From: Hymenobacter tibetensis
Lineage (GTDB): Bacteria; Bacteroidota; Bacteroidia; Cytophagales; Hymenobacteraceae
Direction of reading: 5' to 3'
DNA length: 64,000 bases
NCBI RefSeq assembly: GCF_022827545.1
Contig: NZ_CP094669.1
Location: 1,888,001-1,952,000, forward strand
Positions 1-64,000 of the stretch are shown piece after piece; the first letter of the stretch is position 1; each line of letters starts with the position of its first letter. The notes beneath the pieces were generated by a model that was not told the DNA's origin, made no database searches, and saw nothing but the letters and a program-made list of their open reading frames with translations. The position numbers and the translations under genes are program-made.

Positions 1-1210
1 GGGAGCCGTAGCCAATGGCCTCTACGCTGCTGGGGTCCACTCCGAATTTCAGCAAGGTGGCTTTGGCAGCTTCGGCCCGTTCTCGGCTGAGCTTCAAGTT
101 GGAAAGCGGATTGCCCGAGCTGTCGGTGTAGCCCCCGATGCGCACTTTGGCGTTAGGAAACGTTTGGAGAATGCTGGCCACGTTGGAGAGCTGCCACATC
201 GACTCGTTGGTCAGCACGGCTTTGTTGGACTCGAAGTAGATTCGGTCGAAGCCAATCCAGCCTCGGGTGGGGCTCACCTCGTCTACTTCGGTGCCTGGGT
301 CCGACAGAAACTGATACAGCTTGTTTTCCGTGGAATTGGAGCCGATAATCTGCCGTAGTCCGCCTTTGAGTTTCAGCACAGCAGGTACGCCCGCGTCTCC
401 GTACACGTAGCCGCCGCCGGTCCGGTCGAAGTTGCCGTTGGCGGTCAGAGCAGCTGGGTTGTTGGGGTCCCACACGCCGTCGTCGTTGCCAACGGTGGAG
501 GCGAGGGTGGTGTAGGCTTCCGTGTTGGGCCTAACCTGCGTATCGGGGGTGTTGAGTTCGTGCGATTTAGTGCCGATGATGTAGCCCAATTCGGCCGTGG
601 CCACAACCAGCGCCGCAATCAGCCACTTGTTGCTTGATTTGGGCTTGGCTACCACCGGGGCAGTGGCTGGCATCCATCGTTCGTGGAGAGCCGGAGTGAG
701 CAGTTCCGGGATGGTAGCTACTTCCTGTTGGCTGAACTGCGTGCGCAGCGCCTGGGCCATGGTATCGGCTGTCCAGTTGTTTTCGCGGGCTTGCTTGCCA
801 AGCACACCCAAGGCCACCGGCATCACCAAATTAATCAAGCTCACCACCGTTTTCTGCTGAATGCCAGTGGAAGTGACAATCCCGTTGATGGTTCCGAAGT
901 AGCGGTCTTTGAGCACCGATTTCATAAGGTCGGCGCCGCGGTCGGGCGTTACGGCCAACTCTTGCTTCACGTGCTCTACGTGGAGCGCCTCGGCTTTGCT
1001 GTTGGCCTCCTGGGCCATGGCGTATACTGCATCCCGGCCGCCCACTTGCTCGCTCAGCTCCGATAGATTGCTCATTACCAGCGTGATAATGTGCGGCAGC
1101 GCCAGCTTTGTACTTACTTCCTGCTCTACTCCAACCCCGTTTGCTTTGGTCAGATCATTGCGTAGGATAAAGCGTTTGATTTCTTCCGCTAGATTTTGGC
1201 TTGTAACCAT
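1..1210 (-). CDS. DUF937/OmpA-family envelope protein (3' end cut by window edge)
   Basis: Translating the minus strand from the ATG at 1210 gives an open frame of about 403 residues that runs off the left edge. The N-terminal ~160 residues are helical and Ala/Val-rich, with the pattern of DUF937 proteins. A single membrane-spanning segment follows at about residue 195-215 (WLIAALVVATAELGYIIG). The C-terminal part is an OmpA-like peptidoglycan-binding domain: IYFESNKAVLTNES, then the signature GGYTDSSGNPLSNLKLSRER. The family anchors the outer membrane or envelope to peptidoglycan. The protein has no signal peptide at its N terminus; the internal segment would place the OmpA domain in the periplasm. 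The last part of the OmpA domain lies outside the window. Confidence 0.85.
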   Translation of the reverse strand, partial: MVTSQNLAEEIKRFILRNDLTKANGVGVEQEVSTKLALPHIITLVMSNLSELSEQVGGRDAVYAMAQEANSKAEALHVEHVKQELAVTPDRGADLMKSVLKDRYFGTINGIVTSTGIQQKTVVSLINLVMPVALGVLGKQARENNWTADTMAQALRTQFSQQEVATIPELLTPALHERWMPATAPVVAKPKSSNKWLIAALVVATAELGYIIGTKSHELNTPDTQVRPNTEAYTTLASTVGNDDGVWDPNNPAALTANGNFDRTGGGYVYGDAGVPAVLKLKGGLRQIIGSNSTENKLYQFLSDPGTEVDEVSPTRGWIGFDRIYFESNKAVLTNESMWQLSNVASILQTFPNAKVRIGGYTDSSGNPLSNLKLSRERAEAAKATLLKFGVDPSSVEAIGYGS

Positions 1211-1386
1211 ACAGGAGGGCTCGTAGTGAAATACAAGATAATCCAATTAAATACCGAATTATCATTAATCCGTACATACGTGCTTCAGCCGGAACCAGAT
1301 TGATCTGCAACCATACGACCTGGTTTTTTGGTCAGTAACGAGGCAGTGTTTCGGGGCGCCACCCACCGACGAACCCGGCTGGTCGC

Positions 1387-4290
1387 CTAGTCGCGGAGGG
1401 CTGGCCGCAGGGGAGCCGCCACCGACTTTATTTTGAGCGTTCCGGTCTTCAATCCAGGGGCTGAAGCTGTGAGCGTAAGGTCGCCGGGCGCTTGGGTTGA
1501 CTGCACCAGCACCTGCACCAAACCATTGAATGCCTTGCGTTTCCAGGTGGGAGCAGGCGTAAACACTTGGATGGTACCTGGGTTCGTGTTGGTGACATCC
1601 CAGGGCCGTTTCTTGACCAAGGGCGTGGCCGCAATGGCAACCGTATTTTTGCCGGGCTTGAGGATAGCCTTGTCAAGTTTGAAGACGTTGCCAACCACCT
1701 CTTCTTTGATGTTTTCGGCAACAGCTTTTCCGTTGACATAGATGGACTGCTCGCGCCCAATGCTGCGGTAGTAGAACGTGACTTCCGAGTTAGCCAGGTC
1801 GGCAGGCAACTCGAACGTGCCCCTTGAAACATACGCTTTGGCAATGGGAGCCAAGGCCGAAGCGTCCATCTGGCGCGCCTTGAAAGCCGGTTTCCAGCTA
1901 GAATCATCGAAGGTGATGCTTACCTCCGGGCCGTTCACCAAGGTTTCTACGGCTATTTCCCGCAAGTCCTTAATAGGCACGGGCAGCACGGTTTCCAGAT
2001 ACTTGTCGGCCTCCAGGGAAGTAGGGTCGCCGTTGCCTACACCAATAATTTTGCCGGGGCCGCTCAGGCTGAACGTTATTTCTTGGCCTGCTGTGGGCAC
2101 GGGCAGCCGGTTTTTGTCTTGCACCTGCACCGTAATCACCGAAACGTCTTCGCGGTTGGCTTGCAAGGTGGGCTTGTGCGAGGCCAACTGAATAGCTGCC
2201 GCAGTACCCGTGGTTTTCACTACGTCCGTTGCCACCTTCTTGCCATTGCGGTAGCCTACTGCGTGTAGGGTGCCGGGCGTGTAAGGTACTTTCCACTCTA
2301 GGTGCGAATTCTTGCTCATCGTTTTCCTGCCCAAGCTCTTCTTATTCAGGAAAAGCTCTACCTCGTCGCAGTTGCTGTGCGCCCACACCTCAATGGGTTC
2401 TCCTTCGCGGCCGGGCCAGTTCCAATGGGGAAGTAAGTGCAGCACGGTCTCGTTGGTCCACCAGGATTTCAGGTAGTATACGTTGTCTTTCGGGAAGCCA
2501 CACAAGTCCATCATGCCGAAGTAGGAAGTGATGGACGGCCACCCGAACGGCGTCGGTTCGCCCCGGTAGTCGAAACCCGTCCAGATGAACATCCCGGCCA
2601 GGTACGGACGCTCCGCGTAATGCTTCCAGCCCCCCTCGATACTATAGAATTTGGGGTTTGGCTTGGCATCATAGGCAGCAATGTACTGCTTGTCTTTGTC
2701 GGTCACGTAAATGCCACGGGTGGCGTGGGTGGAACCTTCTTCGGTCCCCCAGCTTGGTTGGTTGGGAAACTTAGCGTGCTGAGCATCGGTGTCGCCCTGC
2801 CCGATGTAGTTGAAGCCCATGACATCAATGGTGGTCGAAGAGCCCTGGCCCCAGCCGCCGCTAACAGCCACGGTAATAGCCCGCGTCGAGTCGATGCTTT
2901 TGGCGTACGCTTGCATGGTTGAGGTGATGCGGGCGCCCAACACGTTGCTTTCAATAGCCCATTCTTCGTTGCCCACCGACCAGCTGATGACGCTGGGGTG
3001 GTTTCGGTCCCGGACAATCAGGCGCTTCAGGTCGCCCATTGTCTCCGGCGTAGTGCCCATCATCCGGGTTTCATCAATAACCAGCATGCCCAGCCGGTCG
3101 CAGGCGTCAAGCAATTCGGGGGTAGGCGGGTTGTGGGAGCAGCGGTAGGCGTTGGAGCCAAACGATTTCAAGGTGGCAATTCGGAAATCCTGCATGGCAT
3201 CGGGCAGGGCGGCCCCGATGCCCGCGTGGTCCTGGTGGTTGTTGGTGCCTTTGATTTTCACGTGCTGGCCGTTCAGGAAAAAGCCCTGATTCGGGTCGAA
3301 ACGAATGGTGCGCACGCCAAAACGCGTTTCGTACTGATCAACGGCGGCGCCAGCTTGCTGCACCCGGGTTACCAGCTTATAGAGATACGGCGACTCCAAC
3401 GACCACTGCTTGGCATTCGGCAGCGGGATGCGGCACGACACTTCTTGCTCTTTGTGCGGCTGCAAGCGCACCTGCCTCACTTGCCCGCTCGCCACAGTTT
3501 TGCCGGCGGCATCTACCACCTCTTGCACCACGTCAAACGTGGTAGCCGTGCTGGCCTTGTTGACGACCGTTGCCTGCGCCGTGAGGGTGGCCGTGGTACC
3601 CGTCAGCTGGCTGGTTACGAAGGTACCGTTGGGCACGACGTGCAGCGGAGCCGTTTTGGTGAGCCACACGTGCCGATAAATGCCGGCTCCTTCATAGAAC
3701 CAGCCTTCTTCCATAGTGGCATCTACCCGCACCGCCACCACGTTGGTGCCTCCGTAGTTGAGGTAGTCGCTGATGTCGTACTGGAAGCCGTTGTAGCCGC
3801 TGGGTTCTGTACCCAGGTAATGCCCGTTCACCCACACAATAGAGTTGCGAAACACGCCGTCGAACTCCAGGCTGATACGGCGTCCTAAGTCGGCCTGCGG
3901 TATTATAAACGACTTCCGATACCAGCCCACGCTGGCATCGGGAAACGCCCGCCCGATGGCCTTGAACCCGTGGCTGAAGCTAGCTTTGCTGTCGAAGGGC
4001 TGCTCCACTGCCCAGTCATGGGGGAGGTCGAGTGTGCGCCAGGCGCGGTCATCGAATTTCTCGGCCGCTGCCCCGTCGCCGTAGCCGGTTTTCGCTAGGT
4101 AAGAGAAATAACCGATACCGTTGTCGAAGTCCTTGCTCGGGTCGGAAGGATGGCCGTAGGCGAAACGCCAGTTGAAGTCCATCAGCAAATGTTCGCGGGC
4201 CGCCGGAAGGGATTGAGCCTCACAGCGGATGCCCAAGGTTAAAGCGGCTACAAGTGCAAGCACCATGTACAAGCTTCTTTGCATATACAT
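1387..4290 (-). CDS. Glycoside hydrolase family 2 beta-galactosidase, secreted
   Basis: The 967-residue protein starts with a signal peptide (hydrophobic stretch to about residue 26, then AQS). GH2 sugar-binding, Ig-like and TIM-barrel domains follow. In the barrel, the acid/base is Glu442 in SVGNEEW and the nucleophile lies in WGTEEGST (about Glu517). Other GH2 marks are GTNNHQDHAG and WTGFDYRGEPTPFGWP. After the barrel come a DUF4982-like domain and a bacterial Ig-like domain. Residues ~790-905 look like a jelly-roll sugar-binding module inserted inside that Ig-like domain. GH2 enzymes of this shape release beta-linked galactose from oligosaccharides, probably in the periplasm. It shares a locus with a LacI regulator (upstream on the same strand) and a GH31 enzyme. 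Methionines at 3 and 9 are alternative starts. Confidence 0.92.
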   Translation of the reverse strand: MYMQRSLYMVLALVAALTLGIRCEAQSLPAAREHLLMDFNWRFAYGHPSDPSKDFDNGIGYFSYLAKTGYGDGAAAEKFDDRAWRTLDLPHDWAVEQPFDSKASFSHGFKAIGRAFPDASVGWYRKSFIIPQADLGRRISLEFDGVFRNSIVWVNGHYLGTEPSGYNGFQYDISDYLNYGGTNVVAVRVDATMEEGWFYEGAGIYRHVWLTKTAPLHVVPNGTFVTSQLTGTTATLTAQATVVNKASTATTFDVVQEVVDAAGKTVASGQVRQVRLQPHKEQEVSCRIPLPNAKQWSLESPYLYKLVTRVQQAGAAVDQYETRFGVRTIRFDPNQGFFLNGQHVKIKGTNNHQDHAGIGAALPDAMQDFRIATLKSFGSNAYRCSHNPPTPELLDACDRLGMLVIDETRMMGTTPETMGDLKRLIVRDRNHPSVISWSVGNEEWAIESNVLGARITSTMQAYAKSIDSTRAITVAVSGGWGQGSSTTIDVMGFNYIGQGDTDAQHAKFPNQPSWGTEEGSTHATRGIYVTDKDKQYIAAYDAKPNPKFYSIEGGWKHYAERPYLAGMFIWTGFDYRGEPTPFGWPSITSYFGMMDLCGFPKDNVYYLKSWWTNETVLHLLPHWNWPGREGEPIEVWAHSNCDEVELFLNKKSLGRKTMSKNSHLEWKVPYTPGTLHAVGYRNGKKVATDVVKTTGTAAAIQLASHKPTLQANREDVSVITVQVQDKNRLPVPTAGQEITFSLSGPGKIIGVGNGDPTSLEADKYLETVLPVPIKDLREIAVETLVNGPEVSITFDDSSWKPAFKARQMDASALAPIAKAYVSRGTFELPADLANSEVTFYYRSIGREQSIYVNGKAVAENIKEEVVGNVFKLDKAILKPGKNTVAIAATPLVKKRPWDVTNTNPGTIQVFTPAPTWKRKAFNGLVQVLVQSTQAPGDLTLTASAPGLKTGTLKIKSVAAPLRPALRD

Positions 4291-4644
4291 TTCAATTCAA
4301 AGTAGAAGATCAACTAGCTCCGCATTCGGCATACCCACTCAGGAGCTATGAATGGGCACGTCTGTTGGGGCGCAAGCAAGTTACACGTGTTGGCTGAAGT
4401 AGTTGCTAAAAGGTTTTAGGAGACAACAAAAAAGCTGACGCGTAGTGCCTGGTAATACAGAGAGGGTAGTGGGTAGGCAGCTAGGCGGCGGCCAAGCACT
4501 TGGCTATCCTGCTCGCGCTGCTTATGCAGCCGGAAAGAAGAGGAACGGCACTACAGCGCAGGTGCTATCCTAGCGGCGCAAACGACGTGACACAACCGGG
4601 CGCTTCTACAGCCCGTGCCAATGCCCCTGAAAATCAACTTTTCC
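4291..4644. other. Intergenic region between LacI regulator and GH2 gene
   Basis: This 354-bp stretch has no convincing gene. It is the leader of the GH2 gene on the minus strand. A 14-bp inverted repeat, CTAAAAGGTTTTAG, lies at 4406-4419, about 115 bp before the GH2 start. It has the size and symmetry of a LacI-family operator but lacks the usual central CG, so its role is a guess. Confidence 0.4.
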
Positions 4645-5673
4645 TTAGGGTTGCTTGCGCAATGATGAGCCCCGAATTTCAATCTGAGGCTTAAGCATAA
4701 TCCGCTGGGGCGAATAGTTGTCGGTGCGCTTGTGCATTTGCAGAAACAAGCGCACTGCTGCTTCTCCCATCAGTTCGCCGCGTTGCTCCACTGAGGTCAG
4801 GCGCGGCGAGATAAGAGTGGTGAAGGGCTCATTGCTGAAGCCCGAGAGGGCAATGTCCTGGGGCACGCGGATGTTGCGTTCCTGCAACACCTCAAGCGCG
4901 CCTACGGCCGGTAAGTCATAGGACGAAAAAACGGCGTCAGGAGGGGAGGCTAGTTGCAGGAACGTTTCTATGCCGGCCACGCCTGCTGCTTTGGTAAGGT
5001 TGGGTAGTTCAAACACCAGTTCCGGGTCGAAGGGTAGCCCGTACGCTTCCAGCGCGTCAGCGTAGCCTTTGAAACGGTTGCTGTTGATGTTCAGGTGCTG
5101 CGGACCCGAGAAGAACGCAATGCGTTTGCAGCCCTGCTCCACCAGATGCTTCACCACGCTAAAAGCGCCCTGGTGGTCGTCGAGGACTACCGCGCTGGTG
5201 GCCGCCATGTCAGGCATCCGGTCGAAGAACACCAGCGGTACACCTTGGCTTTGTACCTTCTCGAAATGGTGAAAGTCGCGGGTGGTGCTCGACATGGAAA
5301 TCAGGATACCTTCCACCTGCGCGTTGAGCAGCATCTTCAGGTTGGCGCGTTCCTGCTTCACGTCCTCGTTGGATTGGCAGAGCATCACGTGGAAGCCGGC
5401 TTTGGAAGCCATTTTCTCGATGCCATGCATCACGGTTGGGAAAAAATAGCCGCTGATGTGGGGCACAACCACGCCCAGGATGCCGCTGCGCCCTTTGCGC
5501 AACCCGGCCGCCAGGTGGTTGGGCTGATAGTTGAGCTCGAGAGCCATTTGCCGCACCCGCTCCTTGGTATCTTCCCGGATATTGGCATGGTCGCTTAGCG
5601 CCCTCGATACGGTTGATACCGCCAGGCCTAAGTTTGTTGCAATCGTTGTAATGGAAGCTTGCTTGTTAGCCAA
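4645..5673 (-). CDS. LacI-family transcriptional regulator
   Basis: The 342-residue protein has full family length. Residues 1-60 are the LacI helix-turn-helix and hinge: ITTIATNLGLAVSTVSRALS, then NYQPNHLAAGLRKGRSG. Residues ~62-340 form a periplasmic-binding-protein-like sensor domain (ILGVVVPHISGYFFPTVMHG near the start, PQDIALSGFSNEP near the end). Such proteins bind a sugar and leave their operator. It lies between a GH2 and a GH31 gene, so it probably controls both. A perfect 12-bp palindrome of LacI type sits at the GH31 start codon (6688-6699). The effector is unknown. Confidence 0.93.
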   Translation of the reverse strand: MANKQASITTIATNLGLAVSTVSRALSDHANIREDTKERVRQMALELNYQPNHLAAGLRKGRSGILGVVVPHISGYFFPTVMHGIEKMASKAGFHVMLCQSNEDVKQERANLKMLLNAQVEGILISMSSTTRDFHHFEKVQSQGVPLVFFDRMPDMAATSAVVLDDHQGAFSVVKHLVEQGCKRIAFFSGPQHLNINSNRFKGYADALEAYGLPFDPELVFELPNLTKAAGVAGIETFLQLASPPDAVFSSYDLPAVGALEVLQERNIRVPQDIALSGFSNEPFTTLISPRLTSVEQRGELMGEAAVRLFLQMHKRTDNYSPQRIMLKPQIEIRGSSLRKQP

Positions 5674-6687
5674 TATGCTACGTTATTATCAGTGAAATAA
5701 GCCAAGGTCTGTCTGTGAGGTCTAGCCTAGCCAAGGTACGCAGCTTACCGGCTGCGCCGTTGAGTTGCTGCGGTTATCTTTCAACCCCGGCACGCCACCC
5801 AAAGCCCAGTTAAGTTGGTAGCAGGAGCAAGGTGAAACTCATGCAAAGCCATGATGCTCGAAGATAAAAGACAACCTGAATTTGCCTACGCCCGGTAAGG
5901 CAGTGTCCGCAAGAAGGCTGTTCTCAAAGTATAAAAAAGCCAGTGGTAGGTTGGTTTTAGGCCTTTTAACTGGCAAAGGCGCGGAAGGTAAGCAGAGGTT
6001 GCAGGGCGTTGGTTTCTGAAAGTGTGGCCGTTAAAAAAGTAAGTAGCATGGAAGGCAACGCAGCAAGCAACTCGTTACTCGTATTGACTGCTGCCTGCGC
6101 GCTAGAGGTTCGTTCAAATTCACAAGCCGGTGCGCTCCTACGCTTCATAACGGCAGTCCTACTGCTTTTCCCCACGAAAAACTGGTGTATACTTTATACC
6201 TTAGAATAGGGGTGGAGGTCTTATTTAAATCCAATACACAACGTTTGCAGTGAATTTGATAAAGGCTATATCCATTCTGTATTTTCAATGGGAGGTGGTG
6301 CAAATTTGGGGCGAAAAGGAGAGTAAACAAAACGTATTGCCTGATCTGAAACACCTGAAGCAAACTGTGATACAACATTCAACATAAGAACAGAGTATGG
6401 TATTAAACTTGTATTATATGTTTTGCTAAAACGATTGAGTATGACAAGTTTTGCGAGTATTGTGTATTATTACGCGGCCATGTAGCATTCTTGCCTGAGC
6501 GTAATGCCCGGGTGCAAATGTAGGAATCTGCGTGTGACACAGGAAAACAAGTGGTAGGTAAGCCCGACTGTAGCTTGCGTATTAGCTGCCTTCTCTACTT
6601 CACAACATAGTATCCTAACGACTCTCTGTTCTATAGTCTGTCCTATATGAAGGCAGGGACACTCTAGCTTCTTCGTACTCTTAGCCA
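5674..6687. other. 1-kb intergenic region upstream of GH31 gene
   Basis: No open frame here looks like a protein: the short frames have no recognisable domain and skewed composition. The stretch 6180-6480 is clearly more AT-rich than its surroundings. A half-match to the LacI-type palindrome (AACGTTTGC) lies at 6241-6249 and may be a second, weaker operator. It serves as the divergent control region between the regulator (minus) and the GH31 gene (plus). Confidence 0.45.
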
Positions 6688-6699
6688 GCAAACGTTTGC
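6688..6699. promoter_or_regulatory. LacI-type operator before GH31 gene
   Basis: GCAAACGTTTGC is a perfect 12-bp palindrome with the central CG typical of LacI-family operators. It ends four bases before the ATG of the GH31 gene, so a bound repressor would cover the translation start region and block elongating polymerase rather than sit on a core promoter. The likely binder is the regulator at 4645-5673. Confidence 0.65.
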
Positions 6700-6703
6700 A
6701 TTT

Positions 6704-9565
6704 ATGATCAGACCTTACATCATCTGTAGTGTTCCACTTCTTGGGTTTATTCTCTTATTACCGGCTGCTGATGCAACTGCGCAGAAAGCCAGCGTTCAGC
6801 AGCTAAAGGATGGCATAGTAGTGCAACTACCCAAAGCCAACGACAACGCGGTGCGTACCGTCCGGCTGCAAGTGGTATCCGACAAGATCATTCACGTGCG
6901 CGCTAGCCCGCTCGATTCGGTTTCTTCGCAGAAAAGCTTGATGGCCGTTGACCCTGCTGGGGTAGCACCGAAGTGGCAGTTCAAGCAGAAGAAAAACCAA
7001 GGGGTGCTTTCAACCCCCGCGCTGAACGCAACGGTTTCGCTTACCACTGGGGAAGTGGTATTCACGGACTCGAAGGGCAAGCTTATCCTGCAGGAGCGCA
7101 AAAACGGTGGCAAAACCTTCACGCCCATTGTGGTGGAGGGGCAGCGCCTGTACCAAGTACAGCAGGTGTTTGACTCTCCCGACGATGAAGGGATTTACGG
7201 CCTGGGGCAGCACCAGAACGGAGTAATGAACTACAAGGGGCAGCAGGTGGAACTGGCGCAAAACAACACCGACGTAGCGGTGCCCTTCTTGGTGTCCAAC
7301 AAAAACTACGGCATCCTCTGGGACAACTACTCTGTCACCAAAATAGGCGATACCCGCGACTATGAGCCGTTACATGCGCTGAGGCTATACTCGAAAGAAG
7401 GCAATGAGGGCTGGCTGACGGCCACCTACGCCAAAAAAAGCAACCCGAAAGAAGTGGTAGTGCAGCGGCCGGAAGCGTCGTTGCCTTACGAGTTCATCGA
7501 GGACATGAAGAACTTCCCGGCGCAGGTGAAGCTTGGGGAGACGGTGGCTACCTGGGAAGGCGCGGTAGCTTCGAATAGTACGGGGCTGCACCATCTCCTG
7601 CTCAAAAATGCGGGGTACGTGAAGCTCTATATTGATGGCAAGCTGATGGTGGAGAAGTGGCGCCAAGCCTGGAACCCTGGCACGGCAGTGGTGCCCTTTA
7701 ACATGGAGAAGGGCAAGAAATACCCGATTCGGCTGGAGTGGGACCCTGACGGCGGCGAGTCATACCTGGGGCTGAAGTGCCTGAGTCCGCTGGAAGGCCA
7801 GTCGCAGCATGAGTACGGCTTTAAGTCGGAGGCGGCCCGCGACATCAACTACTACTTTGTGCAGGGAAATTCGCTGGATGAAGTGGTGAGTGGTTACCGC
7901 CAAATTACCGGGCCCGCGCCCATTATGCCGAAGTGGGCCATGGGATTCTGGCAGAGCCGGGAACGGTACAAAACGCAAGACGAACTAGTAGGGGCGGTGG
8001 CAGAATTCCGCAAACGGCAGATTCCGCTAGACAATATCGTGTTGGACTGGTCGTACTGGAAGCTAGACCAGTGGGGTAGCCAGGAGTTTGACGAGGCGCG
8101 CTTCCCGGACCCGAACGGCATGATTAACACGCTGCACGACAAGTACAACACGCACTTCATGATATCGGTGTGGGGCAAGTTCTACACCAACACGGCCGCC
8201 TACAAAGCCCTGGACGCCAAGGGCTACGTGTACCGCCGCAACGCCGCCGACGGCACCAAGGACTGGTTGGGCTTCACCTCGTCGTTCTATGATGCCTTCA
8301 ACCCTAAAGCCCGCGAAGACTTCTGGCAGCTGCTGAACACCAAACTCTTCAACCGAAACATCGACGCGTGGTGGATGGACGCTTCCGAGCCGGACATCTA
8401 CTCGAACACCAACATCGAAACCCGGAAGCGCCTTATGACGCCTACGGCCGTGGGTTCGGGCACCGAGTTTTTCAACGGCTACCCGCTGCAAAATGCCAAA
8501 GGCATCTACGAAGGCCAGCGCAAAACCGACCCCAACAAGCGCGTATTTCTCTTAACCCGCTCGGCCTATGCTGGTTCGCAGCGGTACGCGGCGGCCATCT
8601 GGAGCGGCGACATAGGCTCACGCTGGGAAGACTACAAAAACCAGATTTCGGCGGGCCTCAACTTCTCGCTTTCCGGTATTCCGTACTGGACCTCCGACAT
8701 CGGGGGCTTTGCCGTGGAGCGCCGCTACGAGAAACCCAACGCCACCGACCTGGAAGAGTGGCGGGAGCTGAATGCCCGCTGGTATCAGTATGGCGCGTTT
8801 TGCCCTCTATTCCGGGTGCACGGTCAGTTTCCGTTCCGCGAGATTTACAACATCGCGCCCGAAACGCATCCGGCCTACCAGAGTATGCTCTACTACAACA
8901 AGTTGCGCTACCGCCTGATGCCTTACATCTATTCGCTGGCTGGCCAGGCCCACCACCAGAACTCCACCATCATGCGCGGACTGGTGATGGACTTCGGCAA
9001 CGACCCGGCCGTGAAAAACATTGGGGAGCAGTTCATGTTCGGTCCGAGTTTGCTGATAACGCCCGTTACTGAGTACAAGGCGCGCTCGAAGAAGGTGTAT
9101 CTGCCAGCTGGTTCGGGCTGGTTCAACTTCTACAGTGGCAAGTATCAGACGGGCGGGCAGGAAATCACGGAAGAGGCCCCCATGGAGCGGATGCCGCTGT
9201 TCGTGAAAGAAGGCTCTATACTTCCTTTCGGGCCGGAAATCCAGTACACCGCCGAAAAGCCCACCGACCCCGTTACGCTTTACGTGTACACCGGCAAGGA
9301 TGCCAGCTTCTCGCTGTACGAAGACGAAGGCGTGAACTACAACTACGAGAAGGGAGCCTTTGCTAACATCCCTTTCACCTACGATGAGAAGTCGAAAACG
9401 CTGACTATTGGCGAGCGAAAAGGCACCTTCACGGGCATGCAAGCCCAGCGCACGTTCAACGTGGTGTGGGTAAGCAAAGACAAACCTACCCCCGTGAACT
9501 TCACCGCCGCCCCCGCCAAAACGGTGACGTACTCCGGTAGCGCCGTAACGGTGAAAATGGACTAG
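6704..9565 (+). CDS. Glycoside hydrolase family 31 alpha-xylosidase/alpha-glucosidase with PA14 insert
   Basis: The 953-residue protein has a signal peptide to about residue 27 (ATAQ). The N-terminal GH31 beta-sandwich is interrupted at ~270-365 by a PA14-like domain (AGYVKLYIDGKLMVEKWRQAW, PIRLEWDPDGGESYLGLK). The (beta/alpha)8 barrel carries the nucleophile Asp559 in WWMDASEPD and the acid/base Asp636 in IWSGDIGSRWE. C-terminal beta-sandwich domains follow. GH31 enzymes with a PA14 insert include alpha-xylosidases acting on xyloglucan oligosaccharides, so alpha-xylose removal is the best guess; alpha-glucosidase is possible. The start is set by the signal peptide and a LacI-type operator four bases upstream. 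The neighbouring GH2 could remove galactose from the same side chains. Confidence 0.92.
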   Translation: MIRPYIICSVPLLGFILLLPAADATAQKASVQQLKDGIVVQLPKANDNAVRTVRLQVVSDKIIHVRASPLDSVSSQKSLMAVDPAGVAPKWQFKQKKNQGVLSTPALNATVSLTTGEVVFTDSKGKLILQERKNGGKTFTPIVVEGQRLYQVQQVFDSPDDEGIYGLGQHQNGVMNYKGQQVELAQNNTDVAVPFLVSNKNYGILWDNYSVTKIGDTRDYEPLHALRLYSKEGNEGWLTATYAKKSNPKEVVVQRPEASLPYEFIEDMKNFPAQVKLGETVATWEGAVASNSTGLHHLLLKNAGYVKLYIDGKLMVEKWRQAWNPGTAVVPFNMEKGKKYPIRLEWDPDGGESYLGLKCLSPLEGQSQHEYGFKSEAARDINYYFVQGNSLDEVVSGYRQITGPAPIMPKWAMGFWQSRERYKTQDELVGAVAEFRKRQIPLDNIVLDWSYWKLDQWGSQEFDEARFPDPNGMINTLHDKYNTHFMISVWGKFYTNTAAYKALDAKGYVYRRNAADGTKDWLGFTSSFYDAFNPKAREDFWQLLNTKLFNRNIDAWWMDASEPDIYSNTNIETRKRLMTPTAVGSGTEFFNGYPLQNAKGIYEGQRKTDPNKRVFLLTRSAYAGSQRYAAAIWSGDIGSRWEDYKNQISAGLNFSLSGIPYWTSDIGGFAVERRYEKPNATDLEEWRELNARWYQYGAFCPLFRVHGQFPFREIYNIAPETHPAYQSMLYYNKLRYRLMPYIYSLAGQAHHQNSTIMRGLVMDFGNDPAVKNIGEQFMFGPSLLITPVTEYKARSKKVYLPAGSGWFNFYSGKYQTGGQEITEEAPMERMPLFVKEGSILPFGPEIQYTAEKPTDPVTLYVYTGKDASFSLYEDEGVNYNYEKGAFANIPFTYDEKSKTLTIGERKGTFTGMQAQRTFNVVWVSKDKPTPVNFTAAPAKTVTYSGSAVTVKMD

Positions 9566-9595
9566 CCCTCAACTACTTTTCTGGTTGCTGTGACT

Positions 9596-9630
9596 AAAAA
9601 GAGCCCTGCTACTTCAGCAGGGCTCTTTTT
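9596..9630. terminator. Bidirectional intrinsic terminator
   Basis: AAAAAGAGCCCTGCT, a five-base loop (ACTTC) and AGCAGGGCTCTTTTT form a perfect 15-bp stem with A and T runs on either side. It ends the GH31 transcript and faces the convergent oxidoreductase gene. Confidence 0.9.
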
Positions 9631-9706
9631 GTTGAGACGCCTTGGGGTGAAGCTCTAACGGTGCCTCTGGATGGCGTTGTTAAGTACATGTCGCCTGAGT
9701 GGTCGT

Positions 9707-10687
9707 TTATTCGCCTGGGTAGCGGAGCCCGATTTGCTGGCGAATGGTGTCGAGCTGTTTCATTAGCTCCTCGCTGAACTGCAGGGGCAACAGGGGGCTT
9801 TCGGTGAGGCCTTGTTCCAGGCATTGCTGCACGTGTTCGGCTTCGTACTGATACCCGTAGCCCTGCTTTTCGCAAGGAATGGCCTGGGGCTCCTGGCCCG
9901 TTAGGTGTAAGGTGATGCCGTTGGCCGCGTGGAACCGCCCCGTTAGGTGCAATTGCCCTTTGGTGCCGTACAGAACACACTGGTTGTTGGTTTGGGCGGC
10001 CAGGGTGGAAAACAAGCTAGCCGTTGCGCCGCTATCGTACGCCAACACCATGGCACAGTTCTTATCGACGCCGGTGCCGGCAAGCGTGGCTACTGCTCTT
10101 ATCTCCTGGGGCTCACCCAGGAACAGCTTGCTGATAAAAAGCGGGTACACCCCAATATCCAAGAGGGAGCCCCCGGCCAAGGCCGGGTTGAAGAGGCGAG
10201 CTTCGGGCTGATAGGTAGCTACAAAGCCAAAATCGGCAGTTAGGTGCTTTACTTCCCCAATGGTGCCAGCGGCAACCAGCTCCAAGGCCTTGTTGATGGC
10301 GGGGAAGAACCGCGTCCAGAAGGCTTCCATCAGAAATACTCCCTCCGTCTGCGCTACGCTGCGCATTTCGTGGACCTGCGCGGCGTTCAGGGCAAAGGCC
10401 TTCTCGCAGAGTACGGGCAGCCCGCCCCGCAGGCACAGCAAGGTATGGGCGTGATGCTCAGAATGGGGGGTGGCAATGTACACCACATCAAGGTTGGGTA
10501 CGGCGAGCAATTCTTCGTAGCTGCCCACGGCATGGGGCGCCCCAAACTTGGCGGCAAACTCCTCGGCTTTGGCCACGCTCCGGGAAGCCACCGCGTGCAG
10601 GCGGGCGTTGGGCAGGAGTGTTAAGCTTTCAGCAAACTTGTGGGCGATGTTGCCCAGGCCCAGGATGGCCCAGTTGAATGTGCGCAT
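9707..10687 (-). CDS. Gfo/Idh/MocA family oxidoreductase
   Basis: The 326-residue protein begins directly with a Rossmann NAD(P)-binding fold (WAILGLGNIAHKFAESL). It has the family motif CEKAFALNAAQV, whose Lys takes part in catalysis, and the alpha/beta substrate domain (ADFGFVATYQPEARLFNPAL, GGSLLDIGVYP). The best-known relatives of this shape are dihydrodiol/sugar dehydrogenases acting on cyclic polyols or sugars; the substrate cannot be told from sequence. There is no signal peptide, so it is cytoplasmic. It is followed about 60 bp upstream by tag on the same strand, but no functional link is evident. Confidence 0.9.
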   Translation of the reverse strand: MRTFNWAILGLGNIAHKFAESLTLLPNARLHAVASRSVAKAEEFAAKFGAPHAVGSYEELLAVPNLDVVYIATPHSEHHAHTLLCLRGGLPVLCEKAFALNAAQVHEMRSVAQTEGVFLMEAFWTRFFPAINKALELVAAGTIGEVKHLTADFGFVATYQPEARLFNPALAGGSLLDIGVYPLFISKLFLGEPQEIRAVATLAGTGVDKNCAMVLAYDSGATASLFSTLAAQTNNQCVLYGTKGQLHLTGRFHAANGITLHLTGQEPQAIPCEKQGYGYQYEAEHVQQCLEQGLTESPLLPLQFSEELMKQLDTIRQQIGLRYPGE

Positions 10688-10746
10688 AGGATCAGGATAA
10701 GGCGGCAGATGTAGCTAAAGGTAGGGGCTCTCAGGTGTACGGGTTG

Positions 10747-11361
10747 TTATTCTGCCAGCGAAGCGCACTCGGCGTGCCGCGGACAGCTTACCAAGTGGTC
10801 GTTGACGAGGCCAGCGGTTTGCAGAATGTTGTAGCAGGTTACAGGGCCAGTCATCACGAAGCCGCGTTTCTTGAGGTCCTTGCTCATGGCTTCACTTTGG
10901 GGCGTGGAAAGCGGGACGGGGTTGGTGGCGCTGCGTTGGTTGTCGAGGGTGTGGCCGCCTACGTACTGGTAGAAGAAAGCAAGCAAAGCATCGTCGCCGC
11001 CTACTTGCTGGCGCAGCCGCAGCCACGCTTGCGCGTTTACTACGGTGGCCTCTAGTTTGCGCCGGTTGCGTAGGATTCGAGGGTTGAGCAGCAGTTCGGC
11101 TATGTCGTCTTCTGTGAAACGAGCCAGCTGCACCGGGTCGAAATTCGCTAGCAGCTCCCGGAATCCTTCGCGCCGCTTCAGCACCACCGGAAAGTCGAAG
11201 CCAAGCTGAAAGGTGTGCAGCACGAGGTATTCGAACAAGATGCCCGCTTCGGCCACTGGCTCGCCCCATTCGTGGTCATGAAAGTCGCGTAGCAGGTTGT
11301 TGTGGTCGGCCCAGGGGCAGCGCCCGTCGGAACCGGTGGGTGGGAGGTTGGGTAGCATCAT
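10747..11361 (-). CDS. tag: DNA-3-methyladenine glycosylase I
   Basis: This enzyme removes 3-methyladenine from alkylated DNA, starting base-excision repair. The sequence shows the family zinc site: Cys in RCPWAD, His 13 residues later in DFHDHEWGEP, and a C-terminal His and Cys four residues apart in DHLVSC. These spacings match those of the E. coli protein (Cys4/His17/His175/Cys179). The helical core includes AELLLNPRILRNRRKLEAT. I chose the ATG at 11361 (next Met at 11358) because the ~29 residues encoded further upstream are Arg/Ser-rich and unlike the family, giving 204 residues. It stands alone as a repair gene here. Confidence 0.92.
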   Translation of the reverse strand: MMLPNLPPTGSDGRCPWADHNNLLRDFHDHEWGEPVAEAGILFEYLVLHTFQLGFDFPVVLKRREGFRELLANFDPVQLARFTEDDIAELLLNPRILRNRRKLEATVVNAQAWLRLRQQVGGDDALLAFFYQYVGGHTLDNQRSATNPVPLSTPQSEAMSKDLKKRGFVMTGPVTCYNILQTAGLVNDHLVSCPRHAECASLAE

Positions 11362-11590
11362 AAGTAGGCGGAGGCCAGCGAAACAATATTCCCTGCTACG
11401 ACTACTGCCGCGTCTGCGGTTGCTTGCTGCCATTGCCGCCACCCGCAACCAGCAGGCAACGACCCCGCAGTAGGCTTGCTGTGCAAGCCGAGCTTAAAGC
11501 AGCCTCCAGCTCATCTCGTGTCTTGGTTAGTACACCCGCTTCACTGCGGTAGGAGGCTGTGAAGGGAGCTTTGCTCGTGCGCTGAACACC

Positions 11591-11639
11591 AACCGGGCCT
11601 GCTACGGCTGCTGGAGTAGCAACTGTAGCAGGCCCGGTT
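11591..11639 (-). terminator. Strong hairpin downstream of map
   Basis: Arms of 15 bp (AACCGGGCCTGCTAC and its complement) enclose a 19-base loop, about 30 bp after the map stop codon. There is no T run, so intrinsic termination is uncertain; it could protect the mRNA 3' end. The surrounding 11362-11670 holds no convincing gene. Confidence 0.5.
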
Positions 11640-11670
11640 GTAGGTTCTGGAATAGTGAAGTGCCGAAGCT

Positions 11671-12435
11671 CTACTCCCAAATGCTGTTCGCCTCCGTCAA
11701 AATAAGTGGCTGGCCGTCGGTGATAACAATGGTGTGCTCGTGCTGGGCTACGAAGCTGCCGTCTTTGGTAGCCAGCGTCCACCCGTCGCTGAGCTGATGG
11801 GCCAGCGTGGCACGGGTGGAAATGAACGTTTCTACCGCTACCACCGAGTTTTTCTTGAAGCGTTTCAGGTTGTAGCGGTCGTAGTAGCAGGGTATCTCCT
11901 TGGGGTCTTCATGCAGGCTGCGTCCAATGCCGTGCCCCACCAAATTCTTGATAACCCGATACCCCGCTTTACGGGCTTCACCTTCAATCAGCCCGCCGAT
12001 ATCGGCAATGCGTACGCCGCCGCGTATGCGGCTGAGGGCGGTGCGCAAAATCTGCCGGGACGCATCGACCAGCGGCTGGTGCTGGTGAATATCGGCCCCG
12101 AGCACGAAGGAGCCGCCGTTGTCGGCCCAATAGCCGTCCAACTCCGCTGATACGTCGATGTTCACCAGGTCGCCGTCTTGAAGCACTTTGTGGGCCGATG
12201 GGATGCCGTGCGCTACTTCGTTGTTTACGCTGATGCACGTCCAGCCGGGAAAGCCATAGGTAAGCCGCGGCGCCGATTTGGCACCCAAGGCTGCTAGGAT
12301 ACGGCCGCCATATTCGTCTATTTCCTTGGTCGTCATACCCGGCTGGGCATACTCCCGCATGTGTTTGAGGGTGGTGCCTACGGCTTCGCTGATGCGCTGA
12401 AGGCCGATTAAGTCTGCTTGAGAGGTGATGGACAT
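11671..12435 (-). CDS. map: Type I methionine aminopeptidase
   Basis: The enzyme removes the initiator Met from new proteins in the cytoplasm. The 254-residue protein shows the pita-bread fold and all metal ligands: two Asp in VNIDVSAELDGYWADNGG, His in NLVGHGIGRSLHEDP, Glu in VVAVETFIS and Glu in FVAQHEHTIVIT. The substrate-site His is in EVAHGIPS. It is not next to secY or ribosomal genes, so it may be one of several map copies. The start at 12435 gives the usual family N terminus (LIGLQRISEAVGTTLKHMRE). Confidence 0.95.
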   Translation of the reverse strand: MSITSQADLIGLQRISEAVGTTLKHMREYAQPGMTTKEIDEYGGRILAALGAKSAPRLTYGFPGWTCISVNNEVAHGIPSAHKVLQDGDLVNIDVSAELDGYWADNGGSFVLGADIHQHQPLVDASRQILRTALSRIRGGVRIADIGGLIEGEARKAGYRVIKNLVGHGIGRSLHEDPKEIPCYYDRYNLKRFKKNSVVAVETFISTRATLAHQLSDGWTLATKDGSFVAQHEHTIVITDGQPLILTEANSIWE

Positions 12436-12895
12436 GGGGCGGAGGGGTTAGGCTCTCTGCTATGATACAGCTTCAAATAGCTAACACAGAAAAAGCGGCG
12501 CCAGTTTTAGGGTAGCAGGTGGTGTAAGCCCGTTCAGCTAGGCTCACTTCTTACATCCTGTCCCCGACGGCCTGTAACCGGAGCCCAAATAACTGAAGCT
12601 GCGGATTGGCGTAGGAACCGGAACGCCTGTTCTGTTAGGGAGCGAGTAAGGTGAAGTATTTACTCCGTCACTTTACTCGCTCCCTAACAGAACAGACCGT
12701 GGCAATGTACTGCTTCCCGGATGACTTTAGGCGCAACTTGCTGTTCCAACTCCTCGAAAAGAGCGTCGAAACTATCAGCTGCCAGACAACGGAGCGCTTC
12801 CTTAGCCCCTCGGCACCGTTGCCGCGCCAGAGCTTTCACCTGTTGCTGCGCACCGCATACGCTCGCCGAACCCAGGTGCTTGGTTGCGCTGCGGC
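12436..12895. other. Intergenic region upstream of map
   Basis: The 460-bp gap has no supported gene. Its notable content is a long inverted repeat at 12627-12695, listed separately. Confidence 0.5.
12627..12695. repeat. 28-bp-arm inverted repeat (long hairpin)
   Basis: The left arm 12627-12654 (starting CTGTTCTGTTAGGGAGCGAG) is matched by the reverse complement of 12668-12695, with one difference that would still pair as G-U in RNA. The loop is 13 bases. There is no clear T tract, so it is either a terminator-like RNA hairpin for the minus-strand gene ending at 12896 or a small inverted-repeat element. Confidence 0.8.
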
Positions 12896-13540
12896 TTACT
12901 TGTCTTTCACAAACCGAACGGGGAGGTGCGGAGGGTAGTAGCCGACCGGGTAGGTGCCGAATCTGGCGTAAGTATCACTCGGCAGCTGAATGAGCTTGAA
13001 GGCCACCGGATTGTCGCGTTCGTCTTTTTCCGAAGTCCAGAGCAGGCAGTTGGCTCCTTCCCCGTGCGCGGTGCCCTCTAGCACGAGCAGGTTGGCGGGC
13101 ACCGCATTGAAGCCCGACTGGTTGTTGGCGTACCCATCCCGTTTGATCCAGTCGGTGGTAGCCATCAGCTGGCCAAGTAGGCGCTTTGACTGCACATCGT
13201 CGCCGTCGGTGCTTTCCAGGTACTCATCAAAAACGATGCCTTGGGAACGAATCAGTTTGACATAGTCCTGCTTGGTAGGAAGCCGCCAGCCCGTGGGAAT
13301 CTGAATGCTCGGCAGGTCAGCAAATTTCATGAACGTGCCGTAGTACGGTTTCGAGCTATTGTTCATGCCACCGGGTCCCGCGTAGTTCACCGACATCCAC
13401 TCCTGGTCTCCGATGGTAACGGTGGGGTAGTATAGGTTCCCGATTCTGACGTGCGTGCCCGACGCGGGCGGGGCCGTGTATAAGCCGCCGGAGTTGCCGT
13501 TGCCGGGGGGCGGGGTGCTGCCTACTTTGCGGTATTTCAC
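12896..13540 (-). CDS. Fib_succ_major domain, 3' part of a frameshifted lipoprotein gene
   Basis: The 214 residues from a GTG codon at 13540 carry a Fibrobacter-succinogenes-major paralogous domain: VRIGNLYYPTVTIGDQEWMS, PTGWRLPTKQDYVKLI, a GFNAVPANL segment and an NCLLWTSEKDE segment, ending in VRFVKDK. Such domains occur on secreted or surface lipoproteins, but this frame has no signal peptide. The same frame is open further upstream to about 13690 and reads sensibly there (GWKDLRSYFSVLVDPQATTF, then TNYLEAKRTDGGNQYSVKYR), overlapping the end of the lipoprotein frame at 13617-14120. I therefore read both as one gene interrupted by a single-base frameshift near 13660-13670. If the break is real, this part is probably not exported. 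Confidence 0.7.
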   Translation of the reverse strand: MKYRKVGSTPPPGNGNSGGLYTAPPASGTHVRIGNLYYPTVTIGDQEWMSVNYAGPGGMNNSSKPYYGTFMKFADLPSIQIPTGWRLPTKQDYVKLIRSQGIVFDEYLESTDGDDVQSKRLLGQLMATTDWIKRDGYANNQSGFNAVPANLLVLEGTAHGEGANCLLWTSEKDERDNPVAFKLIQLPSDTYARFGTYPVGYYPPHLPVRFVKDK

Positions 13541-13616
13541 GGAGTACTGGTTGCCGCCGTCGGTGCGTTTGGCTTCCAGGTAGTTGGTGGCTGAGGTGAA
13601 CGTAGTAGCCTGCGGA

Positions 13617-14120
13617 TCAACCAGGACGCTGAAGTACGAGCGTAGATCCTTCCACCCGAATAGGCGACTCCCGGTAGCCCGAATACTTGTTGCTAAACAC
13701 CCGCATCTTGCCCGATTGGGCGTAGAAGCGCATCGAGCGAGGAGTGGATTTGTATTCCAGGCTGCCCACTATCCGGTAGAAGTAGCGCTTCACTTCATCA
13801 CCGGAGTTCATGACCTCCGTGGTGTATTCCACGGCGTTCTTGCCGTCGTTGGTGAACACCATCGTCCGGAATTCCTTGAAACCCTGTTCGCCCTGAAAAG
13901 TGCCGGCATCCCAGTTGGCGGTGAGTGGGCCGTCGTTGCTGTCGGCAAACCAGGTGCCGTTCATTTCTTCAGGAATAAAGGTGGAGGGAGTATTGGGTAT
14001 GACCGGCTCTTCTTCGCCGGGAGGCGGTGTAACGGCAGGTTCTGGGTCGTCTTCGCGGCAGGCGCCGAGCAAAGAGGTGCAGGTTGCGAATAGTATTAGT
14101 GATTTTTGGAGACGTAGCAT
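13617..14120 (-). CDS. Lipoprotein N-terminal part of the frameshifted Fib_succ_major gene
   Basis: The 167 residues start with a lipoprotein signal peptide (lipobox LLGAC at about 17-21) and a Pro/Glu-rich spacer. A small beta-rich domain follows (MNGTWFADSNDGP, FYRIVGSLEYKSTPRSMRFY). The family of this domain is not recognised. From about YSGYRESP the frame gives an unconvincing tail (IRVEGSTLVLQRPG, stop), whereas the frame one base over continues into the Fib_succ_major protein at 12896-13540. An extra base around GAGTCGCCTATTC (minus strand) would explain this. Intact, the gene would encode one surface lipoprotein of about 400 residues. Confidence 0.7.
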   Translation of the reverse strand: MLRLQKSLILFATCTSLLGACREDDPEPAVTPPPGEEEPVIPNTPSTFIPEEMNGTWFADSNDGPLTANWDAGTFQGEQGFKEFRTMVFTNDGKNAVEYTTEVMNSGDEVKRYFYRIVGSLEYKSTPRSMRFYAQSGKMRVFSNKYSGYRESPIRVEGSTLVLQRPG

Positions 14121-14284
14121 GGCGGAAAGGAAGTAGGGTGCTTACCGAGAAAATGTGGAAGGGATGGGTAAATTCGCCGACTCTGCATCAGCGTTTGTTG
14201 CTGCGTTGGAAGAGCGCAGCCGTACTGCCAGCGCCCACGCCCAAGCGGTTTTTGAAGGCGTTGGGAGCTGGCGCTGGCAGCTGC

Positions 14285-14683
14285 TTAGTGGCGCTTGTCT
14301 TTCGGGGAGGGAGCAGCAGGCGGGGCAGGCGCTACGGTGGCAGTAGGTGCCACCGGCGCAGTTGGGGCCGTGGCGGTGGGCGCAACAGGCGCGCTTGGAG
14401 CAGTGGGGGCTACTGCGGCGGTAGGAGCTGCCGGAGCTGCCGCACGTGGCTGAGGCTTGTAGATGGCACTGGTAGCGAAATCAACGGCTAGGCTAGGCCA
14501 GAACAGCAGCAAGTCGGCAACGAGGGCGCCCACGCGTATTTCACGGGAAGGCTGGCCAGGAGCGGGAGTGGTTTTTTGATAAGCCGTCACGCGGCCGCCA
14601 AACAAGGTGGCACAGCTGGAAAGCGAGCTGGTTAGCACGCTGGCCGCAGCAACGGAAAGCACCAGTTTCTTGAAGGTTTTCAT
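14285..14683 (-). CDS. Small lipoprotein with Ala/Pro/Val/Thr-rich tail
   Basis: The start at 14683 gives a typical lipoprotein signal (MKTFKKLVLSVAAASVLTSS, then lipobox LSSC). The mature part begins CATLFGGRVTAYQKT and has a hydrophobic segment near LVADLLLFWPSLAVDFATSA. This short CATLFGG-type domain is seen in small lipoproteins of unknown role. The last ~50 residues are a low-complexity run of AP/TAPVAPT units, which could span the periplasm or cell wall. Repeats of this kind can vary in length by slippage. The function is unknown. Confidence 0.7.
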   Translation of the reverse strand: MKTFKKLVLSVAAASVLTSSLSSCATLFGGRVTAYQKTTPAPGQPSREIRVGALVADLLLFWPSLAVDFATSAIYKPQPRAAAPAAPTAAVAPTAPSAPVAPTATAPTAPVAPTATVAPAPPAAPSPKDKRH

Positions 14684-15326
14684 AGGTAACAAGAGGTAAG
14701 AAGGTTGGAAAAACAAGGCAAAAGCTTCCCTGAGCGACTCTCAAGTCACTTTTTCAGAATCCGGAAAATGGGTGCCAGTAAAGCCCTAGCCGTGCACTCT
14801 TGCGGCACTGGCCAAGGGGCCGAAAACGGCGTGCGGTGCGTGGCCGCTGCTTACTGTTCCAAAGATAAATAAGCCCTCAGCGGCTGGAAATGGCTACTTC
14901 ACTGAATTGAGGAAAGTGGCAGCTGAAGTGCCAAATCACCTGCTTTAGGTGTTGTGTCCTTTCAATAGCCCCTGTTCCTCAAGTGGTTGGAGTGGTTTTT
15001 GATTTGTGCGGTCCGCAACGGGCAGAGCTTGCGCGGCGCTGTAGGTGAAGCCGTGGCCGCCGAGGCTGGCCGCGCTTCGGCTGCGTATCGTAGCCAGTCA
15101 CAGAGCCTGCCTCGGCGCACCTTGGCCCAGGGCGGAGTTGTTGATGTCGGCTGGATGAAGGCGGTGGCTTGCGCGGGGTAAAGCCCTTGCTTATCAAGGC
15201 GAGACAAGGCGTGGTCGGGGCGCAGATAACCGACGGCAGCAAAGACCAGTACGCACAGCACGGAGGGGCCAAACCCGAGCGAAGAGTGCGCCATAGCCCG
15301 AGCCGGTAAAGCCAGCCGCAAAGTCC
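14684..15326. other. Intergenic region, no supported gene
   Basis: About 640 bp. The minus-strand frames here are long only because of GC-rich sequence: two overlap each other in different frames and neither shows a domain. No tRNA or strong terminator was seen. Confidence 0.4.
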
Positions 15327-17291
15327 TTAGTGGCTGTCGTAGCTGATGTTGCTCCATTGCATCCAGCGGCCGGGCGAGGTGTTGACGTAAATGCCCTGCC
15401 AGTCGCCGGTGGCTGGGGCGTTGGCTGTGCCATTGCCGTTGGAGTCGCCACCTACGGCATCATCCTTCACCGACGTAAACTGGATGCCCGCGCCCATCGG
15501 GTTGAGCAGCTGGTCGCCACTTTCGCGCATAATCAGCTGCTTGCCGGGCAGAAACTTGAGTGTCACGTTGTTGCCTAGCTCCAAGGTTTTGCCGGCGCCC
15601 AGCGCAACGTCGTAGAGGTTGACATACGCTAGCTCGGTTTCGCGCCACACCACGTTGGGCTTCTGCTTGTTCACGTCCCAGTTCACCACAATGCCTTGGT
15701 AGGTGTTTTTCTGACCTACTTGCTGCGGGTTATGAAACACGTTCGAGTCGTCTAGGTCGATGCTGGGGGCAATGGAAAGGGGCCGGACGTTGTCGTAGAA
15801 AGTGTTCTGGCGGATAACCGTGCCGGCGTTGGTGCTATAAGCATTCAGGGCCGCATGCGTGGTCGTCGACACATCCTCGCCGTTATGGGCAAAGGTGGAG
15901 TTGGTCACGGAAGCGGAAGCGGCAAACAAATCGAGGGTAGTGCCGTCCTGGCCACCGTAGCTGAACTGGCAGTGCTCCAGCTCCGAGTTTGCGGTGCCCG
16001 TGAGCGTGACCATCGCCCAGTCGCCTTTGGCGGGCGTGGTAGCGGCATGGTCGTGGTTGGTGTCGCCGCCTACGGCATCGTTGAGGTAGGAGGTGAAGAC
16101 AATGGGTTGGCTGGCTGTGCCTTTTGCTACCAAGCGTCCGGTGCCGCTGAACTGCATCTTGCCGGCTTGTAAAAACTTCACTTTCACACCCGGTCCCAAC
16201 ACCAGGGGAGCCGCAAACCCAATATTGCCAAGCACATACGGTACTTCGGTTTCCGCCCATTGCAAGGCCGGAGAGCCGGTGGTGCCAGCCTGCACCCAAA
16301 TGCCGTTGTAGTCGTTCGTTTCGGTGGGCGTAGTGGGGTTGTGGAAGGTGTTGGAATCGTCGAGGTCGAAGAAGTTGTTGACACTTAGCGGCACCTCATT
16401 GCGGTAGAAGACATTGGCCGCAAGCACAGTGCCGGCCGCGGCCCGGCGAGCTTCCAGCACCCCCGCATTGGCACTGCTGGCGCCGGCGTTGTACGCAAAA
16501 GTGCAGTGCCGCACAGTACCCGTACCGGTGCTAATACTCAGCGTAATGGCGTAGGCGTTGTTGCCGCCGTATTGGAAGCGGCAGTGCTCGAATTGGGAGC
16601 CTACTTGGCCGTTCAGCGTTATCTGATTCCAGTCTTTCTTGGCGGGCCGGGTGGCGTTGCCGTCGCCGTTGGTATCACCGCCGTGCGTGTCGTCGCGGAA
16701 GGAAGTGAAGACGATGGGGGAGGTGGCGCTGCCCACCGCCTCGATGCGCCCGTTGGAGTTCAACGTCAAGCCGCTGGCAGCTGACTTGAATTTGACGATG
16801 GCGCCCAGTTGAATCGTGAGGACGTTGGCAACGCGCACGTCGTCGTTCACGACGTACACCTTGCATGCCTCCCAGGTGGTGGGCTGCGTGATGGGGCCGG
16901 TAATCTGCACTACCGCTGGGTTTGCGCAGCTAGGCGCCGGACTGCCCACTACCACCACATGGCTGACGGTATCGGTGCCGCCCGCGCCCTGGGCCGTGAG
17001 CTTGATGCGGTAAGTGCCGGGCTGCGCAAAGTGGTGCGTAAACTGCGTTTCTGCTTGCGTGCCCTGGGTACCGTCGCCAAAATTCCAGGTGTAGGAGGTG
17101 GCCCGCTGAGAAGAGTTGAGCACCGTAACCGGGCAGTTGCTTTGGCAGGCTGCACTGGCGTGGGTGAAGGCTGCCACCGGGCGGGGCTCTGGTTCTGTGG
17201 CCGGGTCATCGGGGCGGCAGGCACTGAACAGAACGCTGGAAGCGGGCACAAGCAGCCACACCACTCGTTGAAAAAAAGCTACAGGTTGCAT
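15327..17291 (-). CDS. PKD-domain lipoprotein with three-fold parallel beta-helix repeats
   Basis: Starting at 17291 gives a lipoprotein signal ending in VLFSAC, then a spacer and a PKD domain (TSYTWNFGDGTQGTQ, FAQPGTYRIKLTAQG). The remaining ~520 residues have parallel beta-helix character. They contain three long repeats spaced about 205 residues apart, each with FTSxxxDxxGGDTN/SxxG followed by DW, and in two cases LEHC or FEHC plus xFxYGG. The Asp-rich GGDTNGDG-type loops look suited to calcium binding. It is probably anchored on the cell surface and may bind or cleave a polysaccharide, but no catalytic residues could be assigned. A further start at 17336 would add a hydrophobic stretch and is less likely. 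Confidence 0.8.
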   Translation of the reverse strand: MQPVAFFQRVVWLLVPASSVLFSACRPDDPATEPEPRPVAAFTHASAACQSNCPVTVLNSSQRATSYTWNFGDGTQGTQAETQFTHHFAQPGTYRIKLTAQGAGGTDTVSHVVVVGSPAPSCANPAVVQITGPITQPTTWEACKVYVVNDDVRVANVLTIQLGAIVKFKSAASGLTLNSNGRIEAVGSATSPIVFTSFRDDTHGGDTNGDGNATRPAKKDWNQITLNGQVGSQFEHCRFQYGGNNAYAITLSISTGTGTVRHCTFAYNAGASSANAGVLEARRAAAGTVLAANVFYRNEVPLSVNNFFDLDDSNTFHNPTTPTETNDYNGIWVQAGTTGSPALQWAETEVPYVLGNIGFAAPLVLGPGVKVKFLQAGKMQFSGTGRLVAKGTASQPIVFTSYLNDAVGGDTNHDHAATTPAKGDWAMVTLTGTANSELEHCQFSYGGQDGTTLDLFAASASVTNSTFAHNGEDVSTTTHAALNAYSTNAGTVIRQNTFYDNVRPLSIAPSIDLDDSNVFHNPQQVGQKNTYQGIVVNWDVNKQKPNVVWRETELAYVNLYDVALGAGKTLELGNNVTLKFLPGKQLIMRESGDQLLNPMGAGIQFTSVKDDAVGGDSNGNGTANAPATGDWQGIYVNTSPGRWMQWSNISYDSH

Positions 17292-17420
17292 AAGAAGTGG
17301 AAAAGGAAGGACGAGAATACCAGTAGGAAAAGGCAAAGCAGAGCCGTCCGAAGCAGGTTTCGGGGTAGGGGTGGCCGTACGGCCTCAGCAATGGCTCTAA
17401 GTGGTGGCTTGGTGCCGGCG

Positions 17421-18332
17421 CTATGATTTCACTAAGCGTTGCACCACAATTCCCTGGGGCGTATCGAGGCGCAGCACGTAGAAGCCGGCCGGCTGGTGCT
17501 GCAGGTCCAGAGTGTGGCGGGCACCCACGAAGGGTTGGCGCACCACCGTGCGGCCTTGCGCGTCAGTTACGGTAAGGGTAGCGCCGGCTAGCGTGGCCGC
17601 TGGGCCGGGGGCAGTAAGCGTGAACAGGCCGGTGGCGCTCGGGTTCGGGTACACCTGCACAACCTCAGCGAGCCGCGCGTTGCGGGTGGCGGCCACCCTG
17701 CTAGTGAAAGCCACCCCATCGAGGTAGAGGGCATTGCCAACAGTGAAGGTTTCGGCCGTAGCTGACTGGAAAAGGATGAGTACCGAATCGGGCGTTAGGC
17801 CGGACTGGTATTGGAGGGGCAAGCTCATCAGCGTGTAGGTGCTAGGCGCGGCATTCAACAACGAAATAGCGCCGGCTATAACTTCCCGTTCGCCGTTTAC
17901 ATACTTGGTCAGAGCTACTATCACCCGGGCCGAATCATCGGCAATGTTGGTGCCCGTTTGTTTGTAGTGAAACTCCAGATGGGTGGGCCGGTCCGTGAAC
18001 GGAACGCCTAAGAAGTCCTCGTCGTCGGAGCTGGGCAGCGTGCCGAGTGCCAGGAAAGCGGAAGTTTCCAAGACCCCGAACGACTTATTTTCCAGTTTCG
18101 CGGCGAAGCTGCCGCTTTGCTTGTCGGGCGTTTTGCTTACTGCGTCGGTCGCCAATGGCACCCCGATGGCGTTGAGCAGGTCGTCGGTGGTCGACCAGTT
18201 GACGGGGCGCTCTGAACCGTTGCGTTGTTGCCAGCTTTCGAAGTTGCCGTTCGGCACCGCTTGCCCGAACGCCGATGTAGCAGCACACAGGCTCCATATA
18301 GCCACCGCAAGTTTGTACAAGGTCTTTTTCAT
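17421..18332 (-). CDS. PCMD-type protein with type IX secretion sorting domain
   Basis: From the Met at 18332 the 303-residue protein has a signal peptide (MKKTLYKLAVAIWSLCAATS, cleavage near AFGQ). A beta-sandwich domain of the PCMD (putative carbohydrate metabolism) type follows: VPNGNFESWQQ, an AAKLENKSFGV segment, FHYKQTGTN, and LYLDGVAF at the end. The C-terminal ~75 residues are a type A sorting domain (VQVYPNPSATGLFTL, then GFYVLRL near the end with a basic-ended LVKS), marking export by the type IX system. It lies directly downstream of the PDZ-hydrolase gene and upstream of the PKD lipoprotein, and may share their export-linked role. Confidence 0.85.
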   Translation of the reverse strand: MKKTLYKLAVAIWSLCAATSAFGQAVPNGNFESWQQRNGSERPVNWSTTDDLLNAIGVPLATDAVSKTPDKQSGSFAAKLENKSFGVLETSAFLALGTLPSSDDEDFLGVPFTDRPTHLEFHYKQTGTNIADDSARVIVALTKYVNGEREVIAGAISLLNAAPSTYTLMSLPLQYQSGLTPDSVLILFQSATAETFTVGNALYLDGVAFTSRVAATRNARLAEVVQVYPNPSATGLFTLTAPGPAATLAGATLTVTDAQGRTVVRQPFVGARHTLDLQHQPAGFYVLRLDTPQGIVVQRLVKS

Positions 18333-18500
18333 AAGAAGGAAAGAGGAAAGGTTGATGGAAGGACAAGGGGGAGAAAGCGCGCTCAAGCCACTTAAAAAGG
18401 CGCTGAGGTAGGGCCATGCGGGGCCCTTTAGCTGCGGAAGGGCCGCACTTCGCAGGTGCTATTCAGAAGGATGGGAGTGTAGTCGGGACCTTGTCTGGTA

Positions 18501-19832
18501 CTACACTTGTCGCTGGCTGTCCAGCCAGCGCAGAATCACGGTCATGAACTCGAAATTGCGCTCTGGGTCAGGCGCATCGGCTAGCCGCATGCTCTCCTGC
18601 TGAGTTTTTACTTTCGCGAATCCATGATCCACGTTCGGCAGGAGTTGGAAGGTGGCCCAGCCTGGGTGTTGCTGGTTCACGACGTCCACCAGAAGCTGAT
18701 GGTCTTCGTTGTAGGAAATGTAGTCGGCCTCGCCGCGCAGCGCCAGCACGTGGGTATTCAGTTTCTGCCAGGCCGCCGCCAGGTTCACGTCTTGCCACTG
18801 CTGGATGTAGGAGTAGTGCTGCGGAAACGAAATCAGTTGCTTGGCATTGGGGTAACGGGCTAGCACCTGCGCGGGTGCCTGCTTTTCCGTGAGCAGCAGG
18901 TGCAGCGCAGCAGTATAGGTGCGCATCAGGTTGTTGATCGAGTCGTAGGGCAATTGCCGGAGCTGACTCTGGTTGCGCTTGTTTTGCAGCGCATACTCGA
19001 TAAAGCTGCGGCTGGCCGTGCCATACACCACCACGCCTCGCACGGGCTCCCCCTCGGCTACCACCGGCGCCATGATGCCACCGATGCTGAACCCGGTAAT
19101 GAAAATATTGCGCTGATCAACGAACGGTAGCTGCTTGATGGCGGCCAAGCCAGCTTTGTAGCCACTGGCCTCGGTCCGGAAGTCCGACTCCGAGCAGGGG
19201 ATGCCTTTGCTGTCGCCCATGCCCGTTTTGTCGACGCGCATCGTGGCGTACCCGTGTCGGGAAAGCGAGTCGATAATGCGGTTGGTCACGTCGCCTTGGG
19301 CTAGCGGATTGTCTACCGAAAAGCACCCCACGCCCTGGATGAACAGCACCATCGGTACCTGTTGCGGCTGCTTGCCTTTGGGCCGGGTTATGATGGTGCG
19401 CAATTGGTTGCCACCCGCCTGCACCGACGAGTAGCTGGTTTCGTACCACGGACTAACCTCGGTTGGGAAAGGCTTGAGCGTAACTAGCTTGCGAAGCCTC
19501 TTCCCGTTGCGCAGCACCGTGAAGGTGGCGTTGTCGCCAGTTCGGTATTGTTTCAGCAAGCTTACAAAAGGTCCCACTTCCGGCCCGAGCACGGTGCTGC
19601 CCACTTGCAAGATGATGTCGTTGGCTTGCAAGCCCGCCGCCAGCGCCGACGACTGCGCCCGCACGCCTTGCACGAAAATGCCGTTTTTGGTGGGCAGCGC
19701 ATACCGCCGCTGCAAACTGTCGGTGATGCCTTGCAGATTGATGCCCAAGTAGGGCCGTCGGGGCAGTTCCTGCGCGAAGGTCAAGCGAACAACAGCCGTC
19801 AACAAAAGGAAGAGAGCAACCGAATTTTTCAT
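18501..19832 (-). CDS. Secreted alpha/beta hydrolase with N-terminal PDZ domain
   Basis: The start at 19832 gives a signal peptide (MKNSVALFLLLTAVVRLTFA, then Q). Residues ~28-115 form a PDZ-like domain (YLGINLQGI, AAGLQANDIILQVGS). The rest is an alpha/beta hydrolase: oxyanion strand VLFIQGVGCFS, nucleophile Ser in ITGFSIGGIMAP, acid in RGEADYIS and His in NVDHGFAK. The catalytic triad is complete. It probably acts on an ester or peptide in the periplasm; the substrate is unknown. The ~55 extra residues encoded upstream of 19832 (Trp/Cys/Arg-rich) are rejected as non-coding. Confidence 0.85.
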   Translation of the reverse strand: MKNSVALFLLLTAVVRLTFAQELPRRPYLGINLQGITDSLQRRYALPTKNGIFVQGVRAQSSALAAGLQANDIILQVGSTVLGPEVGPFVSLLKQYRTGDNATFTVLRNGKRLRKLVTLKPFPTEVSPWYETSYSSVQAGGNQLRTIITRPKGKQPQQVPMVLFIQGVGCFSVDNPLAQGDVTNRIIDSLSRHGYATMRVDKTGMGDSKGIPCSESDFRTEASGYKAGLAAIKQLPFVDQRNIFITGFSIGGIMAPVVAEGEPVRGVVVYGTASRSFIEYALQNKRNQSQLRQLPYDSINNLMRTYTAALHLLLTEKQAPAQVLARYPNAKQLISFPQHYSYIQQWQDVNLAAAWQKLNTHVLALRGEADYISYNEDHQLLVDVVNQQHPGWATFQLLPNVDHGFAKVKTQQESMRLADAPDPERNFEFMTVILRWLDSQRQV

Positions 19833-19905
19833 GATCAGAGGAGGAAGTAGGTAGGCTATGTAACGAGGCCAAAACACACCCGCGCCGGAGCTGCGTAGTT
19901 GCTTG

Positions 19906-20256
19906 CTAAGAGCGGCGGGCCGGTTGCTGTGGCCGCGCCAGTACCGTGGCGCCAGCCACCAGTTGAGGCTCCCGCAGCACGTGTTGCAACGCCACATTCA
20001 ACTCGTTGATTGTGCGTAGTTGAATGCGGTTGCGGCGCATTACAAACCGCCGACCAACCGCTTGTTCTGCGTGTAAAAGCTGATGCTGCCCGTTGTAGAA
20101 GCGCACGGTAACGCGAGCCGGGCAGGCCAGGTTGGATTCAATGTTCCAGTAGCCAACTCCCACCGGAACCACCGGGCGTAATTGGGCGGGAGCTAGCAGC
20201 GGGAAGGAGAGCAAGCCAAGACAGAGGCTCAGGCGAAAAGCGGCAGTTGTTTTCAT
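19906..20256 (-). CDS. Small exported protein of unknown function
   Basis: The 116-residue protein has a signal peptide (MKTTAAFRLSLCLGLLSFPL, cleavage near APAQ). The mature ~90 residues read as a small beta-rich domain (VTVRFYNGQHQLLHAEQ, NRIQLRTINELNVALQHVL) with an Arg/Pro-rich end. It resembles small secreted proteins that lie beside TonB-type receptors in this group, and its start is about 70 bp after the receptor stop codon, on the same strand. I do not recognise a domain. Confidence 0.7.
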   Translation of the reverse strand: MKTTAAFRLSLCLGLLSFPLLAPAQLRPVVPVGVGYWNIESNLACPARVTVRFYNGQHQLLHAEQAVGRRFVMRRNRIQLRTINELNVALQHVLREPQLVAGATVLARPQQPARRS

Positions 20257-20325
20257 GGCTGACAGTGGTATGGAAGCAAAAAAAGCAAGAAGTAGGAGGC
20301 AGAGACAAGCAAGAGAGAAGAGGCC

Positions 20326-22800
20326 CTATTGCCCCGCGCGGTTCTTCTCTTCCTCGGCCCCACCGGCGCGGCGGCGCGTGGGTGCCACCTTGTCGTTGCC
20401 GAAACGGTAGCTGAAGGAAAGAGTGGCCACGCGCGAGTCGTTGCGCTGGTAGATGCGCTCGGCGTAATTGTCATAGGTGGAGGTAGCCCGTATTTTGCGG
20501 GTGTACAGTAGGTCAGCCACGTTCAGTTTGATGGTGCCTTTCCGGTCCCACACCGATTTCTGAATACCCAGGGTTAGCTGTCCGTAGGGTTTCACCAGAA
20601 AGAAGCCGTACCGGTCCTTGGCTTGGTAGCGGGCGTTCAGCTCGGCACTCCAGGTTTTGCTTAGCGTGAAGCTGCTGTTGCTCGTGAAGTTGAAGCTGCT
20701 ACGCCCGGCATCCAGGGAGGTGCCCGCAATGCTGCCTACAAACTGGTTATGGTAAAACACCCCGGTGTTGTGCATGCTCCACCACGTAGCCAGCTCCACC
20801 GGAATTGTCAGCGTAACGCCCATATGCTGCTGCCGGCCCAGGTTCACGGGCTTGGCCACCACCGTGCTATCCGATTCTGGCTGCACCACGTTGATGATGG
20901 GCTGGTCGGTGGTGCTGTAGCGCAGGCTGGCGCTGAACTTTTGCTTGTAGGTGTGGCCGGCCTCGAAGTTGTAGCTGGTTTGCGGGCGCAAGTTGGGGTT
21001 GCCCGCCCCCGACGTAGTGGCGTCGATGATGACGCGGAACGGATTCAACTGCCCGTACGAAGGCCGGTCGATACGCCGACTTACGGAAAGCGACACCTCA
21101 TGCCGGTCGTTGAGGGTTTGCTTGAGGCCCGCGCTTGGAAAGAGCTGGGTGTAGCTGCGCCGGAAGCTACCGTTGTCGCCGGTAGCCATCAGTTGCTGAC
21201 CCGTCGCCTTGGTTTGTTCGCCCCGCAGGCCAGCTTGCACGTTCAGTTTGCCCCTGGTTTGGTTGAAGCTCAGGTAAGCAGCTGTAATGTGCTCGTCGTA
21301 TTGGAAGTGGTTGGTGCGGCCCAAATCCAGCGTCGTTTCCCCGTTCACGGTTTCAGTGAACCGCACATCATTATCGGAGTACACCTGGCTGATCTTGGCC
21401 CCCGCCTCCAGGCGCGTCGTTTTCGATAGGGGATGAGTGTAGTCCACTTTCGCCGACTGGATGGTTAGCTCCCCGCGCTGGTCGCCGCTCAGCAGCACCG
21501 GAGGCCGGCCCGACAGCTCGAAAAACGTGGTCAGGTTCTGTGGCCGGCGTGAGGTGTAGCGCGCATAATCGGCATCGGCCGTCAGCTCGCGGCTACCGCT
21601 GGAATCTGGCAGGAAGGTGTGCTTGAAGTTCAGGTTAGCTGCCACATTGGGCGAGTTGAATCCACGAACGGAAACAGCCCGGTAGGCCTCCGTAAGGCTA
21701 CTTTTCTCATTGAACAACGACGTGCGGGTGGTGCTTTCCCGCAAAGGAGCCTGGTTGTCTAAGCCGCTTGCCACGGCGCCCAACACCGTCCTTTCACTTA
21801 GGGTGTAGTCGGCGCCCGCTTTCCAAGTGTGCGAGTGGTTGCTGAAGTCCTGCACGCTGGCCTGCGTGATGCGGCTAGCAAGCGTACGTTCCTGGCCCTC
21901 ACCCTGGTAAAAGTTTCGGTTGATGTTTAGCTTTTCCACTCCATTGCGGTTGGCGTAGGCATAGGAGCCAAACAGATTCAGGTTTTTGTGCCGATGATTC
22001 AGCGTGAGCCCGGACGTGAATTTGCCGTACTGGCTGCGGCCGTAGCTGGTATTCACAGTGCCGTTGGTGCCTTGGCGCTGGTCCTTCCGGAGGTTGATGG
22101 CAATAATGCCCGCGCTGCCTTGGGCCTCGTATTTGGCCGGCGGATTACTAATTAGCTCGATGTTTTTGAGCTGCTCGGATGGTAGGGCCCGCAGGTAGTC
22201 GGCCAGTTCGGTGCCCGTCATGGGCTGGCGTTTGCCATCAATGAGCACTAGCACGCCCTGCTTGCCTCCCAACGACAAGTTGTTATTGCTGTCCACGGTC
22301 ACGCCAGGCGCACGGGTCAGCACATCCAGTGAGCTGTTGCCCGCGGCCAGCGTGCTGCCCTCCACGTTCACCACGGTGCGGTCGGCGAGGCGCTCGAACA
22401 GTGGCCGTTGTCCTACCACCGTCACTTCTTTCAGGGCCGTAGCGCCGCTGGCGGGCAGGGTTAGGGTAGGCAGTAGCACTGGCTGGGCTGCTACTTCAAA
22501 CGGCTTGCTCCACTGCCTCACAAACCCCACCTGCGCCGCCGACACCACGTAGCGTCCGGCAGCGGTTTGTGCTAGTTCGAACGCTCCTTTGTCGTTGCTG
22601 AACCCGGTTCTTACCACCGCAGAGTCGGCGGCGTGGTGCAGGGTGATGGTTGTGAATTCGAGGGGGGCACCCGCGGCCGTGCGCACACTACCCGAGATAG
22701 TGAGTACGCTTTGGGCATGCGCCCCCGGGCCACTCCCTGCCACAAGCAGCAAGAGTAAGCCCGACTGTAAGGAGAAGTGCGGAAGTAGCTGAGGTTTCAT
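20326..22800 (-). CDS. TonB-dependent-receptor-like outer membrane protein (CarboxypepD_reg, plug, beta-barrel)
   Basis: From the Met at 22800, the 824-residue protein has a signal peptide ending GAHAQS. A CarboxypepD_reg-like domain follows (SGSVRTAAGAPLEFTTITLH, RTGFSNDKGAFEL), then a TonB plug (RTVVNVEGSTLAAGNSSLDV, GVLVLIDGKRQPMTGTELAD, NPPAKYEAQGSAGIIAINLR) and a large barrel of the OMP_b-brl_3 type ending in repeated beta strands. Such receptors import large substrates or act in signalling. The barrel ends at SFSYRFGNDK with a short basic tail beyond it. The start at 22845 is possible but adds a second hydrophobic leader. The LytS/LytTR pair lies just upstream and may or may not regulate it. 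Confidence 0.9.
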   Translation of the reverse strand: MKPQLLPHFSLQSGLLLLLVAGSGPGAHAQSVLTISGSVRTAAGAPLEFTTITLHHAADSAVVRTGFSNDKGAFELAQTAAGRYVVSAAQVGFVRQWSKPFEVAAQPVLLPTLTLPASGATALKEVTVVGQRPLFERLADRTVVNVEGSTLAAGNSSLDVLTRAPGVTVDSNNNLSLGGKQGVLVLIDGKRQPMTGTELADYLRALPSEQLKNIELISNPPAKYEAQGSAGIIAINLRKDQRQGTNGTVNTSYGRSQYGKFTSGLTLNHRHKNLNLFGSYAYANRNGVEKLNINRNFYQGEGQERTLASRITQASVQDFSNHSHTWKAGADYTLSERTVLGAVASGLDNQAPLRESTTRTSLFNEKSSLTEAYRAVSVRGFNSPNVAANLNFKHTFLPDSSGSRELTADADYARYTSRRPQNLTTFFELSGRPPVLLSGDQRGELTIQSAKVDYTHPLSKTTRLEAGAKISQVYSDNDVRFTETVNGETTLDLGRTNHFQYDEHITAAYLSFNQTRGKLNVQAGLRGEQTKATGQQLMATGDNGSFRRSYTQLFPSAGLKQTLNDRHEVSLSVSRRIDRPSYGQLNPFRVIIDATTSGAGNPNLRPQTSYNFEAGHTYKQKFSASLRYSTTDQPIINVVQPESDSTVVAKPVNLGRQQHMGVTLTIPVELATWWSMHNTGVFYHNQFVGSIAGTSLDAGRSSFNFTSNSSFTLSKTWSAELNARYQAKDRYGFFLVKPYGQLTLGIQKSVWDRKGTIKLNVADLLYTRKIRATSTYDNYAERIYQRNDSRVATLSFSYRFGNDKVAPTRRRAGGAEEEKNRAGQ

Positions 22801-23159
22801 TGCAGACAAGAAGCGGTTGAGGAGGAGTGGAAGAGGCATGGCCATCAGCTGGCAGCTGTCCTATTGGCTCTTTCAGAGGCCGTTACCGCTGTATTCGCTG
22901 CTGACTGATGTAAAAGTATTAGCGCCCTTCGCGGCCGGAAATCACTTCCTGCATGAATTGAGAAAAGTGCTGCTTGAACTGTGTAATCTTCCCTTTTAGA
23001 ATATAGTGTGAAATATATAAAAGCGTTGAGAGCCACCTTTCCCGCATCTACTCGGCGCTACTGGCATAGGAAGCGCCAACAAAAAAGTCCGCTGGCGCGG
23101 ACTTGCTTGAGACTATGAGAAAGGAAGAGAGGCGTTGTTCCGGATCGTAGAAGCGAAAC
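22801..23159. other. Intergenic region between LytTR regulator and receptor
   Basis: No gene seen. It holds the receptor leader and, at 23081-23104, the terminator of the two-component operon. Short AT-rich runs near 22990-23020 may contain the receptor promoter, but no clear box could be assigned. Confidence 0.4.
23081..23104 (-). terminator. Terminator of the LytS/LytTR operon
   Basis: An 8-bp perfect stem (AAGTCCGC with GCGGACTT, loop TGGC) is followed on the minus strand by a run of six T, about 55 bp after the response regulator stop codon. Confidence 0.75.
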
Positions 23160-23936
23160 TTACTTGCCCATCCAGGTTTTAAAGGGAGTCAGCTTTTCCC
23201 GGCTCACTATCACTTCTTTGTCGATACCTGGTTTGAGCTGCAACGCCAGCCGATTGCCGAAGTAGGGCTGAATCTGCTCCACACTGTCGATGGCTACTAG
23301 GAAAGACCGGCTGATGCGGAAGAAACGAGTGGGGTCTAGCATGGCCTCCAATTCGTCGAGGGTGTAATCCACGGCCATCTTTTTGCCGTCGAAGGTCTTA
23401 AACAAGTTGAGACGCTCGTCGCTGTAGAAGTATGCAATATGCGGCGTCTCAACGGAAACCAGCTTCTGGGCATACTGCACCAAAAACCGCTGCCGATACT
23501 CCTTGGGCTGCAACTGCTGCAACTCCCGAATCAGGCTGCTCACGTTTATGGCCGGCTCGGTGGCGGGGCCTTGGTACAGAGCTTTCACCTGAGAATACTT
23601 GTCGAGTGCAGCCCGCAGATCCTCTTTCTGAATAGGTTTGAGCAGGTAGTCGATGCTGTTCACCTTGAAGGCTTTGATGGCGTACTCGTCGTAGCTGGTC
23701 GTGAACACGACGGTGCTTTTCACCTCGGTTTCCTCGAAAATCTGGAAGCTCTGCCCATCCGCCAGCTCAATATCCATCAGAATCAACTCCGGGGCTGGGT
23801 GGGCATTCAGCCAGTTCACCGTTTCGCGGATGCTGCCGGCCACGCCCACTACTTCGGCCGTGGGCTCCACGGAAGCCAAGGTCCGGGTGAGCTTCTTGAC
23901 GGCCATTTCTTCGTCCTCAACAATCAGGATTTTCAT
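23160..23936 (-). CDS. LytTR-family response regulator
   Basis: The ATG at 23936 starts the receiver domain at once (MKILIVEDEEMAVKKL); 51 codons further upstream are rejected because they overlap the kinase gene. The phosphoacceptor Asp is in PELILMDIELADGQSF, the Lys in DYLLKPIQKEDL. The C-terminal ~100 residues are a LytTR DNA-binding domain (LVSVETPHIAYFYSDERLN, TRFFRISRSFLVAIDSVEQI). The gene lies 37 bp after the histidine kinase on the same strand, a standard pair. LytTR regulators bind as dimers to direct repeats near target promoters; the targets here are unknown. Confidence 0.93.
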   Translation of the reverse strand: MKILIVEDEEMAVKKLTRTLASVEPTAEVVGVAGSIRETVNWLNAHPAPELILMDIELADGQSFQIFEETEVKSTVVFTTSYDEYAIKAFKVNSIDYLLKPIQKEDLRAALDKYSQVKALYQGPATEPAINVSSLIRELQQLQPKEYRQRFLVQYAQKLVSVETPHIAYFYSDERLNLFKTFDGKKMAVDYTLDELEAMLDPTRFFRISRSFLVAIDSVEQIQPYFGNRLALQLKPGIDKEVIVSREKLTPFKTWMGK

Positions 23937-23973
23937 AGGAAGGAACTCCAGAAAAGGAGCGGCAAAATAGAGG

Positions 23974-25011
23974 TTAGTGGCTCGGCTGGATAAGGGGAAT
24001 CGTAACCAGAAACTCGGTTTCGGTCTGCTGCACTTTGATAGCGGGCTGCTTAAGCAAACTGAACTTGCTGGCAATGTTGCTAAGCCCAACTTGGTTGGAG
24101 GCCACTTTCTGAACCTTCTTTTGTAAGTTGTTCTTCACCGTCAGCTGCCCATCGGCCCGCGTGCTGATGTGGACCGTCAGCGGATGGTCTTTGTGAATAA
24201 CGTTGTGCTTGACGGCATTTTCCACCAGCAGCTGCAAGGTCAGAGAGGGGAGCAGACGTTGCTCATCGCTTGGTTCCACCGCTAAGTTTAGGTGCAGACT
24301 GTCGCCGTAGCGGGTTTTGAGCAAGTGGAAATACGAGCGGATAAACTGCAGCTCCGTGCCCAGGTTGGTGAGCTCGTTTTCGTTGTTGCGCAGCAGGTAG
24401 CGGTACACCTTGCACATCTCATCCAAGAACTCCTCGGCCTTCTCGGCATCCTCGCTGATAAGGTAGGAGAGGGTATTGAGGCTATTGAAAAGGAAGTGCG
24501 GATTAACTTGCTGTTTGAGGCTGTCGAGCTGGGTTTGCAGGTTTTCCTTCTTGAGCTGCTCGGTTTCTCGTTCGGCCTGTAGCAGCCGCGAGAAGTAGTA
24601 CACCGCCTCCTGAATGCCCGTAATCAAGAAAGCAAGAATCAAGCTCCCCTGAATAGCACCCAGAAACGCTGCCTTTGGGTAATGCTTGCGAAACTCAATG
24701 GCATTGTTGAGCAGCATTCCCCCGCAGTCTATTGTAACATTGACCAGCCAGCAAAGTGGAATAACCCAACATAAGCGGGTGCGAACTTGGTGTAGGAGGG
24801 GATACTTATGCCGAAAGCGAATAATAATCCAACGGTCCAACTCCCAGGTAAGCGACGAAATTATGATGGATTCCAGCAGTAGCTTGCCGGTTTCCAGACT
24901 GAACAGATTCTCATAAGCTTTATAGGCATAGATGGCCAGAAGCACGAGAAACGTGATGCCACTGATCCGGATCCACCGATCATTTAACTGTTCCGTAGGC
25001 TGAGCTGGCAT
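23974..25011 (-). CDS. LytS/YehU-type sensor histidine kinase
   Basis: The chosen start at 25011 gives 345 residues. Four hydrophobic segments come first (ISGITFLVLLAIYAYKAYE, then around SLTWELDRWIII, CWVIPLCWLVNVTIDCGG, GSLILAFLITGI). A coiled-coil linker rich in Glu/Lys/Gln leads to the His_kinase domain: phosphorylated His in QVNPHFLFNSLNTLSYLI, and the ATP-binding N box in VENAVKHNVI. This family lacks the classic DHp and signals to LytTR regulators, here encoded 37 bp downstream. The ligand is unknown. The first Met at 25062 would add 17 residues and is less likely. Confidence 0.92.
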   Translation of the reverse strand: MPAQPTEQLNDRWIRISGITFLVLLAIYAYKAYENLFSLETGKLLLESIIISSLTWELDRWIIIRFRHKYPLLHQVRTRLCWVIPLCWLVNVTIDCGGMLLNNAIEFRKHYPKAAFLGAIQGSLILAFLITGIQEAVYYFSRLLQAERETEQLKKENLQTQLDSLKQQVNPHFLFNSLNTLSYLISEDAEKAEEFLDEMCKVYRYLLRNNENELTNLGTELQFIRSYFHLLKTRYGDSLHLNLAVEPSDEQRLLPSLTLQLLVENAVKHNVIHKDHPLTVHISTRADGQLTVKNNLQKKVQKVASNQVGLSNIASKFSLLKQPAIKVQQTETEFLVTIPLIQPSH

Positions 25012-25425
25012 ATGCAAGAGAACTTGTTCACCAAATATAAACTTCCGTCTAAGGCAAGGCAAAGCCGATTCCGCCTGATTTGGAGGAACAAAGGGTTGAA
25101 TTGAGGAAAAGCGGGAATCAAGCGTGGGCGGCTTCTGGTGCGTGCGCAGTTAGTGGCACCTTTCTCAGGCGGAAGCTCAGGTAAAACATCTTTTCCAAGT
25201 GCTCCTGCCTTTCGTGATACGTGCTGGGCTTGGGGCTCTTGCAGTTGAAACGCCAAAAACTAGGGTTGAAGCAGTGCTTCGCTCAACTCGTCGTTTTTCC
25301 TTTTCCGCGGGTGTGCCCAGCGAAGATCTTGCGCCCAAACTGGCCTCTCATGTAGCTGGTGTGCTACGGCATAGGCGGTCCAGCACTTGCTTGAGGTCAA
25401 GGCGCCAACTTCACTTTTCTGTTTT
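25012..25425. other. Divergent intergenic region
   Basis: About 410 bp between the kinase (minus) and the DUF4440-like gene (plus). It should hold both promoters. No gene, hairpin or clear promoter box was recognised. Confidence 0.35.
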
Positions 25426-26304
25426 ATGTACAAAGCTGTTCTGTTGCTTTTAGCTGCAACAGGTTTTCTGTGTTACTCCGCATCTCTGACTTCTGCCACC
25501 CACGGCAACCAGTCAGATTACCAAGCCCTACTATCGGCGGAGCGCGCCTTTGCCGCGTTTACGGGCAAGCACGGCATCAAAGCCGGATTCACCCGGTATT
25601 TAGCCGAGGAGGCGTTGGTTGTGGTGAAGGGGCGTTATCAACTTGGCAAACCTATCTATGAGAAGATGCCCGAACAGGCCACCCTGCTGTCTTGGTGGCC
25701 CGTGTACGCCGACCTATCTGCCTCCGGTGACTTCGGCTACACCACTGGTCCTTTCGAGGTTCGGCCCCAAGCTGCCACGGATACCCCTGTCGGCTTCGGC
25801 CACTTCACCAGCGTGTGGCGCAAAACCAGCACTGGCGAATGGAAGGTAGTGGCTGATGTGGGTATAACGCATGGGGCACCAGTTCACGAAGCTGCTTCGG
25901 CTCCAAGTGTACCGGCCGGAATAGTCAAGAAACCGGTGGCTGTGGTTGACAGCGCCCTTAGCCGAAAACAACTATTGGTAGCGGAAGCCAGTATGGCGCA
26001 AGTGGCTGGCACAGAGTCGTTGCAAGCGGCGTACAACCGAGTATTGGCAACCACCGAAGAGGTGCGGTTGTACCGGACTGGTAGTATGCCGCACATAGGC
26101 TTAGCTGCCGCTGCTTTCGCCAACACGCAAACCGAACGAGCCACTTACACTACGGTACGGGCGGTAGTGGCCCCCTCCGGCGACCTTGGATTCACGTACG
26201 GTTACAGCCACTACAACCAGAAGAGCGGCCCCTTTCTTCGCATTTGGAAACGTGGGGCCAAGCTCTCCTGGCAGCTAGTGCATGAAGTAGTTGATCTGCG
26301 TTAA
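25426..26304 (+). CDS. Exported protein with two tandem DUF4440/SnoaL-like domains
   Basis: The ATG at 25426 gives a 292-residue protein with a signal peptide (MYKAVLLLLAATGFLCYSAS). Residues ~30-150 form an NTF2-like domain: LLSAERAFAAFTGKHGIKAG, then GDFGYTTGPFEVR and FTSVWRKTSTGEWKVVAD. A second, weaker copy follows at ~180-290 (LLVAEASMAQVAGTESLQAA, SGDLGFTYGYSHYN, LRIWKRGAKLSWQLVHEV). The two copies share the same order of motifs, so the protein looks like an internal duplication. Such domains bind small ligands in a cone-shaped pocket; no catalytic function can be assigned. Confidence 0.8.
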   Translation: MYKAVLLLLAATGFLCYSASLTSATHGNQSDYQALLSAERAFAAFTGKHGIKAGFTRYLAEEALVVVKGRYQLGKPIYEKMPEQATLLSWWPVYADLSASGDFGYTTGPFEVRPQAATDTPVGFGHFTSVWRKTSTGEWKVVADVGITHGAPVHEAASAPSVPAGIVKKPVAVVDSALSRKQLLVAEASMAQVAGTESLQAAYNRVLATTEEVRLYRTGSMPHIGLAAAAFANTQTERATYTTVRAVVAPSGDLGFTYGYSHYNQKSGPFLRIWKRGAKLSWQLVHEVVDLR

Positions 26305-27740
26305 CTGTCACTACGCACGCAAACCTGCACTAGTAGTAGCGAGTCAATTGTTGGTTAAGGCGGAAAATGGGTAACCGCATCGTGCCAGGGCTTCTCTATC
26401 AAGCTGCAGATTGGTCGGCGCAAACACAACACGCCACCCCCTGTAGTTGGTTGGCGAAACAGTAAGACTGCGCCAGGAAGTATGTACGGGGGTATTATTT
26501 GACCTAGGCCACGTGTACATTAAGCGAAAGAAAAGAGGATCAGGCAATTTCATTGGATGTGGTAGTATGACGGTGAAGTGCTTTAAAAAACACGTTGGTA
26601 GCTTGGTTTAGGTAAGCAGAAGGAGTGTCCGTCGGTTTTTGTTCGTGTCTCAGCCATGGGCGGGCGTATACCTGTTCGTGTATACTTGGTAGCATGCCTA
26701 CCAAAAACGGCTTAGCAGTAAACCAGCGTTATACTGCGCACGCAGTAAAGCCGCGCCAACGTACTAGGCGTTACACAAGCACAGCATGGGGTAAAACCTT
26801 CCATTTAGAAGGCGTTTCCAGACAGTAAAAGCCAAATAGGTATGCTCCTAGTGCAACTCGCAATCCTCAACACACGAAACGGTACTCCTGAAGAGAATGC
26901 TAAGTCTCAGCTTGGGGCTGAGGGGTAAGTGCACATTCATGCATGCAGTGCTGCAAGGACACAGCCCGAGAATCCCGATGCACAACGTGCATCGGCCGAG
27001 GTAGTTCGGCTAAAAAGATTTCGTGGCAATAGGCCCGTGCAGCGCGATTCACATTGGAGTAGCTTCGTTAGATTGTGGCTAATATAGAATACGCATATGT
27101 ATAGCACAAGTTGTATGTGCTTTTTATGGAGTTGTATTGCATTTATCAGTCACTAGCACACTCATCCGCAGGCTGTGTTGCGGATAGCACTTACTTGGCT
27201 AGTATTTCATACTGCTTTGCTTAGCGCTGCTTGGTGTCATTGTATCGCTTGTAGTTAGGTTAATGCTATTGCAGCCAGAGTTCGTCCTCAATAATAGGTA
27301 GACTGAGAAAGGGGGTAGCACTCACCAGATGATACCACTGGGGGCATAGATGCCAAGGAAAACGCAACTGCCTCAACACAGCAACACCCGTCAATTCCTC
27401 ACAGTCGATAAAAGTGTGCGGAATCTGGATCGATATATACAAGCAGCTAGACCCGAAGCGGGCGGGTGAAAAAAAGTGTGCCACTATGGTTACAAGACTA
27501 CTTATGCGTGCACATATAAGCAGCATCAAAGAGGATGCTCTCTTCAAGTAGCTGAAAGTCTAATTATTGCGCTGACTGTACCGTCTTGGCCGCTAGGTAG
27601 TTTAATAAATTGAGTGAATCACGCAATTTACACTAGCTAAATTCAGCTACTCTAGAATGTGCTTAACTGGTTTAATTTCTCTGTGCTGGATATTGAAAAT
27701 ACTTTATACATTGGATTGGACACCGATTACATAAATAAAA
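26305..27740. other. 1.4-kb gene-poor region
   Basis: No convincing intact gene. A hairpin lies at 26975-26995 (CCGATGCAC, 3-base loop, GTGCATCGG). A 44-codon frame at 26694-26828 (MPTKNGLAVNQRYTAHAVKP...) and a 93-codon minus frame at 27266-27547 (with IDCEELTGVAVLRQL) have protein-like composition in part. They could be remnants of decayed genes, but neither has a recognisable domain. The right third (27560-27740) is AT-rich and leads into the lipoprotein gene. Confidence 0.4.
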
Positions 27741-28286
27741 ATGCTGAAGAAAAAGTTAGTTTTTGTGTTGCTAGCAATAGGTCTGGCTTCTTGTAGCGAT
27801 ACAAAAACAGATGTACAGAGTACTCACCTTGCGGCAAATGATTTTGAATCAGTAGACGGCTGGACAGAGAATGTCCCGGTCTCTTCTCTTACCAAGGAAA
27901 ACGCGCATTCTGGGCAGTATTCTGTGAAAGTGAGTCCCGGCCTAGAATACAGCAGAGGCTACCATAATACCTTAAGTAAACTTAGTAGCAGTGAATTAAA
28001 GAAGATCAAAGTTCGAGCATGGGTAAACCTCTCATTTGGTGCTACTTCAACTCTGCTAGTAACAGCCATTGAAGATCCGTCCAACCCAGGGGCCAAACCT
28101 GTCTTATGGGAAGGCATGAAACTGACAGACGAAGTCAAAACGCCTGGGAAATGGACTGAGGTAGAGAAAGTAGTTACTCTCCCAGAAAATGTTTCCTCAT
28201 CGTACAGATTCAACGTGTATCTGTGGAGCACTGGAGCAAAAGAAACGGTATTTCTCGACGACCTGACAATTGATAAAGCGGAGTAG
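27741..28286 (+). CDS. Lipoprotein with carbohydrate-binding-like jelly-roll domain
   Basis: The 181-residue protein begins with a lipoprotein signal (MLKKKLVFVLLAIGLASC). The mature part has the look of a CBM-like beta-sandwich: NDFESVDGWTENV near the start, ENAHSGQYSVKVSPG, VRAWVNLSFGATSTLLVTAI, GKWTEVEKVVTLP, and FNVYLWSTGAKETVFLDDL at the end. Modules of this kind bind sugars, but no binding residues can be named. Base composition is more AT-rich than in most neighbouring genes, as is the region around it. Confidence 0.75.
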   Translation: MLKKKLVFVLLAIGLASCSDTKTDVQSTHLAANDFESVDGWTENVPVSSLTKENAHSGQYSVKVSPGLEYSRGYHNTLSKLSSSELKKIKVRAWVNLSFGATSTLLVTAIEDPSNPGAKPVLWEGMKLTDEVKTPGKWTEVEKVVTLPENVSSSYRFNVYLWSTGAKETVFLDDLTIDKAE

Positions 28287-28441
28287 CGCTGAGTACAGAC
28301 AGTCAGTCCGGGAAGCTAACCAATACAAAGAATTCGCAGCTTCTACTGCAGATTCGAAGTGCTTGTTTTCTTCGCTCTTTCTTGAATAAATATAGGTCTG
28401 TAAATCTAGTGCTATAGCAGAAAGCGTAGGTAGTTCGATAA

Positions 28442-28591
28442 ATGCTATCTGCTATGTCCAGCCCTAGTCACAAGAGAGTGCGTGTTCGCAGACGCCGCCG
28501 CAAGTACAATCCGCTTACTATACTGGGCTGGGTTTTAGTGGTATTTGTTTTCTCGTTTCTAACCGTGGCAGTCTGGCGTCATGGTTGGTAG
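28442..28591 (+). CDS. 49-residue single-pass membrane protein
   Basis: A short open frame reads MLSAMSSPSHKRVRVRRRRR, then KYNPLTIL, a hydrophobic helix (GWVLVVFVFSFLTVAVW) and RHGW. The strongly basic N-terminal part before one membrane helix fits a small inner-membrane protein with its N terminus in the cytoplasm. An alternative start is Met5 at 28454. No function is known to me. The coding composition and clean topology support it as a real small gene. Confidence 0.65.
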   Translation: MLSAMSSPSHKRVRVRRRRRKYNPLTILGWVLVVFVFSFLTVAVWRHGW

Positions 28592-28865
28592 ATAGCACCC
28601 ACTAGCAGAAGCGGTAGTCGTATGCGCTGTTCTAGCTCGGTAGCATTGAATGGTGTGCTCGAGGATGCTAGCTGTTTACTGAGCTAGCCTGTTGTGTTGC
28701 TCACATGCCAAATATAACAAGCGGTACGGCGGCATTCTTTGTAGCTGAGTAAACAAAGAGCAATTATCCACCGCTACGTATCTCCCTCGTAGTAAGACCC
28801 TTCGAATCCTCTCTACCTTGTGGGCTTGCCCAGAAACACTGGCCTGCGAGATCTTTCAAAACAAT

Positions 28866-28901
28866 AAAAAAGCCTGTTCCTAGCTTAGGAACAGGCTTTT
28901 T
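28866..28901 (-). terminator. Terminator after tRNA-Arg
   Basis: A perfect 16-bp stem (AAAAAGCCTGTTCCTA and its complement, loop GCT) is flanked by A and T runs, directly downstream of the tRNA 3' end on the minus strand. It may also work for plus-strand transcripts. Confidence 0.85.
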
Positions 28902-28902
28902 G

Positions 28903-28974
28903 TGGTCACGCTAGGAATCGAACCTAGATCAAGAGCTTCGGAAACTCTCATACTATCCGTTGTACGACGTGACC
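28903..28974 (-). tRNA. tRNA-Arg (anticodon CCG)
   Basis: On the minus strand a full cloverleaf can be folded. The acceptor stem is GGTCACG with CGTGACC, and the discriminator is A. The D arm carries GG in the loop. The anticodon stem is AGAGT/GCTCT around loop TTCCGAA, giving anticodon CCG (reads CGG, Arg). The T arm is CTAGG-TTCGATT-CCTAG. The 3' CCA is not encoded. A strong terminator follows at once. Confidence 0.92.
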
Positions 28975-29118
28975 GATAAGGAGCCGCAAAACTAGCTACA
29001 AATAGCGTTGCAGCCAAACCTAGCGCTGCATTTTCTGTAAAAACCTATGTGGGTCTACCACAACCTTACGAGCGTCAATTCAGTTAACTATCCTTGAACT
29101 CGACCAACCAAACTCCAT

Positions 29119-29604
29119 ATGGCTACCACTGAAAAGAAAACTCTCTACACTGCTGAAGCTGCAGCTGTTGGCGGCCGTAGCGGCCACGTACGTTCTACTA
29201 CTGGCATTATCGACTTGGATATGTCGGTGCCTGAAGGACTTGGCGGAAAGAAAGGCGCTACCAATCCTGAAGAGCTATTCGCCGCTGGCTACGCTTCTTG
29301 CTTTCAGCAAGCTCTACTAGTTATTGCTCAGCGCGCCAACGACAAACTTGATGCGGATACTACAGTGAACTGCTCGGTATCATTGTTTCAGGAAGGCGAA
29401 GGCTATGGCCTGAGCGCCGTTCTAGATATCGACTTAAAGAAATTCGACGAAGCCAAAACCATTGAGATGGTACGGCAAGCACACAAGATTTGCCCCTACT
29501 CAGTTGGTACGCGCGGCAACATGGAAGTGGAACTACGCGTGAAGGGCCAAGCCATTCCGGTGCAAGCAGAAGAAAACGCTGGTGTAGCTGAGAAAGGCAA
29601 CTAG
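29119..29604 (+). CDS. ohr: Ohr/OsmC-type organic hydroperoxide reductase
   Basis: Ohr proteins reduce organic and fatty-acid hydroperoxides with a pair of Cys residues. Both are present here: the peroxidatic Cys in AAGYASCFQQAL and the second in AHKICPYSVGTRGN. The N-terminal beta part (TLYTAEAAAVGGRSGHVRST) and the TNPEELFAAGYA segment are standard for the family. The length is 161 residues, about 20 longer than usual because of an extended C-terminal tail (VKGQAIPVQAEENAGVAEKG). The gene is unlinked to a regulator, unlike the second ohr copy at 39453-39887. Its stop codon lies inside an 82-bp perfect palindrome. Confidence 0.92.
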   Translation: MATTEKKTLYTAEAAAVGGRSGHVRSTTGIIDLDMSVPEGLGGKKGATNPEELFAAGYASCFQQALLVIAQRANDKLDADTTVNCSVSLFQEGEGYGLSAVLDIDLKKFDEAKTIEMVRQAHKICPYSVGTRGNMEVELRVKGQAIPVQAEENAGVAEKGN

Positions 29605-29683
29605 TTTTCACTAGGTCACAACAAAGAAAGGCCGCTTGGAATATTCCAAGCGGCCTTTCTTTGTTGTGACCTAGTGAAAACTA
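29602..29683. terminator. Perfect 82-bp palindrome spanning stop codon to stop codon (bidirectional terminator)
   Basis: Every base from 29602 to 29683 is self-complementary: 41-bp arms, no loop. The left arm begins TAGTTTTCACTAGGTCACAA and the centre reads TTGGAATATTCCAA. The first three bases are the TAG stop codon of ohr and the last three are the complement of the TAG stop of sucC. It would fold into a long hairpin in either transcript. The role as terminator is inferred from position and from the GC-rich inner stem followed by CTTTCTTTGTTG. Confidence 0.85.
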
Positions 29684-30874
29684 CATAGCCAGCACTTCTT
29701 TAACGCGCTCGGCAGCGTCTTTCAGAAGCACCGCTGAATACACCTTCAGGCCGGACTCATCGATGATGCGAGCACCTTCCTCGGCATTGGTGCCTTGCAG
29801 GCGCACAATGATCGGCACTTTGATGTCGCCGATGTTTTTGTAGGCTTCTACCACACCATTCGCTACCCGGTCGCAACGTACGATGCCTCCGAAGATGTTG
29901 ATGAGGATAGCTTTTACATTCGGGTCTTTCAAGATGATGCGGAAACCGGCTTCTACGGTTTGGGCATTGGCTCCACCTCCTACGTCGAGGAAGTTGGCCG
30001 GCTCGCCGCCGCTCAGCTTGATGATGTCCATGGTCGCCATAGCGAGACCGGCACCGTTTACCATGCAGCCTACGTTGCCGTCCAGCTTCACATAGTTCAG
30101 GTTCGAGGCAGAGGCTTCCACTTCCAAAGGATCTTCCTCGTTGGTGTCGCGGAGGGCTGCGAAATCTGGGTGACGATAGAGGGCGTTTTCGTCGAGGGTC
30201 ACTTTGGCGTCAACAGCCAAAATCTTGTTGTCCGACGTTTTGAGCACCGGGTTGATTTCGAACATAGCCGAATCGGTGTCGTCGTAGGCTTTGTAGAGCG
30301 CCGTCACGAACTTTACCATTTCCTTTTGCGCCGGGCCAGTCAAGCCGAGGTTGAAGGCGATTTTAGCGGCTTGGAAGGGACGCAGGCCCACCCGTGGGTC
30401 AACATGCTCGCGGTGGATTTTCTCGGGGTGCGCTTCCGCTACCTCCTCGATGTCCATGCCGCCTTCCGTGGTATAGATAATGACGTTCTTGCCAGTGCCA
30501 CGGTCCAGGAGTACGCTCATGTAGTACTCCTTGGTTTCCGATTCGCCAGGATAGTACACGTCCTGTGCTATCAGCACCTTGTGCACTTTGCGGCCTTCAG
30601 CACCGGTCTGCTTGGTCACCAACTGCATGCCGATGATCTGGCCTGCAATTTCTTTTACCTGGTCCAAGTTCTTGGCCAGCTTCACGCCGCCCCCTTTACC
30701 GCGCCCGCCGGCATGAATCTGGGCTTTGATTACGTACCAGCTGGTGCCAGTGTCAGCGTTCAGCTTCTTGGCGGCTTCTACTGCTTCTTCAGCGGTGTCG
30801 GCTACTATGCCTTCCTGCACGCGTACACCGTAGCGTTTCAGAATGTCTTTGCCCTGATACTCGTGAATGTTCAT
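29681..30874 (-). CDS. sucC: Succinyl-CoA ligase (ADP-forming) subunit beta
   Basis: The 397-residue protein has the standard length and start ([20 protein letters not shown]). It shows the ATP-grasp domain ([20 protein letters not shown]), metal-binding [10 protein letters not shown], and the CoA-ligase domain ([40 protein letters not shown]). With SucD it converts succinyl-CoA to succinate in the TCA cycle, making ATP or GTP. No sucD is adjacent, so the two subunits are encoded apart here. The gene is convergent with ohr and shares a palindromic terminator with it. Confidence 0.97.
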
Positions 30875-31069
30875 GGAGGTCAGTTATGGAGGTGGTTCGA
30901 TATGTGCACGAAAGTAGGTAGAAACAAGTGGATTGTTGATTGCTAGTGGTTGATTGTTGGATTAGTGGCTGTTAGGTGATTGGCTGGTAGGAGGCCACAA
31001 GTACTATCGTTTCGAGCATTTTTACCTCCTAACAAGCACCAGTTCAACCAGCAACGAGCAGCAACAAGC

Positions 31070-32206
31070 TCACTTGCCATACCATTGCGCCATCACCTGC
31101 TCGGCCGGTTTGTGCTGGGGCGTAAAATCCAAGTGGCGATGCGCAGGACCATCGGCCTGCAAGCCAGGATACCACTTCCAGATGAACGTACCACGAAACC
31201 AGGGCTGCCCCCAAAACGTCTCGAACATAGCCTCGTAGCACGTGCGTTGCGTTTGCTCGTCTAGTTCAGTGAACACCGCTGTGCGGTCGGGCCAGGCCCA
31301 TGGCTCAATAGCAGCGTCTGGAGTGGTTTTGTAGCCAACTTCCGTGAACAGTACCGGCTTTTTGTAGCGCTTCTGTACCGCTTCAATCCGGCGCAGAGGT
31401 TGTTTCCAGGAAGCAAGCAGCGTGGCCTTGGTGGGGCGAGTGGTGGTGCTCAGAGGGAAATAGGCTTGAATGCCGATGTAGTCCAGGGCGTCCCAGAAGC
31501 GAATTTCTTCGAATTCTCCGCTCCAATTAGCAGCGTAAGTGAGAGGGCCATGGTATACGCTGCGCACCTTCCTAATCAAGGACCGCCACTCCGCTTCATG
31601 CCCTACCGTGGCATGTTGCAATTCAGTGCCGATACAGAGAGCATCCATGTGGGTTCGTTCAGCCAGTTCAGCATAATGCAACAAAAAGATGGAATAGCTT
31701 GCAAACCAGGCTTGCCAGTCGGCAGCGGTAGTCATATTGATGTCGCCGGGCCAGGAGCCATTGCCGCCGCGCAACCATAGATGAGGCTTGAGCATGGTAC
31801 GGATGCCACGCAGCCGAGCTTGCTGGGTGGTATGAGCCAGGCCTTGGTCACTTTCGCCCCAATGGCCCCGAAAAGCGCCTCCTGTGTGCAACCGCACCTC
31901 CGGGGTGGCCGCACCCGCTTGCCAGCCAAAGGGCGTTTGGGCTATCCACGTCACGCCGCTACGCACCAAAGGCTCCATATTCGAACTGGAAACCGAGTCG
32001 GCGGCCACCCAGTTTACGCCTCGCAACCGGTTACCGGTAGGGCGGCCAGAGACACTACTGGCACTGTTCGCCGATGATGAGGGCAGGGCTACCACCTGCC
32101 GCGGCCAGTGCCACCACACTACCAGCAGTGCCACGGGTACCGCCATAAGCAGCACCGGAACCCACCAAAATCGGCGTACGAATGCAAAAGAAAAGGTAGT
32201 TGGCAT
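31070..32206 (-). CDS. GH113-like glycosidase, membrane-anchored
   Basis: The chosen start at 32206 gives 378 residues with an N-terminal membrane helix (WWVPVLLMAVPVALLVVWWH), so the enzyme is anchored and faces the periplasm. The catalytic part is a TIM barrel: GVNWVAADSVSS, RGIRTMLKPHLWLRGG, acid/base Glu in LCIGTELQHAT, and nucleophile Glu in VLFTEVGYKT. This pattern fits GH113 (beta-mannanase-like) proteins. The presence of both Glu suggests an active enzyme; the substrate is a guess. Another Met at 32260 would extend the N terminus by 18 residues. It stands alone, divergent from the LolD-like gene. Confidence 0.8.
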   Translation of the reverse strand: MPTTFSFAFVRRFWWVPVLLMAVPVALLVVWWHWPRQVVALPSSSANSASSVSGRPTGNRLRGVNWVAADSVSSSNMEPLVRSGVTWIAQTPFGWQAGAATPEVRLHTGGAFRGHWGESDQGLAHTTQQARLRGIRTMLKPHLWLRGGNGSWPGDINMTTAADWQAWFASYSIFLLHYAELAERTHMDALCIGTELQHATVGHEAEWRSLIRKVRSVYHGPLTYAANWSGEFEEIRFWDALDYIGIQAYFPLSTTTRPTKATLLASWKQPLRRIEAVQKRYKKPVLFTEVGYKTTPDAAIEPWAWPDRTAVFTELDEQTQRTCYEAMFETFWGQPWFRGTFIWKWYPGLQADGPAHRHLDFTPQHKPAEQVMAQWYGK

Positions 32207-32384
32207 AATACCGCTTACAAACAGGCCACTCAAGTAGCAGAAAACCACTATCAACTGCAATATTCTAGCCTACCAATCGTCGGGAGGCATCCCCGGACGG
32301 CGAAATCGAGTTCAACCACATAATCTGCGGGGCAAACCGTAGATTTGTTTTCTATACCCTCGGCTCACTTTACCTGGTTCCGTT

Positions 32385-33047
32385 TTGCTGCAAGCCATCA
32401 ACGTTCGTAAGAAATATAACACGCTAGAAGTCCTGAAGGGCATCGATTTGACGATTGAAAAATCCGAGATAGTATCCATTGTAGGATCGTCAGGCGCGGG
32501 CAAAAGCACCCTGTTGCACATTCTAGGAACCCTCGACAACCCCGATTCGGGGGAGGTGCTCTTCGATGGGGAATCGGTTAGCTCACTGAAACGCTCGGAG
32601 TTGGCGCGGTTTCGCAACCGGCATATCGGCTTCATTTTTCAGTTCCATAATCTGCTGCCAGAGTTTACGGCTCTTGAAAACGTGTGCTTGCCCGCATACT
32701 TGGCCGGTCGTTCCGAAACCGAAACCCGAGTTCGGGCCCGCGAGCTGTTGGGCATGCTGAACCTAGAGCGCCGCGCCGACCATAAGCCTAGCGAAATGAG
32801 TGGCGGTGAACAGCAGCGCACGGCGGTGGCGCGTGCCCTCATCAATTCTCCCGAAATCATCTTTGCGGATGAACCCAGCGGAAACCTTGACTCACAGAAC
32901 GCACAGGAGCTACATCAAATCTTTTTTCTGCTGCGCAAAGAGCTAGGTCAAACTTTCGTCATTGTGACGCACAACGACCAACTAGCTGAAATGGCTGACC
33001 GGAAGATTACGATGAAAGACGGACTGATCTGGGAGGGGGGGAGCTAG
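32385..33047 (+). CDS. LolD-like ABC transporter ATP-binding protein
   Basis: The 220-residue ATPase has Walker A ([16 protein letters not shown]), Q loop ([17 protein letters not shown]), signature [14 protein letters not shown], Walker B with [12 protein letters not shown] and the switch His in [10 protein letters not shown]. The closest pattern is the MacB/LolD group, which couples to lipoprotein release or efflux permeases. No permease gene is adjacent, as is common for this ATPase in the Bacteroidota. The frame has no ATG; the likely start is TTG at 32385, just before [19 protein letters not shown]. Confidence 0.9.
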
Positions 33048-33160
33048 CTTATAACCTGCCGTTCAGCTTGGCCGTATATAAGGCATCTGGAAGCCATTTT
33101 CAGATGCTATTTACGTACGACCTCGGTCATGCGTCCGTTCCGCCCCGGACCATGCTTTGC

Positions 33161-33203
33161 AACCCGCTCCCTCGTTTTCCGGAAACGAAGGAGCGGGTTT
33201 TCT
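33161..33203 (+). terminator. Terminator after the LolD-like gene
   Basis: AACCCGCTCCCTCGTTTTCC pairs with the following GGAAACGAAGGAGCGGGTT, with one mismatch and one bulge, and TTTTCTT follows. It lies about 115 bp after the stop codon. Confidence 0.75.
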
Positions 33204-33356
33204 TATGCTCCATTAGCCCGTACGCAGGAGAGTAACGCCACCTGAAAAGCACACTAAAGATGCTGGGGAAGGCTAAAAAAATTAGTCAACTAAATTTTTT
33301 TGAATATGCAGTTGTAAGTGTCTGACAGACAGAGTAAAAATTCTATAAAAAATATA

Positions 33357-33364
33357 TAGATTTG
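33357..33364 (+). promoter_or_regulatory. Bacteroidota-type -7 box (TAnnTTTG)
   Basis: TAGATTTG matches the TAnnTTTG consensus of the Bacteroidota primary sigma factor and lies 77 bp before the ATG at 33442, in AT-rich DNA. No good -33 TTG was seen at the expected distance, so the call is moderate. Confidence 0.45.
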
Positions 33365-33441
33365 TGCACCTTTTAGGAGGCCAAGGCGTTTACATATCAG
33401 AACACAAACACGGTATTACAGGACATAAAAGAACAGACGCC

Positions 33442-34245
33442 ATGAGCGAAGCAACCAAGACCATCAAAGAGCCGGTTCGCAAGACCAAAGTGGAGAGCTA
33501 CGACATTTCGCGCTCCGACGAGACCCTGCACTTGGCTACCGATCTGGCCAAGTTCATCAAGGAAAACAAGCTGACCACTACGGTGCAAGGCAAAGAGTTT
33601 GTGAACGTGGAAGGCTGGCAGTATGCCGGTTCGCGCTTGGGCATTGTGCCCATCGTCGACCATGTCATCAACGTTTCAAACGACCAAGAATTAAAATATC
33701 AAGCTAAGGTGACGCTGTTCGACATGCGTTCCGGGCAGACAGTGGGTGCGGGCTTCGCTATCTGCTCCAGCAAGGAGCAGGGCAAAAAGTTCTACCAGGA
33801 GTTTGCTATCATGAGCATGGCCCAGACCCGGGCTATTGGCAAAGCATACCGTAACATCCTAGCCTGGATTATTCGGGCTGCTGGTTACGAGCCTACGCCT
33901 GCTGAAGAGATGGAGTATGGCGGCAACACGCCTACTGTCACGCAGCCTGCTATGGCAGTGGTACCTGCTGCTCCTGCGCCAGTTGCGGCTGAAGTAGCCG
34001 CTCCAATGATAGCCGTAGCTGCTGAGCCTGCTCCTGAAGCGCCAGTTGCTGCTGTTACTTATGCCTCGGCCGCGCAGAAGGAAGAGATTATTCGTCTGCT
34101 GAACCATCCGGTTATCACGCGCCAGGAGAAGACCAAGATGTTGCTTAACATCAACCGTCTGGACGATGAGCGAGCTACGCAGGCTATTGCCAAGCTAAAG
34201 AAGGCAATTGACGACCGTGAGAATGGTCAGTCGGCTGCCGCGTAA
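33442..34245 (+). CDS. Putative single-strand-annealing-like protein (phage/plasmid family), function unproven
   Basis: From the ATG at 33442 the protein has 267 residues. The core (~30-150) runs from LHLATDLAKFIKENKLTTTV, through GWQYAGSRLGIVPIVDHVI, to MSMAQTRAIGKAYRNILAWI and AAGYEPTPAEEME. This pattern (SMAQTRAxxKAxR then AGYExTPAEEM) is shared with a family often carried by phages and actinobacterial plasmids. I compare it with single-strand annealing recombinases of the Rad52/Erf type, but that link is inference. An Ala/Pro/Val linker (~170-215) separates a C-terminal helical domain (QKEEIIRLLNHPVITRQEKT). The frame is open to 33364, but codons upstream of 33442 are unlike the family. 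No phage genes lie nearby. Confidence 0.65.
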   Translation: MSEATKTIKEPVRKTKVESYDISRSDETLHLATDLAKFIKENKLTTTVQGKEFVNVEGWQYAGSRLGIVPIVDHVINVSNDQELKYQAKVTLFDMRSGQTVGAGFAICSSKEQGKKFYQEFAIMSMAQTRAIGKAYRNILAWIIRAAGYEPTPAEEMEYGGNTPTVTQPAMAVVPAAPAPVAAEVAAPMIAVAAEPAPEAPVAAVTYASAAQKEEIIRLLNHPVITRQEKTKMLLNINRLDDERATQAIAKLKKAIDDRENGQSAAA

Positions 34246-34261
34246 GCAGATACCCGAATGA

Positions 34262-34768
34262 TTAGTACACGTACATTGAACTCACAACAAACGACGACAC
34301 GTAGGTTTTAAGCTCTTGCTGATTCCGGTACACTGTCGTCTTTGCTGCTTTCGTGAAAATGGGCGACTTGAACTTCACGGCACACAGCCAACTGTAGGCC
34401 GAGGCAATGTCACTGAATAGCGCGACCACTGGTGAGGAGATATTGTACAAGGCTACATCGGTGCAGCATTGAATATCAACACCTGCGGAATACACCCATG
34501 CCATGTACTCCACACCCGCCATCTGCATGTGAGGGAAGTATTCGGTGGCCAGCCAGGCCCCGACGTCGGAAGTGATGCTCGTGACGTTGGAGTTGTCGTT
34601 AAGGATACGGGTGCAGTTTTGAGAAAGAAAGCATTGGGCTACCGCTACGCAGCATTCTTGCACGGAAGATAAAGTAAGGTCACCGTGCCAATCTAGGTAG
34701 AGCCAACGATTAGCGTTATCGAAGGAAATAGACACATTAGGTTTTTCTAATAATATATCTATGCTCAT
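34262..34768 (-). CDS. STAS-like hypothetical protein
   Basis: The 168-residue soluble protein has no signal peptide. Its pattern is alpha/beta, with alternating strands and helices (ISFDNANRWLYLDWHGDLT, VQECCVAVAQCFLSQNCTRI, ILNDNSNVTSITSDVGAWLA, FSDIASAYSWLCAVKF). This resembles STAS or SpoIIAA-like proteins that are common and expanded in Hymenobacter-type genomes. It is Cys-rich for a small cytoplasmic protein (six Cys, with QCC and ECC pairs). The role is unknown. It is convergent with the annealing-like gene, with only 16 bases between the stops. Confidence 0.65.
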   Translation of the reverse strand: MSIDILLEKPNVSISFDNANRWLYLDWHGDLTLSSVQECCVAVAQCFLSQNCTRILNDNSNVTSITSDVGAWLATEYFPHMQMAGVEYMAWVYSAGVDIQCCTDVALYNISSPVVALFSDIASAYSWLCAVKFKSPIFTKAAKTTVYRNQQELKTYVSSFVVSSMYVY

Positions 34769-35166
34769 GGCAATATGATTTAAAAGAGGGTGCAGTGAGG
34801 TGTAAGTACGCAGAGCGAGGAGAGAGCAAATAGTCTTTTAAAGTCAGATGCGCCCTATACAACGTTTAAAGGCCGTTTTGACTGTTATAAATGTAACTAT
34901 ATTTATTTCATTGAACTATGCTCCGAAAAATAAATTTAGTAATAAGCCTTATCCATTTTATATAATATTGAAAACAAGCTATTTGCAAACACAATAAAAC
35001 TTTGCCCGGATAACCGAGCCTGAACAGCAACCAATCATGCTTACTTTACTACGAGCAACAAGAAGGTAGTTTCTTACCTGAAGGTCAGCGAAACGACGGT
35101 AGCACTGGCTTTCTGTTTTAAAAGCAACGGCCGTACCTTCGTGGTTCCGCTAAGCTTACTCGTACC
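34769..35166. other. AT-rich divergent intergenic region
   Basis: About 400 bp between the STAS-like gene (minus) and recQ (plus). The stretch 34850-35010 is strongly AT-rich and likely holds promoters for both. No gene or clear box was found. Confidence 0.4.
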
Positions 35167-37086
35167 TTGACCTTGCCTACCGACGATATTCTGCACGTAC
35201 TGCATCAGACGTGGGGACATACTGCTTTTCGGCCGTTGCAGGAGGACATTATCCGGGCGGTGCTAGCGGGGCAGGATGTACTGGCGCTATTGCCGACCGG
35301 TGGTGGAAAGAGCATTTGTTTTCAGGTACCTGCCCTGGCACGAGACGGGTTGTGCTTGGTGGTGTCGCCCCTGATTGCGCTGATGAAGGATCAGGTGGAG
35401 AACCTGCGCAAGCGGGGTATCAAGGCCGAAGCGGTGTATGCGGGGATGAGCCACCAAGAAATCGACCAAACGCTGGACAACTGCGTGTATGGCCCCGTCA
35501 AGTTCCTGTACGTGTCGCCGGAGCGTCTGCTAACGGATATGTTTCGGGCACGGATTGGGAAGATGAAGGTGAGTTTGCTGGCTGTGGATGAGGCGCATTG
35601 CCTTTCACAGTGGGGCTACGATTTCCGGCCGCCGTATCTGCGCATAGCGGAGCTGCGAGAAGTGCTGCCTAGTGTGCCCTGCATCGCCCTCACAGCTACA
35701 GCTACCGAAAAGGTGCGCCAGGATATCATACAAGAGTTACGGTTCCGGCCCGGACACAAGGTATTTCAGCAAAGTTTTGCTCGGCCCAACCTATCCTATT
35801 CAGTGCTGGCCACTGAAGACAAACTGCGCCGGCTGTTGGAAGTGATACGGGGGGTAGGGGCCGGCAAAACCAGCATTGTGTATGCCCGTACCCGCCGGCA
35901 AACTGAAGAGACCACTGCGTATCTGCAACAGCATGGCGTGCGAGCTACAGCCTACCATGCCGGCTTGCCCAGCGAGCAGCGCACTCGTACCCAGCAAGAC
36001 TGGATGCAAAACAAAGTCCACTGCATAGTGGCCACCAATGCGTTCGGTATGGGCATAGATAAGCCCGACGTCCGGCTGGTAGTGCATTTAGAAGCTCCCG
36101 ACAACCTTGAGGCATACTACCAGGAAGCAGGCCGGGCTGGCCGCGACGAGAAGTACGCCTTTGCCGTGCTCCTCGTCGGACCAAATGATGCCGATGAGTT
36201 GCGCCGCCGTACACAGCAGGCCCATCCGCCCCTCGATACGGTGCGCCGGGTGTATCAAGCGTTGGCTAACTTTTCTCGCACAGCGGTGGGGGGCGGCGAG
36301 TTGGTCGCTTTTGATTTTGATATTCAGCAATTCGCTGAGACGTACCGAATTAAAGCACTGGATGCGCACAACAGCATGCGTACGCTGGCACGTGAAGCAT
36401 TTGTGGTTCTGAACGAAGCCGTAAACGATCCGGCCCGCGTGCATATTCCCATAGACCATACCGATTTGTATCGGTTTCAGGTAGCCAATGCCCAGCACGA
36501 CCAGCTAATTAAAAGTTTGCTGCGCTTTCATGGGGGAGAGCTGTTTGCGGGGTTTCAGCGGATTTCCGAGAACAGCTTGGCGCAACACTTAAAGCTCAGC
36601 GTAGTGGACCTGCGCAAAATGCTGTTGTTTCTACACCGCTCCGGCATTATTCAGTACCAGCCTCGGCACGACTCCCCCCAAGCCCAGTTCGCCACGCCCC
36701 GCTACGACGCCGACAAGCTGCCGCTCGACCAAAAGCGCCTAACCGCAACCCGAGAACTAGCTCACAAGAAAACAGAAGCGGTAATCCGCTACGCCGCCGG
36801 AGGACGCTGCCGGCAGCAACTCTTGCTGGAGTACTTCGGTGAGCTGGATGCGCCTGCTTGCCGGGTCTGTGATTTTTGCTTAGCGCAGAAGAAGGCCAAG
36901 CAAGAGGCAGTGCCATCCGTGGCGCTCCGCGAACAGTTGTTGGCTTTGCTCCGTACCACCCCACAAACTCCGCGTGAGGTCTTGGCACATTTCAACCCCG
37001 GCCAAGCCAGTACGGTTACCGAGCAGCTGCGGGAACTGGTGGAATTAGGTGAGCTACGCTATGCTTCCGACGGCCGATTAAGCTAA
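35167..37086 (+). CDS. recQ: ATP-dependent DNA helicase RecQ
   Basis: RecQ unwinds DNA 3'-5' during recombination and repair. The 639-residue protein shows Walker A in LLPTGGGKSICFQVPAL, DEAH in LAVDEAHCLSQWGYDFRPPY, SAT-type TALTATATEKVRQDI, and the arginine-finger motif YQEAGRAGRDEKYAF. The RQC zinc site has the Cys set GGRCRQQLLLEYFGE...CRVCDFC. The C-terminal ~60 residues form a winged-helix-like unit (LREQLLALLRTTPQTPREVL). No HRDC domain is evident. The start is TTG at 35167 or 35173; no ATG lies in the right place. It stands alone. Confidence 0.95.
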   Translation: MTLPTDDILHVLHQTWGHTAFRPLQEDIIRAVLAGQDVLALLPTGGGKSICFQVPALARDGLCLVVSPLIALMKDQVENLRKRGIKAEAVYAGMSHQEIDQTLDNCVYGPVKFLYVSPERLLTDMFRARIGKMKVSLLAVDEAHCLSQWGYDFRPPYLRIAELREVLPSVPCIALTATATEKVRQDIIQELRFRPGHKVFQQSFARPNLSYSVLATEDKLRRLLEVIRGVGAGKTSIVYARTRRQTEETTAYLQQHGVRATAYHAGLPSEQRTRTQQDWMQNKVHCIVATNAFGMGIDKPDVRLVVHLEAPDNLEAYYQEAGRAGRDEKYAFAVLLVGPNDADELRRRTQQAHPPLDTVRRVYQALANFSRTAVGGGELVAFDFDIQQFAETYRIKALDAHNSMRTLAREAFVVLNEAVNDPARVHIPIDHTDLYRFQVANAQHDQLIKSLLRFHGGELFAGFQRISENSLAQHLKLSVVDLRKMLLFLHRSGIIQYQPRHDSPQAQFATPRYDADKLPLDQKRLTATRELAHKKTEAVIRYAAGGRCRQQLLLEYFGELDAPACRVCDFCLAQKKAKQEAVPSVALREQLLALLRTTPQTPREVLAHFNPGQASTVTEQLRELVELGELRYASDGRLS

Positions 37087-37181
37087 CGCCTCAACAATTC
37101 CCACTCCGTAACAATCAAACAGCACCAGTGGCCCCGACGAAGGGGCTACTGGGGCTGCATCGATAAACGGCAATCAACCTT

Positions 37182-37862
37182 CTACTTGCCTAACTGCTTG
37201 AGTAGCTCTAGCGCAGCAGGCTCCGACGAAGCTGGATTTTGTCCGGTAATCAAGTTGCCAGCTGTTACTACGTATGGCTGCCAGTCGCTTACTTTCGAGT
37301 AGTTGCCGGTGGCTTTCTTTAGTTCGTCTTCCACTAGAAATGGCACGATGTCGGTGAGTTGAACGGCCGCTTCTTCGGTGTTGGTGAAGCCCGTAACGTC
37401 TTTACCTGCCACTAGCAACGAGCCGTTAGGTGCTTTTACGTGGCGCAGAACGCCCGGTGCGTGGCAAACGGCGGCTACTGGCTTGCCAGCGGCATACATG
37501 GTTTCGAGAAGCGCAATGGAGGTAGCATCCTCGGCCAAATCCCAGAGTGGGCCATGGCCGCCGGGGTAGAACACGGCATCAAAATCAGGGGCCGAAACGC
37601 TGTCGAGCTTCACAGTGTGGGCGAGGGCGTCCTGGGCTTCTGGGTCTTTCTTGAAGCGCTCGGTAGCCTCTGTCTGGGCACCAGGCTCGTCGCTTTTGGG
37701 GTCGAGGGGCGGTTGGCCTCCTTTGGGCGAAGCCAGCGTGAGGGTGGCACCCGCATCTTTGAATACGTAGTAGGGAGCTGCAAATTCTTCCAGCCAGAAG
37801 CCGGTTTTTTTGCCTGTAGTACCTAGTTGATCATGGGAAGTCAACACGAGTAGTATGTTCAT
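37182..37862 (-). CDS. DJ-1/PfpI-family (Hsp31-like) protein
   Basis: The 226-residue cytoplasmic protein has the class I glutamine-amidotransferase-like fold: LVLTSHDQLGTTGKKTGFWL at the start, FDAVFYPGGHGPLWDLAEDA, and the nucleophile Cys in AAVCHAPGVLRHVK. The Glu of GFWLEEFAAPYYVF fits the family active site. Relatives act as chaperones or glyoxalase/deglycase enzymes against reactive aldehydes; which applies here is unknown. It lies in a minus-strand run with an ABM protein, an MDR reductase and Ohr/OhrR, suggesting a stress-response set. Confidence 0.9.
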   Translation of the reverse strand: MNILLVLTSHDQLGTTGKKTGFWLEEFAAPYYVFKDAGATLTLASPKGGQPPLDPKSDEPGAQTEATERFKKDPEAQDALAHTVKLDSVSAPDFDAVFYPGGHGPLWDLAEDATSIALLETMYAAGKPVAAVCHAPGVLRHVKAPNGSLLVAGKDVTGFTNTEEAAVQLTDIVPFLVEDELKKATGNYSKVSDWQPYVVTAGNLITGQNPASSEPAALELLKQLGK

Positions 37863-37906
37863 GGGAGGGCTTGTTACAATGAAAAAGGTATTCGGAACAG
37901 TTCTGT

Positions 37907-38227
37907 CTATACCAAAGGGTGGTAAAAGAATACTTTGCGCTCGGTGAGCAGCGGGACAATCTGCTGGAGAACTATCTCCTGGTAATGAGGTGCAGCGCGG
38001 TGCGTTTCGTACGCGGCTTTGTTGGCGTACTGCTCGTAGAGAAAGAAATGAGCTGGTTCTACCGGATCTTGGTGGGCAATATATTGCAGGTTGCCCGGCT
38101 CATGTTTCCGTACAGCTTCCATTACGCTTAGGAGTAAGTCGGCTACGGCCTTTTCTTGCCCAGCCTGTACCCGCCATTCGGCCGCCACGCAATACATATC
38201 GTTCTGCTTACTTGCTTGCTTTTCCAT
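37907..38227 (-). CDS. Antibiotic biosynthesis monooxygenase (ABM) domain protein
   Basis: The 106-residue protein is a single ABM-type ferredoxin-like fold: YCVAAEWRVQAGQEKAVADL, a central EPGNLQYIAHQDPVEPAHFF and FLYEQYANKAAYETHRAA. Such small dimers are quinol or anthrone monooxygenases or just binding proteins. It lies 44 bp upstream of the DJ-1-like gene on the same strand and so is probably cotranscribed with it, in a stress-related run. Confidence 0.85.
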   Translation of the reverse strand: MEKQASKQNDMYCVAAEWRVQAGQEKAVADLLLSVMEAVRKHEPGNLQYIAHQDPVEPAHFFLYEQYANKAAYETHRAAPHYQEIVLQQIVPLLTERKVFFYHPLV

Positions 38228-38303
38228 ACGAATTGAGGTTGGCGTAGTGCTTGGGCACTACGGGTAAGTGGGCAAGACTAGAAAGCATTGCCTTACGGAG
38301 GCT

Positions 38304-39302
38304 TTACGCCACTTTTACTACCGCTTTGCCAGTGTTTTCTCCCTTGAATAAGCCTAAGAACGCGGCCGGAATCTGATTGAACCCTTCGGTGATGGTTTCT
38401 TCAAACTTCAACTTGCCCTGGCTATACCACTCCGTGAGTTGTTTAACGCCTTCCGGCCACCGCTCCGAGTAGTCGCTCACGATAAAGCCCTGAAGCTTGG
38501 TGCTGGTTTTGAGTAGCTTGCCTTCGGGGCGCGGGCCTACGGGCGCTTCCGTGGCGTTGTAGGTGGAAATCTGGCCGCATAAAGCAATGCGGGCGTGCGT
38601 GTTCAGTTGGTCGTATACGGCATCGGTGATGGCGCCGCCCACATTGTCGAAGTAGCAGTCGATGCCGTTGGGCGCGGCGGCAGCTAGTGCTTGCGCTATA
38701 TCGGGAGTGGTTTTGTAGTTGATGGCTTCGTCGAAGCCAAGCTCTTTGAGGTAAGCCACCTTTTCATCGGAGCCAGCCGTCCCAATAACGCGGGCCCCGT
38801 GAATCTTAGCCAACTGGCCTACTACCATGCCTACTGCTCCTGCTGCCCCAGACACCACCACCGTTTCACCCGCTTTGGGCTGGCAGATTTCAAGCAGCCC
38901 GAAGTACGCAGTCAGCCCAGGCATGCCTAGCAACCCAAGAAAGTAGCTGGCGGGCGCTTTGTCGGTGGGTATACGGTTCACGGTGTTGGCGGCGGCTACG
39001 GTGTATTCCTGCCACGGCAAATTGCCGACCACCATGCTGCCTACCGGAAGGCTTTCGCTGTGGCTTTCCACCACTTCCGCCACCACTGCGCCTGCAATAG
39101 GCTGGCCTACCTCAAACGGCGCGATATATGATTTGGCCGCGCTCATCCGGCCGCGCATATAAGGGTCAACGGAAACGTAGCGGGTTTTCAACAGGACTTG
39201 ACCCTCGGCCGGGGCCGCTACTTCGCGGGTTTCAAACCGAAATTGCTCGGCGGTAGGGGCACCCTGCGGGCGGCTAGCAAATAAGATGGTTTGCGTGTTC
39301 AT
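38304..39302 (-). CDS. NADP-dependent MDR oxidoreductase (leukotriene B4 dehydrogenase/CurA-like)
   Basis: The 332-residue protein has the zinc-free medium-chain reductase layout. The catalytic-domain start is RYVSVDPYMRGRMS, then VGSMVVGNLPWQEYTV. The Rossmann motif is VVSGAAGAVGMVVGQLAKI, and YFDNVGGAITDAVYDQLNTH follows. Such enzymes reduce alpha,beta-unsaturated ketones or aldehydes, detoxifying lipid peroxidation products. This fits its position between an ABM gene and the Ohr/OhrR pair. It is cytoplasmic. A repeat element lies immediately upstream, between it and ohr. Confidence 0.92.
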   Translation of the reverse strand: MNTQTILFASRPQGAPTAEQFRFETREVAAPAEGQVLLKTRYVSVDPYMRGRMSAAKSYIAPFEVGQPIAGAVVAEVVESHSESLPVGSMVVGNLPWQEYTVAAANTVNRIPTDKAPASYFLGLLGMPGLTAYFGLLEICQPKAGETVVVSGAAGAVGMVVGQLAKIHGARVIGTAGSDEKVAYLKELGFDEAINYKTTPDIAQALAAAAPNGIDCYFDNVGGAITDAVYDQLNTHARIALCGQISTYNATEAPVGPRPEGKLLKTSTKLQGFIVSDYSERWPEGVKQLTEWYSQGKLKFEETITEGFNQIPAAFLGLFKGENTGKAVVKVA

Positions 39303-39333
39303 AGATATGGAACTAGGAGCGAGTGTACACTAA

Positions 39334-39438
39334 AAAGTCATCCTGAGCAGGGCGAAGCTTCCTCGGCAATGCATATATCTGCCACAGCGGCAGTGTACTA
39401 CAAGCCAAGCAAACTCCTGACAGGCTCAGGATGACTTT
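39334..39438. repeat. Interspersed repeat with 15-bp terminal inverted repeats
   Basis: AAAGTCATCCTGAGC at 39334-39348 is the exact reverse complement of GCTCAGGATGACTTT at 39424-39438. The inner sequence (AGGGCGAAGCTTCCTCGGCA) fits a type of short repeat (GTCATCCTGAGC...GAAG) that I know is scattered in Bacteroidota genomes. It is non-coding and lies between the MDR reductase and ohr. Confidence 0.75.
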
Positions 39439-39452
39439 CAATTAGGGCCGTT

Positions 39453-39887
39453 CTAGGCGTTGGTGCTGGTGGTGAGGTTCACCTCGATATTGCCCTTTGT
39501 GGCGCGCGAATACGGGCAGATACCATGAGCGGCTTCTACCAACTCTTCGGCCTGGCTTTGCTCGATGCCGGGAATGTTGATATGCAAGTCGGCCGAAATG
39601 CCGTAGCCGCCATCTTCTGCTTTGCCGAACCCAATTAGGGCTTCTACCGTCACGCCTTCTAGTTTCACTTTGGCTTGCCGAGCCGCTACACCCAGTGCGC
39701 CTTCAAAGCAAGCTGCGTAGCCAGCTGCAAACAACTGCTCGGGGTTGGTAGAACCAGGCTTACCAGGGCCACCCATTTCTTTGGGAGTGCTAAGGTCGAT
39801 ATCCAGTACGTTGTTGTTGGTGGAAACGTGACCGTCGCGGCCGCCTTTGGCGAGAGCTTGCGCAGTGAAGATTTTGTCGATTTTCAT
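39453..39887 (-). CDS. ohr: Ohr-type organic hydroperoxide reductase (OhrR-linked copy)
   Basis: The 144-residue protein is of standard Ohr length. It has the catalytic Cys in AAGYAACFEGALGVAARQ and the second Cys in AHGICPYSRATKGNIEVNL. It reduces organic hydroperoxides in the cytoplasm. It is a second copy in the window (the other at 29119-29604); the two differ clearly, so they are not a recent duplication. The start lies 37 bp after the OhrR gene on the same strand, an operon, so this is the inducible copy. Confidence 0.94.
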   Translation of the reverse strand: MKIDKIFTAQALAKGGRDGHVSTNNNVLDIDLSTPKEMGGPGKPGSTNPEQLFAAGYAACFEGALGVAARQAKVKLEGVTVEALIGFGKAEDGGYGISADLHINIPGIEQSQAEELVEAAHGICPYSRATKGNIEVNLTTSTNA

Positions 39888-39924
39888 AAAAGATGAAAGA
39901 GTGAAAAAGAAAAAACGCGACCAG

Positions 39925-40377
39925 TTAGGTTAGCCGCGTCAGTAAATGCAGGAGATGAGCGCGCAACTCTTCCATCTCGGCTGGGGTCATGTCCAGCTTC
40001 CCGATTAGCTGGCTGGGCACGTGGCATGCGCGGTTCTGGAGTTCCCGCCCCGCGGGCAGCAAACTAATGATGACCGACCGTTCGTCTTGCGGGTCACGGC
40101 TTCGGCTCACCCACTGTTTCTGCTCCATGCGCTTGAATAGCGGAGTAAGCGTGCCCGAATCCAGCAGCAGCTTTTCGCCTATTTCCTTCACCGTCAGCTG
40201 CTCGTGCTCCCACAGAAGCATGAACACCAAGTACTGCGGATACGTGAGGTCGAGGGATTGCAGAAAAGGTTGGTACGCCTTGGTCAGCATCCGGGAAGCG
40301 GCATACAGCGGAAAGCAAAGCTGGTTTTCCAGCTTCAGCAAGTCAGTGGCAGCCATAGGGTCGGTAGATGAAGTCAT
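39925..40377 (-). CDS. ohrR: MarR-family organic hydroperoxide sensor OhrR
   Basis: The 150-residue winged-helix protein has the hallmark OhrR N terminus LENQLCFPLYAASR, whose Cys is oxidised by organic hydroperoxide to release DNA. The recognition region runs TVKEIGEKLLLDSGTLTPLF, and the wing lies in SRSRDPQDERSVIISL. It represses ohr, encoded 37 bp downstream. A palindromic site that fits the OhrR operator lies just upstream at 40415-40438, so it likely controls its own operon. Only one conserved Cys is evident at the sensing position. Confidence 0.93.
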   Translation of the reverse strand: MTSSTDPMAATDLLKLENQLCFPLYAASRMLTKAYQPFLQSLDLTYPQYLVFMLLWEHEQLTVKEIGEKLLLDSGTLTPLFKRMEQKQWVSRSRDPQDERSVIISLLPAGRELQNRACHVPSQLIGKLDMTPAEMEELRAHLLHLLTRLT

Positions 40378-40414
40378 ACGCTTTGGGTTATAAACTGGCT
40401 TTGGTTGTGTGATG

Positions 40415-40438
40415 TTTAATTGTGTGCAATTAAATTGT
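40415..40438 (-). promoter_or_regulatory. OhrR operator candidate
   Basis: TTTAATTG, a 4-base spacer and CAATTAAA (40415-40434) form a perfect inverted repeat. It overlaps CAATTAAATTG (40427-40437), which fits the known OhrR site pattern (ACAATTnAATTGT). It lies 38-61 bp upstream of the ohrR start codon. Confidence 0.7.
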
Positions 40439-40500
40439 TTATGTTTATTGTAACTACTTGTAAGTCAATAATAAATATTTTAAGGTAGATAGACTAGAAG

Positions 40501-40539
40501 CAAGAAGGGTCGCCTTGCAAAGCAAAGCGGCCCTTCTTG
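40501..40539. terminator. Hairpin terminator after rhodanese gene
   Basis: CAAGAAGGGTCGC pairs with GCGGCCCTTCTTG (one T-G pair) around a 13-base loop, 19 bp after the rhodanese stop. T-rich CTTCTTG ends provide a weak tract. It could serve the rhodanese gene on the minus strand. Confidence 0.65.
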
Positions 40540-40557
40540 TAAATGGAGTAGAAGTGT

Positions 40558-40857
40558 TTAGGCCTGCTGATACGCTTGAAAGCCACCAACTAGGTTGCGC
40601 ACGTTCATGAAACCTTGCTGACTAAGAAAGGCCTTAGCGGAAGAGGAGCGTCCGCCCCCTTTGCAATGGACGATGATTTCCTGGTTTTTCAATTCGTCGA
40701 GGTCGTCTAGCTTTTGTGGAAGCGTACCAAGCGGAATATTTTGACTGCCCTCGATACGGGCTTCCTCGTTTTCCCAGGTTTCTCGAACGTCAATAATGGT
40801 GAGCTTTTCACCAGCAGCTTGGCGCTGCTTTAGCTCGGCAGGAGTGATATCAGGCAT
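40558..40857 (-). CDS. Rhodanese-like domain protein
   Basis: The 99-residue single-domain protein has strands and helices of a rhodanese (LTIIDVRETWENEEARIEGS, NIPLGTLPQKL) and an active-site loop IVHCKGGGRSSSAKAFL with Cys. The loop CKGGGRS has the size for sulfur transfer. No signal peptide is seen. It stands upstream of the ohrR control region and may belong to the redox-stress set, but has its own hairpin and no shared operon is shown. Confidence 0.9.
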   Translation of the reverse strand: MPDITPAELKQRQAAGEKLTIIDVRETWENEEARIEGSQNIPLGTLPQKLDDLDELKNQEIIVHCKGGGRSSSAKAFLSQQGFMNVRNLVGGFQAYQQA

Positions 40858-40958
40858 TCTACTTACTGATAAAGTGGAGTGGAAGGAAGGCTTACTGATG
40901 ACAAAGGTGTTGAAAACAAGGCAAATCTGCTATCCAAGCTCCTCAATTTTCTCCAATT

Positions 40959-42878
40959 CTACTTTGTTAGTACCAAGCGTTTCGTGACTGTAAGCCGGTC
41001 ATGCAGGGTGAGTTGCACCAAGTACAGCCCCGCTGGCAAGGCATGCAAATCTAAGGTAGATTGGCCTGTTTGAGAGGCTGGCTGCTGCCAAGCCACTCGG
41101 CCCAACGCATCCAGCACCACCGCCTGTGCGTAGCGGCCTTGCACCCGTACCTGCCCGTCGTTGCTGGGGTTGGGGTACACGCTGTAGGTGGCTGCTACAG
41201 CAGCGGGAGCCACCGCCAGGATATTGTTGTTCAACACGGGCCGCAGCATCAGAGAGCCGGTTGGGTAGAATGTAGCGGTAGGTTGCGACCAGCCCGGCGT
41301 GAATTGCCAGAAAGCGTCAGCGGGAATAGGCGTGTTCAAGTCCAACCCCAACCGGACCGGGTTCACAGAAAGCGTTCCGGTTGGGCCATGGCCGTAGCCT
41401 GCGTAGAACCGTCCGCTTACCGGCACTGGCACCGTGAATGGTATATCTATGAAGCTCTGGCCTGCCGGCAGCGTAGCCGGAATACTGTAGCTCTGGGTGG
41501 CTTTGGGAGTGGCCGCGGGTCGTCCGTTGGCAGCAGGGTCCGGATCAGCGTCCCAAATGTTGATTGTAATCTGGCGGCCCGTCGCCTGCGGATACAAGGG
41601 AAGTAGCTGTAGCCTGATGCTGCGTACTTGGTCGGGGCGGTTGGTCTCGAAGCGCAACGCAAAGTAGCGGTTGCCCGGCTGGTCGAAGGGGTTGATGTTG
41701 ATAGTAGCTTCAGCGGTACCATCATCGAAGGCGTAGTAGTCGCTCAGTTCGGTTAGGCGAGAAATAGTGTCGTTGGGCAAGGTGAGCGGGTCTACCTCAT
41801 TGCTGGCGAGTGTTACACGGTGCCGGATGGTCTTTGGCTCGGGCGTGATAGGCAGCGTGACAGACGACGCGTTGCCTTCCGCCCGTGCCTGCTTTTGGTT
41901 GCTTATCAGCGTAGTGGGAGCAGTGATAGGGAAGGTGGCGACTGGTCCGGTGGGTAACACTTGCAGCGTGCCGGTTGCTTGCAAGGGCGTAGGAAAGCCG
42001 CTCTTATCCAGGTTGTTCACCGTAGTGAAGGTGGCCGGGTTCAACTGGCTGGAGGGGTTGGCTGCTGCGTTGAATTGCCACACGGGCATGGCCGTGCCAC
42101 GAGTCAGTAAGCTGCTTAAGGGCCTGCTAATGGCCACATCCTGGTACAGCGTATCAACCACGGTCCGGGGAGGGACGGGTTGCAGCGGTGCCAGCCGGAC
42201 ATAGTCGATGCTCCAGTTGTCTTCGTTGGTAGCAACGTCGCCAGTGGCCCGGAAGCGGAACTGGAAGTCGGCGTGCAGAAACATCGGCTGCGTGACGGCA
42301 ATAAACTTCTGCCGGAAAGCCGTCCGGTTGCCGGTGGTGCTGCGCTCTATCCATACTTGCCGCCAGCCGCCCGTGTTGTCCTTGAATTCCACTTGCAAAG
42401 AAACCTGCCGGCTGCTACTATTGGTGTTGAGGCCTCCGCGGATGTTGCCGGCTTGCCAGAAGAAACCGAAGAAAATTTGATCGGCCGCCGAGCGTCCACT
42501 CAAGTCAATGGGCTGCGAAACCAGCACATCAATTTCGCTGCTGCCGCCGCCGCCATAAGGCTGGCCGTTGGCCCGCAACCCATCAAAAGTGGCCACGCCG
42601 CGCGTTGGCGGCTCGAAAGCCAAGCGGTTGTTTACCAATACTCCCGTCGGAACCACCCAGTTTTGTACTGTGGGTGCGCCTTCCTGCGGAGAAGTGAAGT
42701 CATCGAAAAAGGGTAGGGCCAAGGCTTGCACGCGCTGTGCCGTCACCGTCGTCCGAACGGCACTTGAAGAAGCGCGCGCCGGATCAGTAGTTAAGGGGCC
42801 TACACCCTGCGCCTGCCCCACCAAGGGAGCTAGGCTAAGCAAGGATAGAAACGAGTAGCGTAAAAGTTTCAAACTCAT
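40959..42878 (-). CDS. Large exported protein with type IX sorting domain
   Basis: The chosen start at 42878 gives about 639 residues with a signal peptide (MSLKLLRYSFLSLLSLAPLV, then GQAQG). The body is Ser/Thr/Pro-rich with beta-sandwich features. LPFFDDFTSPQ and FDGLRANGQPYGGGGSSEID occur near the start, QVEFKDNTGGWRQVWIERST and NEDNWSIDYVRLAP in the middle. The C-terminal ~80 residues are a type A sorting domain: YSVYPNPSNDGQVRVQGRY, DLHALPAGLYLVQLTLHDRL, ending RLVLTK. The protein is therefore secreted by the type IX system. Its function is unknown. It follows the PASTA gene on the same strand, with about 170 bp between, including a GC-rich hairpin region near 42990-43025. Confidence 0.85.
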   Translation of the reverse strand: MSLKLLRYSFLSLLSLAPLVGQAQGVGPLTTDPARASSSAVRTTVTAQRVQALALPFFDDFTSPQEGAPTVQNWVVPTGVLVNNRLAFEPPTRGVATFDGLRANGQPYGGGGSSEIDVLVSQPIDLSGRSAADQIFFGFFWQAGNIRGGLNTNSSSRQVSLQVEFKDNTGGWRQVWIERSTTGNRTAFRQKFIAVTQPMFLHADFQFRFRATGDVATNEDNWSIDYVRLAPLQPVPPRTVVDTLYQDVAISRPLSSLLTRGTAMPVWQFNAAANPSSQLNPATFTTVNNLDKSGFPTPLQATGTLQVLPTGPVATFPITAPTTLISNQKQARAEGNASSVTLPITPEPKTIRHRVTLASNEVDPLTLPNDTISRLTELSDYYAFDDGTAEATININPFDQPGNRYFALRFETNRPDQVRSIRLQLLPLYPQATGRQITINIWDADPDPAANGRPAATPKATQSYSIPATLPAGQSFIDIPFTVPVPVSGRFYAGYGHGPTGTLSVNPVRLGLDLNTPIPADAFWQFTPGWSQPTATFYPTGSLMLRPVLNNNILAVAPAAVAATYSVYPNPSNDGQVRVQGRYAQAVVLDALGRVAWQQPASQTGQSTLDLHALPAGLYLVQLTLHDRLTVTKRLVLTK

Positions 42879-43050
42879 CATGTAGCACAAAGTAAGAGTC
42901 GGGATTTAAACGTACCGGAGAAAGAGAATATTTCAAGCCCTGTCATCCTGCATACGAGAAGTTGAGTGCCGCAGTCAGACAACCAAACAGCCGCCGCGCA
43001 AAGCATGGGTGCTCTACACGGCGGCTGCTTCAAGCGCCCAGGCGCACAAA

Positions 43051-43836
43051 CTACTTGACCTCGGATAGGGGCGCTTTGCCGGCCACCCAAATATCCACGA
43101 GCTGGCCCATCCGGATGGTAGCATCAGGCGCGGCTACGGGTCGTTGTTTTACCACCGTGCCTTCCACTTCGCCTTCCTGTGGCTCCTGGTAAAATGTTTC
43201 ACCTAGCTGCAAACCCTGGCCAACTAGCAGCGTAGTGGCTTCGTCGGCGGGCATGTTGAGTAGGTTGGGAACGGCAAATTCCTGGTTGCCAAGACCGTCG
43301 CCCACTTCGAGGTCTACGCTGGTGCCTTTCGCAATAGGAGCGCCGGGCGCAATTTCCTTGCCGTTCACCATCTGCCGCAATACCATGTTCTGCTCTAGGT
43401 TGGGCACTTTTATCAGCTTGCCCACCGTCAGACCATAGCTGCTAAGAATCATTTGGGCATTCTTTTCGGAGCCGCCCGTTAGCGTAGGCATCTTAATGAC
43501 CGGTGGGTTCTTCATGGCCACCGTAATATAGATTTTGCGGTCTTCCTTCACCCGCTCACCGGGAGCTGGATCTTGGTTGAGCACCTGGAACGGTGGTACG
43601 CGCGGGTTGTAGGTGGAGTCGTCCACGAAGTAGCGCAGGTTTCGCTCGTCGAGGTAGCTGTCGAGGTCGGCCTGATTCATGCCCGTGATTTTGGGCACCA
43701 CAATGGTTTCGCCGTGGTTGGTGGTGAGGGGCAGATACACGAAGAAAAAGCCGAACACCAACGCCGCCGCCGCCACGCCTATCACCACCAGGTGTTTGAC
43801 AAGATCAAGCGGCGTATCAGATTTAAGAAAAGACAT
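43051..43836 (-). CDS. PASTA-domain membrane protein
   Basis: The 261-residue protein has one N-terminal membrane helix (LVKHLVVIGVAAAALVFGFF) followed by three PASTA units in the periplasm (ETIVVPKITGMNQADLDSYL, VIKMPTLTGGSEKNAQMI, EFAVPNLLNMPADEATTLL). PASTA domains bind uncrosslinked peptidoglycan or beta-lactams. Usually they sit on PBPs or Ser/Thr kinases; here the protein has neither, which is common in this phylum. It lies about 90 bp downstream of ddl on the same strand, supporting a cell-wall role. Confidence 0.92.
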   Translation of the reverse strand: MSFLKSDTPLDLVKHLVVIGVAAAALVFGFFFVYLPLTTNHGETIVVPKITGMNQADLDSYLDERNLRYFVDDSTYNPRVPPFQVLNQDPAPGERVKEDRKIYITVAMKNPPVIKMPTLTGGSEKNAQMILSSYGLTVGKLIKVPNLEQNMVLRQMVNGKEIAPGAPIAKGTSVDLEVGDGLGNQEFAVPNLLNMPADEATTLLVGQGLQLGETFYQEPQEGEVEGTVVKQRPVAAPDATIRMGQLVDIWVAGKAPLSEVK

Positions 43837-43929
43837 GTGCGTTAGAAATGAGATAGTAGCGCTGAGAACGTAGAGAATTCAGCCAGAAGGTTTTAGAAAC
43901 GAAAAGCGGACGAGGCTAGCGCCGTGGTT

Positions 43930-46719
43930 CTAGGCGTTAAGCTCTAACTTATCGGCTCTCTGTTTCCCAAACTCTAGAATCTGGTCGATGAAGTCGTAGG
44001 GAGTGTAACCGGCCAGGGCAGTTTGGTGGAAAATGCAGGTGGCAGGCGTCATTCCCGGCAACGAATTTACTTCAATGATCAGTACTTCCACGGCGCCCTG
44101 TTGCCGCACTCGCACAAACGCATCGATGCGGGCATAGCCCTGAATGTCCAGCACTTCGGCCACCCGGCGCAGCTCGGCTTTCACTTCCTCGGAAATGCGC
44201 TGCCGCTCAGCCGGGTCGGGGGCGTAGCGCGCCGGGGTGATGTTCTGGCCTTCGCCGGCCAGAAACTTCTCTTCCAAGCTTAATACTTCGCCGGTGGCAA
44301 GGGCTTCGGAAGCCTCAAACACCTCGATTTCCAGCTCGCCATTAGGGCCCCAATGGGTGAGCAGGCCGCCGGTCACTTCCAAGAAGTGAGCCGCCCCGTC
44401 GCGGGCAATGAGGGTCTCGACCAGGAAAGCCTCTTTTTGCGGAAACTCTTCTTTGAACCCAAGCTGAAGCACGGTTGCATCCGCGGGCATCAGTTCTTCC
44501 TGGTCGCGGAAAATGAGGCGGCTAAAAGCAGCTAGCTCCGCGCGGTTCTTGATTTTCTTGACCGCCGAAGAACAACCGTCGTCGGCAGGCTTGGCAATGA
44601 AAGGATACGGAAACTGCGCTTCCAGGCTTTGGTAGAACCCTTCCGAATCGGCAGTCCATTCCAGACGGGTAGCCATGCGGTGTTCGGCTACTCGCAGACC
44701 GGCTTCGCGCAGCTTGCGGTTGGTTTCGAACTTGTTGATGGTGATGCTGCTGCTTTCGGCACCCGAGCCGTTGTAGGGTAGCCCGTACTGTTCCAGCTCG
44801 CGCTGCAACGCTCCATCTTCGCCTGGGCGGCCATGCAAGGCAATAAATACCTCGCTCACCTCTTCAGCCAATTCCGAAAACGACACGCGCCGCGGCTGCT
44901 CAGTGGGTTGCCCGGCGTACGCACTGGTAATGGCCTCGGCTTCGTGACGGATACGGGTCAGAATAGGGTGCGTCGGGTGGCCTGCTTCGGCCAACTCAAT
45001 TTTCTCTCGAATGTCATCGGCATTGTCCTTGAGCATCACGTTGATGGGCAGCACGTAGAGCCGGAACTCTTGGCTGTTGCCCGTCAGGAACACCGGCACA
45101 GGCTCGTATTTGACGGAGGAGCTAAGCTTTTCGTAGATGTTGCGCCCACTTTCCACTGAAATGTGCCGCTCCGAAGAGTAGCCGCCCATAACCACGGCGA
45201 CTTTGGTACGGGTGCGCTCTTGCTGCTGCCGTGAAGCCACGGCCGTATCCAGTTGCTTCAGCAAACCAGCCAACCGAACCGGCTGCATACCCCCCCGCCG
45301 CCGCGCCGCCAACGACGTGCGAATCAGAAACGTAAGAAACTGCGACGGATTCAGGCCGATTTCGGCAGCTTGGTGAAAGAAAAACGAAGCAGGCAACATG
45401 CCCGACGTGGTATTCGGGTCGTTGAGGAAAATAAAGTTGCCCGAGTCAGTAGCCGTTGCCTCGGAGTCCGTGACGGGCGCTTCGGAACTAATAAATCCGT
45501 CCAAGCGGGCGTACACCTGAAAACCGAAGGTCTCGAACATCTCTTCGCAAGCCTCGCGGATGCGCTGAATGTCGGCTTCGGGTAAGTCGATAGGTGTGAT
45601 TTTGCGTGAGAGGCCCGGCAGGTATTTCGACCGGTAGTCGAACATCTCTTCGCCTTTCACAATTTCGGTGGGCGGCAACGCCAGCGGCTTGCCAGTTGGG
45701 TCTTCCACCACAATGCACGAAAACTCGCGCCCCTGCACGAAGCTCTCTAGCAGTACCTGGGCCTCACCATCCACATTGGTTAGCCGCACGGCCTCCGTGG
45801 TTTGCAACGTGGCGTCTAGCACGCGCAGCAGTTCTTCGGGGTGAGCTACTATCTGCTTTTCAGAGGGCTGAGCAGTGGCGTCAAGGGTACTGGAAGCTAG
45901 AGGAGCGAGGGTGGAAACTTCCACGGGAAGCCCGATACCATCCCGGATGTCCACGAGCTGCTGCACCCACTGGAGCTTGTCCCGTTCGGTGAGCTTCTGC
46001 CACTCCGCCCCAACAACAGTTTTGCGGAACAAACTGCGTTCTACGGCATCCAAGAATTTCGCTACGTCGGCTTCCCGAAGAATACTGACCCCGATGCTAG
46101 AACCCTGACGGGGTGCTTTGAACACCAACGGCAGGCCCAACTCCCGCACCAGATACTGCAGCGTGGCGGCCGGATCGGCAGCGTCCCACTCTTCCACTGA
46201 CAGCACGCGGAAATTAGGCGTCGGCCGGTTCAGGGCTTTCAGTAGCTTCTTTTGTGCCACTTTGTTGATGCCAAATGCCGAGGGCAAAATGCCAGAGCCC
46301 GAGTACGGAATTCCGTACCACTCCAGTAAGCCTTGAATAGCGCCATCTTCGCCACCCGGCCCGTGTAAGGCCAGAAAGGCGAAATCCACTAGCTCGCGCA
46401 GCTCATGCGGCTCCACGCGGCGGCCTACTTCCGCAATAATGCGGTCCTGCTCCGCCTGCGTCAGCTCGCCCAAGCTTTCCAGGTACACTTGCACGGGCAG
46501 GGTGGAAGGCGGCAGCGCCGAAACCGGCGGGTAAAAGTCGCGGATGGTGCCTTTGTAGATGTAGTGCCAGTCGAGCAGGATAAAGTTGCCGCGGCTGTCA
46601 ACAAATATGGGAATGGCCTCGAACAACGACTTGTCGAGGTTATCATATACGGTGCGGCCGCCCGCAAAGGAAATTTCCCGCTCACGCGACGGTCCGCCGA
46701 AGAAGATGCCAATTTTCAT
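43930..46719 (-). CDS. ddl: Tandem (two-copy) D-alanine--D-alanine ligase
   Basis: The start at 46719 gives 929 residues, far above the usual 300-370 for Ddl. Two complete ligase units follow one another. Copy 1 (~1-490) has FFGGPSREREISFAGG, LALHGPGGEDGAIQG, ATP-grasp (FKAPRQGSSIGVSIL) and the metal site FLNDPNTTSGM. Copy 2 (~510-929) has VMGGYSSERHISVESG, IALHGRPGEDGALQRE and the canonical metal site IIEVNSLPGMTPATC. Copy 1 has Asp in place of Glu and keeps the Asn, so its activity is plausible. A linker rich in Arg/Gln joins them. Product: D-Ala-D-Ala for peptidoglycan. The gene is followed by a PASTA gene. Confidence 0.88.
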   Translation of the reverse strand: MKIGIFFGGPSREREISFAGGRTVYDNLDKSLFEAIPIFVDSRGNFILLDWHYIYKGTIRDFYPPVSALPPSTLPVQVYLESLGELTQAEQDRIIAEVGRRVEPHELRELVDFAFLALHGPGGEDGAIQGLLEWYGIPYSGSGILPSAFGINKVAQKKLLKALNRPTPNFRVLSVEEWDAADPAATLQYLVRELGLPLVFKAPRQGSSIGVSILREADVAKFLDAVERSLFRKTVVGAEWQKLTERDKLQWVQQLVDIRDGIGLPVEVSTLAPLASSTLDATAQPSEKQIVAHPEELLRVLDATLQTTEAVRLTNVDGEAQVLLESFVQGREFSCIVVEDPTGKPLALPPTEIVKGEEMFDYRSKYLPGLSRKITPIDLPEADIQRIREACEEMFETFGFQVYARLDGFISSEAPVTDSEATATDSGNFIFLNDPNTTSGMLPASFFFHQAAEIGLNPSQFLTFLIRTSLAARRRGGMQPVRLAGLLKQLDTAVASRQQQERTRTKVAVVMGGYSSERHISVESGRNIYEKLSSSVKYEPVPVFLTGNSQEFRLYVLPINVMLKDNADDIREKIELAEAGHPTHPILTRIRHEAEAITSAYAGQPTEQPRRVSFSELAEEVSEVFIALHGRPGEDGALQRELEQYGLPYNGSGAESSSITINKFETNRKLREAGLRVAEHRMATRLEWTADSEGFYQSLEAQFPYPFIAKPADDGCSSAVKKIKNRAELAAFSRLIFRDQEELMPADATVLQLGFKEEFPQKEAFLVETLIARDGAAHFLEVTGGLLTHWGPNGELEIEVFEASEALATGEVLSLEEKFLAGEGQNITPARYAPDPAERQRISEEVKAELRRVAEVLDIQGYARIDAFVRVRQQGAVEVLIIEVNSLPGMTPATCIFHQTALAGYTPYDFIDQILEFGKQRADKLELNA

Positions 46720-46925
46720 AGATAGCACAAAGGTAAGGGGAATCTAGAACGCAGTACCACTGTGTGGCTGGCTACACGTACGCCTAGCAGATTGGTTCCG
46801 CTGGCTGGGTTGCTGGCTTTGTGTGGGTGAAAAAGAACGGGGTGCCATGCCGGATACAGGCGGCTGATTCGCACTACTTGCTACATTCGTGCCGTACAAG
46901 GCCCAAACATCATCCCCATTCTCAT

Positions 46926-48116
46926 ATGAAAACCCTCGACCAGTACAACTTCAGTGGCAAGCGCGCCGTGGTACGCGTGGACTTCAACGTGCCGCTTGAC
47001 AAGGAGTTCAACATCACCGACGACACCCGCATTCGGGCAGCAACGCCCACTATCAAAAAGATTTTGTCGGATGGCGGTTCGGTGGTACTGCTCTCACACC
47101 TAGGCCGGCCCAAAGGCGGCCCCGAAAACAAGTACTCGCTCCAACACATTGTGGCCCGCCTAGGGGAGGAGTATGGTGCCGAGGTGCAGTTTGCTCCGGA
47201 TGCGCTGAAGGCTGAGCAGCAGGCCCAGGCATTGCAGCCCGGCCAGATACTGCTCGTTGAAAATGTGCGCTTCTATCCTGAGGAAGAGAAAGGCGACGAA
47301 GCATTTGCTACGGAGCTAGCCAAACTAGGCGAGGTATACGTGAACGACGCCTTCGGTGCAGCACACCGGAAGCATGCTTCCACCGCCGTAATGGCAGCGC
47401 AGTTCGCTCCCGAAGACCGGATAGCCGGCTACCTGCTTCAGTCGGAGCTGGACAATGCGCAGAAGGTGCTCGAACATGCCGAGCGTCCCTTCACGGCTAT
47501 TATGGGCGGCGCCAAAATTTCCGACAAGATTCAACTGATTGAAAAACTGCTTGATAAGGTTGACAACCTCCTGATTGGGGGCGGCATGGCCTACACATTT
47601 GCCAAAGCGCAAGGTGGCAGTATTGGTAGCTCGTTGCTGGAAGCCGACAAAATGGATTTGGCTCTCCGCCTCATCCAGCAAGCCAAAGACAAAGGCGTAA
47701 ACCTGGTGCTGCCTACCGACAGTGTCATTGCCGATAAATTCGCCAACGACGCCAACACCAAACAAGCCAACAACGACAGCATTCCCGACGGGTGGCTGGG
47801 TCTTGACCTCGGCTCCGAGTCGCAAAAAGCCTTTGCCGACATCGTGCGCCAGTCCAAAACAGTGCTCTGGAATGGCCCCATGGGGGTGTTCGAGATGAGC
47901 AACTTTGCAGCCGGCACCACGAAGGTAGCCGAGGCCATTGCTGAGGCTACGGAAGCTGGCGCCTTCAGCCTCATTGGCGGCGGCGACTCTGCCGCGGCAG
48001 TCAACCAGCTTGGCTTCGCCGATAAAGTATCGTATATCTCCACTGGCGGCGGTGCGCTACTTGAGTATATGGAAGGCAAGGAATTGCCCGGCGTAGCAGC
48101 GCTAGAAGGACGATAA
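46926..48116 (+). CDS. pgk: Phosphoglycerate kinase
   Basis: This glycolytic enzyme transfers phosphate from 1,3-bisphosphoglycerate to ADP. The ATG at 46926 gives 396 residues, the normal length, beginning [20 protein letters not shown]. Family motifs include [35 protein letters not shown] and the C-terminal [13 protein letters not shown]. An upstream Met at 46821 would add 35 residues not seen in the family. It has its own leader; a long palindromic terminator follows at 48131-48213. Confidence 0.97.
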
Positions 48117-48130
48117 AGCAAAGCAGTAAT

Positions 48131-48213
48131 CAACCAGTAAAAAAAGGGAGGCTGACGCTCCGGCTGCGCACGTTGCGCAAGCGGAGTGTCGGCCTCCCTT
48201 TTTTTACTGGTTG
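48131..48213. terminator. 83-bp near-perfect palindromic bidirectional terminator
   Basis: Arms of 40 bp (48131-48170 and 48174-48213, loop CGT) pair with four mismatched positions. The left arm begins CAACCAGTAAAAAAAGGGAG; the outer part has A7/T7 runs. It lies between the convergent pgk (stop at 48116) and the membrane protein gene (stop at 48222) and would terminate both. Confidence 0.9.
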
Positions 48214-48221
48214 TCTGGCTA

Positions 48222-48860
48222 CTAATTCAGATAAGGCGTTTCCAGCACCTGGCCCATACTGCGCAACGGCGGTGAATCCAAGCGACCGGTGAGGCGAGTA
48301 GCCAAGACGCGCACTTCCGATTCGCTGAGCACATCGAGGCGGCGAAGCCACTGGAGGCGGTTAAGCTGCAACTCAATAACGCCGAGCGGGTTGATGGTGG
48401 CGTACTCGTTGCGCAAGTAGTCTTTGGTGCGCTGCTCCAAGACGCGCGTAAACTTGTCTACGGAGGCCCGCTCAGCCGGTCGGTCGGCCAGCGTGATGTT
48501 GGCACGGGCCGTACCAAGCGTCACGTGTTTCCACCAGTTGCGCTGCCCGTATAGGTAGCCCGCCAGCAGCAGCCCGCTTAGCCCGAATAGGCCAAGCCAC
48601 GCCGCATTGGACATGGGGCCGCTGGTTGGGAGCAGCCGCTGCAGCACGTTCATGCTAATCCAAAGCACAGTCAAAGGAACCCAGCTTAGCTGGGGCGTGC
48701 TCCGGTGGCGGATAACGCGAACGGGCAGCACTTCTTCGTAAGGCATTTCAAATTCCAGCGTTGGGCAACCATTGCGGTTGCGCTGGCAAACGTAGAGTCC
48801 GTTCGGACGAAGAGCCAGCTGCGTAGAGCCAGCCAGCAGCCGGCGTTGTTCAATAAGCAT
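48222..48860 (-). CDS. Membrane protein of unknown function
   Basis: The 212-residue protein has a short cytoplasmic N-terminal part (RPNGLYVCQRNRNGCPTLEF) and two hydrophobic segments near 60-75 (WVPLTVLWISMNVL) and 87-102 (AWLGLFGLSGLLLAGYLY). The long C-terminal part is soluble, Arg-rich and helical (LADRPAERASVDKFTRVLEQ, LNRLQWLRRLDVLSESEVRV). I recognise no family. It is followed on the same strand by no close gene (pgk is convergent). A link to the site-2 protease upstream is possible but unproven. Confidence 0.65.
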   Translation of the reverse strand: MLIEQRRLLAGSTQLALRPNGLYVCQRNRNGCPTLEFEMPYEEVLPVRVIRHRSTPQLSWVPLTVLWISMNVLQRLLPTSGPMSNAAWLGLFGLSGLLLAGYLYGQRNWWKHVTLGTARANITLADRPAERASVDKFTRVLEQRTKDYLRNEYATINPLGVIELQLNRLQWLRRLDVLSESEVRVLATRLTGRLDSPPLRSMGQVLETPYLN

Positions 48861-48972
48861 CAGAGAGAATGTCGGAGAGTACAGTGCTTGCGGCGAGACA
48901 TCGGGCGGATTGCCGGATAAGATGCACCAGAAACCAGAAATTTGCTAGCTATTGGGTTGCTGTAAGCTCTGG

Positions 48973-50199
48973 CTAGTGAAAAGGACTTGGGGTGAAGCAC
49001 AACACAAAAATAGCCAACATCAGCCAGCCGAGCACCTTGCGGCCGGCACTAAGAGGAGCTTCATCGGGCGCCGGTGGATGATAGATGCCCGTGAAGCGGC
49101 CCAGCATCAAGCCGAAAACCAGCCACCCTGGGTTGCCGAGAATTCCAGGGAAAGCCACAGTAACAGCTAGTTGTGCTATCCATACGCCCAAACTGAGCAA
49201 TAAGGCGCGGCGTGGCGTAGGCAGAGCCCGCCGAAAAACTAAAAACAGGTAGCCGAAATACGGAAGGCCCCAATACAGCCAGGTATCCAAGGAGCTATTC
49301 AAGGAAAATAATCCTAGTCCGGCGTAAAAAATAAACGCAATAAACAGCACCGCCGATAGTCGGTTGAAGCGCTGAAACCCGAGCAAGCCATACAGAATGT
49401 GCCCGCCGTCGAGCTGCCCGATGGGCAGCAGGTTGAGCGCCGTGAAAAACAACGCCAGTATGCCCGCCAGCAGCACTGGGTAGTGCATTAGCTCGTTGGG
49501 ATGAGGAATCAGCGCCGGATCGGCAAAAAGGTATTCCAGCCCTTGATACAGTAGTGGCTTCGCTAGCGTGATACCCGGTTCGCCTCTGTAGACATACTGG
49601 GCGTACTCGGCGCCATACACCCGGTACTCCGGATGAATCTGGAACAGATACTCCAACGACGGCAAATGCGTGAACCCGTAAATAAGGACAGGTACGGCCA
49701 CCACAAAGCCTGCTAATGGACCCGCCAATCCAACATCAAAAAATTCACGGCGCGAAAAAATTCGGTCTTTGATTCGGATAACAGCCCCAAACGTGCCAAT
49801 ACCAAGGATAAACGGAATATAATACGGCAGCGTCACCCGGATCTGATTGTAGCGGGCCGTAAAATAATGCCCGAACTCATGCACAGTCAGGACCCCTAGA
49901 AATGGCAGCGAAAACCACAGCCCGCGCTTCAACTCTGTCCATAGCTGCGGTCCAGGCAATAGGAATATTTCTATCGGCAGGAAATTGATACCGCCTCGCG
50001 TCAGTTCAATGCCCGCCAGCGTGGTGGTAAGCAGCGTGGCCACAAACAGCACGAGGTGCAGCAGCGTGGTGCGCCAGCGTGGGGACTCCGGCTGCTCGTA
50101 GCGAACAAAGTCCTCCTCCGTCTCATCGGCAGACGATAGGGAAGGAGACGGAGCGTCAGGAAAGGGGAGAGGCGGGGGAGTATTCTCGGGGAAAGGCAC
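48973..50199 (-). CDS. Site-2 protease family (M50) membrane metalloprotease
   Basis: The 408-residue membrane protein has the M50 zinc motif in LTVHEFGHYFTARYN (HExxH) and the second metal motif NLLPIGQLDGGHILYGL (NxxPxxxLDG). Several membrane helices surround them. The first ~45 residues are a Pro/Ser-rich cytoplasmic leader with no signal peptide. Family members cleave membrane-bound regulators or proteins; the substrate here is not known. Its start overlaps the 3' end of the HAD gene by 44 bp on the same strand, which suggests coupled translation. Confidence 0.9.
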   Translation of the reverse strand: MPFPENTPPPLPFPDAPSPSLSSADETEEDFVRYEQPESPRWRTTLLHLVLFVATLLTTTLAGIELTRGGINFLPIEIFLLPGPQLWTELKRGLWFSLPFLGVLTVHEFGHYFTARYNQIRVTLPYYIPFILGIGTFGAVIRIKDRIFSRREFFDVGLAGPLAGFVVAVPVLIYGFTHLPSLEYLFQIHPEYRVYGAEYAQYVYRGEPGITLAKPLLYQGLEYLFADPALIPHPNELMHYPVLLAGILALFFTALNLLPIGQLDGGHILYGLLGFQRFNRLSAVLFIAFIFYAGLGLFSLNSSLDTWLYWGLPYFGYLFLVFRRALPTPRRALLLSLGVWIAQLAVTVAFPGILGNPGWLVFGLMLGRFTGIYHPPAPDEAPLSAGRKVLGWLMLAIFVLCFTPSPFH

Positions 50200-50830
50200 G
50201 GATGGCAGCGGGCAGAGCGTCGGTGAGGGTGTGTGGCGGAGTCAGAAACAACGTGCGCAACCCCAGGCGGCGGGCCGTTTCGATATGTTGAAAACTGTCT
50301 TCAATGAAAAGAGTTTCTTCGGCCTTCCAGTTCATCTCGCGCAAGACATGCAGGAAAATTTCTTCCCCTGGTTTGCGCAGCCCCACTTCCTGCGAATAAA
50401 ACACCCGGTCCAGCACATCAGCAATGCCCTGCTCGAAACCGTACTGCGTTTTCAGCGTCTGGTTGACGGCATCGATATGAATTTGGTTGGTATTGGAAAG
50501 CAGTGCCGTTTCGTGACCCTGAGCGCGCAAATCGGCAATAAGGGCCAGCCGTTCCGCCGGTACGTCCAGTAGTAAAGCGTTCCAGGCTGCGTCCAGTTCG
50601 TCGTCGGTGGCGGTGAGGTTGTAGTGCGCGCGCAGCCCTTCCCGAAACTCGTGCGGCGTGAGGCGTCCCGTTTCCATCAGGTCAAACAATTCGCTTTGCG
50701 CGGCCTGCGTGAAGGGAATTGTTTCACCTTGCACATTCAGGCGGCGCATGGCTTCCAAGGTGCGCTGAAACTCGATATTGATAATAACTCCTCCAAAGTC
50801 GAAGAGCAGATGAGGCAGTTTGTGTGGCAT
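50156..50830 (-). CDS. HAD-superfamily hydrolase (YihX-like)
   Basis: From the ATG at 50830 the protein has 224 residues. It shows the HAD motif I variant LLFDFGGVIINIEFQRT (nucleophile Asp in DFGG), motif II TALLSNTNQIHIDAVN, and motifs III/IV around GLRKPGEEIFLHVLRE and TLFIEDSFQHIETARRL. This pattern is typical of small-molecule phosphatases such as alpha-glucose-1-phosphatase; the substrate is uncertain. The 29 codons upstream of 50830 are rejected as non-family sequence. The gene overlaps the site-2 protease gene by 44 bp. Confidence 0.88.
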   Translation of the reverse strand: MPHKLPHLLFDFGGVIINIEFQRTLEAMRRLNVQGETIPFTQAAQSELFDLMETGRLTPHEFREGLRAHYNLTATDDELDAAWNALLLDVPAERLALIADLRAQGHETALLSNTNQIHIDAVNQTLKTQYGFEQGIADVLDRVFYSQEVGLRKPGEEIFLHVLREMNWKAEETLFIEDSFQHIETARRLGLRTLFLTPPHTLTDALPAAIRAFPREYSPASPLS

Positions 50831-50979
50831 AAGTTGATCGGTAAGCACTGGGAAAGCAAACGTTGCTTGGTTGAGGCGGAAGGTCAGTTGCAGCAAATCT
50901 TGCGTGCAGCGTTGCAAAATTGCCCGTAAAAGTCGAAGTTTGCGCTGCCGAAACCAACTGCTCTGGCAGTCTTCGCGCT

Positions 50980-51053
50980 GGGCCTATAGCTCAATCGGTT
51001 AGAGCAGCTGACTCATAATCAGCAGGTCACTGGTTCGATTCCAGTTGGGCCCA
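50980..51053 (+). tRNA. tRNA with anticodon CAU (Met elongator or Ile2)
   Basis: The cloverleaf folds from GGGCCTA at 50980 to TGGGCCC plus A at 51053. The anticodon stem is GCTGA/TCAGC with loop CTCATAA, so the anticodon is CAU. The T arm is ACTGG-TTCGATT-CCAGT. CCA is not encoded. Whether this is elongator Met or lysidine-modified Ile2 cannot be settled by eye. It is not the initiator, since the acceptor first pair is G-C. Confidence 0.9.
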
Positions 51054-51062
51054 CCCCAATTC

Positions 51063-51096
51063 GTATAGCCATCCACAGCGGGTGGCTATACTTGTT
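51063..51096 (+). terminator. Terminator after the CAU tRNA
   Basis: GTATAGCCA pairs with TGGCTATAC at 51063-51091 and TTGTTTT follows, directly downstream of the tRNA. Confidence 0.7.
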
Positions 51097-51164
51097 TTCA
51101 GGGTCTTTGCCACGCGGCTTCTCGAAACAAGTGCCGCCGTTACTCTTGCCGCGTCTCCTCCGAG

Positions 51165-52409
51165 CTAGCTTTTACGGGGCGGTTGCGGCCGAAAAATAGG
51201 GTGTAGAAACCTAAGATCTGGCGCTTTTCCAATAGAAAAAAAGAGCACCGTGCATGAGACGATAGTGGCCATGATAACGACTAAGGTGACGATCTGAATG
51301 ATGTGGCCACTGGGTATATCACGCTGTGCGGGTAGCGTAGCCAACATGGCGGACCTCAGTTCCTTGGGTATCATGATGCTCATGAAAGCTATATCGAACT
51401 GCGGTGCCTACTTGTCGGTGGTAGTCAGCACCATTGGGATGCGCACCAGAAAAAGCAGCACCGTCATGCTCACACCGAGAGCTATCGGATAGCCGTTGTC
51501 GAGGACGAAAGACATGCCCACGTGCACAAATAAAAACGTGCGTAGTAGAAAAACGATTTTCGAGGAGAAGTCCTGTTCGGTGGCGGTCAGCTCCACGTGC
51601 CGAGCTGGCAAATAGTGCTGCAGGCCACCAGGACGCAGTAGCATATTGCTGAGCGTGATAGAAAAAAAACAGCACCGCAATGGGCCCGCTGAAACGAAGC
51701 AGTTAGACTGCGCCATAAAGCAAAAAGACGAAGGCCGGTGTCTAGAACCGCGTTTTGAGCAAGGTGGACACCTGGGTCATCAGTACCAACCACAGGTAGC
51801 CACACCCAACTCCAGCTAATACCGCTACAATCAGAGAAGAAAGAATTTCGGTGAACAACGTTACAACACTGAACGAAGAGCCCGAGTAAAAGCTAATGAG
51901 GGCTATAGGAATAGCCAGGGTGAAGATGTCGCTTAGCGCCGACTCCATAACCAGCGTCGTGGAGGTCTGCGGCAGGATATTCACCTTGCGGACCAACGTG
52001 GTGACAACGGCGGAAGACGTGCCCCCGAGAATGGTGCCCAATATAAGTGCGCTAATAAAGACTAGCTCTTCGAAAAGCTGACCCAGTGTGGCCACTACCA
52101 ACGTGGTAACCACAAAGTTGATAGTCGTAAGCTCCAGCGTGCAGCGCAATGCGGCGCGTAGCTGTTTCAGCCGTACTTCCAACCCACTTTCAAACAAGAC
52201 AAAGACCAGCACCAGGTTGGAAAACACCCGGCCTGCCCAAACGAGGCTGGGTCGAGGAGTTGGGTGATGGACCCAAGCAGCATACCCACCACATCGGGAA
52301 TTTTGGTTCGGTTAAGTAGTTCGGCTAGGTAATGACCCAGGAATATAAGGAACCCGCTTAGAATGAACAGGATAGGGGTAGTCATAGGCAAGGCGTAACG
52401 TAGCTGCAA
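51165..52409 (-). pseudogene. Cation/proton antiporter (CPA family), broken by several frameshifts
   Basis: Four minus-strand fragments in shifting frames together spell one antiporter. 52409-52167 carries the first helices (TPILFILSGFLIFLGHYLAE, then IPDVVGMLLG). 52227-51742 carries LVLVFVLFESGLEVRLKQLR, FISALILGTILGGTSSAVVT, and SALSDIFTLAIPIALISFYS. 51716-51408 carries FLLRTFLFVHVGMSFVLDNG. 51383-51165 has the last helices. No single frame encodes all. An intact protein would have about 400 residues with 10-13 helices, exchanging Na+ or K+ for H+. At least three shifts are needed, so random error at one site cannot explain it all. It is probably a real pseudogene unless sequence quality is poor here. 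Confidence 0.8.
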
Positions 52410-52764
52410 AAAAGTAGACTATAAGTAGCACCGCGGGTGCAACTGTGCATGGGGGCCAGTTAAGATGCTCCGGCTGCTTGGTTTCTAGCTACGCAAAACG
52501 GCTTTATTCCATACAAACGAGCAAGTTGCGTGGCGGATCAACTGCAGTGCTTTTACCTATGAAAGCCACTGTGCCAAAGCGGTGAAGGTGGCCGGATCTG
52601 TATGTTAGTGAGTTGAACAAGAAGCGGGATAGGCAGGACATTTTTCGCGCTTTAATGTTTTTTAACGTTGAGTTAATTGGACTCTAATGCCTGTTTGGCT
52701 TTTTTGTAAGATATCATCTGGTGAAAGTTGCTGTTTTATACCTGCGCTTTCCCATCCTCTGTCT
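52410..52764. other. Leader region of otsA
   Basis: About 355 bp without a gene. An AT-rich part at 52640-52690 holds an inverted repeat TTAAC-GTTGA-GTTAA (52662-52676) and is the most likely promoter area for otsA. Confidence 0.4.
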
Positions 52765-54372
52765 ATGGCTAAAACCATCATTGTTTCCAACCGTTTGCCT
52801 GTAAAAGTGCTCCGTACGGACGACAAGCTGTCTTTTCAACCAAGTGAAGGAGGCCTGGCTACTGGGCTTGGCTCCATCTACCGCTCCGGCGACAATGTGT
52901 GGGTTGGCTGGCCCGGCTTAACAGTAGAAGGGGCAGAAGAACAGGACCTTGTAGTAGAGGAGTTGCGTGCCAATAGCATGTCGCCAGTGTTCTTGACGAA
53001 AGCAGAGTTTCGGGACTACCACGAAGGATTCTGCAATGAAACGCTTTGGCCCACTTTCCACTATTTCGCGCAGTATGCCGTTTTCGATGATGCTACTTGG
53101 GCTGCCTATGTAGCCGTCAACGAGAAATTCTGTCAGGCGGTGCTAGAGCAAGCCGGCCCCGAGGATACTATCTGGGTGCACGACTACCAATTGCTGCTGC
53201 TACCTAGTCTGCTTCGCCAGGCCCGCCCCCAGGCCACTATTGGGTTCTTCTTGCACATTCCATTCCCGTCGCAGGAGCTGATTCGGGTGCTTCCGTGGCG
53301 CAAGGAACTGCTGCAAGGAATGTTAGGTGCTGATCTGATTGGCTTCCATACGTTCAGCTACATGCGGCACTTTCTGAATGCTGTGTCGCAACTGCTAGGA
53401 TTGACCAACCAGAACGGGCAGATCGAAACAGCTGACCGTACTATCTTGGTTGACACCTTCCCTTTGGGCATCGACTACGACCGGTACGCCACGGCGGCCG
53501 TCTCGGCACCGGCACAGGAGTATGCGCATACCTATCGTGAGGCATTGCGTGGCGCCCGCATCATCTTGTCTATTGATCGGCTAGACTATACCAAAGGCAT
53601 TGCCGAGCGGCTGCGGGCTTTTGAACTGCTGCTGGAGCGCTATCCTGAGTGGCGCGAATACGTGAGCTTGGTTATGGTGGTAGTTCCCTCCCGCGACCAA
53701 GTGGAAACGTACAGAAGGCTGAAAGAGGAAATTGATGAGCTAGTGGGGCGTATCAATGCCAAGTATTGCACCATCAGTTGGCGGCCCGTCTATTATTTCT
53801 ACCGATCCTTACCCCTTGAGGAATTGGCCGCTTGGTACCAATTGGCAGATATTGGATTGGTTACGCCCATGCGGGACGGTATGAACTTGGTGGCCAAAGA
53901 GTTTGTGGCAAGCAAAGCCGACCAGAGCGGAGTGCTTATCCTTAGTGAGCGAGCTGGCGCGGCCCGAGAACTAGCCGATGCGCTTCTAATCAATCCTACG
54001 GATATTGGGCAGTTAGCAGAGGCGCTCCATGTAGCTTTGGTGATGCCTGAAGAAGAGCAGCGCCAGCGCATGTCGAACATGCAAAACCTTGTGCAGCAGT
54101 ATGATGTATTTGCTTGGAGCCGCCTATTTATAGAACGGCTTGAGTACGCAAAACACAAGCAATTGGCTTTGGCTACCGCTCAGCTCGATGCGAGAAATGC
54201 TCAGTATCTGGTGCGTGATTACCAGCAAGCCAAGCAACGGTTGTTGTTACTGGACTACGATGGTACCCTGGTACCCTTCCTTGCCAACCCGCAGCGTGCC
54301 CGACCCGACGCCGAACTGCTGAACTTGCTTAAGGCGCTGACTAACGATGGCCACCCAGGTCGCCATCATTAG
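52765..54372 (+). CDS. otsA: Trehalose-6-phosphate synthase (OtsA) with N-terminal part of fused OtsB
   Basis: The ATG at 52765 gives 535 residues. OtsA (about 1-465) joins UDP-glucose and glucose-6-phosphate. It shows IIVSNRLPVKVLRT, VWVGWPG, WVHDYQLLLLPSLLRQARPQ, IDRLDYTKGIAERLRAF and MRDGMNLVAKEFVASKADQS. The final ~50 residues start an OtsB phosphatase: LLLLDYDGTLVPFLANPQRA. The frame then ends after ALTNDGHPGRHH instead of going on into OtsB, while the frame one base over continues it from 54347. This TPS-TPP fusion is thus interrupted by a +1 shift, real or an error. A codon at 52687 would extend the N terminus but is unlike the family. Confidence 0.9.
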   Translation: MAKTIIVSNRLPVKVLRTDDKLSFQPSEGGLATGLGSIYRSGDNVWVGWPGLTVEGAEEQDLVVEELRANSMSPVFLTKAEFRDYHEGFCNETLWPTFHYFAQYAVFDDATWAAYVAVNEKFCQAVLEQAGPEDTIWVHDYQLLLLPSLLRQARPQATIGFFLHIPFPSQELIRVLPWRKELLQGMLGADLIGFHTFSYMRHFLNAVSQLLGLTNQNGQIETADRTILVDTFPLGIDYDRYATAAVSAPAQEYAHTYREALRGARIILSIDRLDYTKGIAERLRAFELLLERYPEWREYVSLVMVVVPSRDQVETYRRLKEEIDELVGRINAKYCTISWRPVYYFYRSLPLEELAAWYQLADIGLVTPMRDGMNLVAKEFVASKADQSGVLILSERAGAARELADALLINPTDIGQLAEALHVALVMPEEEQRQRMSNMQNLVQQYDVFAWSRLFIERLEYAKHKQLALATAQLDARNAQYLVRDYQQAKQRLLLLDYDGTLVPFLANPQRARPDAELLNLLKALTNDGHPGRHH

Positions 54373-54949
54373 TGGCCGCGACCGGCATACGCTTACTAAA
54401 TGGTTCGGTGACTTGCCCATCGGCCTGATTGCAGAACATGGCGCGTGGTTGCGGCCACCGAACGAGGAATGGTCGTTGATCCATACGTTGCGGTCCGAAT
54501 GGCAACAGGAGATGCAGCCTGTTATGGAGTTGTATGTCGGGCGGACTGCGGGGTCATACATCGAGCAGAAAGACTTTTCACTGGCGTGGCACTTCCGCCG
54601 CGCCGACCCCGAACTGGGGCTGGTGCGCGCCCGCGAACTGATGAGCCACCTCACGTTTCTAGCCTCCAATACGGACCTTCAAGTGGTGGAAGGCGACAAA
54701 GTGGTGGAAGTACGCAATGCCGGAATCCATAAAGGAGCAGCCGCGTTGCGCTGGATCAGTCTGTACCAGCCTGATTACATACTGGCCCTAGGCAACGACC
54801 ACACCGATGAGGATATGTTCCGAGCAGTTCCATCTGATGCCTACACCATCAAAGTGGGCATCTCTCCCCGTTCAGAAGCGCGCCACCATGTTCCGCGCAT
54901 CAATGATGCGCGCCGCCTACTGCAACGACTGTTAGCACCTGCCAACTAA
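54347..54949 (+). CDS. otsB: Trehalose-6-phosphate phosphatase (OtsB) C-terminal part, frame-shifted from otsA
   Basis: The 200 residues contain the rest of the HAD-type phosphatase: VAIISGRDRHTLTKWFGD, GLIAEHGAWLRPPNEEWSLI, WHFRRADPELGLVRAREL, VVEVRNAGIHKGAAALRWIS, and ALGNDHTDEDMFRAVPSDAY. Motif I (DYDGT) lies in the otsA frame, so this frame alone lacks the nucleophile and would be inactive. The apparent ATG overlaps otsA by 26 bp. One base removed or added near 54345-54360 would restore a single OtsA-OtsB protein of about 730 residues, a fusion known in the Bacteroidota. Trehalose protects cells from drying and osmotic stress. Confidence 0.8.
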   Translation: MATQVAIISGRDRHTLTKWFGDLPIGLIAEHGAWLRPPNEEWSLIHTLRSEWQQEMQPVMELYVGRTAGSYIEQKDFSLAWHFRRADPELGLVRARELMSHLTFLASNTDLQVVEGDKVVEVRNAGIHKGAAALRWISLYQPDYILALGNDHTDEDMFRAVPSDAYTIKVGISPRSEARHHVPRINDARRLLQRLLAPAN

Positions 54950-55000
54950 CCAGGAACGTACCTTGGCGGGGCACTTGCATCGTAAAGCCCGTCCCGAAGC

Positions 55001-55765
55001 CTAGTAAGTGAACAGCAGGGGGGGTAGGTCGTTAGGGGTGTGTACTATTATGTCTCTGGCTGTGGAAGAAGACGGATATGATACGGCCGCGCTGTAAGCA
55101 GGGCTGAGAAGGACACTGCTGGTTGTCCAGTTGCTAGCTGTGGCCAGTAGTTCGCCTTGCATCACGTGCAAACCGTTTAGAGAAGGCACAGACTGCAAAT
55201 CGTCATCAATGCCTTTGCTGGTAGCCTTCACCAACGCTTCCTTGCGCGTCCAGAGTTGATAGAACGCAACGGAAGGAGTGGCACTCTGCGCGATGTACGC
55301 CTGCTCTCGCAAGCTGAAACACGTTTCACTGATGTCTTGGTAACGGAAGGCGCCATCTACCTTTTCTATATCTACTCCTATGGAGTCGAGGGCAATGCCA
55401 ATCAGTGTGCAGCCAGAAGTGTATGAAATAGAAAAATAAAGCGGTTCCAAGCCAACAAGCATGGGCTTGCTGTTGAAGCCACCTGCGAATTCTAAAGCCT
55501 GGCCGTGCTGTTTGCGGTATGCTCCAAGCAGAATGCGCAAAGCACATTTGCTGATTACATACTGCTCTCGTTTTTCCAACTGATGATAGCTTCCTGCTTT
55601 GGCTATCTCGCTTTCACAAAGGATGTGCTCTGCGTGGTGGACTAGGTTTTTATGAGTGCTTGTCTCTACAGCAAACAGGTGCACGCTGTTGCTGTAGAGT
55701 TTGTCGGGAAAACGGGTGCTAGGTGTGGGGATGGTGGTGTTGCACAACACCGTTACGGCAGGCAT
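55001..55765 (-). CDS. Sfp-type 4'-phosphopantetheinyl transferase
   Basis: The enzyme attaches the phosphopantetheine arm to the carrier domains of the adjacent PKS and NRPS. The 254-residue protein shows the Sfp motifs: GGFNSKPMLVGLEPLYFSIS near the middle, magnesium site GVDIEKVDGAF, and WTRKEALVKATSKGIDDDL. It lies 31 bp downstream of the NRPS stop codon on the same strand and is likely part of the operon, which gives the cluster its own activation enzyme. Confidence 0.93.
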   Translation of the reverse strand: MPAVTVLCNTTIPTPSTRFPDKLYSNSVHLFAVETSTHKNLVHHAEHILCESEIAKAGSYHQLEKREQYVISKCALRILLGAYRKQHGQALEFAGGFNSKPMLVGLEPLYFSISYTSGCTLIGIALDSIGVDIEKVDGAFRYQDISETCFSLREQAYIAQSATPSVAFYQLWTRKEALVKATSKGIDDDLQSVPSLNGLHVMQGELLATASNWTTSSVLLSPAYSAAVSYPSSSTARDIIVHTPNDLPPLLFTY

Positions 55766-55796
55766 GCTGAAGTTATTGGCACGGACGTTCAGCTAT

Positions 55797-58700
55797 TCAA
55801 ACTCTATCCAAGGCGGCTTGTAGTACTCGGCCTGCTTCTACATCGTTCGGCGGGGCAAACATGTAGTTGTGGTCGCCGGGTACCTCATGGATATCAATTC
55901 CTCCTAGCGCAAATTCCTTCCAACCCAAATAAACAAAGTCGTCCATGTAGTACGTCTTTTCCTTGGCTCGGAACAAATCAATTTTCACCTGCTGAGGTAC
56001 GATTTGATAGGTATTGGCTGCTGTGCTCTGTGCTTCTCCCATTTTGTGGGGGTAGCCGTACGTGATTTCATAATGCTTCACTTTGTCGTATTTAAATCTA
56101 TCCGCAAGCCTTCCCAACGCTTCCCATTTATACGCCATAGTGTCTTTCGGATTTTTGTAGAGCAGCACGAAATTGTAAGCTAACCTCTTGACCGAAGACG
56201 CAATGTGTTTGATGGAATTGGCAACTCCTGACTTGAATTGCTTGGGTTGGTCTGCGTACGTATCGAACATAGCCAACGTCTCCACGGGCTTTCCAGCAGC
56301 CTGCAATTGCTTGGCCATCTCGAAGGCGATGATACCGCCAAAGGAGTAGCCTGCCAGTGCATAAGGGCCATTCGGATTTTGGGCTTGGATGGCTGCTATA
56401 TAGTGGGCTGCCATAGCTTCTACACTGTCGTGCGGCTCATCGATGCCGTTGAGGCCTTGGGCTTGTAAGCCGTACACCGGCTGGTCGGGGGCCATGTTCT
56501 TGGCCAATGCATTGAACAAGAGTACATTCAATCCTCCGCCGTGCACAATGTAGAGTGGTGTTTTGGTGCCGTGCGGCCTGATAGGAACCAGTGAGTTCCA
56601 GGTGATAAACTTGCTGTCTAGCTGTAATACAGCAGCAAGCTTCTCGACAGTGGAACTCTCGAACAGCGTGGCTAAGGGTAGCTTTTTGCCGGTTTCTTTC
56701 TCTAAATGCGCCATCACCTGAACGGCAATTAGGGAGTGGCCACCTATTGTAAAGAAATCATCGAATATGCTGATGGTGTCTAGCTGTAAGTACTTCTTCC
56801 AGATAGCAACTACCATTTGCTCTACGTCCGTTCTCGGCTCCCCGTGCTCAACGGTGGTATGGCGAGGAGTAGGCGCGGCAACCTGTAGCAGCGCATTTCT
56901 GTCGACCTTGCCGTTCAGCGTTCTGGGGATGGATTCAACAACAATAAAATCGTTGGGAATCATGTATGCCGGAAGTTTATCGGCGAGAACCTTTCTCCAA
57001 ATGGAAATGCCAGCGTCTTGGTGCTGAGTGGCAACGGCAAGCACTATGTAGGCGCGCAAACGCGTCAGGCCGTAGCTGTCTTCTTTGGCCACTACTACGG
57101 CTTCCTTTATTTCGGAAATGGAGGTAAGCAGATATTCTATTTCACCCGGCTCGATTCGGTATCCTCGCACTTTGATCTGCTGATCGGCCCGGCCTAGATA
57201 CTGGATTTCGCCGGTATCTATCAGTTTGGCTAAGTCGCCGGTTCGGTATAGTTTACTGGCTACATCCGGTGAGAATGGATTGGCAATAAATCTTTCCCGG
57301 TTTAACTCTGGGCGGTTTAAGTAGCCGTTGGCTACACCGGTGCCGGCAATGTATAACTCACCGGCCGTGCCGGGCGCAACCAGACTGCCTGACTCATCCA
57401 GAATGTAGAATTGAGTGTTGGCAATAGGCTTGCCTATCGTAATTACTTGGGTTGGGGCCGTGACTTGCTTTACCGAGGAATAGATAGTGGTTTCAGTTGG
57501 GCCATACATATTCCATAATGCCTTGCAGCGGCTAGCAAGACGTTCCGCAAGTTCATTGGACAATGCTTCGCCGCCGCTGATAGCCTGCAAAGGATACGGT
57601 TCTATCCAGCCTGCATCGAGCATCATGCGCCAGGTTGAGGGCGTACCCTGCAGGATAGTAACCGCTTCCTCTTCGACCAGTTGTAACAGCAGCTGGCCGT
57701 CCTTGGTGGCGTGGGTTTCGGCAAGTACTACGGTGGCACCACTAATCAGTGGTAGGAAAAGCTCTAACCCAGCTATGTCAAACGAGATGGTAGTAATTGC
57801 CAGTAGCTTATCGTCTGTCGATACGTTGATTGCCTCCTTGATGCTACGCAGCAGATTCACCATGCTGTGGTGCTTCACCTGCACGCCCTTCGGTAACCCT
57901 GTCGAGCCCGACGTGTAGAGAACATACAGAACGGCCTCATCCGGTATAACAGTTAAAACAGCAGAAGTCGGATGTTGGCTTGCCTCCAGCAGAGCGTCCT
58001 CGATGCGGTAGGTTTCCGCCCCAGCAGTAAGAACAGTACCGCTTACTTCTTTAGACGAGACAAGCAGTCTTGCAGCTGAATCACGCAGCATAAACTCCAG
58101 CCTGTCATCGGGGTAGGTTGGGTCGAGAGGGAGGTACGCCGCCCCGCATTTTATAACGGCCAGCAGCGTTACGACCAGTTCAAGAGAACGGTCAAGTGCA
58201 ACACCAATAATGTCTCCGCTCTTAATCCCTTTCTGAAGGAAGAAATGAGCAAGTTGATTTGACTTGGTGTGTAAGTCAGAATAAGACAATGTAGCGCTAC
58301 GGAATTTGATTGCCGTTTTATGGGGCGCTGCAACTACTTGATTGGCAATAAGAGCAGGTAGGGATATGCCTTTCGGGTAATCAACAGTTGTATCGTTTAG
58401 CAGCGAATATGCAGTTGGTACTTTGTTGGCGCTGTAGCTTTCCCGCTGCACCTTTTTCTGGCTGGGAGCAGTGGTAACCTCTTGTAACAGCAATTCAAAT
58501 TCGGCCATCATGCGGCCAATCCTTGTTTCCGTAAACAGCGCCGTATTGTAAGACCACTCTAAAACCACGTGGTTTTCCGATCCGCTTGCGTTCAAAAACA
58601 AGTCGAAGGTTTCATAAGCCCGAGGGTTTGTGCGCACCTCATACCTTAATTGGTGGAATGCCACGCCATTTGCAAGGCCCATATCCACGTTGAAAACAAC

Positions 58701-59843
58701 GGGAACCAAGGGAATCCTGCTGGCATCCCTGGCTACGTTGATGTTCTTCAACAAACTCCCAAACGTGAGTCCCTGATGGTCGTAGGCATCGAGCAGATAG
58801 GCTCTGCGTTGTTGCAGAAAGCCCTGAAACGTGTCCTCGGGGCCGAAGTGGCTCTTCAATGGTAACAGGTTGACGCAGTGCCCTATCAGGTGCTGGCTGC
58901 CAGTGGTCGGCTGGCCCGCCGCGGGTAACCCCACCACTACCGTTTCCTGACCGGTTAGGCGGTGCAGCAACAGCTCAAAACTTGCCAGCAATGTCGTGAC
59001 AAAGCTGCAACCCGCTTCCACCCCCACTTTTTTTAGCTTGGCAACTAGGGTGCTACTGAGGGGAAAGTCTAGGCGGGTACCTTGGTACGTGCGAAAGGCT
59101 GGCCGGGGAAAATCAGTTGGTAGCTCTAGCACCGGCACCGAGTCGTGGTACTGTTGTATCCAGAATTGCTCGATCTGGGCGTATTCCTCACTGCTCCGGA
59201 ACAGTGCTTGCTCGTGGGCGTACGTGCTAAATTCTGAAGCTGGAGGCAACACAGGCCGCAAGCCTTGACTGTAAAACGAATAAAGCTTGCCTACATCCTG
59301 TAAGAGAATGCCAAGCGACCATCCATCACACACAATGTGATGAACGGTAAGGACAAGCTGGTGCTCTTCGCTGCCCAGCCGAAGCAAGGAGGCTTTCAGC
59401 AGGGGACCATGCACCAAGTCGAACACGTGCTGCGCATCCTGCTCGATGAAGTTGCTAACGACACGAGTTTGCTCTGCCGCTGGTAGGCTCGCAATGTCTT
59501 GGTAGGCCAGGTCCGTAGCCACGGTAGCAAACACGCACATATGCTTCCCGTTGGCGCTGAAAACAGAGCGTAGGGCCTCGTGTCGGTTCACGGTTTGCTG
59601 CAAGGCCTGTTGCATAGCCGCCTGATTGAGCGGCCCGGTGAACCGCACCGACAACGACTGGTTGTATGCCCGGTTTGCATCGTCGCCGCCCAGCAGGCTG
59701 GCCAGCCATATTTCAGCCTGCGGATCGGTAATCGGTACCAGCCGAGTAATCTCCGGCTCCATAAAAGGGTCGAAGTCCACTGCCAAAGCTTGTGATCCTG
59801 CGGTGCGTTGCGGTGCTTGAATATCGGTTAACATATGCTTCAA
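55797..59843 (-). CDS. Non-ribosomal peptide synthetase module C-A-T-TE
   Basis: The 1348-residue protein has four domains. Condensation (~35-450): HHIVCDG at 168-174. Adenylation (~490-990): YTSGSTGLPKG, SFDIAGLELFLPL, YGPTETTIYSS, ELYIAGTGVANGY, YRTGDLAK, NGKVDRN. A hand alignment to GrsA gives the code DILQIGMIYK, close to the known glycine code DILQLGLIWK. Carrier: GGHSL, Ser1037. Thioesterase: GYSFGG, Ser1167, with Asp in FDTYAD and His in GDHNYMF, so release is by hydrolysis or cyclisation. It follows the PKS/aminotransferase gene by 105 bp and precedes the Sfp enzyme by 31 bp. The module is complete for one extension and chain release. Confidence 0.95.
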   Translation of the reverse strand: MKHMLTDIQAPQRTAGSQALAVDFDPFMEPEITRLVPITDPQAEIWLASLLGGDDANRAYNQSLSVRFTGPLNQAAMQQALQQTVNRHEALRSVFSANGKHMCVFATVATDLAYQDIASLPAAEQTRVVSNFIEQDAQHVFDLVHGPLLKASLLRLGSEEHQLVLTVHHIVCDGWSLGILLQDVGKLYSFYSQGLRPVLPPASEFSTYAHEQALFRSSEEYAQIEQFWIQQYHDSVPVLELPTDFPRPAFRTYQGTRLDFPLSSTLVAKLKKVGVEAGCSFVTTLLASFELLLHRLTGQETVVVGLPAAGQPTTGSQHLIGHCVNLLPLKSHFGPEDTFQGFLQQRRAYLLDAYDHQGLTFGSLLKNINVARDASRIPLVPVVFNVDMGLANGVAFHQLRYEVRTNPRAYETFDLFLNASGSENHVVLEWSYNTALFTETRIGRMMAEFELLLQEVTTAPSQKKVQRESYSANKVPTAYSLLNDTTVDYPKGISLPALIANQVVAAPHKTAIKFRSATLSYSDLHTKSNQLAHFFLQKGIKSGDIIGVALDRSLELVVTLLAVIKCGAAYLPLDPTYPDDRLEFMLRDSAARLLVSSKEVSGTVLTAGAETYRIEDALLEASQHPTSAVLTVIPDEAVLYVLYTSGSTGLPKGVQVKHHSMVNLLRSIKEAINVSTDDKLLAITTISFDIAGLELFLPLISGATVVLAETHATKDGQLLLQLVEEEAVTILQGTPSTWRMMLDAGWIEPYPLQAISGGEALSNELAERLASRCKALWNMYGPTETTIYSSVKQVTAPTQVITIGKPIANTQFYILDESGSLVAPGTAGELYIAGTGVANGYLNRPELNRERFIANPFSPDVASKLYRTGDLAKLIDTGEIQYLGRADQQIKVRGYRIEPGEIEYLLTSISEIKEAVVVAKEDSYGLTRLRAYIVLAVATQHQDAGISIWRKVLADKLPAYMIPNDFIVVESIPRTLNGKVDRNALLQVAAPTPRHTTVEHGEPRTDVEQMVVAIWKKYLQLDTISIFDDFFTIGGHSLIAVQVMAHLEKETGKKLPLATLFESSTVEKLAAVLQLDSKFITWNSLVPIRPHGTKTPLYIVHGGGLNVLLFNALAKNMAPDQPVYGLQAQGLNGIDEPHDSVEAMAAHYIAAIQAQNPNGPYALAGYSFGGIIAFEMAKQLQAAGKPVETLAMFDTYADQPKQFKSGVANSIKHIASSVKRLAYNFVLLYKNPKDTMAYKWEALGRLADRFKYDKVKHYEITYGYPHKMGEAQSTAANTYQIVPQQVKIDLFRAKEKTYYMDDFVYLGWKEFALGGIDIHEVPGDHNYMFAPPNDVEAGRVLQAALDRV

Positions 59844-59948
59844 CTTTTCTAGCGCGTGTTAGAAGTACACGCTAGATGTCATGTATTACCTGCTTATAAA
59901 AAGAGTGTGAGTAATTCCTTTTTCTCAATGGAAATAGGAATTGGTGTT

Positions 59949-62900
59949 TTAGTTGATATCAATCTTTAAATACTTGCCAGGTATTTCAGGATTGGATATA
60001 TACCAAGCCGGATTGCCGTTATGGTCTCTTCCTAATCTTGCGCCTGGTACCGGCGGTTGATTTACAGAAAGCAGGTTTTGAAGCTTAGGAGTGGGTTTTG
60101 GATGGTTGGGGCTCTCTGGAAAGAAGCCGGCCTGTATCATCTCGTTCACACTTTCCTGAAACAAAGAAATAAGCAGCTCTATTTCCTCGAGGGTGTGCGC
60201 TTCAGTCATGAAGCAAGGAAATCCGTCCCAAATATGAATTCCTTTTTCGCGCATTAGCGTGAATAGTAATTCGCTGTATGGAATTTCTTTTTTGAATTTA
60301 ATTTTCCACAAAGAGCCGAATTGAGCTGCGAAAGCGGGAAGCCGTTCTTCTTTGAATATCTGGTTGATTCCCTCCACCAATTGGTTGGTCTTTGCTGTGA
60401 GGGTTTCTTGCAAGGCCGGGCCTTTCTCTTTCATATAGAGCAGGGTGGCTTTGGTCGCGGCTAGGGCGAGAGGATGTCGCACGAAGGTGCCCGCAAAATA
60501 CGTGACGCCTACCTCGGGGTAAGAAGCGTCATCATATTGCCAAAAGCCGCCATCCAGCGCGTCCATGAACTTCTTGTGCCCCGCAATGACGCCAATAGGT
60601 AAGCCACCGCCTACCACTTTGCCATAAGATGCCAGATCAGCTTTGATACCGAAGAGTGCTTGGGCGCCGCCAGGGTGCATGCGGAAGCCGGTAATCACCT
60701 CATCAAAGATGAGCGCAGTGCCAGACTGCTTGGTTATGGCTCGGACCTGCTTGAGGAATTCGATAGGCACAAACTCCGGCCGCCGACTCTGTACAGGCTC
60801 CACCAATACGGCTGCTAGCTCGTGGGCCCTCTCCTTGATAATGCGCAGGCTTTCATCGGTGCCATAGTCCAGGATTAGCATGTTGTGTACGGCTTCGGGC
60901 ATAATGCCGGGGGCAGCCGGATACGACTTCAGTTTCTTGGTTCCGCGTACCAGCACTTCGTCGTTGATGCCGTGATAGGAGCCAGAGAAGGCCACAATGA
61001 GGGAACGGCCAGTTACCATACGGGCTACGCGCATGGTACCTAGCACCGCCTCGGAGCCAGTGCTGCACAAGGCCACTCGGTCGAAGCCGGTGAACTCACA
61101 CAACAATGCACTGACCTCTCCAGCCAACTCGTGCTGAGGACCCACCTCGTAGCCGGTTTCTATTTGTTGGTGCAGGGCATCCGTAACCACGGTGGGTTGG
61201 TGGCCGAGCATAGAGGAGCCGAACCCATTGAGTGCATCAATGTACTGGTTGCCATCAATATCCCAGAGCTTGCTGCCCTTCGAACGGTTAACTACCAATG
61301 GATACACCACCTCTTTGGTAAGCGGCTTGAAGCCTGATACCACGCGCGGGTCGGCCATGTGGGCGCGGTGCTGCTGCGAATACGCCTTGCTACCCCGGGT
61401 TTTCTGATTGTAACGAGAGGTAAGCTGCCACACAAAATCCTGCTGTAGCTCACTTAGCTCCGTTGCTTGCCGCTCGATGCGGGCAGTTGCACCGAAGGGT
61501 TTCTTCAATTCCACTTCTTCCTCCGGCGTAAGTTCCGGGCTGCTGCCTGCAGGTTGCTCTGGAAGTGCGCTAGCCGTGCTGGAAAGAATAGCTGTTTCCA
61601 GTGTGTAGGATGGGGCAGCAGAGGCTGGCAATGCATTAGCACTTGCTGTTGGTACTGCTTGTGCGGAGCCTTGAAGCAACGTGACTTGCTGAGCCAGCAG
61701 ATGCAGCTGTTGGGCTACCAAGCCCAGAATGGTGTCATTGGCGGGTACGGCAGGAACTTGCGCAGGTGGTAAGATGGCAGCAGCTACAGGTGCCAGAACT
61801 GGCTGCGCAGCGGGTGCCTGATGAATTTCCGGAGGCAATTGGCTATCCAGATACGAGACCAAAGCCTCTAGAGTAGAGTACTCTTGGTTGAGCTGCCGGA
61901 AGGTGATGGGAAGCTTGAACTCTTTCTTTAACGTGATAGCTACCTGCGTGATAAGCAAGGAGTCGAGTCCTATTTCCAAGAGAGTCATGGTAGGGGTGAC
62001 TCCGTCCATCTCAATACCAGAGGCGTCTTCCAGTATGGTCTTTACTTTGCCAAGAAGACTGTCTTTTCTCGAAACAGCAGGTGGCAGAGAGGGGCGAGGG
62101 GCGGCAACTAAGGGAGCAGAAACAATAGGAGTAGGCACAATCGGCGGGGTAGGAGCAATAGGGGTGGAAGCAACTGCTGGTTCAACCCAGCAGTATTTCC
62201 GGTCGAAGGCGTAAGTAGGCAGGGCTAGTCGAGCCCTGGTCTGGTTGGCGTAGAAGTTCGGCCAATTGGGTTCCAGCCCGTGCAGCCATAAATGGCCGAG
62301 GGCTTCCAGCAAGGCTGGCTGTTCTTGCAGGGGCTCTTTTTGGCCGCTGAAGCTGGAGTGCACCGCTCCGGGTCGGGTGCCGCGTTGCTGTCGGGCCAGC
62401 GTGGCTAGCGTATTGCCCGGACCTACTTCCAGCAGTAGCGGTTGCTCTTGTTGAAAAATAGTTTCTAGCGCATCGGCGAAGCGCACTGTCAGTCGCAGAT
62501 GTGAAGCCCAGTACCGTGGGTCGGTGGCTTGGGCGTCGGTGAGCCAGGTTCCGCTAACAGTAGATACCACCGGCTTCTGCGGCCTGCTCAAACTGATGCC
62601 CTCCACCACTTGCTGAAAATCAGCCACGATAGAGTTCATCATGTAGGAATGAAAGGCGTGGCTGGTAGCCAACAGGCGGTTCGGGACCTTTTGCTCGTCG
62701 AGCAGCAACGCAAACGTGGCCACATGTTCGTCGGCGCCCGCTACCACGCAGTGTACGCGGCTGTTGATAGCCGCAACCGATAGGTCTTCGGGTAGAAGCG
62801 CAAGTAGCTTTTCCGCTTCCATGCGTACGGATAGCATGCTGCCCCGCGGAAGCTCGCTCACCATGCGCCCTCGCGTAGCCACCAAGGATAGAGCGTCGGC

Positions 62901-64000
62901 CAAGGAAAACACACCAGCTAAATGAGCTGCCACAAATTCTCCGATGCTATGGCCGCACAAGACGGAAGGGCTGATGCCCCAACTCATCCAGAGAGTAGCC
63001 AAGGCATATTCCGTGACGAAGAGAGCAGGCTGCGCGTAGCGGGTATTTTTCAGCGTGTCTTCTTCCGCACTCGTACTGGCGGCGGGATAGATAGTATGCC
63101 GTATATCAGTGCCCAGGTGCGGCAGCAGTAAATCGGCGCAGGTATCCACCGCCTGCCGATATACAGCTTCCGTTTCATACAGCGTGCGGCCCATCTGTAG
63201 GTATTGCGCGCCCTGGCCCGGAAACAGAAATACCACTTCTCCGGGTAGTTGTTGCAGCGTTTGGGCGTCGGTGGCTGACGGTTGGGCGCGAAGCTTGGCT
63301 GCCAACTCCGCAGGCGTAGCGGCTACTGCAAAGCGCCGATGCGCAAAACGGCCCCGGGTCTTTTGCAGCGTATAGGCCACATCTGCTACAGTAAGCAAGG
63401 GCTCCTGCTCCAAGTAATCAGCTAGGTTGCTGGCATAAGCTTCTCGGCTGCCTACCGATTTGGCCGACCACGTAACCAACTGCGCTGCCCGACTTCCTGA
63501 TGACGGGGGGGGCACGTTTTCAAACTCTTCGAGTATCACGTGCACGTTGGTGCCCCCAACGCCAAACGAGCTAACGCCTGCCCGGCGCACCTCCGAGGAT
63601 TGCCAATCAGTGAGTGCGGTGGTTATAAAGAAAGGACTCGCGGCAAAATCAATACTAGGATTGGGTGCATTGAAGCCCAACGACGGTGGCAACTGCTTGT
63701 GGTGCAGCGCCAAGGTAGCTTTTATCAAGCCTGCTACACCGGCTGCTGGGGTCAGGTGGCCCATGTTACTCTTGATGGAACCCAGGGCACAGCTCTGTTT
63801 TGCTACCTGGTCTCCAAACGCCATGGTCAAGCCTTCTATCTCAATTGGGTCGCCGAGGGGAGTAGCTGTACCGTGAGCTTCCACATAACCGATAGAGGTG
63901 GCTGCCACGCCCGCGTCTTGGAGAGCCATAGTGATGGCGCCGGCCTGCCCAGCTGCACTAGGAGCCGTGAAGCTGCCTTTGCCGCGGCCGTCGTTATTAA
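59949..64000 (-). CDS. Hybrid PKS module (KS-AT-ACP) fused to class III aminotransferase, 5' end outside window
   Basis: The frame runs through the right edge; the Met codon at 63929 is internal to the KS. Numbering from it, KS motifs are EAHGTATPLGDPIE and SNMGHLTPAAG; the KS active Cys lies outside the window. AT: GHSIGE (Ser328) with HAFH at 424-427, the malonyl-CoA pattern. ACP: GLDSL, Ser657. A helical linker rich in Gln/Leu (VAQQLHLLAQQVTLLQG) follows. The class III aminotransferase (~840-1270) has PLP Lys1104 in SYGKVVGGGLP, plus STGSEAVLGTMRVAR and IFDEVITGFRM. No ketoreductase is visible, which fits transamination of the beta-keto group. The tail (GARLGRDHNGNPAWYI) resembles those of ItuA/McyE-type proteins. 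Confidence 0.93.
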   Translation of the reverse strand, partial: NNDGRGKGSFTAPSAAGQAGAITMALQDAGVAATSIGYVEAHGTATPLGDPIEIEGLTMAFGDQVAKQSCALGSIKSNMGHLTPAAGVAGLIKATLALHHKQLPPSLGFNAPNPSIDFAASPFFITTALTDWQSSEVRRAGVSSFGVGGTNVHVILEEFENVPPPSSGSRAAQLVTWSAKSVGSREAYASNLADYLEQEPLLTVADVAYTLQKTRGRFAHRRFAVAATPAELAAKLRAQPSATDAQTLQQLPGEVVFLFPGQGAQYLQMGRTLYETEAVYRQAVDTCADLLLPHLGTDIRHTIYPAASTSAEEDTLKNTRYAQPALFVTEYALATLWMSWGISPSVLCGHSIGEFVAAHLAGVFSLADALSLVATRGRMVSELPRGSMLSVRMEAEKLLALLPEDLSVAAINSRVHCVVAGADEHVATFALLLDEQKVPNRLLATSHAFHSYMMNSIVADFQQVVEGISLSRPQKPVVSTVSGTWLTDAQATDPRYWASHLRLTVRFADALETIFQQEQPLLLEVGPGNTLATLARQQRGTRPGAVHSSFSGQKEPLQEQPALLEALGHLWLHGLEPNWPNFYANQTRARLALPTYAFDRKYCWVEPAVASTPIAPTPPIVPTPIVSAPLVAAPRPSLPPAVSRKDSLLGKVKTILEDASGIEMDGVTPTMTLLEIGLDSLLITQVAITLKKEFKLPITFRQLNQEYSTLEALVSYLDSQLPPEIHQAPAAQPVLAPVAAAILPPAQVPAVPANDTILGLVAQQLHLLAQQVTLLQGSAQAVPTASANALPASAAPSYTLETAILSSTASALPEQPAGSSPELTPEEEVELKKPFGATARIERQATELSELQQDFVWQLTSRYNQKTRGSKAYSQQHRAHMADPRVVSGFKPLTKEVVYPLVVNRSKGSKLWDIDGNQYIDALNGFGSSMLGHQPTVVTDALHQQIETGYEVGPQHELAGEVSALLCEFTGFDRVALCSTGSEAVLGTMRVARMVTGRSLIVAFSGSYHGINDEVLVRGTKKLKSYPAAPGIMPEAVHNMLILDYGTDESLRIIKERAHELAAVLVEPVQSRRPEFVPIEFLKQVRAITKQSGTALIFDEVITGFRMHPGGAQALFGIKADLASYGKVVGGGLPIGVIAGHKKFMDALDGGFWQYDDASYPEVGVTYFAGTFVRHPLALAATKATLLYMKEKGPALQETLTAKTNQLVEGINQIFKEERLPAFAAQFGSLWKIKFKKEIPYSELLFTLMREKGIHIWDGFPCFMTEAHTLEEIELLISLFQESVNEMIQAGFFPESPNHPKPTPKLQNLLSVNQPPVPGARLGRDHNGNPAWYISNPEIPGKYLKIDIN

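Follow-up and report, generated by a model that had tools for sequence, protein, structure and literature searches.

A Pfam domain search of the window, the whole 64,000-nucleotide stretch of Hymenobacter tibetensis DNA that was analysed (G000:C1:1888001-1952000; genome of 6.3 Mb), and of the DNA beyond its end revealed three minus-strand genes predicted to form the assembly line [A-T-KS-AT-T-AMT]-[C-A-T-TE]-[PPTase]. The open frame of gene 1 (59949..64000, minus strand) crosses the window edge, its in-window part holding a partial KS, AT, T and AMT. Completed with the DNA past the window end, gene 1 has an ATG start and encodes 2224 residues (window-equivalent 59949-66623, minus strand; L007:9949-16623, minus strand, in the extended locus), with matches to AMP-binding (residues 17 to 362), AMP-binding_C (421 to 495), T (525 to 587), KS (611 to 984), AT (1131 to 1409), a second T, and Aminotran_3 (1773 to 2131). 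The 5′ part beyond the edge contributes only an A-T loading module, comprising adenylation domain A1 (about 65139-66575) and the first T (about 64863-65051), both outside the window; no condensation (C) domain was found N-terminal to A1. The KS (PF00109/PF02801; about 63672-64793) is cut by the edge, its C-terminal part lying at 63672..64000, and is followed by the AT (PF00698; 62397..63233), an ACP-type second carrier (second PF00550 stretch; 61899..62096, approximate borders) and the PLP class III aminotransferase AMT (PF00202; 60231..61307). A divergent response regulator/histidine kinase pair lies upstream of gene 1.

Gene 2 (55797..59843, minus strand; 1348 aa, TTG start as listed) encodes a C domain (PF00668; 58446..59738), a second adenylation domain, A2 (PF00501/PF13193; 56907..58343), a carrier (PF00550; 56628..56813) and a thioesterase, TE (PF00975; 55854..56558). 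Gene 3 (55001..55765, minus strand; 254 aa) encodes an Sfp-type phosphopantetheinyl transferase (PPTase; PF01648, ACPS/Sfp-type). The motifs are intact in gene 1 (KS Cys and both His, AT GHSIGEF, T GGNS and GLDSL, AMT Lys in YGK) and in gene 2 (C HHIVCDG, T GGHS, TE Ser/Asp/His). Pfam E-values ranged from 1e-41 to 1e-86 for A, KS, AT, AMT and C and were 1.9e-28 for the TE and 5.7e-15 for the PPTase, thereby excluding chance matches. KR was absent from the families matched by genes 1 and 2. The initial annotation had described a KS-AT-ACP module running into a PLP aminotransferase without a ketoreductase, then a C-A-T-TE module and a PPTase, in a Bacteroidota host, and Pfam and the motifs bear this out; the PLP lysine is unmutated, and full-length gene 1 has no ketoreductase in its 5′ part by Pfam. 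That annotation had also placed the loading and any earlier modules outside the window. Loading does lie there, in the form of one A-T module only.

Elsewhere in the window, a trehalose-phosphate synthase and phosphatase occupy overlapping plus-strand frames (52687-54372 and 54347-54949, together 52687-54949), the Trehalose_PPase match being split between both (profile positions 1-35 and 37-214), as if a fused gene had been frameshifted. On the minus strand, 43930-46728 encodes a 932-aa protein with tandem D-Ala-D-Ala ligase-like halves (two Dala_Dala_lig_N stretches), and 51319-52227 holds short frames, one of which matches part of a sodium/hydrogen exchanger (profile 45-198 of 375) and has the look of a broken antiporter gene.

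Further modules acting in trans were ruled out by a genome search, which found a single C domain and six KS matches, this KS alone lying in a long multidomain frame and the other five in frames of 401 to 439 aa. The same search detected no MbtH. The predicted line is thus complete with two synthetase genes and a PPTase, and since the genome carries two ACPS-family genes, gene 3 is not the sole candidate for the latter role.

The code of A1, DVQFMAQVV, and its nearest structures point to a proline-like substrate. The A1 core scored highest, in single stretches, against TycB1 (120.6 bits) and GrsB1 (116.2 bits), which we take to be proline-activating domains, while LgrA chains reached about 113 bits only as the sum of two domains (57 and 53). 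The whole A1 domain gave 386 bits with TycB1 in one stretch. The alignment gives DVQLIAHVV as the code of TycB1; A1 equals it at six of nine positions and has Q at position 322, where TycB1 and GrsB1 have H. The beta-homoarginine type of product, exemplified by TAN-1057, was dropped, since the A1 code is of the type for proline. Among the 19 Hymenobacter lines aligned, 11 have the code DVQFMAQVV and 15 combine V236 with Q239, residues common in proline codes according to a survey (PMC12283262); the other four read DVLY[IS]GVIV (three) and DALFMGQVV (one). A1 is therefore predicted to load a proline-like amino acid, which may differ from proline given Q322, and the chain would start with a free amine because no C domain precedes A1.

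The AT motif HAFH presumably marks malonyl specificity. The AMT aligned with the MycA structure 6KFM at 415.9 bits, the highest score of any chain other than MycA being 176.5, and all 58 relatives that were aligned retain its PLP lysine. This MycA-group, class III enzyme stands after a carrier and before a C domain without an intervening KR. Here the C domain is on the next gene, whereas AMT and C are fused in a Chitinophagaceae MAG (L022) and in Sulfitobacter (L046). MycA itself aminates a beta-ketothioester with Gln as the donor, as stated by Milano et al. (PMC3870968).

The closest structures to A2 (code DILQIGMIY) are 4ZXH and 5U89, which we take to be glycine domains. A code DILQLGMIWK has been reported for Gly, and DILQLG[MLV][IV]W, from which the window differs by few residues, is the code in 16 of 18 Hymenobacter lines. 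Position 331 is Y only in the window and in G101, and W in the other lines, which leaves room for a small residue other than Gly. A2 thus appears glycine-like, and its residue may differ from Gly. The TE motifs would be compatible with linear as well as cyclic release.

A search of 120 Hymenobacter genomes recovered gene 1, whole or in pieces, from 23. Nineteen carriers have a single near-full-length match and G013 has two matches in one frame; the gene is interrupted in G118 and in pieces in G109 and G091. The flank comparison covered 20 of these 23 carriers, omitting G095, G109 and G091. Gene 1 recurred in 20/20 (as a fragment in G118), gene 2 in 19/20 (missing from G058) and the PPTase in 15/20, five genomes having none nearby. 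The PPTase is directly next in 12 of the 15, and a second, divergent NRPS intervenes in G013, G019 and G106. This NRPS (L011 20808-27821; also beside the line in G019 and G106) has about 2337 residues and, as read in L011, two DAFWLGGTF codes, presumably for Val; a second, shorter PPTase accompanies it in all three genomes. About eight flank contexts were found among the 20 genomes, with other families common only within groups of like flanks, apart from a small ORF present in both G027 and G055. The unit thus consists of the two synthetase genes plus, in most genomes, the PPTase; because the flanks vary and only the line genes recur, it is delimited by this comparison, which also suggests that it moves between genomic places. 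No flanking family is common across contexts, so the unit contains no receptor or transporter, and a siderophore role was rejected on that ground, the flanks being only partly annotated. The dN/dS ratios were 0.04 to 0.25 in 15 of 16 comparisons (eight pairs by two genes); the remaining one was saturated, and dS was above 1 in several cases.

A contig scan across genomes left 78 loci of 204 confirmed stretches, most of them from Bacteroidota, with distant versions in Rhizobium, Sulfitobacter, and planctomycete and gammaproteobacterial MAGs. A, KS, AT and AMT follow in this order in one frame in 52 of the 78; 38 of these 52 have a C-A-TE frame fused or within 1.5 kb downstream, and 32 a same-strand PPTase match further downstream; the contig ends early in many of the remaining loci. 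Of 395 evenly drawn Bacteroidota genomes, 23 had a match at E ≤ 1e-250, near full length in 13 cases. The gene order is supported by L022, a single 3289-aa frame reading A-T-KS-AT-T-AMT-C-A-T-TE in a stretch that ends inside the TE, and AMT-C-A are fused in Sulfitobacter and in eight Rhizobium-type loci. Mean identity to the window was 0.57 (A1), 0.60 (T2), 0.73 (KS) and 0.76 (AMT) for 18 Hymenobacter lines and 0.42, 0.44, 0.61 and 0.64, respectively, for 39 other lines, A1 being the least conserved domain on average. Its code varies by lineage, several Pedobacter having DLTKIGHIG and Flavobacteriales MAGs having DVQIFSQVV. A2 is mostly DALWLGGTF in Flavobacteriales MAGs and thus is not always glycine-like. 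In gene 2 of one Pedobacter locus (L015), a methyltransferase separates parts of A2. In Tamlana sedimentorum, the two synthetase genes are separated by a cupin-8/JmjC-type gene (L013 16594-17484), possibly for a hydroxylating step. Downstream of the line, a gene resembling zinc-dependent phospholipase C is found at the same place, near 4.8-6.1 kb, in L169, L171 and L173; these three loci come from related genomes (G496, G378 and G480) of a single genus other than Hymenobacter.

Polysaccharide genes adjoin several non-Hymenobacter relatives: GT2, GT2, Branch and DegT in Pedobacter, a pyruvyl transferase and a GINT1-like glycosyltransferase in Rhizobium, and a flippase and a GINT1-like gene in Sulfitobacter, with further cases in Niabella, Belliella, Flavobacterium algicola, Aquiflexum and Cognataquiflexum. 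The GINT1-like genes lie at L051 22583-24184 (Rhizobium) and L046 21459-23045 (Sulfitobacter). These neighbours were chosen by eye, 20 among the 174 neighbour ORFs listed. Among 15 non-Hymenobacter carriers, several of which (e.g., G268, G287 and G339) match part of gene 1 only, a Poly_export gene was found no more than 10 kb from the line in one (G378) and no more than 30 kb away in three; for the 20 Hymenobacter carriers there was none within 30 kb and one within 60 kb (G002, about 40 kb). Glycosyltransferase family 2 accounted for 6 of the 127 flank ORFs listed (127 of 176) versus at most 2 of the 129 control ORFs listed (129 of 283) from arbitrary places in the same genomes, where it was not among the 25 families listed. 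By these two counts, a link to exopolysaccharide or surface decoration is not robust, and Pedobacter and Rhizobium are the only genera for which we retain it as a lead.

In the proposed assembly, the PPTase encoded by gene 3 would arm the carriers, and the A-T didomain would load a proline-like amino acid with its amine free. KS-AT would add malonate, affording a gamma-amino-beta-keto thioester. The MycA-type aminotransferase would then replace the ketone by an amine, so that the chain becomes a beta,gamma-diamino acyl group; with a proline starter, this group would be 3-amino-3-(pyrrolidin-2-yl)propanoyl. The C domain of gene 2 would couple it to the glycine-like residue, and the TE would release either the linear acid (C9H17N3O3, [M+H]+ 216.134) or the lactam (C9H15N3O2, [M+H]+ 198.124). 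On balance, a proline-like starter extended by malonate, transaminated, joined to a glycine-like residue and released by the TE as a beta,gamma-diamino acyl-glycine is probably what the line encodes, and our best reading of the predicted product is an amine counterpart of detoxinine. The low dN/dS ratios speak for this reading; against it stand the missing MbtH, the residues at positions 322 of A1 and 331 of A2, the varying starter code in the genus (4 of 19 lines without V236 plus Q239) and the damaged lines of G058 and G118. The beta-amination logic of the initial annotation is supported by the kinship of the AMT with MycA and the missing KR, as are a glycine-like second A domain and TE release by the code, the nearest structures and the TE motifs. 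Its beta-amino-acyl-glycine product holds as the main inference and is refined, through the proline-like loading module, to a beta,gamma-diamino acyl group.

The identity of the starter leaves some latitude. The same chemistry on another small cyclic amino acid, such as azetidine-2-carboxylate or a hydroxyproline, would account for the Q, rather than H, at position 322 of A1; a reported azetidine code, DMQLVSQQVK, likewise has Q322 and shares both S301 and Q322 with the Flavobacteriales code DVQIFSQVV. The window code nevertheless agrees with TycB1 at six of nine positions and with DMQLVSQQV at four of nine, and the three-gene unit brings no added enzyme for making such a starter, so that we regard this variant as unlikely. 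Less probable still is that the AMT acts as an aminomutase, moving an amine instead of adding one; its relative HemL works in this way with an alpha-amino ketone. The KS product from an amino acid starter would be an alpha-amino ketone, which has the geometry of the HemL substrate, and HemL is the nearest structural family after MycA. However, the AMT is much nearer to MycA, a Gln-using transaminase, and the secondary nitrogen of proline forms no PLP aldimine, yet the AMT is equally kept, lysine included, in the proline-type lines.

Two further explanations concern the line as a whole. Its patchy presence in the genus and the damaged copies in G058 and G118 would fit a decaying line that makes nothing in this strain; we consider this improbable, the window motifs being intact and gene 1 giving a dN/dS of 0.08 against the closest line, near saturation. 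There is likewise little chance that it is an ordinary variant belonging to an already known product family: a search of the open-access literature found no amino-acid-started line of this layout with an assigned product, although this is weak evidence of absence. Returning to the diamino acyl-glycine reading, we tentatively propose, as a possibility that we hold in some doubt, a widespread class of minimal two-synthetase lines for vicinal-diamine dipeptides. Its members would retain KS, AT, AMT and the second module while lineages swap the loading A domain (Pro-, Asn- and Val-like codes), giving an X-[CH(NH2)CH2CO]-Gly family. Such a class, if true, would provide amine equivalents of statine or detoxinine units. 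If the diamino acyl-glycine reading is right, the line would offer a very small, complete and apparently movable route to a beta,gamma-diamino acid, natural exchange of the loading residue would give a ready analogue series, and the two synthetase genes and the PPTase are few enough for direct expression.

The line is a variant of known aminotransferase lines, with a predicted amino acid starter. Mycosubtilin and iturin lines start from a fatty acid. The Hymenobacter line shares with them (MycA/ItuA) a KS-AT-carrier-AMT order without KR before the C domain and an AMT nearest to MycA 6KFM, but it starts with an amino acid A-T didomain; in place of an acyl-ligase-activated fatty acid starter we found A1, nearest to TycB1 and GrsB1. 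The flavipulchrin line of Pseudoalteromonas (PMC12819058) similarly performs a C2 extension and C-3 amination followed by glycine, but differs by a fatty acid starter introduced via a Cs domain and by a heptapeptide ring. The layout was catalogued in 2013 for Pedobacter heparinus C6XWU5 by Milano et al. as A-CP-KS-AT-CP-PLP1, predicted string Nrp-Mal-Gly-Pk (Table 2), and related layouts are listed there for Salinisphaera and Thiorhodococcus (PMC3870968). The order A-CP-KS-AT-CP-Aminotran_3 with a glycine module next recurs here, the likeness being one of layout, and the C6XWU5 entry, as catalogued, carries no product. The candidacy as an undescribed system in the initial annotation is weakened by this precedent and by the wide occurrence of the layout in Bacteroidota. 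Most of the named Pedobacter relatives that we compared carry a different starter code (e.g., DLTKIGHIG), and L015 has its methyltransferase within A2. Detoxin, rimosamide and miramide lines (PMC9503745) also extend proline by malonate with a C-A-T-TE partner, but use a ketoreductase to form a beta-hydroxy unit and place Ile or Val before the proline. In the Hymenobacter line, a proline-type A domain, as predicted from its code and nearest structures, likewise precedes a malonate-adding KS; genes 1 and 2 lack by Pfam the KR for a beta-hydroxy (Det) unit, an AMT stands in its place, and no residue precedes the starter.
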